In this document: in pieces, positions 1-37,753 of the stretch
Layout of the letters: every line of letters begins with the position of its first letter
Position numbering within the stretch: position 1 is the stretch's first letter
Assembly: GCF_937910335.1 (NCBI RefSeq)
Contig: NZ_CALEMX010000345.1
Coordinates: 1 to 37,753 of the forward strand
DNA from: an uncultured Gimesia sp.
Lineage (GTDB): Bacteria; Planctomycetota; Planctomycetia; Planctomycetales; Planctomycetaceae
Reading direction: 5' to 3'
Length of the DNA: 37,753 nt
Notes under the pieces: model-generated
Seen by the model: the letters and a program-made list of their open reading frames with translations, nothing else
The model's database searches: none
What the model was told of the DNA's origin: nothing
Position numbers and translations under genes: made by a program

Positions 1-26
1 GATTCGAGCCTGGATCGATTCCTGGC

Positions 27-320
27 TCAACCCAAATGGGAAATATCGGTTAATGCTTCATTGCGTGTCACTCTTAATAAATAGGGCCAGGGCTGCTGCG
101 CCGTTGCCAGAATTTTGGGCTTCACTGCAATTCGAACCATCGTTGCTTGAATCGCATCTTCAGCATCTGACATATTTTTTGTGACTGTCACTGCATATCG
201 TATCAGACGATGTGCCGTCAAATCGTACAGCGAACCCAATTTATCGACACCATGATCCTGTAGATCATTGGCACAACATCGGATTTTCGCCGCAAATTTG
301 CCCGGTGATTGTTTTTCCAC
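27..320 (-). CDS. ECF-type RNA polymerase sigma factor fragment (region 2 only)
   Basis: This 97-residue product carries a sigma-70 region 2-like segment (residues about 28-90): a helix with LYDLTAHRLIRYA, then SDAEDAIQATMVRI and LLRVTRNEAL. These match the core- and -10-binding helices of ECF sigma factors. ECF factors are usually about 170-200 residues and also have region 4 for -35 recognition. Here a TGA ends the frame at position 27, straight after region 2. Region 4 may lie beyond the window in another frame, so this may be a frameshifted or truncated gene. No anti-sigma gene is visible. The family call is moderately sure; whether the protein works is unknown. Confidence 0.55.
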   Translation of the reverse strand: MEKQSPGKFAAKIRCCANDLQDHGVDKLGSLYDLTAHRLIRYAVTVTKNMSDAEDAIQATMVRIAVKPKILATAQQPWPYLLRVTRNEALTDISHLG

Positions 321-717
321 AATGAATTCGATTCTTCAAGTTTCAGAAAACTCTAAGGTCATCCTGATAGAAGCATCACGACAACATCCTAACAGAACTG
401 TTAAGAGTATTTGACGAGTAAAAATTCTGTGAATTTTCCACAAACATCGATCCCATGCTTGTGTTGCTCCTGATAAGAAAACAACAATTCATTTTCACCT
501 GAATTTCCACTTAGTTCCTATTAGACATTATTTGAGATATTATTTGTTTTGCTTTTCGCTGTAATTTATTTATTTTTCGAACTCAATACCGAACAATTAA
601 CGTAAACTACTACCTTCAATATAGATACAGGTTTTATGTTTTTGCAGTTTGATCAGACTGAAGACGATCCACAAGCGATAGATTTACATGCTCCCTTCTC
701 ATTCAGGGAAAATTGTG
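321..717. other. AT-rich intergenic region between divergent genes
   Basis: About 400 bases, clearly richer in A+T than the flanking genes, lie between the sigma-like gene (leftward) and aroK (rightward). Promoters for both are expected here. The only clear symmetric element is a perfect 6-2-6 palindrome at 390-403. No convincing ORF or RNA gene was found. Confidence 0.5.
390..403. promoter_or_regulatory. Small palindrome upstream of the sigma-like gene
   Basis: TAACAG-AA-CTGTTA is a perfect inverted repeat about 70 bases upstream of the leftward sigma-like start. It could be an operator, but at this size it could also be chance. Confidence 0.2.
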
Positions 718-1239
718 ATGTCTTCTGAAAGCCCAATCTCCAAAAAAGGCCTGGTCCTTGTTGGAATGCCCGGATCTGGAAAAACAACCGTCGGAAAACT
801 ACTGTCTGAACAAACAGGTCTTCCTTTCCTGGACACAGACGCATTAATTGAAGCCGGTGAATCGAAAAGACTGACAGAGATTATTTCTAAGCATACAGCA
901 GAAGGATTCCGTGCGATTGAATCTGGATACGTTCAATCGATTCAATCAGCAGGATCCATAATTTCTACAGGAGGAAGTGTCTGTTATTGCGAGGAAGCCA
1001 TGCAACATCTGAGTCGTCTTGGTACGATAGTCTGGCTAGATGTCTCACCTGAAATGCTGGAGCAACGTATTTCAGATACCTTTGATCGTGGCGTTTTAAT
1101 AGAACCGGGGTCGAGCCTGACAGACTTATATAGCAGCCGATATCCGCTTTATGAAAAATATGCAGAGTTAAAAATCGATGCCTCACTGCTGACCCCGCCG
1201 GAAGTTGTCTCCCAGATCCGTCAGCAATGGGATTTCTAA
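718..1239 (+). CDS. aroK: Shikimate kinase
   Basis: The enzyme phosphorylates shikimate at O3 with ATP, the fifth step of the shikimate pathway in the cytoplasm. The Walker A loop GMPGSGKTT lies near residue 17. It is followed by the LDTD substrate/Mg motif, an EGFRAIES helix with the shikimate-binding Arg, and STGGS, the glycine-rich shikimate-binding turn. Length (173 residues) is normal for AroK/AroL. The ATG at 718 is chosen over an in-frame ATG at 688 because AGGGAA lies 7 bases before it and the earlier ATG has no ribosome-binding site. The lid region around residues 110-125 is weakly conserved. DAHP synthase follows 40 bases downstream on the same strand, probably in one operon. Confidence 0.9.
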   Translation: MSSESPISKKGLVLVGMPGSGKTTVGKLLSEQTGLPFLDTDALIEAGESKRLTEIISKHTAEGFRAIESGYVQSIQSAGSIISTGGSVCYCEEAMQHLSRLGTIVWLDVSPEMLEQRISDTFDRGVLIEPGSSLTDLYSSRYPLYEKYAELKIDASLLTPPEVVSQIRQQWDF

Positions 1240-1279
1240 CAGAAAAGCAATATAGAAACTGAATCCGACCACTTAAGTA

Positions 1280-2344
1280 ATGAAAATGATTGAAAAAACG
1301 ATGTTACCCATTCAAAACGTCAATATTCACGAATCGGTTCGTTTGGTTGCTCCGAAAGAACTGAAAGAAACTTACCAGCGTAATGACAAAGTCACTCAGA
1401 CTGTCGGTGAATCGCGCGAACAGATTAAACGCATCCTCTCTGGAGATGACCAGCGGCTGATCGTTGTAGTGGGTCCCTGCTCAATTCACGATCCTCAAGC
1501 CGCCATCGAATATGCCAAACACTTGAAAGAACTCTCAGACAAAGTCAACGATCGGCTGTTCTTGGTCATGCGTGTCTATTTTGAAAAGCCCCGAACTACC
1601 GTTGGTTGGAAAGGCCTGATCAATGACCCGCATATGGATGGAACGTTCGATGTTTCCTCCGGCTTGAAAATCGCCCGCCAGTTATTGCTCCAGATTGGTG
1701 AATTGGGACTGCCTGCAGCAACAGAAATGCTGGAGCCGATTACACCTCAATATATCGCCGATGCCATTTCTATCGCTTCCATCGGTGCTCGTACTACGGA
1801 ATCACCCACTCACCGTCAAATGGCCAGTGGTTTGTCGATGCCCGTCGGCTACAAAAATGGCACTGATGGCAGCCTGGATGTCGCCTTGAACGCCATGCTC
1901 GCCGCACAAAGCCCACATAGTTTTCTGGGGATTGATGCAGAAGGCCAAACCTGCGTCGTGAATACAAAAGGAAACCCCTGGGGACACCTGATCCTGAGAG
2001 GCGGTCGATCAGGCCCGAATTATCAGCGGGAACATTTGGAAGCAGCAGCCGAAAGCCTCAAGTCCGCAGGACTGCCGCCTCACTTCATGGTCGATTGCAG
2101 TCACGCGAATTCCAATAAAGATTATCGCAATCAGGGCACCGTCTGGAATAATGTCATCGACCAGCGCGTCGCCGGCAACGAAACGATTATCGGCCTGATG
2201 CTCGAAAGCAACCTGCACGCTGGAAATCAAAGTCTGCCCAAAGATCTGTCTCAATTACAGTATGGGATTTCCGTCACCGATGAATGCATCGACTGGGAGG
2301 AAACAGAAACCCTGATTCTCGATGCACATCAAAAACTGGGTTAA
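1280..2344 (+). CDS. 3-deoxy-7-phosphoheptulonate synthase, class I (AroG/AroF/AroH type)
   Basis: It condenses phosphoenolpyruvate and erythrose-4-phosphate into DAHP, the committed first step of aromatic amino acid synthesis. The 354-residue length fits the E. coli-type class I enzymes. Visible motifs are GPCSIHDP (metal-binding Cys), YFEKPRTTVGWKG, TEMLEP, GARTTESPTHRQMASGLS, GYKNGTDGS, DCSHANSNKD (metal His), GLMLESNL (metal Glu) and SVTDECIDW (metal Asp). All four metal ligands known from AroG are therefore present. No SD is obvious at the ATG at 1280, and a second in-frame ATG lies two codons on. The feedback specificity (Phe, Tyr or Trp) cannot be read from the sequence, so no gene symbol is assigned. 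Confidence 0.95.
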   Translation: MKMIEKTMLPIQNVNIHESVRLVAPKELKETYQRNDKVTQTVGESREQIKRILSGDDQRLIVVVGPCSIHDPQAAIEYAKHLKELSDKVNDRLFLVMRVYFEKPRTTVGWKGLINDPHMDGTFDVSSGLKIARQLLLQIGELGLPAATEMLEPITPQYIADAISIASIGARTTESPTHRQMASGLSMPVGYKNGTDGSLDVALNAMLAAQSPHSFLGIDAEGQTCVVNTKGNPWGHLILRGGRSGPNYQREHLEAAAESLKSAGLPPHFMVDCSHANSNKDYRNQGTVWNNVIDQRVAGNETIIGLMLESNLHAGNQSLPKDLSQLQYGISVTDECIDWEETETLILDAHQKLG

Positions 2345-2379
2345 ATCAGAAAAACTCCAACAGCACATAACATACACAG

Positions 2380-3678
2380 CTAGATGAACCGGGTGATTCC
2401 GGGGACAGCCCTTGGTGTCTCATCGATTTTACTATTCCAGCCGAGTTCATCGGGCACCAGTTTTTGTTGCGAGTTGAGTGCCTGCTCCCATGTAATTCTT
2501 TTCCCGGTATAGGCTGCCATTCGCCCCAGAATGGCCATCAAAGAAGTGTGAGCCATACGCGTACCATCGTTGATTGGTTTACCAGCGCGAATTGAGGCGA
2601 TGAAATCATCATGTTCCGTCTGGTACATGTTGTTCTTTTTCCCTTGATATCGCCAATTGGTCTCCCCTTCGATGACCGGTGTACGACCGATTTTGCAGAT
2701 GCCTTTAGAGCCGATGATGTAATCTCCGTTAGCTGAATAACACCCATCTTGTGATCGACAACCGAGAAATCCTCGAATCCCGTTTGCATATTCGTAGACC
2801 ACAAAGCCGTTATCAAACGTATTTCCTTCCGCAGGAATTGCGCGGCTCCCGAGAGCCACCGCCGCGGTCGGCATCATATCATCGAGCCACCACGACATCT
2901 TGTCGACACTGTGTCCACCTGAAAGCACAATGGTCACATCGCCCGAAAGCCAAAGGCAGTTATACCAGTCGCGGATCTGCCATTCCAAATCAGACATTTC
3001 CGGAGTCCGTTTACCGTGATATTTGTGATCCAGCGAATGGCGGTAATAGGTTGCATACAGAGCACGCACTTCTCCAATCGCACCAGCTTTAATTTGCTCC
3101 GCGACGGCACGCATACTGTCGTTGTAACGCCAGCAGAAACCGGAGACGATGGCTAACCCTTTTGTCTCTGCCAGTTCCGATGACTTCAAGACGGAACGAA
3201 CGCCGGGACCATCAATGGCGGCTGTGATTTCAACGAACGCATGCTTACCCCCTTCAATCGCTGCCTTGAGATGTAATGGTCGAAAACCCGGCGGTGTCGC
3301 CAGCAACACAATATCGACATCACTGTTGATAACCTGCTGGTAAGCGTCGAATCCGACGAACTGTTGATGGGACGGCACTTTGATTTTATCGGGTATCTCT
3401 TTTTGCAGCGAGCTCAGGCTCGACTCGAGATTGTTTTTGAACAGATCCCCCATTGCGGAAAGTTCAATATTACTGTCGGCTTTTAAGGCGTTCAACGCTG
3501 CCCCGGAACCACGCCCACCACAACCAATCAACCCCACTTTTAATGTTTGGGATTGACCGGCACCAGACACCAAAGCGGGAAAACCAATCTGAGAAGCCAA
3601 TACACCACCTGCGGCCACAGATGTGGATGAATGCAGGAACTCACGACGTGTCTTTTCAGAATCGCGTGTATCATTCAT
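2380..3678 (-). CDS. Tat-exported Gfo/Idh/MocA family oxidoreductase
   Basis: The N-terminus has a twin-arginine signal (TRREFLHSS, then an Ala/Gly-rich hydrophobic stretch). A Rossmann fold begins at LKVGLIGCGGRGSGAAL, and the C-terminal Gfo/Idh/MocA domain includes GHSVDKMSWWL. Planctomycetes carry many such exported dehydrogenase-like proteins, probably acting on sugars. The usual EKP motif after the Rossmann strands, whose Lys is catalytic in many members, reads VEITAAIDGPG here, so Lys and Pro are missing. The start has a strong SD, AAGGAGG, 7 bases before the ATG. It lies 31 bases downstream of a secreted unknown gene, probably as one operon. The family call is sure; the substrate and catalytic competence are not. 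Confidence 0.9.
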   Translation of the reverse strand: MNDTRDSEKTRREFLHSSTSVAAGGVLASQIGFPALVSGAGQSQTLKVGLIGCGGRGSGAALNALKADSNIELSAMGDLFKNNLESSLSSLQKEIPDKIKVPSHQQFVGFDAYQQVINSDVDIVLLATPPGFRPLHLKAAIEGGKHAFVEITAAIDGPGVRSVLKSSELAETKGLAIVSGFCWRYNDSMRAVAEQIKAGAIGEVRALYATYYRHSLDHKYHGKRTPEMSDLEWQIRDWYNCLWLSGDVTIVLSGGHSVDKMSWWLDDMMPTAAVALGSRAIPAEGNTFDNGFVVYEYANGIRGFLGCRSQDGCYSANGDYIIGSKGICKIGRTPVIEGETNWRYQGKKNNMYQTEHDDFIASIRAGKPINDGTRMAHTSLMAILGRMAAYTGKRITWEQALNSQQKLVPDELGWNSKIDETPRAVPGITRFI

Positions 3679-3709
3679 GGTATTCCTCCTTCTAAGTGAA
3701 CTTGTTTGA

Positions 3710-4687
3710 TTATTTGCGCGGACCGTTCATTTCTGACAGATACGTTTGGTAAAGTTTGAGTGGTTGGGACAACTCGCTATCCAGTGGGGTTAAAGCCAGG
3801 CGCACCCGCACCGTTCGTTCATCACCGGAAATCACATTATCGCCAAAGAGCGAGAAGTCGAACGCACTGTAAGATGTCAGACGGTCAGCATCATTGTCGG
3901 CGTGATAGCGCGTACTGATCGCATAACAATCCTGAGGTCGTGACATCAGAACGACTCCCAGTTTTTTTTCTTGATCTGTCATGAAAGCCAGACAACGCGC
4001 ATAATGCCTGACAGGACACATCTGCACGGTAGATCGATTCCATTCGCTTCGGTCCCAACGCCCATCAATACAGTGCCGCGACGCGTGAGCATCACGCGGA
4101 AAAACCAGCACTGTCTCACGAAACACATCATTCACACTTGGCAGCACCAGTTCATTTGCACGACGACCACGCGTCCATAAATAAACATGCGGGATAAGAG
4201 CTTTGTCAAAATAGTTCGGCATAAAAACTTCGTAGGCAGAATACGTTCCCGATGATTTCAGTATCAGCGTTAGATCGATTACATTCGGTTCGCTGACTTC
4301 ATACCGCGCTGTCAACACACCCTGATGTGACTCGGTTGCCGCCCAGTTGACTTCGACCCAATCCGCACCAAACTTGATTGTGCGTGCCATCTTTCGTGGC
4401 TCATCCATCACCTGATTGACAGACATCAGCTTATAAAAATTGAGCGCAGAGTACCTGGTATCAATCACCTGTTTCCCCGTACGTTTATCTGTCAGCCGCG
4501 TGACGCCATGATAGGCGCCGTCCAATCGAATCGTGCCCGACATCTGCTTTGTTTCGAAATCGAAACTGTCTTGCGTACTGTTCGGTTTCAGAATGGCTTT
4601 CGACTCGTCCGCGAATGTATTCGGCGTACCCAGACATGAGAAGGCGGCACAAAGTGTAATATGTTTTATGAAACTCGTTGAGTTCAT
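3710..4687 (-). CDS. Secreted protein of unknown function
   Basis: I do not recognise the family. The 325-residue protein starts with a probable Sec signal peptide (about residues 1-26, ending near TFADE). The rest looks beta-rich, with alternating short hydrophobic strands, and no catalytic motif stands out. Conserved-looking stretches are YHGVTRLTDKRTGKQV and LIPHVYLWTRGRRANELV. The gene lies just upstream (31 bases) of the Gfo/Idh/MocA gene on the same strand, so the two are probably co-transcribed and may act on the same carbohydrate substrate outside the cytoplasm. This shared role is inference from proximity only. Confidence 0.6.
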   Translation of the reverse strand: MNSTSFIKHITLCAAFSCLGTPNTFADESKAILKPNSTQDSFDFETKQMSGTIRLDGAYHGVTRLTDKRTGKQVIDTRYSALNFYKLMSVNQVMDEPRKMARTIKFGADWVEVNWAATESHQGVLTARYEVSEPNVIDLTLILKSSGTYSAYEVFMPNYFDKALIPHVYLWTRGRRANELVLPSVNDVFRETVLVFPRDAHASRHCIDGRWDRSEWNRSTVQMCPVRHYARCLAFMTDQEKKLGVVLMSRPQDCYAISTRYHADNDADRLTSYSAFDFSLFGDNVISGDERTVRVRLALTPLDSELSQPLKLYQTYLSEMNGPRK

Positions 4688-4756
4688 GCTTTACTCTTTC
4701 AGTGCAAAGTATTGTGAAATTATTACTCCGAATTCATTTACAATTTTGTGTTCCAC

Positions 4757-5386
4757 TCAAGCAGATTGCAGGGACTTCCAGGCAGCGTCTACTAAATGAT
4801 CGGTTGCTGAGAACAAATCTTGCTCAATGCGTCCGCGAAGCCAGCTTCGACATAAATGGATGGCCGGGCCGACAATCTGTGAGATGTAGAGTTCCGGTGG
4901 AAGCCGTACGATCTCGCCACGATCAACATACGGTTCAAGGTGCGGCCAGACCGATTGAATATAATGTTCGTTTAATGAGCGGAACTGGTCGCTGATTTCT
5001 CCCAAATCATCGGCCATTCCCAGCCGCGTTAAATAAAGGGCAAGTGGCGGATCGTCTGCGACATCTTTTAAGTGTGTGACGATCATGGCCTTCACGCAGC
5101 CGAAAGCCGTATTCTCCTGCTCCAATGCCTCTAATATTTTGCGATGATAATCGTGCATGCCTTCCAGGAAGAGCGTCAGCGCAATTTCATCTTTGCTACG
5201 AAATAAATGGTAGATACTGCCATGACTGGCCTTCGAAGCCACTCGGATTTGCTCGATCGTCGTGCCAGCCACGCCCCGTTTCAGAAAACAGGACAAGGCG
5301 GCATCGAGGATTTCACGCCGACGCTGTTCGGTCGAAATCCGACGACCACTATTTTTCGCTGTGGGAACGCTCGTTTTTTGATCCAT
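4757..5386 (-). CDS. TetR family transcriptional regulator
   Basis: The 209-residue protein has the TetR DNA-binding domain near its N-terminus: RRREILDAALSCFLKRG, then GTTIEQIRVASKASHGSIYHLFRSKDE, the helix-turn-helix with the typical YxxF end. The C-terminal part is all-helical and would hold the ligand-binding and dimer region. The ligand is unknown. A perfect 7-3-7 palindrome lies 16 bases upstream of the ATG, inside the spacer of a predicted promoter, so autorepression is likely. No SD precedes the ATG. The predicted start of transcription falls at or next to it, so the mRNA may be leaderless. The lipoprotein gene upstream ends 39 bases before this start. Confidence 0.9.
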   Translation of the reverse strand: MDQKTSVPTAKNSGRRISTEQRRREILDAALSCFLKRGVAGTTIEQIRVASKASHGSIYHLFRSKDEIALTLFLEGMHDYHRKILEALEQENTAFGCVKAMIVTHLKDVADDPPLALYLTRLGMADDLGEISDQFRSLNEHYIQSVWPHLEPYVDRGEIVRLPPELYISQIVGPAIHLCRSWLRGRIEQDLFSATDHLVDAAWKSLQSA

Positions 5387-5393
5387 AACTAGA

Positions 5394-5422
5394 ATGGTAA
5401 TCTAGACTGACAGTCTAGTCAA
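5394..5422 (-). promoter_or_regulatory. Predicted promoter of the tetR gene
   Basis: Read on the minus strand, TTGACT (5417-5422) is followed by 17 bases and then TACCAT (5394-5399), a sigma-70-like arrangement matching the -35 at 5 of 6 and the -10 at 4 of 6 positions. The ATG begins only 7 bases after the -10 box, so a leaderless transcript is expected if this is the promoter used. Confidence 0.5.
5402..5418. promoter_or_regulatory. Palindromic operator for the TetR protein
   Basis: CTAGACT-GAC-AGTCTAG is a perfect inverted repeat of 7-base arms with a 3-base centre. It lies between the -35 and -10 boxes of the tetR promoter. Its TAGACTG-like half-site resembles operators of several AcrR/TetR-type repressors. 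Bound repressor would block RNA polymerase. Confidence 0.7.
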
Positions 5423-5425
5423 TGG

Positions 5426-7201
5426 TTAAATAGCTCGCAATAATTTTTGAGCAAGTTCCTTCTCCTGTGGTGAAAAAGTTTTTTTCATCACCCGGGCAGG
5501 AACAACGCTCGAATCCTTCTCTTGTTTATCAGTTATCGGATCAGATGCTAATGGCATGATACAATCCATCAATACATACTTGGGCCCAGATTGTATTGCC
5601 CCTTCGATAGCGTCACTCAGGATTTCTAACGCTTTTGTTTTGTCTCCCACCACATCGAGCGCTAAAGAAATCTCAACAAGAACTGGCACTTTCGCAGAGA
5701 CATTTTCAATCTGTGATAAAATTTCTAATGCGTCTTTTGTTTTTCCTGCCTGCGCAAGACCCAGAGCAACATTCGCAGACGCCCGATTCTTGATGGTTGG
5801 TATTTGAATATCTTGAAGGATACCCAGGGCATTCTTGGATTCACCTGACTCTGCGACTGAATGCGCGATATTCGCTAGGTAAGATGATTGATCTTCCTGA
5901 CTTTCGATTAGATCAACAATAGCCATCGCAGATTCCAAATTCCCTGATTTTACGAGCCAGTAGGCAATATTTCGGAAAAAAAATGGCCGATTATTCAAAG
6001 GTTTGAGCTTTTGAATCACCAGCACAGTTTCCTTTCCTTTGCCAAACCAGGCAAGATTGCGAGCCATGCCCTCAAAGGTGGAATACAAAACATCTTCATT
6101 TTCGATAGCTTGCGCAACTGTCAGTGATTGCTCGTAATCTCCTGTTTTTTTGGCAATCACGAGAGCAATATCTTTGCGCGCAGATAACTTGAGGTCGGGA
6201 TCTTTAATTTTCTCCACAATTTCCAATGCATGTTTTAAATCTCCAGATGTTGTCAGAGTTACGGCAACAAATTCTAAAGCCGACTCGGAAATCTCGGGAT
6301 TCTTGATCAATTGAACGAGTTCCAAAGCTCGTTTGTAATTTCCTCCTCGCGCGAATGTCCCGGCCAAAAGGCTTAATAGTTTCTCGCGAGTAGCAGTATC
6401 TTCAATTTTTTGGGCCATCCCTCCAACATGTTTTAGCATGATTAAAGCCTGTTCCCGATGGTCCTGTCCATACAGAGACCATGCCATTGAGCATAAGACG
6501 GACCCCTTCTGATCCCATTCTGGAATCGATTCAACCATTTGCAAAGCGAGTTCTTTCTGTCCTTCCTGAACAAGCTCATCGGCCACGTTTTCGAATGCAT
6601 TTTTTGTATATAGAGTGTTTTCCAGCTTCTGAACCTCTTCGATTGCCTGCGCCGTTTTCCCTTTCCTTATCAAAGTTAAAGCAATCTCCTCAAACGCCGC
6701 GATCTTAACATTGGGGTTCTTAAATTTCTCAGCGACTTTTATCGCCAGATTGATCTCTCCCATCTTCAACAGTAATTTAACAATCGCCTCCTCAACTTTT
6801 ATTGAATCGACGGTCACCATCTCTGTCTCGTAAATCAATTCCAAAGTTGGCTGTAAAGTCGATAATGCTTGTTCCTTCTCTCCCTCTTCGAATTGAGCTG
6901 CGGCAATGTTTTTTAAAAGTACACAGCGAATGAAGGGTTTTTTTAGCTTCTGCGTCACCAACAATGCCCACTCAGTGGGCGTTTCCCACTCGATCTCATC
7001 ACCTGTCTTAGAGATCTCGGCAACTGGTTGTCTGGATGTAGAGTCAGATACAGAACCATTTTTAGAATTTGTTTGCTGCGCCTCTGGTTTTTTACTGCAT
7101 CCGTTTAACAGCACAACTACCAATAAAAGTTGGAAAAAGATCACTGCATTAAGAAGCAACGGATTTGTTGTTGGGTGCGGCTTGTTTGATTGACGATTCA
7201 C
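5426..7201 (-). CDS. Lipoprotein with TPR-like helical repeats
   Basis: The 591-residue protein has a hydrophobic N-terminal segment (about residues 17-35) ending in the lipobox LLNGC, so it is probably a lipid-anchored envelope protein. A low-complexity polar linker follows. From about residue 70 to 560 there are repeats of roughly 34-36 residues with the pattern IA..L...G....AL.iv..I.n; examples are ALEIVEKIKDPDLKLSARKD and ALGILQDIQIPTIKNRASAN. They resemble TPR or other helical solenoid repeats and suggest protein binding. The start is a GTG with GAGGA 6 bases upstream. It follows the FG-GAP gene after 82 bases on the same strand. No enzyme motif is seen and the partner is unknown. Confidence 0.7.
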   Translation of the reverse strand: MNRQSNKPHPTTNPLLLNAVIFFQLLLVVVLLNGCSKKPEAQQTNSKNGSVSDSTSRQPVAEISKTGDEIEWETPTEWALLVTQKLKKPFIRCVLLKNIAAAQFEEGEKEQALSTLQPTLELIYETEMVTVDSIKVEEAIVKLLLKMGEINLAIKVAEKFKNPNVKIAAFEEIALTLIRKGKTAQAIEEVQKLENTLYTKNAFENVADELVQEGQKELALQMVESIPEWDQKGSVLCSMAWSLYGQDHREQALIMLKHVGGMAQKIEDTATREKLLSLLAGTFARGGNYKRALELVQLIKNPEISESALEFVAVTLTTSGDLKHALEIVEKIKDPDLKLSARKDIALVIAKKTGDYEQSLTVAQAIENEDVLYSTFEGMARNLAWFGKGKETVLVIQKLKPLNNRPFFFRNIAYWLVKSGNLESAMAIVDLIESQEDQSSYLANIAHSVAESGESKNALGILQDIQIPTIKNRASANVALGLAQAGKTKDALEILSQIENVSAKVPVLVEISLALDVVGDKTKALEILSDAIEGAIQSGPKYVLMDCIMPLASDPITDKQEKDSSVVPARVMKKTFSPQEKELAQKLLRAI

Positions 7202-7283
7202 TTCAAATCCTCGTTGTAAGTAGTACTTGAATCTATTCTAATTTGTTGCCGAGTCTGATTTACAATCTGAAATGAAGCAACCT

Positions 7284-9812
7284 TTAAGGAAGTCGTTCCG
7301 GTTTGCCAATCGAAACCGCAGGAAGTTTTCCTTCCAGGTACGCACGGTCAAACAAATGTAAGACTGCACCCCGAGGTTGATCGGAAGGGCCTTCCGTTCC
7401 ATGCACCAGATCCATGCGACCGTCTTCGTTCCAGTCGGCGGCATCGAACGAGCAGGCGTGGTTGTAAGCCTGAAGATCCTTGCCGTTCAATTGAAATTTG
7501 CCATGCGCTTTAAACCGTGGCTCCATGGGGCTGCCCGTGTTTTCATAGTAGTACACGGACCATACCGTCCCTTTGATCAAATCGAGGTCACCATCGCCGT
7601 CCCAATCGACAAGCAGCGTATGGTTATCACTATTATTATTCTGGCCGCCAAACCAGCCTGTGACAGGCTCACCACTTTCCAGCTTCAAAGCCACGCGCCG
7701 GGTAAAGTCAAGCCGACTCGGGTCCGGTTGATTCTTTTTCAGATCACAAATGTAAAAGGCATTATCCCGGTCTGAATGAATTACCAGATCCATAGTCCCG
7801 TCTCCGTCAATATCGCCGATGGAAACTTTGGAACGCCAGGCAAGTTCGTCAGTGAGCCCGTTGACTGTCACCGTTTTGCCTTTGGCGAAAATTGGTGCTT
7901 CGCGCGATCCCATATTCTCAAAGTACTTCGTTTCCCAGCGCTGGCCTGTGACGAATAGATCGAGATCACCATCGCCGTCCCAATCACCCATCGTGGGGCA
8001 CAACCAGCCGTAGATTGGCTCTGTCGGTCCCTGCGGTCCAAAGGTTGAGGGATCATCCGATTGCGGATCCACCCAATTCGGCATCGAAATTTGTTTGCCA
8101 CCCGCATCCAGCATGACCGGTGCTTCAAAGACCGGGTTCAAAGTAGTTCCACTATTCTTGAACAGTCGCAGACCCATGTGAAAGCCACCCACCAGATCCA
8201 GATCGCCATCGTTTTCCCAATCGACTGAGATGGTGAAGTAGGACATGATTTCTGGATCAACTTGTTTGGCGATTCCGCGTGAGATCAATTTTGGATATGT
8301 CGATATTTTAGGAATACGAGTACCCGGTACAGTTCGACCGCGAACAGGCTTAGACAAGGCAGCTGCGTGTTGAGGTGAGCGAGTGAAAGGATCAGGTAAA
8401 GATCTTTTGACTTGTGACTTTGAATTGACATTCTCGAAGAATTCCCCGTTGGAAATCATGTCCGGCCGGCCATCGTCGTTCCAATCGACCAGGAATGGAG
8501 AGTCAACGATTTTCACGCCAATGGGCATCGGGGCTTCAAATAACGGTTCTTCGCGGCTGCCACGGTTTTCACAAAATGTGAGTCGGCCCCCTTCCAGGGG
8601 TCTATCTGTTTCAGAGTGAAACAATAAATCGAAATCACCGTCACCGTCCCAGTCAGCATATTCCACGCAACCATTGGCGTGGCCTCTACCATGAATGACA
8701 ATTCCGTTGAGATCGGTCAATGTCACGGGACGCTTATAGTTGACTTCCCCTTTTTCGTTTGTGCCCGTATTCTCCAGCAAATCGTAAACCATGACGGCGG
8801 TGCCGTATGGGGCAACGCCTTTGCTTGTGTCGACTTTTCGAATTCGACTGACTTTCCGATAACCGACGATAAGATCAACATCGCCATCACCTTCCCAGTC
8901 GATACGCCGCACTCCGCGCGGCGCCCAGGCAAGCCGCTTTCGCAAAATCCCCGGACGTTGCTCCCGGAATTCGGATTCTTCTCTTAATTGAATCACTTTT
9001 TGAGCAGGTTTCAAAACCCATAGTCCGTTCGCATCGCGTTTGCCTGTGTTCTCCCACCAGTTCAGCCAGAGCGCTGGACCAAAGCCGTAGAAATCCGGAT
9101 CACCATCACTGTCCCAATCATCAACAAACCAGTTCTGAGGCAGAAGATCCGACCGCAAATAATTGCCCTCGCTGTCCAGAAGACGACGGCGTGGTAAAAA
9201 CAAGGGCGAATCTTTCGTACCCACATTTTTCAGAAAGTAAACGGCGTTACCAAGACGTTTTTCGAGCGTCTCGCCATGTTCAAACAAACGAAAGCCCCAG
9301 CCAATCAGATCACGCAGACCATCGCCGTCCCAATCAAGGTGCAAAAACTGAGAGTGCAAGGGCGTGATGTTAGAGGGACCTGACTTTCCGTTGTTGTAGC
9401 GAAAGGTATCACCAATACCGATGGGCCCCAGAGAACTACGCGACTTCAAATCTGCATTGTCCGCTTTCTTTGAATCTCCCATTTCAAAACAAAGCGCATA
9501 CTCAAGGCGTTTCGGATCTGTGCTGCGCCAGGCAATCGTTGCCTCACCTTTATTTTCCAGGTCACCAATGATTGTGCAGGGCAGCGATGTTTTGTCAGCC
9601 TTGATGCGAATCGAATCCCGCGGGATCATTGTGGACTTGTTTGCGAGCAGGTCACGAAAATTGATTGTGACTGCAAGCGGCGCGTTTTTTGGAGTGGACT
9701 CAGCCACAGTCAATAAAACACAATATTGCAAGGGCGTCACTTTTTCGGCGTTTTCTGCAAAACTCAAAGAAACCGCTAACGAAAGAATCAGAGTACTCAA
9801 GATGTATTTCAT
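7284..9812 (-). CDS. Exported FG-GAP/VCBS repeat protein
   Basis: The 842-residue protein has a clear Sec signal peptide (residues about 1-19, ending SLSFA). It carries ten Asp-rich loops of the form DWDGDGDLDL or close variants (DWDSDGDPDF, DWEGDGDVDL, DWNDDGRPDM, DIDGDGTMDL), spread through the protein. These are the calcium-binding loops of FG-GAP/VCBS beta-propeller blades, each often followed by an aromatic ENTG or ENxGS segment. Such proteins act outside the cytoplasm, often in carbohydrate or cell-surface binding. Its ATG overlaps the stop of the upstream aldolase gene (ATGA-type overlap at 9809-9812), so the two are translationally coupled. The exact ligand is unknown. Confidence 0.9.
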   Translation of the reverse strand: MKYILSTLILSLAVSLSFAENAEKVTPLQYCVLLTVAESTPKNAPLAVTINFRDLLANKSTMIPRDSIRIKADKTSLPCTIIGDLENKGEATIAWRSTDPKRLEYALCFEMGDSKKADNADLKSRSSLGPIGIGDTFRYNNGKSGPSNITPLHSQFLHLDWDGDGLRDLIGWGFRLFEHGETLEKRLGNAVYFLKNVGTKDSPLFLPRRRLLDSEGNYLRSDLLPQNWFVDDWDSDGDPDFYGFGPALWLNWWENTGKRDANGLWVLKPAQKVIQLREESEFREQRPGILRKRLAWAPRGVRRIDWEGDGDVDLIVGYRKVSRIRKVDTSKGVAPYGTAVMVYDLLENTGTNEKGEVNYKRPVTLTDLNGIVIHGRGHANGCVEYADWDGDGDFDLLFHSETDRPLEGGRLTFCENRGSREEPLFEAPMPIGVKIVDSPFLVDWNDDGRPDMISNGEFFENVNSKSQVKRSLPDPFTRSPQHAAALSKPVRGRTVPGTRIPKISTYPKLISRGIAKQVDPEIMSYFTISVDWENDGDLDLVGGFHMGLRLFKNSGTTLNPVFEAPVMLDAGGKQISMPNWVDPQSDDPSTFGPQGPTEPIYGWLCPTMGDWDGDGDLDLFVTGQRWETKYFENMGSREAPIFAKGKTVTVNGLTDELAWRSKVSIGDIDGDGTMDLVIHSDRDNAFYICDLKKNQPDPSRLDFTRRVALKLESGEPVTGWFGGQNNNSDNHTLLVDWDGDGDLDLIKGTVWSVYYYENTGSPMEPRFKAHGKFQLNGKDLQAYNHACSFDAADWNEDGRMDLVHGTEGPSDQPRGAVLHLFDRAYLEGKLPAVSIGKPERLP

Positions 9813-10612
9813 GCTGGTGGAGGTGTCTCCATATGAGTAGATGAGTTTTTCTCAGGGTCTCTGACTTCCTGTACAATTTGAGTGAGGGCACTCGCGAGCA
9901 CTGATGTCGCCGTTCCAATCCACAGAAACGTATATCCTTTGGCTTGCAGTGCCGAGACATCGGTTCCCGCCCATACTTTTTTTCCTACTGCATCGGCGGC
10001 CGCTTTGACGCAATCCAATGCTTTTTGAAATTCCTCACGTTCGGGATTCCAACAGCAACCCAGGTCCGCAGAAAGATCGTAAGGGCCAAGCCCCAGTGCG
10101 GTTACCAGCGGATGAGCGGCGATGGAATCCACATTGTCGACACCCAATTGAGATTCTATTTGCGGGATGACGATCAAGTGTTCTTCGAATTCCGTTTTCC
10201 ATGTTTCGTATTGAAAATTCTTCTGCCAGTAGTTGCCTTTTCCACCCGGACGTCGACGCCCCCGCGGTGGCATCAAAGCCGCTTCTTGAACCATATCAAG
10301 TTGTGCAGCCGATTCGACACACGGCAGCAGAATTCCACAGGGCCCGAGGTCCATGGTGCGTCGAATGACCGTTGGCTCACATGAGATCGTGCGCACTAAT
10401 ACCGGAAAATTCGCAAGCCGTCCAATCTGACAAATCTGTGAAACCAGCTCATCAGAAAAATCGCCGTGCTCACTATCAACGACCAGGTAATCCAATCCAC
10501 TTTTCTGACAAACTTCTACCAGTAAAGGCCAGACATGGTCCGTCGCCATTAGCCCGATGACCGGTTTCTCGGTGGCAAGTAACTCTTTCAGATGTTTCGC
10601 GGGTGTCAGCAT
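9809..10612 (-). CDS. HpcH/HpaI family aldolase
   Basis: The 267-residue protein matches class II pyruvate aldolases of the HpcH/HpaI (2,4-dihydroxyhept-2-ene-1,7-dioate aldolase) and 2-dehydro-3-deoxyglucarate aldolase group. Visible are VIGLMATDH near the start, the YLVVDSEHGDFSDE metal/acid segment, GPCGILLPCVESAAQLD, RGRRRPGGKGNYW, and IPQIESQLGVDNVDSIAAHP followed by LGPYDLSADLG. It would cleave a 2-keto-3-deoxy sugar acid into pyruvate and an aldehyde. The product has no signal peptide and is cytoplasmic. It overlaps the exported FG-GAP gene by 4 bases. The sugar substrate cannot be named from sequence. Confidence 0.85.
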   Translation of the reverse strand: MLTPAKHLKELLATEKPVIGLMATDHVWPLLVEVCQKSGLDYLVVDSEHGDFSDELVSQICQIGRLANFPVLVRTISCEPTVIRRTMDLGPCGILLPCVESAAQLDMVQEAALMPPRGRRRPGGKGNYWQKNFQYETWKTEFEEHLIVIPQIESQLGVDNVDSIAAHPLVTALGLGPYDLSADLGCCWNPEREEFQKALDCVKAAADAVGKKVWAGTDVSALQAKGYTFLWIGTATSVLASALTQIVQEVRDPEKNSSTHMETPPPA

Positions 10613-10685
10613 AATTGGTATCTCAAATCGCAGGACAAAGGCTGGTGATGACAGCAGGTTGAAGAGAACTCGTTTCTCTCGCCAC

Positions 10686-12044
10686 TCATTTCGAAGAGTT
10701 CTCAGATTTTAGTATCGGTAGTATGGCATTTGCCACCCGCCTCCCGAGAAAGGCAGATCCCACAGAATTAAAATGGATATTATTAGGTGCGGTCCAATAT
10801 CGGGAGTGATCCGGCAAAACAGCCGAGTATAAATCATTCACGGGAATGCCCAGTTCGTTCATCAGCGTCTGCGCGGTGGCATTATATTTCTGACAACGAA
10901 TATCATCCGTAATGGAAGCGGGGGCCTTCGGAGGCACAGGCGTCGTGCTGGCCCAGATTAATTTGGCACCGGTTCCCCGCAGCTTGCCAATGATAATATT
11001 CAAATTGTCTCGATACTTCTGCAGGTTTTCTTCCGTTCCTTTATGTCGCGCGAAATCATGTAGTCCAGAGTTAAAATGAATCACATCCCATCTTCCATTC
11101 GAGAGAAACTCATCCAGACTCTCAAAGAGTGTCTCCGCTTTACCGGGCCCCATGGGAGTACGATAGACATCCGCATGACCCGCCAATAATCGACGAACCG
11201 TATCGGTGTAGTAGATCGAAATGGAATCGCCAATGATTAACACATTGGGTAAATCGGGATTGTCTTTCTGATATTCGTAAGCATTACCAATTCGCTTCAT
11301 CAACCGCCAACTGTCGCCACTTTGTTTTTCCCAACGCTGCCACGCTTTGGTAGACTGCTCGAACTGCCCGGTAACTTCCCAGTCGTAAATGTGTAGCTCC
11401 GCCTCGGTATCGTTGACACTGGTCGCAACCCGCAACAGGCTCTTCCGCTCTACGCAGATTGCAAGGTCGCCGCCAGTAGGCTCCGTCCAGAATGTCTGGA
11501 GTAATTGACCATTCAACTCGATGCGTAAAGTTCCCCCCACCCGTGTAAAATCGAAAGTAAACGGCGTTCCATCCATCTTGAGCGGCACAACATGGGACAT
11601 CTCCATTTCGTCAAGCCGAACCGCATCGAGTCGCACCCCACCGACCGTTACCTTTTGGTCTTCAAAAGCGAATTCATACCAATGCTTGCCAATCTTCAGA
11701 CTGAGCATGACGGGCCCGGGCGCTTTGCTCAGTTTCACCAGCCCCATTTTTAGAGACAATTGAAAATCGCCCGGCTCCAGAATCACATCAGCCAGCATCG
11801 CGATACTGATATAGTGACTCCCAAATTCATCGGCGGTTCCAGGCGGCGCAGAACGCAATCCGAAGTATTCTTTATCAGCCTGAACAACGCCTAGCATCGT
11901 ATCACGCTTCAACTTTAAAACTTTGCCTTTTTCAATCAGCTTCTGAACAACCGGCTCCTCTGCGTATAGACAACAGGGAACGTTCGTTGAAACCGCGAGC
12001 ACGATAACCGCCAAAACAGTCAGCGGTCGTCTGCAATGCCACAT
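10686..12044 (-). CDS. Secreted SGNH/GDSL-type hydrolase with an N-terminal extra domain
   Basis: The 452-residue protein has a signal peptide (residues about 1-28, ending YAEE). Residues about 50-230 look beta-rich, as in a carbohydrate-binding or LamG-like domain, but I cannot name it. The SGNH domain starts near residue 268 with NVLIIGDSISIYY (nucleophile Ser in GDS), has HFNSGLHD (oxyanion Asn), and ends with NNIHFNSVG (catalytic His). Members are secreted esterases, often removing acetyl groups from polysaccharides. The aldolase gene follows 73 bases downstream on the same strand, so a shared sugar-use operon is possible. Confidence 0.8.
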   Translation of the reverse strand: MWHCRRPLTVLAVIVLAVSTNVPCCLYAEEPVVQKLIEKGKVLKLKRDTMLGVVQADKEYFGLRSAPPGTADEFGSHYISIAMLADVILEPGDFQLSLKMGLVKLSKAPGPVMLSLKIGKHWYEFAFEDQKVTVGGVRLDAVRLDEMEMSHVVPLKMDGTPFTFDFTRVGGTLRIELNGQLLQTFWTEPTGGDLAICVERKSLLRVATSVNDTEAELHIYDWEVTGQFEQSTKAWQRWEKQSGDSWRLMKRIGNAYEYQKDNPDLPNVLIIGDSISIYYTDTVRRLLAGHADVYRTPMGPGKAETLFESLDEFLSNGRWDVIHFNSGLHDFARHKGTEENLQKYRDNLNIIIGKLRGTGAKLIWASTTPVPPKAPASITDDIRCQKYNATAQTLMNELGIPVNDLYSAVLPDHSRYWTAPNNIHFNSVGSAFLGRRVANAILPILKSENSSK

Positions 12045-12389
12045 GACATAGATCCTTTAGAAATGCCTGAGATAATAAAAGTAATGCAAGCAGAGAATCA
12101 GATTCTGAATTCAGTATGACCGCGAAGATGGCACCCTGCAAGCGATTAAAGAAAGTAGCCCCCGATGTTTCACAATTCGTCAGAGTCACCCGGACTGATA
12201 CTTTTTCGCTTTAGTTTCAATCGGTTTCCCCGTAACCATTCACAGGATAGAATACAGAGACAAGCAACATAGATCACCACCTTTCAGAGTGAAATACTCT
12301 AAGCTCACAATACGCGTTCAATCGAAATTGGCAGCTTCAGGTGCCTGCTACTTTCATAATGAAAATTTTCTGTGGAGTCATTTCGTGAC
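12045..12389. other. Intergenic region between divergent genes
   Basis: This 345-base stretch separates the leftward SGNH hydrolase from the rightward yjbQ gene. It should hold both promoters. I saw no strong promoter match, palindrome, RNA gene or convincing ORF in it. GGAG at 12374-12377 is the probable ribosome-binding site of yjbQ. Confidence 0.5.
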
Positions 12390-12812
12390 ATGAAAACACT
12401 AACCAAAGAACTCTGGATGGATATCCCCCAGCGCCGTCAGATCGTGTCTATCCATGACGATGTAGAACAACTGGTCACAGAAAGCGGCGTGCAGGATGGC
12501 TTAGTACTAATCAACGCAATGCACATCACCGCCTCTGTCTTCATCAACGACAACGAGTCGGGCCTGCATCACGATTACGATAAATGGCTCGAAGAACTGG
12601 CGCCCTTCGATCCTTCGCCTGAACGCTATCACCACAACCGCACAGGAGAAGACAATGCCGACGCCCACCACAAACGTCAGATCATGGGCCGCGAAGTTGT
12701 GGTTGCTATTACCGATGGGAAATTGCACCTGGGGCCGTGGGAGCACATCTTTTATTATGAGTTCGACGGCCGCAGGCGTAAGCGGATTTTGGTGAAGATT
12801 ATTGGGGAGTAG
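12390..12812 (+). CDS. yjbQ: YjbQ / UPF0047 family protein
   Basis: The 140-residue protein matches the YjbQ (UPF0047) family. Visible are the [19 protein letters not shown] start, [18 protein letters not shown], an [20 protein letters not shown] segment with the conserved His and Asp residues, [15 protein letters not shown], and the C-terminal [14 protein letters not shown]. Family members form compact trimers, and a weak thiamine phosphate synthase activity has been reported for them; the physiological role is uncertain. The ATG at 12390 is chosen over a GTG at 12372 because it matches the family start. A DUF6314-like gene begins 3 bases after its stop. Broken copies of parts of this gene occur at 14110-14153, 14749-14839 and 17195-17267. 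Confidence 0.92.
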
Positions 12813-12815
12813 CAG

Positions 12816-13280
12816 ATGGTTACAAATTTCGATCTGCACACCCTATGGAATCGCCTGACAGAAGTCGAGTCGCTTCAGTTTACGGCCCAATCTTTCGATT
12901 CCGGCAGTGGCTGGAATGGAACCGGTAAAGGTTCGGTCGAAGTTGAGACCGTTGATTCTGTGACCATGCTATATCATGAAACCGGCTGCTGGTCGCCACA
13001 CGAGGGAACCGAATTACAATTCACCAATGTGTTCCGCTGGACTTCGCTGCTGGATCAGAACCTGCTCCGACTCGAACATCTGCGATTTGGCAAAACAAAT
13101 CCCGTCTACCTGTTTGAACTACAACAAACTGGCAAGATACGCTGGGACTCGGTTGAACCTCACGTCTGTAGCGATGATCTTTATACCGCGATGCTGGAAT
13201 GCCAACACGACCGACTGGACCTCGACTGGACCGTCAAAGGTGCAACGAAGAATGAAAAAATTAGCTATCTTTATTCATAA
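12816..13280 (+). CDS. DUF6314-like protein
   Basis: The 154-residue protein has features of the DUF6314 family: an N-terminal GSGWNGTGKGSVEV strand pair, MLYHETGCW, RWTSL, LEHLRFGKTNPVYLFEL, HVCSDDLYTAML and a C-terminal DWTVKGATKNEKISYLYS. The likely fold is a beta-barrel-like, lipocalin-related domain. Its function is unknown. It starts 3 bases after the yjbQ stop with a good SD (TTGGGGAG ends 5 bases before the ATG), so the two are co-transcribed. The family assignment is by motif memory and is only moderately sure. Confidence 0.65.
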   Translation: MVTNFDLHTLWNRLTEVESLQFTAQSFDSGSGWNGTGKGSVEVETVDSVTMLYHETGCWSPHEGTELQFTNVFRWTSLLDQNLLRLEHLRFGKTNPVYLFELQQTGKIRWDSVEPHVCSDDLYTAMLECQHDRLDLDWTVKGATKNEKISYLYS

Positions 13281-13405
13281 TTTTACAGACACTGACAGCA
13301 AAATGAACCTATTTCCAATAACATCTGTCTGATCAATTAATTCGTAGCGTTTACATGCCCTTCGACCTGGGACTAAAACCTTCTCGAACAGGAAACATCG
13401 TCCCT

Positions 13406-14104
13406 ATGTCAGAACCTATTCATCTCGATGATTTTCAGATAGTGCCCGTCTTGGAACTCGAACCCGGTACCTTTGCTACTCAGGATCGCTCTTTTCCTTA
13501 CGAAGAAGGGAAAGACCAAACTAATGAAGAACAGCAATACTGGGAAACCTGTCTGGAAGACTCCGGTATCACAGGCTTGACTCCAATCAAAACCGGGTCC
13601 TGGTTAGTAGGTGTGACGAGTTTTTCAGATCTGCAACTGGAGCAATACCTGCATGTGATTTTCGATGACTGGGGTGGCATCGACGAGGTTCTGGGAGACT
13701 TAAAAAATAAACCAGAACTACATGGAGGATTTGCCTTGCTGTCGCAATCAGGAGAGGTTTTGATTGAACCCACCTGCTGTAGCAGCCTGAAAGATCTGGT
13801 AAATTGGAAAGCTGCTGCACAAAATCGTGAGGCGTACTGGCAAGAACTCTGGGTAGGTCACCCCTGGATCTCTACAAAATACCAGTCTTCCCGGCTGATC
13901 CTAAGTGACTATCATGAAATCAATACAGAAATCTCTGATCGCTGGGGAGTTCATCCTCAGAATCTGGAGCAGGCGATTCAAAATGCTGAAGCCGAATTAA
14001 AAGACTTTTCACTCAGGTTAAAAATTATTTTACAGAAGTGGTCTCTGCCGACGGATATAACTTTATTGGCGAAGCAGTTAGCTTGCATCCCGGATAACGG
14101 ATAG
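13406..14104 (+). CDS. Protein of unknown function
   Basis: I do not recognise this 232-residue protein. It is acidic and Trp-rich (WETCLEDSG, DDWGGIDEVLGDL, YWQELWVGHPW), with an N-terminal half that looks alpha/beta and a helical C-terminal part (about residues 175-230, QAIQNAEAELKDFSLRLKII). It has no signal peptide or membrane segment, so it is probably cytoplasmic. An ATG at 13355 is in frame but lacks an SD; the ATG at 13406 has AGGAAA 11 bases upstream and is preferred. The general look (acidic, Trp-rich, near an unstable gene patch) is like immunity or Smi1-type proteins, but no motif proves that. Confidence 0.5.
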   Translation: MSEPIHLDDFQIVPVLELEPGTFATQDRSFPYEEGKDQTNEEQQYWETCLEDSGITGLTPIKTGSWLVGVTSFSDLQLEQYLHVIFDDWGGIDEVLGDLKNKPELHGGFALLSQSGEVLIEPTCCSSLKDLVNWKAAAQNREAYWQELWVGHPWISTKYQSSRLILSDYHEINTEISDRWGVHPQNLEQAIQNAEAELKDFSLRLKIILQKWSLPTDITLLAKQLACIPDNG

Positions 14105-14109
14105 ATTAT

Positions 14110-14153
14110 CTCGGCAGACGGAAACGGGTACAGGTAAAGATTACCGGGGACTG
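14110..14153 (+). pseudogene. 3'-end remnant of a yjbQ copy
   Basis: In one frame this stretch reads LGRRKRVQVKITGDW, which matches the conserved YjbQ C-terminus [14 protein letters not shown] of the intact gene at 12390-12812. There is no yjbQ-like sequence directly before it. The next ORF starts 5 bases after it, the same kind of position that the DUF6314-like gene has after the intact yjbQ. It is therefore probably the end of a lost yjbQ copy. Confidence 0.6.
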
Positions 14154-14158
14154 GCAAC

Positions 14159-14440
14159 ATGAAAGTTTTCATCGTACTACACCACGAAATAGGGGGGGCT
14201 CAAGAAGACTGGCGTGCGGATGAAATGGTGTTCTATACTTGTACGAGCATGAAAAAAGCTCTTGAACTCATCAAGGAATGCTATGTAGTTCGCTGGTCAT
14301 GGTGGGAGATTCAAGTGCAAGAAATGAATAGCCAGGAATGGCCTGAACACGTCGGATACTATGGCAGACGGGGCGGCAAGCTCACCAAACCACCATACAA
14401 AAAGTGTGTCGAAATCTACAAAAAGGAAGGCCACTCTTAG
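14159..14440 (+). CDS. Small protein of unknown function
   Basis: This 93-residue protein begins MKVFIVLHHE, contains YTCTSMKKALELIKECY and ends with a Lys-rich tail. It looks like one small alpha/beta domain. A good SD (GGGGA) lies 8 bases before the ATG, which supports real translation. I do not recognise a family. It lies directly after a yjbQ 3'-end remnant, in the same place as the DUF6314-like gene after the intact yjbQ. Function unknown. Confidence 0.5.
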   Translation: MKVFIVLHHEIGGAQEDWRADEMVFYTCTSMKKALELIKECYVVRWSWWEIQVQEMNSQEWPEHVGYYGRRGGKLTKPPYKKCVEIYKKEGHS

Positions 14441-14504
14441 CAATTTGCCAGTCAGAATTCGGGCGTATCCTACAACAACTACACGAATGATGAGTGACAA
14501 CTGC

Positions 14505-14786
14505 TCAACCCTCGAAAGATCGGAGCAACTTCACGATTTGCTGTGGATGCCGCCACTGCTTTCCAGTTCGTGTCCTGAACCCAAGATCGTTCAGAGCTTC
14601 GCAAACTTCCCTGTGAGTCTTCCCCTGATCTCGGAGTTCAATGGCCTTGGCAGCAACTTCGGCGTACAAGGGGCGAAGTTCTGGAGGTATGATGTTCTTT
14701 GAGCGTTGGCCCTGGGATGTCGGTGAGGTCGTTTTCCCAAACACAACGAAAGCCAGTGTGTAATGCAATGTGCCTGAGGAAAACAA
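14505..14786 (-). pseudogene. Recombinase-like C-terminal fragment
   Basis: The last 50 or so residues (ELRDQGKTHREVCEALNDLG, then FRTRTGKQWRHPQQIVKLL) look like the recombinase domain of serine recombinases, where the pattern is a helix, N..G..T..G..W, and a helix. The catalytic N-terminal domain of such an enzyme (about 140 residues, with a Ser near residue 10) is absent. The first 30 residues come from unrelated sequence that on the other strand carries a yjbQ fragment. It is probably a dead remnant of a mobile element, or a small stand-alone DNA-binding protein. Confidence 0.4.
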
Positions 14787-14839
14787 TACACATTACCGCT
14801 TCAGTATTCATCAATGACAACTTGTCAGGCCTGCCTCAC
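14749..14839 (+). pseudogene. Internal yjbQ fragment, copy A
   Basis: Positions 14789-14839 align to the intact yjbQ at 12522-12572 with 42 of 51 bases identical, and one frame still reads [11 protein letters not shown]. Just before it, 14749-14772 is a 24-base block identical to 17195-17218. Between the two lie 16 unrelated bases. The rest of yjbQ is missing on both sides. It overlaps the start of the leftward recombinase-like fragment. Confidence 0.75.
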
Positions 14840-14890
14840 CAAAGTAGTTTATCTCGTGGCGTACAGAAAGAACACGGCCGAGACGCTCCC

Positions 14891-16720
14891 TCATTCAGAA
14901 CCGTTTGTTCGCGATTTCATATATTCGAGGCCTTGTTTTGCTTTCTCTAGTTTGGGATCGATGCGAAGTGCCTCCTCAAGATGAAATCTCGCCTGACTGA
15001 ATTTCTGCTGTAATAGATAGGCCACGCCCAGATTATTGTGAGCGGAAGCATGTCGCGGATTGATCGAGAGTGCCTGCTGAAACGAAGCAATCGCCTCAGT
15101 CTGCCGGCCTTCATTCAAATGAACGATTCCCAGATTATAGTGGGCGCTCTCGAAACTCGGGTCGTGCACCAGTGTGGCTTCATACAACTCACGAGCCTTG
15201 TCCAGACGGCCTCGGCTTTCCCAAATTCTGCCCAGCGTAAAATAAGCGGGTGCATGCTGCGGGTTGATTTCGATCGAGCGTATCAGTTTCTGAACGGCTT
15301 CATCGGCCTGTCCCATCTCGCGCAGTATCCTCCCCCACTGCGCGTACACAATGTGATTATGAGGCATCAACCGCGCGCACTCTTCAAAGTGCGGTAATGC
15401 CTCTTGCATCTCGTCCCGATCGCACAAAGCAACGGCCAGCATCTGGTGCATCCTTCCATTCTCTTCCGTCACGGCCAATCCATGTGCGAAAAGAGCCACG
15501 TTATCGCCCCAAAGTGTCGTCTGCCGAAATGAGGTGAACGCCAACAACAAGATTGAAAGGACCGTGATCAACGGCAATACCAACTTCCGCAGCGTACTTC
15601 CCCGCACCAGATCATCGACCAGCCAGACGACGAGCAGAAAAATCCCGGTCAACGGCAGGTAGGTATAACGATCGGCCATGCGTTGCATGCCGATCTGGAC
15701 CAGACCGATGACCGGAATCAGAGTTCCCAGAAACCAGAACCAACCCGTGAAAACATAGGGCTTGCGCCGACGCCACAAGAACGCCAACACACACGCCAGC
15801 AACAAGAACACGGACGCAAAAATGCCCGCAATCGGAGAGATCGTGCGGTGGGGATAGAATACGCTCAGGCCCGTCGGCCAGAACGTCTTTCCCACGTATT
15901 CCGTATAAGAGGTGGCCGCGTTAAGAACGCGATGCGGCATCGATAACTGTCCTGACAACTCCATAGCCCTCTCCTGTGAAAACAGGGCTAAACCGCAGAA
16001 CAGAACCGTCAGAATCAGGAACGGGATTTTCTCCATGATCAGCCGACGCCATGGAACACCATCGGATTGTCCATTAACTGAGGCCGCATTGTGAGAGTTT
16101 GCAAGGACAGAGGTACGACGTAATGGCCAATAATCCAACAGCAATAACAGGAAAGGCAGTGTGACCAGAGTTTGCTTGGAGAGCAAACTGCACAGAAACA
16201 GCGCGATGGATGCCAGATAATATTTCTTCCGCGATCCGATAGCATATCTCGCGTAGGCCCAAATCGCTGCATGACCGAAGAACAAACTCAACACATCTTT
16301 GCGTTCTGTCGCCCAGGCGACGGATTCCACATGTAAGGGATGTATGGCAAACATCGCTGCAACGATCGCAGATTTGGTGGTAGCCCCCGTCATCTGAACG
16401 AGTGCTGCATACAACAATAATGCACTGGCACAATGCAATATGACGTTCGTCAGATGAAAACCGCCTCCCCCCATACCGAAAATCTGGGCATCGATCATGA
16501 ATGAGAGAAACGTGAGAGGCATCCAGTTAGCGAGTTCATCGATTGTGTTCAAACTGAACGCCCATCGCACGTTCGTGGAGTTGACTCCCGAATTGACGAA
16601 CGAGTTGCTGACAATCCAGGACGGATCATCAATCGTCACAAACCCAAACGAAAATGTTTGAGCGTAAACAATTAGAGTCAATACGCACAGAATCAGACTG
16701 TTTCGCAGATGTGGTCTCAT
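14891..16720 (-). CDS. TMTC-like membrane protein with C-terminal TPR repeats
   Basis: The 609-residue protein starts with about ten hydrophobic membrane segments (residues about 8-400), including FVTIDDPSWI near residue 27 in the first loop (the acidic pair seen in GT-C glycosyltransferases), HPLHVESVAWATERKDVLS and DYWPLRR. The last 200 residues hold four to five TPR repeats of 34 residues, for example HAPAYFTLGRIWESRGRLDK. This architecture matches bacterial relatives of TMTC/protein O-mannosyltransferases, which use a lipid-linked sugar to glycosylate proteins outside the membrane. The activity here is not proven. No SD is visible at the chosen ATG. The ORF ends 50 bases from a yjbQ fragment. 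Confidence 0.8.
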   Translation of the reverse strand: MRPHLRNSLILCVLTLIVYAQTFSFGFVTIDDPSWIVSNSFVNSGVNSTNVRWAFSLNTIDELANWMPLTFLSFMIDAQIFGMGGGGFHLTNVILHCASALLLYAALVQMTGATTKSAIVAAMFAIHPLHVESVAWATERKDVLSLFFGHAAIWAYARYAIGSRKKYYLASIALFLCSLLSKQTLVTLPFLLLLLDYWPLRRTSVLANSHNAASVNGQSDGVPWRRLIMEKIPFLILTVLFCGLALFSQERAMELSGQLSMPHRVLNAATSYTEYVGKTFWPTGLSVFYPHRTISPIAGIFASVFLLLACVLAFLWRRRKPYVFTGWFWFLGTLIPVIGLVQIGMQRMADRYTYLPLTGIFLLVVWLVDDLVRGSTLRKLVLPLITVLSILLLAFTSFRQTTLWGDNVALFAHGLAVTEENGRMHQMLAVALCDRDEMQEALPHFEECARLMPHNHIVYAQWGRILREMGQADEAVQKLIRSIEINPQHAPAYFTLGRIWESRGRLDKARELYEATLVHDPSFESAHYNLGIVHLNEGRQTEAIASFQQALSINPRHASAHNNLGVAYLLQQKFSQARFHLEEALRIDPKLEKAKQGLEYMKSRTNGSE

Positions 16721-17413
16721 CTGGTTTTACGTCCGTCAATCAGATTCACGATTTCTCTCCGGTCGTTCGAAGATCAGGTCGGCCGGTTCATAGCGAATGC
16801 CTTAACGATCCCTGCGAAGGCCTCGTGACGTGCCAGTTGAGCAAGAGTTGAACATCGTAATACATAGTTTTATATTTGTTCATGATAAATATAACAATAA
16901 TACGATTTTGAGTCTAGCGCACGATAATGGGCACCTGTTGAAGAGCGTACACTCACTGAGGCGACCTGGAGCATTGTGGTTCATGCTGCTTAGTAATAAT
17001 GGCTTTATTGGATACAACTCAAACCGAGTGGCACGGTGACCGATGGCTTATTGGTTGTCTTCTCATAGGCTCTATCCTTGGCGGCTTATGCTCGCTGGGC
17101 ACAAGAATAGGAACAGTATTCAGAATAAATGTATCCTGGAATTACATCGAATGGATACTATTACGACCAGCCCTTGGTCACACTGGAAAAGATAAAAGCC
17201 AGTGTGTAATGCAATGTGTTTGGGGAACGCTACCATCACCGCCTCAGTCTTCATTAACGACAACGAGCCTGACTCATTGATTGAGTAGCACATCTGTGCG
17301 AACTGTGTTTTAGGAAATGAGCTCTATTTACGGAGGGTCGTTGACGTCCATTTTTCGATTCAATAAGATTTCGTCACATCTGAAACGTCAATCACACCAT
17401 TAGAAATCTCATC
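16721..17413. other. 693-base intergenic region with gene debris
   Basis: No intact gene is supported here. Positions 17195-17267 hold a decayed yjbQ fragment. A stretch at about 17040-17130 would encode a short hydrophobic segment (LIGCLLIGSILGGLC), which may be a remnant of a membrane protein gene. The part at 16860-16900 is AT-rich and may hold the promoter of the leftward TMTC-like gene, but I could not settle on boxes. Confidence 0.5.
17195..17267 (+). pseudogene. Internal yjbQ fragment, copy B
   Basis: Positions 17234-17267 match 12524-12557 of the intact yjbQ at 32 of 34 bases and read [11 protein letters not shown]. Positions 17195-17218 are identical to 14749-14772. So copies A and B share both the yjbQ piece and the same novel upstream block, and must descend from one rearranged ancestor. 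Confidence 0.75.
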
Positions 17414-18157
17414 ATGAATTCAGTCACCAAAAAATTTGAGCCGCCGAACCTTGCTGAATTGGCAAAATATGACACTCCCACGATTTGCAACGCGATCGAG
17501 CTGTTCAATGTACGCCCTCCGACGGCGGGTTACATGGACCGACGCATCGCCGCTTGCTTTCCAGATCTGCCGCCGATGGTGGGCTACGCTACCACAGCGA
17601 CGTTTCGTTCGGCGGAACCGGCTCGGAAGAAGGCCGGCGATCCTAATCTGTCCGCTCAGCATCTTGAATTCTTCGCGAGTCTTCCTGGCCCGGCGGTCGT
17701 GGTTTTTCAGGATCTGGATGACCCGCCTGCGGGTGCAACGTTCGGTGATGGGATGTGTCTGACGTATAAAACATTTGGAGCGGTCGGATTAATCACATCG
17801 GGAGCCGCTCGAGATTTGGACAATGTCCGCGCACTTGACTTCCCGTGCTTCAGTGATGGAGTCGTTTGTGGCCACGGTCATTGCCATACGGAATCGATCA
17901 ACGTTCCGGTTCATGTAGGTGGCATTACAATTTACCCAGGCGATTTACTTCACGGCGACTGCAACGGAGTCACAACGATCCCGCTGGAAATCGCCGACGC
18001 TGTGCCTTACGCCTGCTCCGAATATCTGAAACACGAAGCAATCGTGCTCGACCGACTTCGAGCCGGAAACACTGATATCCCCGGACACCAGCAAGCCATC
18101 GCTGAGATGGGGCGGCGTCTTAGTAACCTTAAAGAAGAATTATCCGGCATGCTGTAA
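17414..18157 (+). CDS. RraA family protein (4-hydroxy-4-methyl-2-oxoglutarate aldolase-like)
   Basis: The 247-residue protein matches the RraA-like fold. It has LAELAKYDTPTICNAIE near the start, VVFQDLDDPPAGATFGDG, then GLITSGAARDLDNV holding the conserved Arg-Asp pair that in the aldolase members binds substrate and metal, and PGDLLHGDCNGVTTIP near the end. Family members include HMG/CHA aldolases and the RNase E inhibitor RraA. This one is longer than RraA (about 160 residues), has the RD motif, and is more likely an aldolase or decarboxylase-like enzyme. No strong SD precedes the ATG. Its sugar or acid substrate is unknown. Confidence 0.85.
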   Translation: MNSVTKKFEPPNLAELAKYDTPTICNAIELFNVRPPTAGYMDRRIAACFPDLPPMVGYATTATFRSAEPARKKAGDPNLSAQHLEFFASLPGPAVVVFQDLDDPPAGATFGDGMCLTYKTFGAVGLITSGAARDLDNVRALDFPCFSDGVVCGHGHCHTESINVPVHVGGITIYPGDLLHGDCNGVTTIPLEIADAVPYACSEYLKHEAIVLDRLRAGNTDIPGHQQAIAEMGRRLSNLKEELSGML

Positions 18158-18347
18158 GTCAGTACGCTAGAGTACATGAGCGACAAACGTTATAGCCAAG
18201 AGTACACGGCGGGAACAAAGCCAGCCATACTCATTCTCAGTGCCTTCAAATATTAACGAACGATGCAGTCAGGCATGATTTTGCTGAAATTCCGACGAAA
18301 TTCGAAAATAAATCGCTAATTTTGTGTACCGCACTACAATATTTAGA

Positions 18348-18385
18348 GACTGCGATTCGATCCTCGATGCATCGGGGATCCAGTC
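18348..18385. promoter_or_regulatory. Large imperfect palindrome upstream of the sulfatase gene
   Basis: The core at 18359-18380 is a 22-base palindrome (arms beginning GATCC and ending GGATC around CGATGCATCG) with one T-G wobble pair. It is flanked by GACTG (18348-18352) and CAGTC (18381-18385), which pair again across a 6-base bulge. It lies about 60 bases before the sulfatase ATG and could be an operator or an RNA hairpin in the leader. Confidence 0.4.
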
Positions 18386-18443
18386 CCTTTCAATTTCTGA
18401 CTGAGCATTTCTTAACGTTCGTTATTCTTTGAGGACTCAACCA

Positions 18444-20147
18444 ATGAAAATCAAACTCGCTTCTTTCTCACTCATAGGGGTCGGCGTACTGCTGGGATTT
18501 CTAGCAGCGAATAGCGGCACTCGTTCAACGATGGCCGACGATACCCAGCAAACTGTGAGCAAATCCACTACCAGTTCAGAAAATTCGAAGTCCACAGACA
18601 ATCTCAAATCAAAATTGTTAGTTGCGACGAATGAACAAGAACTGGAAACGATTTCGACTACCGTCCAACAACGCACCGGAAAAAAACCAAATATCCTGGT
18701 GATCTGGGGCGATGATATTGGCCAGTCCAACCTCAGCGCCTATACCAAAGGAGTAATGGGCTATCGCACGCCAAACATTGATCGCATCGCAAATGAAGGT
18801 TTAATCTTCACTGACTATTATGGCGAACAAAGCTGCACGGCAGGCCGGTCATCATTCATCATGGGCCAAAGCGTCTTTCGCACGGGACTGAGTAAAGTCG
18901 GTCTTCCCGGCGCTGACATTGGAATGCGTGTTGAAGATCCGACAATTGCAGCGCTGCTGAAGAATCATGGTTATGCAACCGGACAGTTTGGAAAGAATCA
19001 TCTGGGTGACAAGGACGAAATGCTGCCTTCCAATCATGGTTTTGATGAATTCCTCGGCAATCTTTACCATCTCAACGCGGAAGAAGAACCAGAAAATGAA
19101 GACTATCCGAAAGATCCCGCGTTTCGCAAAAAGTTTGGCCCTCGAGGCGTGATTAAATCATTTGCAAAAGGCAAAATCATCGACACGGGCGCACTGACGA
19201 AAAAACGCATGGAAACCATTGATGACGAAACGGTCGCTGCAGCGCTCGACTTCATCGATCGGCAACATACAGCTAAGAAGCCATTCTTTTGCTGGTGGAA
19301 TGGAACACGCATGCATTTCCGCACTCATGTCAAAAAAGAACATCGTGGCATTTCCGGGCAGGATGAATACTCAGATGGTATGGTCGAACATGACATGCAT
19401 GTCGGTCAGATCTTGAAAAAACTGGATGACCTGGGAATTGCCGACAACACCATTGTCTTCTACAGCACAGATAATGGCCCCCATATGAATACCTGGCCCG
19501 ATGGTGGTATGACTCCCTTTCGTGGTGAAAAAAACACGAACTGGGAAGGTGCCTGGCGTGTACCTGCGATGGTTCGCTGGCCAGGTACAATTAAAGCGGG
19601 TTCCATCTCGAATGAGATTATGCACCACATGGACTGGCTGCCAACCTTTCTGGCTGCCGCTGGAGAAACAGACGTTAAACAAAAATTGTTGACAGGCCAT
19701 CACGCCATTGGTCGCAATTACAAAGTGCATCTGGACGGATATAATTTTCTGCCTCACCTGACCGGTCAGGAAAAGAAAGGGCCGCGTAAAGAAATATTTT
19801 ACTTTTCCGATGATGGAGATCTGACATCGTTGCGTTATCAAGATTGGAAGTTGGTCTTTATGGAACAACGGGCTACAGGAACATTGAAATTGTGGGCGAA
19901 TCCATTTACGCCATTGCGAATGCCTTTAATATTCAACCTCCGCCGTGATCCATATGAACGTGCACAGCTTACCTCGAATACTTATTACGACTGGTTGGTT
20001 GACCGTGCCTACTTGTTAGTCCCGGCTCAAGCATATGTTGGCAAGTTTCTCGCGACTTTTAAAGAATATCCGCCGCGACAGAAAGCAGCCAGTTTTAGTC
20101 TTGATCAAGTGATGGAAAAACTCAACCAGGGAATGAATAGTAATTAG
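18444..20147 (+). CDS. Arylsulfatase-type sulfatase
   Basis: It is a type I sulfatase that removes sulfate esters, probably from marine polysaccharides. The protein (567 residues) starts with a hydrophobic signal segment (about residues 8-30). The alkaline-phosphatase-like core begins KPNILVIWGDDIG with the metal-binding Asp pair. The catalytic site is SCTAGRSSF, whose Cys would be oxidised to formylglycine by a maturation enzyme not in this window. FGKNHLGD, FFCWWNGTRMHF and the second metal segment STDNGPHMNTWPDGG follow. GAGGA 8 bases before the ATG at 18444 sets the start. A stem-loop follows the gene. Class and substrate are not resolved. Confidence 0.93.
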   Translation: MKIKLASFSLIGVGVLLGFLAANSGTRSTMADDTQQTVSKSTTSSENSKSTDNLKSKLLVATNEQELETISTTVQQRTGKKPNILVIWGDDIGQSNLSAYTKGVMGYRTPNIDRIANEGLIFTDYYGEQSCTAGRSSFIMGQSVFRTGLSKVGLPGADIGMRVEDPTIAALLKNHGYATGQFGKNHLGDKDEMLPSNHGFDEFLGNLYHLNAEEEPENEDYPKDPAFRKKFGPRGVIKSFAKGKIIDTGALTKKRMETIDDETVAAALDFIDRQHTAKKPFFCWWNGTRMHFRTHVKKEHRGISGQDEYSDGMVEHDMHVGQILKKLDDLGIADNTIVFYSTDNGPHMNTWPDGGMTPFRGEKNTNWEGAWRVPAMVRWPGTIKAGSISNEIMHHMDWLPTFLAAAGETDVKQKLLTGHHAIGRNYKVHLDGYNFLPHLTGQEKKGPRKEIFYFSDDGDLTSLRYQDWKLVFMEQRATGTLKLWANPFTPLRMPLIFNLRRDPYERAQLTSNTYYDWLVDRAYLLVPAQAYVGKFLATFKEYPPRQKAASFSLDQVMEKLNQGMNSN

Positions 20148-20173
20148 CTATCAATCTAAGATCACTTAATACT

Positions 20174-20210
20174 ACAAAACGGCGGGTTACTTAAGTGCTC
20201 GTCGTTTTGT
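20174..20210 (+). terminator. Possible terminator hairpin after the sulfatase gene
   Basis: ACAAAACGGCG (20174-20184) pairs with CGTCGTTTTGT (20200-20210) over 11 positions with one G-T wobble, and the loop is 15 bases. The U-rich part lies within the stem rather than after it, so termination strength is uncertain. It sits 26 bases after the sulfatase stop and before the convergent hydrolase gene. Confidence 0.45.
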
Positions 20211-20432
20211 ATTTCTGGACTTCCCACTTATTGACCCAAAGTGAAATTAACGGTTTCGGCCTTCAACACATCAACTTTAATCGTTGCCAGACACTCGAAT
20301 CGCCCGAATGATGAGATCGACTTTTCATATAGCATTTTTCAGATGCTTCCTATTCACAACAGCACCGGATTTGCAAAGCGCTCCTGGTGGATATAAATCG
20401 TAATGTGAGTGGAGAACGATTCGGGGCTGCAA

Positions 20433-22040
20433 TCACTCATTGCCCCACTCTCTCAACAAGGCCAGCACTTCGCTGCGGTACTTCTTGAAATCCTTTCCCT
20501 GTCCGTTCCTGCCCATCGCAAAAATGAGATGCTGTTTCGGATTGATGACCAGCAGTGTGCCGCAACCGCCGCCGTGCCCGTAGCTGCCTGGACCCAGGTA
20601 TTGCGATTCGTCTTGCAGACCGATGCCATAATTCCTGTTCAAGTGGGGGAAGTATGGTTTGAGCGACGTCGGCAGGATCGCCGCATGAGTCTCCCTGGAA
20701 AACACTTCCCATTTGCCATAGCTGCCACGGTTGTCGAGCAACACACCAATGCGCGCGAGACTTTCAGCGGAGAAGCCGGTACCGCCCGGCAGCACATTCT
20801 GAATACCCAATGGCTGGAACAAATCCCGCTCCATTGCATCCCAGTAATTCCTGCCGCGCAGCAGCTCCAGTGCCCGGACAGAGAGAATCACACCCACGAC
20901 TCCGTATCGATATCTGTCACCGGGTTCCCATTCGCGTTTGCAATGGGCGATCAATGCCTCATTCCAGGTATGGAAGTAGAACAGCCGCTTGAAAGCGAGT
21001 GACCAGGGAAAGTGAATGCCAGTCGCGTGGACATGCCCTGCCCGGAACGTGAGACTGCGATCGCGGGCAGTATTGAAGTCAGGCAGGATATCGCCGATCG
21101 GCTGGTCCAGACTTAAAATCCCGCGATCAACGTACGTAGCCAGTTGAAGTCCAATCAGCGGCTTCATGGCCGAGTCGAGTTTCATAGGCGTATCGACGGT
21201 GACAGCCTGCCCGTCAATGTTCCCATAACTCTTGGCCGTGACGATAACGCCGTTCCGAGCAATCACAATTGACATGGGCTCAGAAGACGCAGCGTACCAT
21301 TCGTCGAGTTTACTTTCGATCTGCTTCCGCTGTCCTGCAGTAATCCCTGCCTGATCCAATGGCGCGTTACGCAATACAGGAGCCGGCTTTCCTTTCAACA
21401 ACCTGGGGGTAACCTTCACGATCGGCTTGTGGTCGAGACCCATCAGTTTACGCTTCAGCCGAACATGCCGAGTAGCGTTCTCCATCTGCCATTGACCCCG
21501 CCGGACTGATTCTGATTTCTGATCCGACTCCAGCAACGCAGCCAACTCCACCGCACCCGCTTCGGAGTTTTTCCAATCGCGTACCAGGGCAGCGACATCG
21601 TCGGCCCTGCGATCGGAACTCGGTACTGATTTTTTGGAAAGCAGCCGTTTTTCAGCAAGTTCCTCCAGGGCGACATCCTTGCCAACACAACAGCAGGTCA
21701 TTGCGCGACGCAGCACGGGGCCATCGGGAACGGGTGCTTCACCATAAACGTAATAACGGCCTGGCTCATGCGCGGTCTGGACTTCCTCAAATTTTTCGTT
21801 GAACCAGCGTGTGGGTATACTGGGTTGCTCAACCACCCGGGCAACCAGCTGTGGTTGTTCCCAGACGAGATCGGGAAGTTTCTGACCCTGTGTGAGAATG
21901 AACCCGCCTGCTGGCGCGAACTGTTGCTCACCGAATCGTTCTTTGAGTTCCGCTTCCTCGACGCCAGCCTGAGTGATCGATCCGATAAAGAAGGACATCA
22001 TCAGGAAGATGCTTCGATTGAAATGCTGGCTGTTATTCAT
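20433..22040 (-). CDS. Exported serine hydrolase, beta-lactamase/transpeptidase fold
   Basis: The ATG at 22040 is chosen, well inside a longer frame that reaches 22307. GGGAG precedes it by about 7 bases and a signal peptide follows directly (FLMMSFFIGSITQA). The product is 535 residues. The catalytic domain is in the C-terminal half: IVIARNGVIVTAKSYG, then LDSAMKPL holding the SxxK nucleophile, RYGVV where class C enzymes have YxN, and a Gly-rich GHGGGCGTLL strand in the place of the KTG motif. Such proteins are usually esterases or peptidases, not drug-resistance enzymes. The N-terminal 200 residues are unassigned and contain a Cys pair (MTCCCVG). Confidence 0.82.
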   Translation of the reverse strand: MNNSQHFNRSIFLMMSFFIGSITQAGVEEAELKERFGEQQFAPAGGFILTQGQKLPDLVWEQPQLVARVVEQPSIPTRWFNEKFEEVQTAHEPGRYYVYGEAPVPDGPVLRRAMTCCCVGKDVALEELAEKRLLSKKSVPSSDRRADDVAALVRDWKNSEAGAVELAALLESDQKSESVRRGQWQMENATRHVRLKRKLMGLDHKPIVKVTPRLLKGKPAPVLRNAPLDQAGITAGQRKQIESKLDEWYAASSEPMSIVIARNGVIVTAKSYGNIDGQAVTVDTPMKLDSAMKPLIGLQLATYVDRGILSLDQPIGDILPDFNTARDRSLTFRAGHVHATGIHFPWSLAFKRLFYFHTWNEALIAHCKREWEPGDRYRYGVVGVILSVRALELLRGRNYWDAMERDLFQPLGIQNVLPGGTGFSAESLARIGVLLDNRGSYGKWEVFSRETHAAILPTSLKPYFPHLNRNYGIGLQDESQYLGPGSYGHGGGCGTLLVINPKQHLIFAMGRNGQGKDFKKYRSEVLALLREWGNE

Positions 22041-22485
22041 TGAAAACTCCCAAGGCCCACCCACATGACGGCGATTACTAATAGGTCGCAGAGCCATTAA
22101 TTCTACCCAACGTAATAACAGGTCGATAGTCAAATTCGCGAAACTGCTCACGTTATGTGGAAGCGGATTCCTCTGTAGATGCTTAGGGAGTGATGAGCAG
22201 ATTTTTTTAGATCGCCACATGCAGAGAGATTCTTGAGAACCAGAGTTGAACCATCCATGAGTTTGAGGTGTCCTGATCTGATGCGTTGAAAGACGGCAAC
22301 CAGTCAATTTTTACCCGCCGCTGGTCTGCCTGCCGTCCCCTGGAACATTTCTCAAGTTGGCGAGAATGTTTATGGAACTTGACTGAACGGAGGGTTACAA
22401 TCTGATAATTCGTTACTTCGCCTCAGAAAATACTTCCTGACGGATGATCTCTGGAATTCATTCAAGACGTGAGACACAATTCGAT
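22041..22485. other. Intergenic region between divergent genes, upstream of the hscC locus
   Basis: This 445-base region separates the leftward serine hydrolase from hscC. It must hold the promoter of the long downstream operon. An imperfect hairpin is seen at about 22346-22368 (ACATTTCTC with GAGAATGT), and a weak promoter candidate follows. No RNA gene or CIRCE-like heat-shock element was recognised. Confidence 0.45.
22379..22409 (+). promoter_or_regulatory. Weak candidate promoter of the hscC operon
   Basis: TTGACT (22379-22384) is followed by 19 bases and GATAAT (22404-22409). The boxes are good but the spacing is 2 bases longer than ideal. The hscC ATG is about 77 bases further on. There are no other clear promoter boxes nearby, but the call is tentative. 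Confidence 0.3.
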
Positions 22486-24231
22486 ATGACAGCAATGATT
22501 GGCATCGACCTGGGCACCTCGAATTCACTTTGTGCTGTATTCGAGGATGGCCAACCGAAATTAATTCCGAACTCACTGGGTTCCGTCTTAACGCCATCCG
22601 TAGTGAGTATTTCTGAAGATCAGCGAGTCCTGGTTGGTGCCGCGGCGAAGGAATGTCGCGTTACACAACCCGAAAGATGTGCCTGGGTATTTAAACGTCT
22701 GATGGGCACAGATCGAAAAGTAGAAATAGGAGGCCACGTTTTTAATGCCCCTGAATTGTCCAGCCTGGTCCTGAAATCTCTTAAGGAGGACGCGGAAGCC
22801 TACCTCGGAGAAGAGGTTCAGGAAGCCATTATCACTGTCCCCGCTTACTTCAACGACAATCAGCGAAATGCCACCAAGCTGGCGGGAGAACTCGCCGGAC
22901 TGAACGTCAGGCGAATTATTAATGAGCCGACAGCAGCTGCCCTGACTTATGGCTTCCATGATCGAGGGGCTGAAAAAAAATTGATCGTCATCGATTTGGG
23001 AGGTGGTACATTCGATGTAACCGCCATGGAAATTTTCGAAGGCACACTGGAAATCATCTCCACAGCAGGTGAAAGTATGCTGGGCGGCGAAGATTTCACG
23101 GATCGACTTCTTGGCCGAGTCTTGAAAGCGCAACAGATACAACTGGAAATTGCAGAGGTGAAACACCCGCTTCTCGTGTCTCGCCTTAGACAAGAATGTG
23201 AGGCTGCCAAATGTACTCTCGCAACCAACTCAGAAGCCATCATTCGCATTCCCGATATACAGGGAAAATTAGCAGAGGACGCATTGACCCACACGATTAC
23301 GCGCGATGAGTTCCTCGAAATGGTAGATCCGCTGGTAAAACGACTGGCGCGCCCGATAGCAAAAGCGGTACGTGACTCCAGAATTGCACCGACGGATTTT
23401 CATAGTGTGATACTCGTCGGCGGTGCAACCAGAATGGAAGCGGTCCGCGATTTTATTCGTTCGTTCTTTGGGGTCGAACCGCTCTGCTCACACAACCCGG
23501 ATGAAGTGGTCGCATTGGGAGCTGCCGTGCAGGCTGCATTAATGCAAGACGACAAAGCCGTTGATGACATGATTATGACCGACGTCTGCCCTTTCACTTT
23601 GGGAACGGAGATTATCAAAGAATTCGGAAGACGCAGAGTTGATGGATACTATTTCCCGATTATACACCGCAATACGACCATCCCCGTTTCACGAGAGGAA
23701 ATCGTCTACACGGCTGATCCCAATCAACGACAAGTACGCGTGGGCGTTTATCAGGGTGAGGGACGTAAAGTCGAAGACAATCTGTTTCTGGGAGAATTAG
23801 AGGTCACTGGAATTCCACCCGGTCCCTCAGGAAAACCGATCCACATCCGCTTCACTTATGATTTGAACGGCATCCTGGAGGTTGAAGCTTATCTGCCAGA
23901 AACGGGTAAAAAGTTTATGACGGTGCTGACACAGCATGCCAAACTGGATTCACGTTCTGATATCAATGCTGCTGTAGAAAAATTGCAAAAGTTGAAATTT
24001 TATCCACGTGATGACGTAAAAAACCAACATCTGATCCAGTTTGCAGAAAGGGTGATTGGAGAGGTCAGTCCGTTTCAGCGTGATGATCTGGAAATGGTCA
24101 TTGACCAATTTGAACAGTCGATGGCATCAGGAGACCGCGAGTGGTTTGAAAGGGCACGCGAAAACCTGCTGACGATCTTAGCAGAACTCGGCTTTTGTTA
24201 TGACGAAGATGATCAGGAGTTTTCACCATGA
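22486..24231 (+). CDS. hscC: Hsp70 family chaperone, HscC type
   Basis: The 581-residue protein is an Hsp70 of the HscC branch. ATPase motifs are IGIDLGTSNS (residues 5-14), RRIINEPTAAALTYGF (near 143), VIDLGGGTFDVT (168-179) and LVGGATRMEAV. HscC-like segments include FNAPELSSLVLKSLKEDAEA, the linker IMTDVCPFTLGTEI in place of the DnaK DVTPLSLG form, and NTTIPVSREE. The substrate-binding part is short, with a reduced lid, as in HscC. The Arg before IINEPTAA, which in DnaK contacts the J-domain Asp, is kept. The family start argues for the ATG at 22486 over one at 22444. Its TGA overlaps the ATG of the next gene, so the chaperone and the first A protein are coupled. Confidence 0.92.
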   Translation: MTAMIGIDLGTSNSLCAVFEDGQPKLIPNSLGSVLTPSVVSISEDQRVLVGAAAKECRVTQPERCAWVFKRLMGTDRKVEIGGHVFNAPELSSLVLKSLKEDAEAYLGEEVQEAIITVPAYFNDNQRNATKLAGELAGLNVRRIINEPTAAALTYGFHDRGAEKKLIVIDLGGGTFDVTAMEIFEGTLEIISTAGESMLGGEDFTDRLLGRVLKAQQIQLEIAEVKHPLLVSRLRQECEAAKCTLATNSEAIIRIPDIQGKLAEDALTHTITRDEFLEMVDPLVKRLARPIAKAVRDSRIAPTDFHSVILVGGATRMEAVRDFIRSFFGVEPLCSHNPDEVVALGAAVQAALMQDDKAVDDMIMTDVCPFTLGTEIIKEFGRRRVDGYYFPIIHRNTTIPVSREEIVYTADPNQRQVRVGVYQGEGRKVEDNLFLGELEVTGIPPGPSGKPIHIRFTYDLNGILEVEAYLPETGKKFMTVLTQHAKLDSRSDINAAVEKLQKLKFYPRDDVKNQHLIQFAERVIGEVSPFQRDDLEMVIDQFEQSMASGDREWFERARENLLTILAELGFCYDEDDQEFSP

Positions 24232-24893
24232 ATGAAACTCGCAAAATTGATTATGCCCGTCGTTTATTGCAAATGAATCCACTTGAGCAGACGAGAGATA
24301 TTCTTGCCTTGCGTCGTGACTTTCTGAAACCAGAATCTGAATTGGGAAATTCGATTAATGAATCTGTTTCATTCGATGACCGAAAGGAACAAACCATCAA
24401 AAACATTGATTCGCTGCGGAAAGGCTTATGGACGCTGGATAGCCAGACTCTCCGCAAGCAGATCGAAGCGATCGACATCTCCGAGCTTCCCGATCTGGCA
24501 GTATCGCTCTCGCGATTGAAAGCGATTGCTGATCACCGGGAATCTTTCCAAAAACTCCAGGAGCACCCTGACTGCTTTCCCCAGTTCTACGAACAGTTCT
24601 GTTCGTTGGTCTCTGCTTCGCCTCAAAGAATCGTCAAGCTACGCGCGGAGTTCCTGGACGCTTCGCGAAAGGGCGCCATTGATCCCCGCTACAGGAACCC
24701 GAGAGAATATTATCGCATAGCGAAAGTCATTCGACGTGAGATGCCGAAATTATACGAGCTCGAAAAACCGTGGTTGGAACAGATTATTTCAAGACGTAAA
24801 TCGGAAAATATTTTCGGGCTGAGGGAAGCGTTGCTTGCCATTTTAGCACTCCTGCTCACGTTGTGCTTTTATTTAGCTTCAAAACAAATGTAG
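24228..24893 (+). CDS. HscC-associated tail-anchored protein A1
   Basis: I do not recognise a named domain. The 221-residue protein is helical and charged, with one C-terminal hydrophobic segment (residues about 198-219, ALLAILALLLTLCFYLA) and only three residues after it, so it should be tail-anchored with the bulk in the cytoplasm. Paralogues A2 and A3 share LLQMNPLEQ at the N-terminus, RKEQTIKNIDSLRKGLWTL, LPDL and the HPxCF..FYxQFC.LV.AS block. It starts within the hscC stop codon with AGGAG 8 bases upstream. Pairing with a J-like gene recalls ybeR/ybeU beside djlB/djlC in E. coli. Its job may be to link HscC or the B protein to the membrane; this is inference. Confidence 0.75.
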   Translation: MNETRKIDYARRLLQMNPLEQTRDILALRRDFLKPESELGNSINESVSFDDRKEQTIKNIDSLRKGLWTLDSQTLRKQIEAIDISELPDLAVSLSRLKAIADHRESFQKLQEHPDCFPQFYEQFCSLVSASPQRIVKLRAEFLDASRKGAIDPRYRNPREYYRIAKVIRREMPKLYELEKPWLEQIISRRKSENIFGLREALLAILALLLTLCFYLASKQM

Positions 24894-24920
24894 ATTCAAA
24901 TGCGACTTAGGGAGTAGATT

Positions 24921-26609
24921 ATGAGTGGCCCTGTCGAGCCGCAATGGGATTTGTTACCCGATTTTCCAGAAGAGTTTTTCGAACTCTCGGAAGAATATGA
25001 TCTACGTGATCTTAAACGCAAATATAACTCATATATCAGACAATTTAAGCCAGAAAAATTTCCCGAAAAGTTTCAAAAAATCCGGGCGGCCTTTGAATGC
25101 TTAAACGACGCCTTACGTTATCAGGAGCCACCTCGCTCACAGACTGTGAAAACGGATCTTCAGTTTGACTGGGACTTCAATGATGCAACGGGGCCAGATC
25201 ACCCTCCAGGCAATCTTCCAATAGATCCCCTGCAGCAACCCGATGCGCATCCACCCGGCCATCTCCACCAATCGCATGCCAGCGAGGATCTGTCTGCACA
25301 ATCGGTACCATTACATCTACACGAACAGGTTAACAGTGAGTCTCTACCAAAACTTTACGAAGATCTTCAGGCGAAAGAATTAAAAACTCCTTATGATTTT
25401 TACGCGCTCGCCGTATTCTCCGATATTCTGGAGGATCGCGAGCATTCTTTTCCGGATTGGCTACTGGCAGGGTTAAAGGTGCATCATGAAGAATCGGCTC
25501 TGTTCGAATTGCTTAGACAGTATTTCGCGACGGAACCATCCCATGAGAAAACCGTACCACTGCTGGAAACAGCTTCGCAAATCATTCGATCAGACCGATT
25601 CTACTATCTGACAGAACGGGCCTGGGACGAACAACTCAAAAGTACCCCCTTTGGTTCATTTCGCCAAAACCTCCTTTCCTGTGAGTCAAACCTGTTGGAT
25701 CATGAAGTCGATCATATATTGGTATTTTACTTACACATTTTGAAAACCGCGATCTGGAAAGCCGATGAAGACTGGATCAACGCCACGTTTTCGTTTATGG
25801 AAGAAAACTACGACCGTTTGCCATATTGGGTCGAGGAAGAGCTTGAATTTTTGTATCAGCTGAAAGAATATCGGGAGCAGCGCGTAAAGTTCCTGAATGG
25901 AAATCCCGTCAGAACCACGATAGATCAGGCCATTGTCGATTATTGTACAAAAAGCGAGCAAGACGCAGACCGAAGTTTTCTCGAGTGCCAGCACGAACTG
26001 GTTTTACTTGAAGAAGATCTACTGCGCGAATTCGAAGTTCCAGCAATCGAGTTTGAATCGATTCAGATCCTGTGGGAAAAAATAGCCTTCGATATCTATG
26101 ATCGCATCGACCCCGTAATTTTTGATGACGACGAAACAACATTAGAAAAACAAACGCGGAAGTTAGCCTATCGCATAGTGACAGAGGGTGTGGGCCGCCG
26201 GTATCGAATTATACATCACTTCAATGTAATCCTTGGCCTGGGAATGTTTGGCTCCCTTGGATTGATGGTATATTTTCTGTTATTTATTCTGGAATCGTTC
26301 TGGATGACAATCGCCAAAATCTTCGGCCTCTTATTCGCAAATTTTGTAATTTTACTTATCTATGGAATGATTGAAGACAGGTTCGTACTGAGCCTGTATC
26401 GCAAGGGATGGCGTTTTGAAATAATGCGTTTCTATCAAACAAACTGGTTTCCACTACTGGAATTGTCAGATGCACTCGAAGAGCTTAAGTCGATCAAAAT
26501 TGGAGAGGAAGAATTTGATGGTCTGGATAAAATCGCAAATTGCATGAGAAAAGACATCGGCCTTTACATTTACGTCACCGCACAACGACTATTGGCTGCC
26601 TGCCAGTGA
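24921..26609 (+). CDS. J-domain-like membrane protein B1 (HscC partner)
   Basis: The 562-residue protein begins with a J-domain-like segment (residues about 24-70): YDLRDLKRKYNSYIRQ as helix II, KPEKFPEKF at the loop where J-domains have HPD, then IRAAFECLNDALRY as helix III. A polar, His/Pro-rich linker follows (about 85-130). A long helical domain (about 140-410) includes YYLTERAWDEQL and WVEEELEFLYQL. Two membrane segments (about 435-485) and a conserved C-terminal tail ending VTAQRLLAACQ complete it. The first 425 residues probably lie in the cytoplasm. GGGAG lies 7 bases before the ATG, 27 bases after A1. It is probably a co-chaperone of HscC. Confidence 0.75.
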   Translation: MSGPVEPQWDLLPDFPEEFFELSEEYDLRDLKRKYNSYIRQFKPEKFPEKFQKIRAAFECLNDALRYQEPPRSQTVKTDLQFDWDFNDATGPDHPPGNLPIDPLQQPDAHPPGHLHQSHASEDLSAQSVPLHLHEQVNSESLPKLYEDLQAKELKTPYDFYALAVFSDILEDREHSFPDWLLAGLKVHHEESALFELLRQYFATEPSHEKTVPLLETASQIIRSDRFYYLTERAWDEQLKSTPFGSFRQNLLSCESNLLDHEVDHILVFYLHILKTAIWKADEDWINATFSFMEENYDRLPYWVEEELEFLYQLKEYREQRVKFLNGNPVRTTIDQAIVDYCTKSEQDADRSFLECQHELVLLEEDLLREFEVPAIEFESIQILWEKIAFDIYDRIDPVIFDDDETTLEKQTRKLAYRIVTEGVGRRYRIIHHFNVILGLGMFGSLGLMVYFLLFILESFWMTIAKIFGLLFANFVILLIYGMIEDRFVLSLYRKGWRFEIMRFYQTNWFPLLELSDALEELKSIKIGEEEFDGLDKIANCMRKDIGLYIYVTAQRLLAACQ

Positions 26610-26651
26610 AGTCTTTTCCTCTTTCGGTAAACTTGAACCGGTACTCCCAAC
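26610..26651 (+). repeat. Unit junction 1, nearly identical to 29010-29051
   Basis: The 42-base gap between B1 and A2 matches the gap between B2 and A3 at 40 of 42 positions, including 31 identical bases in a row ending at the ATG. The adjoining coding ends are also almost identical. This non-coding stretch is kept better than most of the coding sequence. Confidence 0.9.
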
Positions 26652-27338
26652 ATGACTGAATCTCACGAAACGGATTATCTTTTTCGAATGTTGCAAATGA
26701 ATCCACTGGATCAACCGGAAGAAATTCTTGATTTGCGTCGTGGCTTTCTAAAACCAGAAACTGATTCGAGTACGTTACTCAAAGAAGCAATTTCGTTCGA
26801 TGATCGAAGAGAACAAACCATCAAAAATATCGACGCGCTGCGGAAAATCTTATGGACGCTGGACAGCCAGACATTGAACAAGCAAATCGAAACGATCAAT
26901 ATCTTCGATTTTCCGGATCTGGTGGTCTCGTTATCTCGATTGAAAGCAGTTTCTGAACACCTGGAATCCTTTCATAAACTCCAAGATCATCCCGCTTGCT
27001 TTCCTCAGTTTTACGAACAGTTCTGCACGCTGGTCACAGCCTCGCCGCAACGAGTCGTCAAACAACGCGAGGAAATCCTGAACTCATTACGAAAGGGAAC
27101 CACTGATCCCCGCTATCGAAGTCTGAATGAATATTATCGTATCGCGAAAGTCATTCGTGCAGAGATGCCAGAACTATACGCGCTTGAAAAATCGTGGTTG
27201 GAACAAATAATAACTAGACGTAAATCGAATACTTTATTTGGGTCGGTCGTATTTAAGATTATTGAGGCAGTGATCGCCATAATTGCATTCCTGGTCGCAT
27301 TCTGCATTTTTGCTGTTGTAAAAGATATGTTTAGTTAA
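26652..27338 (+). CDS. HscC-associated tail-anchored protein A2
   Basis: The 228-residue paralogue of A1 is alike throughout. It keeps LLQMNPLDQ-like, REQTIKNIDALRKILWTLDS, HPACFPQFYEQFCTLVTASP and ALEKSWLEQII. One hydrophobic segment lies at residues about 198-224 (VIAIIAFLVAFCIFAVV), followed by KDMFS, again tail-anchored. The start follows the repeated 42-base junction. A1 and A2 are clearly closer to each other than either is to A3. Function unknown; probably the partner of B2. Confidence 0.75.
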   Translation: MTESHETDYLFRMLQMNPLDQPEEILDLRRGFLKPETDSSTLLKEAISFDDRREQTIKNIDALRKILWTLDSQTLNKQIETINIFDFPDLVVSLSRLKAVSEHLESFHKLQDHPACFPQFYEQFCTLVTASPQRVVKQREEILNSLRKGTTDPRYRSLNEYYRIAKVIRAEMPELYALEKSWLEQIITRRKSNTLFGSVVFKIIEAVIAIIAFLVAFCIFAVVKDMFS

Positions 27339-27365
27339 TTTCAAATCTGACAGTGGGAGTAGTTA

Positions 27366-29009
27366 ATGAGTGGCCCCATCGAGCCGCACTGGGAATTGTT
27401 ACCGGATCAGCCAGAAGCGTTTTTTGACCTTTCGAGTGAATATGATTTGCGTGATCTCAAAAGTAAATACAACGCATTTATCAGACAGTTCAAGCCGGAA
27501 AAGTTTCCAGAAGAATTTCAAAAAATACGAGCGGCCTATGACTGCTTGAACGATGCCTTGCGTTATCAGGAACCACCACGCTCACAAACTGTGAAATCGG
27601 ACCTGCAATTTGACTGGGATTTCAATGATCCGGCCAAACAGTTTCAGCCGCCGGAGAAACCCAATACTGTCCAAAAAGGCAAAGGACTCGCCACAGATTC
27701 CGTAGCGCTACTACTGTATAAGAAGATCAACCAAGAGTCGCTACCTAAGTTTTATGATGATCTGCAGTCGAAGGAGTCAAAAACACCTTATGAATATTAT
27801 GTGTTAGCGGTCTGCTCCGACATTCTACGAGACTCCGAACACAGCTTTCCTTACTGGCTGCTGGAAGGGTTAAAAGGGTTTCCTGAAGAACCGGCACTGT
27901 TTGAACTACTCCGGCAGTACTTCGTATCTGAACCTTTCCATGTAGAAACCGCAAAATTACTCGAAGTCACTTCGCAAGTCATCCGGTCAAATCGTTTCTA
28001 TTATCTGACGGAAAGGGCCTGGGATGAACAAATTCGAAATCGCTCCTTTGACGCTTTTCAGAAAACTCTTCTGATCTGCGAGTCAAACCTACTGGATCAC
28101 GAAGTTGATCACATGCCGGTGTTTTATTTACACATTTTAAAAACCGCGATCTGGAAAGCGGACGAAGATTGGATCAACGCCACATTTTCGTTTATCGATG
28201 AAAACTATGACCGCTTGCCTTATTGGATTGAGGAAGAATTGGAATTTTTATATCAACTGAGAGAGTACCGCGAACAACGTACTGATTTTCTGGAGGGAGG
28301 CCCGGTCAGAATATTAATTGACCAGACCATATTTGACTATTGTACAAAAAACGAACAAGCCGCAGACCAATCTTTTCTTGAGTGCCAGTACAAACTAGCG
28401 TCACTCGAAGAGGAACTGCTACGCGAATTCGAAGTTCCCGCTGCCAAGTTCGATTCGATACTGCTCCTATGGGAAAAAATTGCTGAATCTGTTTATGATC
28501 GTATTGATTCCCTGACCTTTGAAGAAGAAGGGCATTTAGTAAAGCAAAACGCCCTGCAGTTAGGTACTTGGCTCTTAACCGAAGGCCCTGGATTTAGGTA
28601 CAAATTAGTGGTAGATATTTTGTGTTACAGCATTGGGTTTACATTGTTCGGAGCATTAATTGTCGCTCTTTATTTTCTCTTTTTAATTCTTGATTCCTTT
28701 TTTTTAAGTGTGATCAAAATACTTGGCTTATTATTTGTGAGTGTGTTGATTCTGATTGTGGCTGTAAAATTCCAACACCGCTATAGTCGTAAATATTACT
28801 ACACCCATTGGCGATTCGAGATCATGAAATTTTACCAGACAAAGTGGTTCCCACTACTGGAGCTGGCTGATGCACTAGAAGAAAATAATTCCATAAAAAA
28901 AGGTCGAGAGAACTATGATGGCCTCGATAAAATAGCCGAATCAATGAGGTCGGATACGGGCCTATTCTTTTATGTCACCGCACAAAGACTATTGGCAGCC
29001 TGCCAGTGA
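27366..29009 (+). CDS. J-domain-like membrane protein B2 (HscC partner)
   Basis: The 547-residue paralogue of B1 has the same layout: J-like segment with LRDLKSKYNAFIRQ then KPEKFPEEF, a polar linker shorter than that of B1 and lacking its His/Pro stretch, the long helical domain with YYLTERAWDEQI and WINATFSFIDENYDRLPYW, two membrane segments (about 418-468) and the tail VTAQRLLAACQ. The most variable parts between B1 and B2 are the linker and the membrane segments, while the helical domain and tail are closely kept. It begins 27 bases after A2 with GGGAG upstream. Confidence 0.75.
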   Translation: MSGPIEPHWELLPDQPEAFFDLSSEYDLRDLKSKYNAFIRQFKPEKFPEEFQKIRAAYDCLNDALRYQEPPRSQTVKSDLQFDWDFNDPAKQFQPPEKPNTVQKGKGLATDSVALLLYKKINQESLPKFYDDLQSKESKTPYEYYVLAVCSDILRDSEHSFPYWLLEGLKGFPEEPALFELLRQYFVSEPFHVETAKLLEVTSQVIRSNRFYYLTERAWDEQIRNRSFDAFQKTLLICESNLLDHEVDHMPVFYLHILKTAIWKADEDWINATFSFIDENYDRLPYWIEEELEFLYQLREYREQRTDFLEGGPVRILIDQTIFDYCTKNEQAADQSFLECQYKLASLEEELLREFEVPAAKFDSILLLWEKIAESVYDRIDSLTFEEEGHLVKQNALQLGTWLLTEGPGFRYKLVVDILCYSIGFTLFGALIVALYFLFLILDSFFLSVIKILGLLFVSVLILIVAVKFQHRYSRKYYYTHWRFEIMKFYQTKWFPLLELADALEENNSIKKGRENYDGLDKIAESMRSDTGLFFYVTAQRLLAACQ

Positions 29010-29051
29010 AGTATTTTTCTCTTTCGGTAAACTTGAACCGGTACTCCCAAC
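29010..29051 (+). repeat. Unit junction 2, nearly identical to 26610-26651
   Basis: The gap between B2 and A3 has the same length (42 bases) as the gap between B1 and A2 and differs from it at two positions only. The first codons of A3 (MTESHE) match those of A2 as well, although the rest of A3 is diverged. Confidence 0.9.
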
Positions 29052-29741
29052 ATGACTGAATCTCACGAAATTGATTACCTTCGTCGACTGTTACAGATGA
29101 ATCCACTCGAGCAATCGGATGACATCATTGCGAACCGTAACAGTTTTCTACAGCATGTGGAAAATGCGACTGATTCAACGGATGAGGATATTTCGCACTT
29201 TGAACGACGAGAAATAATCGTCCAGCAAATAGATCTGTTGCGAAACTCGTTTTGGTCATTGAAAGAACAAGATCTCATGCGGCAGCTGAACGCAATTGAC
29301 ACCAGTGATTTTCCAGATCTCGATTTAGCAATCAATCGGCTTAAGAAAATTGCGACTCTTCGAAAATCCTTTAATTGCCTAAAACAGCATCCTGCCTGCT
29401 TTACACGTTTTTATGATCAGTTTTGCGCACTGGTGGTAGCCTCGTCAAAAGAGGCTGGTGACCTTCGCATGTCATTGCTCAATTCAGCTGCGCAGAAAAA
29501 TCAGAATTCTGATGGGCATCGTTCATGGGAATATAGACGCATTGCGATAGAACTCCAACGTCAATTTCCTGAACTGGCAGACCTGGAATTAATGTGCCTG
29601 AGTCAACTTGGAGAAAAACCGAAGCCCGAACCACTCAGCAGCAATTTGATCGGCATTTTGAATGGACTCTCATTCATTTGCCTCTTTGTACTTGTACTCT
29701 TCTGTCTGTTCTATTTTGGCTACGTCGCAATTACACCTTAA
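29052..29741 (+). CDS. HscC-associated tail-anchored protein A3
   Basis: The 229-residue protein has the same layout as A1 and A2 with lower similarity. It keeps LLQMNPLEQSDDI, FPDLDLAINRLKKI, HPACFTRFYDQFCALVVAS and one C-terminal membrane segment (about 198-226). The middle region (about 150-170) differs and is rich in Asn, Gln and Ser. The first six residues equal those of A2, because the start region belongs to the nearly identical junction. Function unknown. Confidence 0.72.
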   Translation: MTESHEIDYLRRLLQMNPLEQSDDIIANRNSFLQHVENATDSTDEDISHFERREIIVQQIDLLRNSFWSLKEQDLMRQLNAIDTSDFPDLDLAINRLKKIATLRKSFNCLKQHPACFTRFYDQFCALVVASSKEAGDLRMSLLNSAAQKNQNSDGHRSWEYRRIAIELQRQFPELADLELMCLSQLGEKPKPEPLSSNLIGILNGLSFICLFVLVLFCLFYFGYVAITP

Positions 29742-29752
29742 TGGAGCAATTA

Positions 29753-31429
29753 ATGAACGACACCAGTGAGCCGCAATGGGATCTGCTACCCGATCATCCC
29801 CTTGAGTTTTTTTCTCTGTCAGGGGAATTTGACATACGTGATTTGAAGCGTAGCTACAACGCTTTGATCAGGCAGTACAAGCCGGAAAAATTTCCAAACG
29901 AATTTCAAATCATTCGTGCTGCGTATGAAAAGCTTCATGATGCCCTGCGCTACCAGGAATCTCTGGGTAACGAATCTGACCAACCGGAATTCATATTTGA
30001 TTGGACTTTAACGCCACAGACAGAGCCAGGAAATCAAAAAGGTGATGGCCTGGCTGAAGTGAATCCGTCACCCGGGACATCAATAGATCAACGGCAAAAT
30101 AATAAGGCGATCGCGAAACAGACAGAATCCCCACTACATGAAAGGATCGATAACGAATCACTGGAACATCACTACCAGGTATTGCAAGCAAAAGAAACAA
30201 AAACTCCCTATGACTACTATACTCTGGCGGTAATTTCAGACCTGCTACAAAAAGAGGAACTTTCATTTGCGGACTGGTTGCTTGAAGGACTAAAGAAACA
30301 CACAGAAGAACCCGGTCTCTTCGATTTACTTCGACAGTTCCTCGCTGCAGAACATTCTCCAGAACAAATCATACGCTTGCTGAAAGCAACCTCGTATGTC
30401 ATCCGTTCTGATCGCTTTTATTATTTGACCGAAAAAGCATGGGACAATCTGATCAGAACGACTTCATTTAATGCGTTTCGAGAAACACTTGCGTCCTGCG
30501 AAGGGAATATGCGCGATGATCAAATCGATCACAAACTTGTGTTTTACTTGCATATCTTAAAACCCGCAATGTGGACCGCTTACAGCTCCTGGATTGATAA
30601 AGCTCTGGCACTGATAGAAGATCACTTCCATGATATGCCTTTTTGGGTTGAAGAAGAACTTTATTATTTAAACTGTATTCACATCTATCGTAAACAGCGT
30701 TCCCAGTTTTTAATCCGTGGCAAAATCAGAGTCATGATCGATCAGGCAATTACAGATTACTTTACTAAAAGTGAAATCGAAGCACAGCACGGTTTTCTGG
30801 AATTTCAGCAATTATTAATGATGCATGAAAAAGAGTTACAATCTGAATTTAATGCATATGAAGAAAGTCTGTTAATGCTACAAATCATCTGGGAAAAAAT
30901 TGCAGATGATGTTTATGACGCACTCGGCGATCAGAGAGTTCTCAATCAGTCTAATTCATTCGACCAACGTATTGAGCGACTGGCATCTCAATTGGTAAGG
31001 AACGGAATTACACCGGACACGAAAATGATGACCGGGATTTTCGGGGTTTCGATTGTGAATATGAGTATTATTAATATGATGGTTTTCATTCATATTTTTC
31101 TATTTGGAGAAAACTCTACCTGGTTCAAAGGAATCGAACTGACTGGTTTAATTTTGTTTGATCTCACTGCTGCATTTTTAATATCGATTGCCTGGAAATA
31201 CACGAACTATAATTTTTCGCCGGATTGGTGGAGACAAGAATTAAAGCTCTATTATCAGACCGCCAGTGATCCACTGATAGAAGTCACGAATGCATTGGAA
31301 CAAATCAGTTACATTTCTATCAAAGGAGAAAATTATAAGGGTTTCAGTAACATAGCAAACTTGATACGCAGTGATTTGAGCCTCTTCTTTTATGTGACAG
31401 CGCAACGCTTATCAAATATTTGCCAATGA
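29753..31429 (+). CDS. J-domain-like membrane protein B3 (HscC partner)
   Basis: The ATG at 29753 is chosen because TGGAG lies 6 bases upstream and because the product then starts like B1 and B2 (SEPQWDLLPDHP); the frame is open back to 29594 but that part overlaps A3. The 558-residue protein keeps IRDLKRSYNALIRQ then KPEKFPNEF, the helical domain with YYLTEKAWDNLI, two membrane segments (about 432-482) and the tail VTAQRLSNICQ. It is the most diverged B copy, yet the KPEKFP loop is unchanged. Probably a J-like co-chaperone of HscC. Confidence 0.75.
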   Translation: MNDTSEPQWDLLPDHPLEFFSLSGEFDIRDLKRSYNALIRQYKPEKFPNEFQIIRAAYEKLHDALRYQESLGNESDQPEFIFDWTLTPQTEPGNQKGDGLAEVNPSPGTSIDQRQNNKAIAKQTESPLHERIDNESLEHHYQVLQAKETKTPYDYYTLAVISDLLQKEELSFADWLLEGLKKHTEEPGLFDLLRQFLAAEHSPEQIIRLLKATSYVIRSDRFYYLTEKAWDNLIRTTSFNAFRETLASCEGNMRDDQIDHKLVFYLHILKPAMWTAYSSWIDKALALIEDHFHDMPFWVEEELYYLNCIHIYRKQRSQFLIRGKIRVMIDQAITDYFTKSEIEAQHGFLEFQQLLMMHEKELQSEFNAYEESLLMLQIIWEKIADDVYDALGDQRVLNQSNSFDQRIERLASQLVRNGITPDTKMMTGIFGVSIVNMSIINMMVFIHIFLFGENSTWFKGIELTGLILFDLTAAFLISIAWKYTNYNFSPDWWRQELKLYYQTASDPLIEVTNALEQISYISIKGENYKGFSNIANLIRSDLSLFFYVTAQRLSNICQ

Positions 31430-31442
31430 CTTTCTCCTACTC

Positions 31443-31532
31443 TATAATGTAACATACCGACGGTCGTAAAATTCTTTCTATCGACACAAATATCTGGTAT
31501 CGCACGGCATGTCGTTGATTTGCTACATTATA
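31443..31532. repeat. Spaced inverted repeat after the hscC operon
   Basis: TATAATGTA (31443-31451) is the exact reverse complement of TACATTATA (31524-31532), 72 bases apart. It lies between the end of B3 and the monooxygenase gene. It is AT-rich and may be chance, or it may mark a regulatory region. Confidence 0.2.
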
Positions 31533-31580
31533 CGGGACGGATAAAAAAACAAACGACGCCTTTCAGGGAGAGAAAGAATC

Positions 31581-32720
31581 ATGCGGATATTGATTGTGGG
31601 AGCGGGCATTGGTGGCATGACGCTGGCAGCCTTACTCAAACAGCGTGGTATGCAGGCAACACTCATCGAACGGGCGGCTAATTTCGATCATGCCGGTTAT
31701 ATGCTGGGACTATGGCCCCTCGGCTATCGAGTGCTGCATGGACTCTCACTCCATAAACAATTTGAAGCCGAGAGCATTGAATGTAAACACTATGAAGTTC
31801 GAGACAATCACGGCGAACTGGTCAAAAACTGGTCAATGCAACCCATCGCCGATCGCTTTGGCCCGAACCTGAGTTGCACGCGACCGCAGCTCATCAAACT
31901 ATTGCACTCCGGCATCGGAGACACCGACCTGCGGTTCAACACATCGCTCGAATCACTCAACCAGGAAGGTGAAGAAGTAACTGCCACCTTCAGCGATGGA
32001 ACAAGCGAAACCTTCGATCTTGTGGTAGGTGCCGACGGTCTGCATTCGAAAGTGCGTAGCCTCGTATTTGGCGAGCAACCCTATTATCACACCGAATGGG
32101 GTGGCTGGGTCTGGTGGGTCGATCTGAATTCCGTTCCCGCGGAAACATTCGTCGAACATTGGGGAGCCGGACGCTTCGTGGGAATCTATCCCACCCAAGA
32201 GGGAGCCGGAGTCTACGCGGGCGCTCCCACTGTCGGAGACTTTGCAGAACCAGGGGCGGGACGACGGCAGCGCATTCAAGATCAGTTCGCGGGCATGGGA
32301 GAACTAGTCGATACCTGCCTGACTGCAATGCCCGATGATAATGAAGATCTGTTCTTCTGGAAGCTCTCAGATGTGCGTTCGAAAGAATGGGCGCAGGGCC
32401 GCGTAGTTTTACTCGGCGACTCAGCCGCCGGCTTTCTACCCACCGCAGGCATCGGCGCGTCGATGGCCATGGAATCCGCGGCTGTCCTGGCGGACGAGTT
32501 ATCGCGGACCAATAGCCGCTTCATCGAGCATGCGCTCTCACTCTACGTCAAACGCCGCAAGCATCGAGTCGAAGTCACACAAAGTGATTCGCGGAAACTG
32601 GCAAAAATGATGTTCATCAAATCCGCCACCGTCGCGCATATCCGCGATGTAGCCACCAAATTCTACTCCCTCGAACAACTGGCCAGCTCCATCGCCAAAG
32701 CCTTTGACGAACCGATTTGA
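31581..32720 (+). CDS. FAD-dependent monooxygenase (group A flavoprotein family)
   Basis: The 379-residue protein has the FAD-binding GAGIGG motif at the N-terminus with an acidic end of strand 2 (TLIERA), the DG motif in VVGADGLHSKVR near residue 150, and the GD motif GDSAAGFLPTAGIGASMAME near residue 282. This is the fold of p-hydroxybenzoate hydroxylase-type enzymes, which use NAD(P)H and oxygen to hydroxylate or oxidise small molecules. No signal peptide is present. The substrate is unknown. GGGAGAG lies about 10 bases before the ATG. It stands alone between the chaperone locus and the glycosidase-like gene. Confidence 0.9.
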   Translation: MRILIVGAGIGGMTLAALLKQRGMQATLIERAANFDHAGYMLGLWPLGYRVLHGLSLHKQFEAESIECKHYEVRDNHGELVKNWSMQPIADRFGPNLSCTRPQLIKLLHSGIGDTDLRFNTSLESLNQEGEEVTATFSDGTSETFDLVVGADGLHSKVRSLVFGEQPYYHTEWGGWVWWVDLNSVPAETFVEHWGAGRFVGIYPTQEGAGVYAGAPTVGDFAEPGAGRRQRIQDQFAGMGELVDTCLTAMPDDNEDLFFWKLSDVRSKEWAQGRVVLLGDSAAGFLPTAGIGASMAMESAAVLADELSRTNSRFIEHALSLYVKRRKHRVEVTQSDSRKLAKMMFIKSATVAHIRDVATKFYSLEQLASSIAKAFDEPI

Positions 32721-32739
32721 GGTTGCAAGTAACCCTCAA
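32717..32739 (+). terminator. Possible hairpin at the end of the monooxygenase gene
   Basis: TTGAGGTT (32717-32724) pairs with AACCCTCAA (32731-32739) with one bulged C. It overlaps the stop codon. No U-tract follows, so it may stabilise the mRNA end rather than terminate. Confidence 0.3.
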
Positions 32740-32871
32740 GAGAATTCGTGATCATCTTGAAACAGAGCGCATTCGGTTTGAAAATCGGGCTCGGCTGTGT
32801 CAGACTATAAGAGATACCAATCCATACCCGAACTTTCCTTCTGACAGCCCGTTCATCTTGAGGAACCTCTC

Positions 32872-34335
32872 ATGCAAAATCGACTGACTCTGTTATGCAC
32901 GCTGATATTTTTGCCTATTGCGATTCAAGTCTCAGCCGAGGAGCCGGCGCATATCGGTTCGCGGCGGGAACTGTTTGTAGATGACTGGATGATTCATAGC
33001 CTCAAAAATGCCCGACAGGAGTTGCATCACCCCGCACCTCAGGAAGTCGCCATCACGTATGACGGGCCCGCGGAAGGTAACATCAGTTATTATGTTCGCA
33101 TCTTACATGACGGTCAGAAATATCGAATGTATTATCGCGGGGCCCATCATGACTGGAGCAAAAAGAAAACGACGCATCAAGTGGTCTGTTATGCCGAAAG
33201 TGATGATGCGATTCATTGGAAGAAGCCGAACCTCGGGCTATTTGAGTTCAATGGATCAAAGCAGAATAACATCGTCTGGATGGGCCTGGGTAAGCATAAT
33301 TTTTCTCCCTTCCTGGATACGAATCCCCAATGCAAACCAGAGGAAAAATTCAAAGCACTGGGCAGTGGTAAAAAAGGGCTGGTTGCTTTTTCATCCCCGG
33401 ATGGAATTCACTGGAAACTGATGCAGGACAAACCGGTAATCACCAAAGGGGCCTTCGATTCGCAAAACCTCGCGTTCTGGGATGCACACCGCGGCCAGTA
33501 TGTCGACTTTCATAGAGGTTTCACCAACAAAGTCCGCGCGATCATGACCTGCACTTCAAACGATTTTCTCAACTGGACGGAACCAAAGTTTATCGACATT
33601 AAAAATTCTCCTCCCCAACATCTCTACACAAATGCGACGATCGCCTATCCGCGCGCCCCGCATCTGTTCCTCGCGTTTCCCAAACGATTTGTTCCCTCCC
33701 GCGCAGCCGCCTGGCATCCCGATCCAAAGAACAATCATCGCGGCGTCAGTGATGGCGTGTTGATGACCAGCCGCGATGGGACCACCTGGAAACGCTGGGA
33801 TGAAGCCTTTTTGAGACCAGGACAGAACCGCGAACGCTGGTGGCAACGCAATAACCATATCGCATGGGGAATCACAACCACACCCAGTCCCCTGCCCGGC
33901 CATGTACCGGAATTATCACTGTATGCAATTGAAAACTACTATGTCGGCCCCTGTCGTCTGCGAAGATTCACGCTCCGCATGGATGGTTTTGTCTCAATCA
34001 ACGCCCCCTACACCGGCGGTGAAATGACAACGCGATTGATTACCTTCGATGGTTCGAAAGCAAATTCCGACAAGCCGGGACCACCGGTCGAGCTGGAACT
34101 CAATCTGGCAACCTCGGCGGCGGGCAGTATTCAATGCGAACTACTGGACGAACAAGGAAAACCGATACCAGGATTCACTCTCGCTGACAGCGAAGAAATC
34201 TACGGCGATGAACTGGCGCACGTTGTAAGCTGGAAAGGCAAAACGGACCTGACAAAACTCGCTGGTAAACCGGTCCGTGTTCGCTTCGTCTTGAAAGATG
34301 CAGACCTGTATTCGCTACGGTTTCGTAACGACTGA
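32872..34335 (+). CDS. Secreted glycosidase-like protein (five-bladed propeller type)
   Basis: The 487-residue protein has a Sec signal peptide (about 1-22, ending VSAEE). GSRRELFVDDWMIHSL follows, a start typical of a large planctomycete family related to GH32/GH43-type propellers. Repeated strand motifs such as YRMYYRG, CYAESDDAIHWKKP and FSSPDGIHWKLM are the blade sequences with the SxDGxxW pattern. The C-terminal part (about 380-487) is beta-sandwich-like. It probably binds or cleaves a polysaccharide outside the cytoplasm. GAGGAA lies 7 bases before the ATG. The catalytic acids cannot be assigned with certainty. Confidence 0.78.
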   Translation: MQNRLTLLCTLIFLPIAIQVSAEEPAHIGSRRELFVDDWMIHSLKNARQELHHPAPQEVAITYDGPAEGNISYYVRILHDGQKYRMYYRGAHHDWSKKKTTHQVVCYAESDDAIHWKKPNLGLFEFNGSKQNNIVWMGLGKHNFSPFLDTNPQCKPEEKFKALGSGKKGLVAFSSPDGIHWKLMQDKPVITKGAFDSQNLAFWDAHRGQYVDFHRGFTNKVRAIMTCTSNDFLNWTEPKFIDIKNSPPQHLYTNATIAYPRAPHLFLAFPKRFVPSRAAAWHPDPKNNHRGVSDGVLMTSRDGTTWKRWDEAFLRPGQNRERWWQRNNHIAWGITTTPSPLPGHVPELSLYAIENYYVGPCRLRRFTLRMDGFVSINAPYTGGEMTTRLITFDGSKANSDKPGPPVELELNLATSAAGSIQCELLDEQGKPIPGFTLADSEEIYGDELAHVVSWKGKTDLTKLAGKPVRVRFVLKDADLYSLRFRND

Positions 34336-34387
34336 TTCATTCAATCCTGGCACAGCCCAAGTGATTGGCATTTTCTTCAGATGCCTT

Positions 34388-35227
34388 TCACTTTTCCGCT
34401 TTCTTGTCCCGCAGTATTTTCGCAAGGTATTTCGCGGTTTCGTCGGCGATCACATTGTACCCCGCCAGATTAGGATGTCGGTCTCCATACCAGCCCGGCA
34501 GATCTCCCAGAATGGGATCAAGTTCGTTGGCCATGACGACCACTCGGTCGCCCGAGACAAACGGCTTAACGAGTGCATGATACTTTTCGGGCACTTTCGC
34601 CAGTGGGTACCGACGATAGTTGAGCATGTTATGCCCCTTTTTCAGCTCAGTCGCGTAACGCGGATAGATATCAAACACATCGAGCTTTTCTTTTTTTGCC
34701 ACCTCGAAGACCAGATCGTTAATTTTCTTACTGTCTTCTTCATTCGCAAAGGGAATCACGGTCATGGGAACGAGCAGTGCATTGGGATGATCCTTGCGCA
34801 AACGTGCCAGCAGTTCATGAAAGTCTTTGGGAAAAAACTCGGTGAATTTCTCCCGCCTCGCGCGGTCGTTCAAGCCGTAACGAATGAAGATGTAATCCAG
34901 TCCCGGTAGTTTCGCAGCATCACGATCATAACGGCCCGAATCAAAGAGCCGCCGAATGTATTCACCACTTAGACTGGAATTGACAACATGACAGGCCGGC
35001 AGATCCCCTTCCGCCGCCAGTAGTTGCTCCAGAATGCGTTCCAAATGCGGTCCTTCCGGTTTCAGCTGACGCGGAATACTGCCTTCAGCCGTGCTATCAC
35101 CCAGCAACAATATCTGAACTTTCCCCTCATGCTCGGCTTGCACGAATTCAGGAGCAATCACAAGCAGCATTCCCAGAACAAACAGGGAAGCAATCATTTT
35201 CTTCAAAGGAGATCGGAGCAAGTTCAT
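34388..35227 (-). CDS. Secreted SGNH/GDSL hydrolase
   Basis: The 279-residue protein has a signal peptide (about 1-31, ending EFVQAEH). The SGNH blocks are LLLGDSTAEGS (nucleophile Ser, about residue 44), SLSGEY (the Gly block), RYGLND (oxyanion Asn) and YGDRHPNLAGY (catalytic Asp and His). It is shorter than the SGNH protein at 10686-12044 and lacks its N-terminal domain. Such enzymes are often carbohydrate esterases. It lies convergent to the glycosidase-like gene, so a shared polysaccharide is plausible but not shown. The ATG at 35227 has no clear SD; an in-frame ATG ten codons on is possible. Confidence 0.85.
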   Translation of the reverse strand: MNLLRSPLKKMIASLFVLGMLLVIAPEFVQAEHEGKVQILLLGDSTAEGSIPRQLKPEGPHLERILEQLLAAEGDLPACHVVNSSLSGEYIRRLFDSGRYDRDAAKLPGLDYIFIRYGLNDRARREKFTEFFPKDFHELLARLRKDHPNALLVPMTVIPFANEEDSKKINDLVFEVAKKEKLDVFDIYPRYATELKKGHNMLNYRRYPLAKVPEKYHALVKPFVSGDRVVVMANELDPILGDLPGWYGDRHPNLAGYNVIADETAKYLAKILRDKKAEK

Positions 35228-35427
35228 CGGAGAAGTCCTATTCGGCGAGTTTGAGTTTTCATAGAGGGCCTGAAAATATCAGAGTTTCATTTCATTATGC
35301 TCAATACGTTGAGCAAATTCAATTTACTGACAGGTTTCAATGCTAGTTCCAGACTTAAGTCACCTGTCAAAAGCAGGAAACAAATTCAGAGAATCGCATC
35401 TTCAAAGAAGATCACCAACAAAGTGTC

Positions 35428-35673
35428 TTACGGTTCATCAACCAATTGAAAAATTTTCTCAACGGGCACGCCAAACGTTTTAGCAATCCGTAAGGCGAGG
35501 ATCAGCGAGGGTGAATACCTTCCCGATTCGAGCGCAATGATGGTCTGCCGTGTAACACCAACCTGGGTTGCAAGTGCCTGCTGTGTCATCTCGTTGTGTT
35601 CAAAGCGAAATCGCCGAATTTGATTCGTGAGATCCGCCCGTTCTTTACCTGCCATTCCCTTTAACCTCGACAT
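35428..35673 (-). CDS. XRE family helix-turn-helix regulator
   Basis: The product of about 81 residues carries the Cro/C1-type helix-turn-helix: [39 protein letters not shown], then [19 protein letters not shown]. This is the short single-domain regulator type. The start is uncertain. The ATG at 35673 overlaps the end of the membrane-protein gene by a few codons and would be coupled to it; an ATG at 35655 and a longer frame to 35739 are alternatives. Paired with a DUF2178-like membrane protein, it probably controls the shared promoter at 36110-36138 through the palindrome inside it. Confidence 0.85.
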
Positions 35674-36056
35674 TGCTGGATCAGAGTGGCCAGCGACTTC
35701 ACGCCGAGAAACAGGACCAATGCATAAAAGACACTCCACTGAACCACCATCACGGGAACGCTGCCATTCTGTCCGTAAAGCATTGGTAAAAAGAGACTGG
35801 CAATAAGGACATAGACTACCCAGAAAATAGAATAGCCCAGGAGTGCAGAACGCTTTTCAATCAGCAAATCACGCTCATCCATCACGACTTCACTTTTTCG
35901 CTTTCGATAGAACAGTACGCCGAAACCAAGCAGACCACACAATCCCAAAGCGCCATTGGCTCGCCACCCTATAAAGGGATACAAACAACCGACTGCCGTT
36001 AGACTTAACAAAATCACAGCTAGATTGAACCAGGCATGTTTCAGTGATGCAGACAT
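35661..36056 (-). CDS. Small membrane protein, DUF2178-like
   Basis: The 131-residue protein has four hydrophobic segments (about residues 9-27, 34-50, 73-93 and 101-122). Between the second and third lies the charged loop [20 protein letters not shown], whose DER..I.K pattern is typical of DUF2178 proteins. It overlaps the XRE regulator gene, a common pairing in bacteria and archaea. Function is unknown; a role in sensing or envelope stress has been suggested for such pairs only by context. It has no strong SD visible. Confidence 0.7.
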
Positions 36057-36109
36057 AGGAGAACTCCCCTGAAAAAGTTGAATATTTCACTCCAGAATCT
36101 CGATATTCA

Positions 36110-36138
36110 ATTGTAATGCCTGCATTACATCATGTCAA
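36110..36138 (-). promoter_or_regulatory. Sigma-70-type promoter of the DUF2178-XRE operon
   Basis: Read on the minus strand, TTGACA (36133-36138, perfect -35), a 17-base spacer and TACAAT (36110-36115, 5 of 6) form a near-consensus promoter about 54 bases before the membrane-protein ATG. Confidence 0.8.
36112..36129. promoter_or_regulatory. Palindromic operator inside the promoter spacer
   Basis: TGTAATGC-CT-GCATTACA is a perfect inverted repeat of 8-base arms with 2 bases between. It fills the spacer and overlaps the -10 box. It fits the two-fold symmetric sites bound by XRE dimers, so autorepression is expected. Confidence 0.75.
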
Positions 36139-36250
36139 GTTTACTTTACCTTCATTTCGGAAATTTCCTTTCAATATGCGATTGTGTTACCCGAAGACCT
36201 GCAGGGCGATTCCCCGATGAGCCCATGCTTTGAAATCGTCTGCAAGTCTT

Positions 36251-36535
36251 TTAATGCTTGTAAACTTTATGCTGTGGTCGGCCAGAGAGAATTTGTTCTT
36301 TGCCCCAGTTGGTCACAGCGCGGAAGGCGTCGCTTTGGATGAAGTCTTTAAATGCCTGTTCGTCAGACCATTCGCTTGTAATCAGATACGAAGCGCCGTC
36401 ACTGACATCTTTCCACAAGGTTGAGCTGTCATGGCCTTCGGCGGCTTTTAACGCATCAATCACGCCGGCAAATTTATCTTCGAATGATTGTTGCTTGCCT
36501 TCGATTACGTGGTAGTTCATGCCAACAGTGATCAT
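36251..36535 (-). CDS. ABM-fold (antibiotic biosynthesis monooxygenase-like) protein
   Basis: The 94-residue protein matches the small dimeric alpha/beta-barrel ABM family: MITVGMNYHVIEGKQQSFED, then ALKAAEGHDSSTLWKDV, SYLITSEWSDEQAFKDFIQS and FRAVTNWGKEQIL. Members include quinol monooxygenases and heme-degrading IsdG-type proteins. The heme-binding residues cannot be confirmed here. The ATG at 36535 is used; the frame continues to 36586 but the family start and AGGAG 11 bases upstream favour the shorter form. Neighbours give no clear link. Confidence 0.82.
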   Translation of the reverse strand: MITVGMNYHVIEGKQQSFEDKFAGVIDALKAAEGHDSSTLWKDVSDGASYLITSEWSDEQAFKDFIQSDAFRAVTNWGKEQILSGRPQHKVYKH

Positions 36536-36847
36536 GGCTCGATTAGCTCCTGTAAAAATTGATGGTGAGTGAAATTGGCTGGCCAATGGTAATGCACAAG
36601 GTCCGAGGACACAACAGTGCTGAATTCGGAACTGGTGTTGGAAACAATGCCGGACGTGCGGCCGGTTGATCTGTAAAAATTACGCGTCCCTTGTAAAGAT
36701 GGCATTGCTTATAAGGCCATGCGCATTGCCAACGTTGAACATTCCCCGTATTTTCGCATGTCTGGGGAATTGGCACAGTTGTTGCTGAATCCGGTTTCGT
36801 CGCAAAGCGGTGTGCTTTGCTATTTCCAATTCATGGAGGATTGAAGT

Positions 36848-37405
36848 ATGACAATGTTTCTAGCGCTGCTCTTAAGCGCCGTTACAACAGAGGCGCCTCA
36901 GGTAGTCAACGCGGGATTTGAAACGATAAATGAACGGACGGAAACGCCCGTCGGCTGGTCGTTTACATCACTGCCGAATCAAGCTCATCTCGTCAGTTAC
37001 AAAACAGCCGTTGTTCCCTCGGGAACGAAAACTCGCGCACTTTCTATCTCGGTGGTCCCAAATCATCCTGACCAGCGCGTTGCTTATAACGCACATCAGG
37101 ATGTTCAGGGAGTCGTAGCCGGCAAAAAGTACCGCGTTGCGGCAAGAGTGCAGGCGCGAGGCTTGCAAACGTTGCCAATGGTGGTAGTGCAGTGCCTTGA
37201 CGAATCGGGAAACAAAATGCTGGCGTTTGCCCGCACTGAAGAGAGGAAAATAGATAACGATGTCGAAAAGTGGGAAAATGTGCAAACCGAGGTAACAGTT
37301 CCCGAGGGCACATCTACATTCCGCTTACGAATCGGAATTCCCGCTGAAGGCAATGCAGGAGGTACGGCTCTGATTGATGACATCCGCATTGTTGAAATCA
37401 AATAG
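36848..37405 (+). CDS. Secreted carbohydrate-binding-like protein
   Basis: The 185-residue protein starts with a short hydrophobic, signal-like segment (about 1-14). The rest is a beta-sandwich of the CBM4_9/galactose-binding type: VVNAGFETINERTETPVGW near the start, YRVAARVQARGLQTLPMVVV in the middle and GTALIDDIRIVEIK at the end. Such modules bind carbohydrate, and here the domain stands alone. A GGAGG lies 6 bases before the ATG. Role outside the cytoplasm is inferred. Confidence 0.75.
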   Translation: MTMFLALLLSAVTTEAPQVVNAGFETINERTETPVGWSFTSLPNQAHLVSYKTAVVPSGTKTRALSISVVPNHPDQRVAYNAHQDVQGVVAGKKYRVAARVQARGLQTLPMVVVQCLDESGNKMLAFARTEERKIDNDVEKWENVQTEVTVPEGTSTFRLRIGIPAEGNAGGTALIDDIRIVEIK

Positions 37406-37505
37406 CGTCACTGAAAAGAATCGCTGTGATGAAAAACCAGGGTAATCGTCAGCATTTTTTGCTGTAAGCAAATTTTGCTCGGCTGCCCGGCCTTCGCTGT
37501 ATCCT

Positions 37506-37753
37506 TCAAAACAAACCAGGAATGAGTTCGCCCGCGGTGGCAACCTGAATGATTTCGTTTGGTACGCCGCGGGTGATGCGGAGTTCGCCGACATCGAACA
37601 GTGTATGCATGATGCTGGCAACCAGATCTTTGCGTTCAATGGGTTCGGTCTGTGGTTCACTGGCGTGGCGCGTGGATTGGCCGATGACCTGGCCCATGTT
37701 TAAACCGCCGCCACTCAGCATCAAAGGTGATAAATTGCCCCAGTGATCGCGGC
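37506..37753 (-). CDS. DUF1501 protein, C-terminal end (gene continues past the window)
   Basis: The frame is open to the window edge. The visible part reads RDHWGNLSPLMLSGGGLNMG, then IGQSTRHASEP, KDLVASIMHTLFDVGELR and ends ELIPGLF. These are the hallmark C-terminal blocks of DUF1501 proteins, which have an alkaline-phosphatase/sulfatase-like fold, are usually exported by Tat, and are very common in planctomycetes. Only the last 80 or so residues are visible. Confidence 0.88.
   Translation of the reverse strand, partial: RDHWGNLSPLMLSGGGLNMGQVIGQSTRHASEPQTEPIERKDLVASIMHTLFDVGELRITRGVPNEIIQVATAGELIPGLF

Follow-up and report, generated by a model that had tools for sequence, protein, structure and literature searches.

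A Lys-Pro-Glu loop in place of HPD in J-like proteins encoded beside hscC in a Gimesia sp. appears to be a functional variant trigger matched to HscC

The hscC locus of an uncultured Gimesia sp. raises the question of whether J-domain-like proteins in which the HPD signature is replaced by KPE are decayed copies or working partners of the adjoining Hsp70. In the window (the whole 37,753-nucleotide stretch of contig NZ_CALEMX010000345.1 analyzed here), hscC is followed by three A-B gene pairs (Table 1). An earlier note on this DNA proposed either that KPE is an active variant matched to this HscC or that the B proteins bind HscC without stimulating its ATPase.

Table 1. Features of the hscC locus in the window
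Feature	Position	Strand	Basis or remark
hscC, HscC-type Hsp70	22486..24231	+	frame open from 22444, start probably at 22486; Pfam HSP70 6.3e-140
Arg codon, DnaK R167 equivalent, partner of Asp in HPD	22912..22914	+	alignment to DnaK
Interdomain linker MIMTD (DnaK VLLLD) in hscC	23569..23583	+	alignment to DnaK
A1, 221 aa	24228..24893	+	overlaps hscC stop
B1, 562 aa	24921..26609	+	translation, model
B1 J-like domain (residues 9-67)	24945..25121	+	alignment, model, structural match
B1 KPE (residues 43-45)	25047-25055	+	codon positions from translation
A2, 228 aa	26652..27338	+	translation
B2, 547 aa	27366..29009	+	translation, alignment
B2 KPE	27492-27500	+	codon positions from translation
A3, 229 aa	29052..29741	+	translation
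B3	29741..31429	+	start 29741 or 29753; mechanical ORF from 29594 within A3
B3 KPE	29879-29887	+	codon positions from translation

The B1 model comprises the J-like domain, a disordered linker, an alpha-solenoid, two long helices (residues 425-456 and 460-507, hydrophobic by eye) and a C-terminal part of approximately 55 residues. Structural matches to the whole model were weak, mostly to repeat proteins, with none at an E-value of 0.001 or below, and the body of the protein was thus left without a name. A1, whose C terminus is also hydrophobic by eye, yielded no family match over its cut-off.

Translation, alignment and the AlphaFold model bear out the earlier note's reading of RQ(F/Y)KPEKFP at the HPD loop of all three B proteins: B1 and B2 carry RQFKPEKFP and B3 carries RQYKPEKFP, with KPE in 3/3 and the HPD tripeptide in none. 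All three score 14.1 to 16.8 bits against Pfam DnaJ (PF00226), under its cut-off of 27.8. The placement of the loop, which that note had treated as decisive, is supported by three observations: in a phmmer alignment with E 0.064, KPEK of B3 lies opposite HPDK of human DNAJA1; the AlphaFold model for residues 1 to 75 of B1 (pLDDT 80) contains the helix II-loop-helix III hairpin, with KPE between helices 28-41 and 48-67; and the top structural matches of this model carry mostly J-domain titles, including the DnaK-bound DnaJ J-domain 5nro_B (Z 6.4, rmsd 2.8, 57 aligned). Since every Foldseek E-value for this model exceeds 0.001 and such Z scores can be common among helical folds, the assignment of a J fold also leans on the phmmer alignment.

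The J-like domain of B1 shares 81% identity with its B2 counterpart and 74% with its B3 counterpart (65% and 43% over full length), so the shared loop is by itself weak evidence of selection; the earlier note's claim of selection stands through a wider survey and not through its three-copy argument. The survey was anchored on hscC genes and relied on a loop-masked J profile, derived from eleven domains that included B1 to B3, DjlB/DjlC and two HPD domains from the genome to which the window belongs. Among 62 J-like proteins at 54 HscC-anchored loci, the loop reads KPE in 36, RPD in 11, RPE in 5, HPE in 3, GPE in 2 and RAE in 2, with three singletons, and HPD in none (0/62). The acid is kept in 60/62, Pro in 59/62, and the first residue is Lys or Arg in 55/62. 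KPE is, therefore, not peculiar to the window, and the free variation among homologues that the earlier note had named as evidence against selection was not found. Beside HscC, a Lys/Arg-Pro-acid loop is the rule across the Planctomycetota genomes examined, and several Proteobacteria have it as well.

Across 46 sequences of less than 85% identity, drawn from Planctomycetota plus one Acidobacteriota locus (L109), the first loop residue is Lys (36) or Arg (10), and K43, P44 and E45 rank 6, 12 and 10 for conservation among 57 columns, a measure of loop conservation of the kind that the earlier note proposed; the corresponding ranks in a wider set of 59 sequences are 16, 11 and 12. Among the 44 linked KPE proteins, synonymous codon variation is seen at K, P and E. 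HscC-linked exceptions (GPE, RAE, DIE, DPQ and KPH) suggest either that the first loop residue is tolerant or that some copies are degenerate.

Linkage to hscC is close. A J-like gene lies near hscC at 62 HscC-type loci, and the only two HscC-type loci lacking one (L082 and L131) are those whose sequence ends some 240 to 260 bases past hscC. Within a set of 71 proteins, which adds to the 62 the nine found by B/J-like match at L101 to L107 and L146, 68 lie on the same strand as hscC and 60 lie within 1.7 kb of it. J-like proteins at L100 and L140 to L145, where the sequence stretch examined holds no HscC-type Hsp70, fall outside this set. Eight HscC-type loci, from seven genera, were taken from the plasmid matches listed (60 of 90 records), and the J-like stretches of two Rhizobium loci are identical. 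Candidates rejected as HscC and removed from the counts were L112 and L114, with Leu instead of Thr at the position of DnaK L392, and the archaeal L115 to L120, with other residues there; at L112, an HPD J-domain adjoins the DnaK-type Hsp70.

The window HscC is 41.7% identical to that of E. coli and shares with it the deletion of DnaK residues 208 to 211 and Thr at L392. It retains the equivalents of R167, Q378 and P419, the residues which meet Pro and Asp of HPD in DnaK. The Arg before IINEPTAA highlighted by the earlier note is indeed present, but it is not specific to the HscC-B pair, as E. coli DnaK and nearly all readable HscC proteins carry it too (at L126, the hscC frame is broken and the Arg is visible in another frame). 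The D211 equivalent is deleted in 58/58 readable HscC proteins and that of D477 is Thr or Ser in 61/61, several others being split or cut at contig ends. On the J-like side, the equivalents of Y25 (Tyr), R22 (basic) and F47 (Phe or Tyr) are kept in 71/71 proteins, and those of K26 and K48 are basic in 3/71 and 19/71, respectively. The losses thus match: HscC lacks D211 and D477, and its J-like neighbors mostly lack the Lys residues that meet them, a correspondence which may be due in part to descent.

The nearest characterized counterparts are DjlB and DjlC of E. coli, whose loop is HPE. PMC8215388 describes DjlC as membrane associated and as a stimulator of HscC. Like the B proteins, DjlB and DjlC are encoded at the hscC locus, possess an N-terminal J-domain with Glu for Asp and a short spacing from the x-P-E loop to helix III, and belong to duplicated gene pairs (ybeR-djlB and ybeU-djlC, compared with the A-B pairs here); membrane association of B would extend the likeness. 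The first loop residue is His in DjlB/DjlC and Lys in B, and hhalign aligned the J-domain columns 24 to 67 alone and not the bodies outside them. The upstream partner at the E. coli locus is a DUF1266 protein, to which A shows no match (hhalign probability 0.5%); descent of A from DUF1266 was accordingly rejected, and its likeness to ybeR/ybeU is limited to gene order. Relative to canonical J-domains (DnaJ, PF00226), B shares the fold, the loop position, Pro and the Y25, R22 and F47 equivalents, but it lacks HPD and the K26 and, mostly, K48 equivalents.

A rather unlikely alternative is that the J-like domain of B binds or positions HscC without stimulating its ATPase, acting as a recruiter or pseudo-JDP, as has been suggested for type IV JDPs. 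Such proteins, e.g., Pam16, also lack HPD, and B1 to B3 fall below the Pfam cut-off; moreover, His-to-Lys alters a residue that the systems tested to date require, according to PMC13254874. This 2026 review states that QPD and HPN abolish stimulation, that HPE of DjlB/DjlC seems the sole tolerated replacement (its section 7), and that it is enigmatic whether non-HPD deviations are accidental or selected. Simulations in PMC13012618 found that the H33A change prevents passage into the stimulating state; its introduction adds that HPD-to-AAA fails to abolish activation fully in some systems. The considered passages of PMC8215388, PMC13254874, PMC13012618 and PMC5519331 make no mention of J-domains with KPE or RPE having been assayed, and searches of open PMC papers, judged by their listings, showed no account of HscC-partner loops beyond the HPE of PMC13254874. 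Pam16, however, reads DKE or DKS (PMC13254874), having lost the Pro, and sits on the active J-domain of Pam18, whereas the B loops retain the Pro and the acid expected to matter for R167. Furthermore, HPD is absent from all HscC-linked proteins surveyed, a count which covers linked genes and not partners encoded elsewhere. An active variant is favored over binding without stimulation on these sequence grounds, since Pro and acid are kept together with R167, Q378 and P419 of HscC and since DjlC, active with HscC per PMC8215388, has Glu too.

It is improbable that HscC is a mere neighbor and that the loop is kept for binding another partner, such as A or a membrane complex. A-B pairs do occur without an adjoining hscC: five (L140 to L144) lie apart from it, as does a sixth J-like protein (L145), and genome G004 encodes an A-B pair with KPE although HscC was not found in that genome. 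Among 59 relatives, however, 16/16 genomes with an HscC match of at least 48% identity carry an HscC-type J-like protein, which of the other 43 is present in G004 only; five of these have just a small PPE/PPD protein, and the linker of the 46% match in G023 marks it as DnaK-type. The Hsp70-contact residues Y25, R22 and F47 are, in addition, kept in kind throughout. Relaxed drift after gene duplication is very hard to credit: a few distant members differ (DIE, DPQ and KPH), yet Lys/Arg-Pro-acid is one of the domain's more conserved stretches in the planctomycete set, with synonymous codon change beneath it.

KPE thus looks less like decay than like a functional trigger variant that fits HscC, as the same kind of swap is kept in related bacteria. 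We propose that the B proteins are probably HscC-dedicated, membrane-anchored co-chaperones with an active variant J-domain. The N-terminal J-domain of B would dock on ATP-bound HscC and set off ATP hydrolysis in the way that HPD acts on DnaK, with Glu standing in for Asp and meeting the HscC equivalents of R167 and Q378. Pro would have its usual helix II-breaking role, Lys or Arg may replace His as hydrogen bond donor to the linker backbone, and the helix II and III contacts would be retuned to an HscC without D211 and D477. The solenoid and the putative membrane-inserted helices would keep HscC at the membrane close to its clients and may bear on client choice.

A contrast within the same genome supports the active variant: an Hsp70 whose residue 167 is Asp adjoins a J-like protein with HVRKYA, which lacks the acid, and other D167 Hsp70s likewise stand beside acid-free J-like loops. 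The R167-D35 contact is known through laboratory suppressor mutations, and the D167 pair, if the reading is true, would be a natural charge-altered form of it. It is conceivable, albeit doubtful, that each Hsp70 lineage of these bacteria has its own J-trigger code (HPD for DnaK, K/R/H-P-E/D for HscC and HVRKYA without an acid for D167 Hsp70s), our confidence being lowered by the three of nine D167 Hsp70s read that have no such J-like neighbor. Together, the Lys/Arg-Pro-acid rule and the matching changes in HscC make it testable, using purified pairs, whether deviations from HPD reflect accident or selection. Annotation which relies on HPD or on the Pfam cut-off misses this Lys/Arg-Pro-acid class of co-chaperones.

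Each of the B proteins (B1, B2 and B3), encoded 3′ of hscC, opens with a J-like domain of approximately 60 residues harboring the sequence RQ(F/Y)KPEKFP. The Pfam DnaJ match lies under its cut-off in all three; a phmmer search against solved structures aligned KPEK of B3 with HPDK of DNAJA1 (E 0.064). In the AlphaFold model of B1 residues 1 to 75 (pLDDT 80), KPE (residues 43 to 45) is located between helix II (28 to 41) and helix III (48 to 67). Foldseek comparison of this model returned a weak best E value of 0.099, with the majority of the top 40 matches titled J-domain or J-protein, and VIA-align yielded Z scores of 8.2 (6jmg), 7.2 (2ys8, a DnaJ-like domain) and 6.4 (5nro_B); since helical folds can commonly give Z scores this high, the placement of KPE within a J-domain rests on sequence and model jointly. 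The phmmer pairing and the B1 model bear out the earlier note, which had placed KPE at the HPD position in all three proteins. The full-length B1 model comprises the J-like domain, a low-confidence stretch (86 to 136), an alpha-solenoid and two long helices (425 to 456 and 460 to 507), which we read from their hydrophobic sequence as putatively membrane spanning.

Coordinates of hscC in the window and of features at other loci (L numbers, fetched loci; C numbers, contigs of the genome that holds the window)
Feature	Coordinates	Strand	Location and remarks
hscC	22486-24231	+	Window; three A-B pairs in tandem lie 3′ of it, also on the + strand
Hsp70 carrying Asp in place of DnaK R167, 527 aa	L153:2317-3900		Own genome, contig C73
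J-like neighbor, HVRKYA in place of HPD	L153:4021-5073		Own genome, contig C73
HscC match within a far longer open frame, ~1860 codons	L091:14211-19790		Perhaps a fusion protein
Degenerate J-like domain, QQFEAGEHA for the HPD loop	L155:4620-5813		Own genome, contig C532

The loop was surveyed at loci anchored on HscC, using a profile of eleven J-domains in which the three loop residues were masked to avoid motif bias; HPD-bearing domains are still within its reach, as that of E. coli DnaJ was also recovered (E 7.3e-17). Within the class, 148 genomes were searched, 32 of them carrying HscC at E 1e-130; for the phylum, 199 genomes were searched, and HscC was present in 12, two of which had already been encountered. 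Public genome contigs contributed 13 loci, with L108 to L111 and L113 entering the counts, and eight plasmid loci and E. coli K-12 completed the survey. The resulting 62 J-like proteins, from 54 loci, carried 36 KPE, 11 RPD, 5 RPE, 3 HPE, 2 GPE, 2 RAE, 1 KPH, 1 DIE and 1 DPQ loops, and HPD in none; the class alone contributed 37 proteins at 31 loci (30 KPE, 4 RPE, 2 RAE and 1 RPD). The first loop residue was Lys or Arg in 46/46 sequences of less than 85% identity from Planctomycetota and the Acidobacteriota locus L109, among which K43, E45 and P44 ranked 6, 10 and 12 of 57 columns in conservation (16, 12 and 11, respectively, among all 59 sequences). The loop codons for Lys, Pro and Glu vary synonymously. 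We read these loop counts, column ranks and codon changes as purifying selection on basic-Pro-acid and not on KPE as such; beyond the planctomycetes, the first residue appears to be freer.

Among 59 relatives, HscC was matched at 48% identity or more in 16 genomes, every one of which also possesses an HscC-type J-like protein. Of the remaining 43, one alone (G004) has an A-B pair (KPE; locus L205), with HscC not found in that genome, and five carry just a small PPE/PPD protein. Five more A-B pairs (L140 to L144) are located apart from hscC and are still KPE, HscC being encoded elsewhere in those genomes.

The linked HscC proteins were compared at DnaK contact positions named in PMC8215388. Position 167 is Arg in 56 of 58 readable proteins, the exceptions being Lys in the Pseudomonas locus L122 and an apparent Ser in L126, where the hscC frame is broken and Arg appears in another frame. 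Position 378 is Gln in 57/60 (the remainder Asn) and position 419 is Pro in 61/61, while D211 is deleted in 58/58 readable proteins (a loss previously recorded in PMC8215388), the D477 position is Thr or Ser in 61/61 and the L392 position is Thr in 60/60. Eight loci fetched via a B or J-like match raised the totals to 71 J-like proteins at 62 loci; the equivalents of DnaJ R22, Y25 and F47 are basic, kept, and Phe or Tyr, respectively, in all 71, and those of K26 and K48 are basic in just 3 and in 19. Judged from these residues, HscC and its J-like partners seem to have lost two charged contacts at both ends and kept the central one, a pattern and not a statistical test of coevolution, for part of which descent alone could account. 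The M30 equivalent (B residue 40) is Lys or Arg in 68/71 HscC-linked J-domains; a basic side chain at this point, close to where helix II ends and where DnaJ has Met, is a possible specificity determinant. At L122, hscC and an RPD J-protein gene lie downstream of copper-resistance genes on a Pseudomonas oryzihabitans plasmid; Cd2+ tolerance has been linked to E. coli HscC (PMC8215388).

E. coli (L038) likewise has two gene pairs, ybeR-djlB and ybeU-djlC, adjoining hscC; however, the A proteins display no detectable DUF1266 kinship, and the B proteins do not align with DjlB/DjlC beyond the J-domain. The loop regions read FHPETDPQGF in DjlB and CHPETDPQGF in DjlC. Kluck et al. (2002) is reportedly the original source for the stimulation of HscC by DjlC. 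HscC is described as stimulated by DjlC, and not by DnaJ, CbpA or HscB (PMC8215388), and the HPE of DjlB/DjlC as seemingly the only tolerated replacement of HPD (PMC13254874). Replacement of Asp by Glu is thus compatible with activity on an HscC. Searches of the open PMC literature yielded no activity test of His to Lys in the J-loop and no description of Lys/Arg in the loop of an HscC partner. Between the two readings offered in the earlier note, an active variant matched to HscC is favored over binding without ATPase stimulation, and we infer both HscC binding and ATPase stimulation by the B proteins.

A search of the own genome for Hsp70 returned six matches, namely, DnaK, HscC and four more on three contigs. 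The L153 Hsp70 reads VIDIINEPT, with His at the Q378 position; its downstream neighbor, whose Pfam DnaJ match (E 0.0072) is under the cut-off, reads LNSHVRKYAAGKY, lacking the loop acid. Across 30 loci fetched through this J-like protein (one from the own genome), HVRKYA was present in 29/29 readable loops, although L191 has a Glu three residues further on, and Asp occupied position 167 in 26/26 readable neighboring Hsp70s. Three of nine D167 Hsp70s (L154, L168 and L169) lack an HVRKYA-type J-like neighbor, and that of L170 reads HVRGYA. The pairing probably represents one evolutionary event, counting once. Suppressor pairs of DnaJ D35N with DnaK R167H or R167A have been reported (PMC5519331 and PMC13012618). 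An acid-less loop alongside D167 is the expected outcome if retention of the acid depends on Arg at position 167, and from sequence, the D167 Hsp70 and its HVRKYA partner look like a natural charge-altered J-trigger.

Another Hsp70 type, with a VLVD- or VLID-like linker, retains R167 (8/8) and has a small PPE/PPD J-like protein nearby at 7/8 loci (98 to 132 aa, 0.7 to 1.1 kb away; L157 to L163), the eighth locus, L164, beginning 675 bases before its Hsp70. No Hsp70 match was present in the 7.9 kb read around the degenerate L155 protein.

The KPE loop is best read as a variant trigger shared across this family of HscC co-chaperones. Its Glu was already known from E. coli; its Lys/Arg did not turn up in searches of the open PMC literature.
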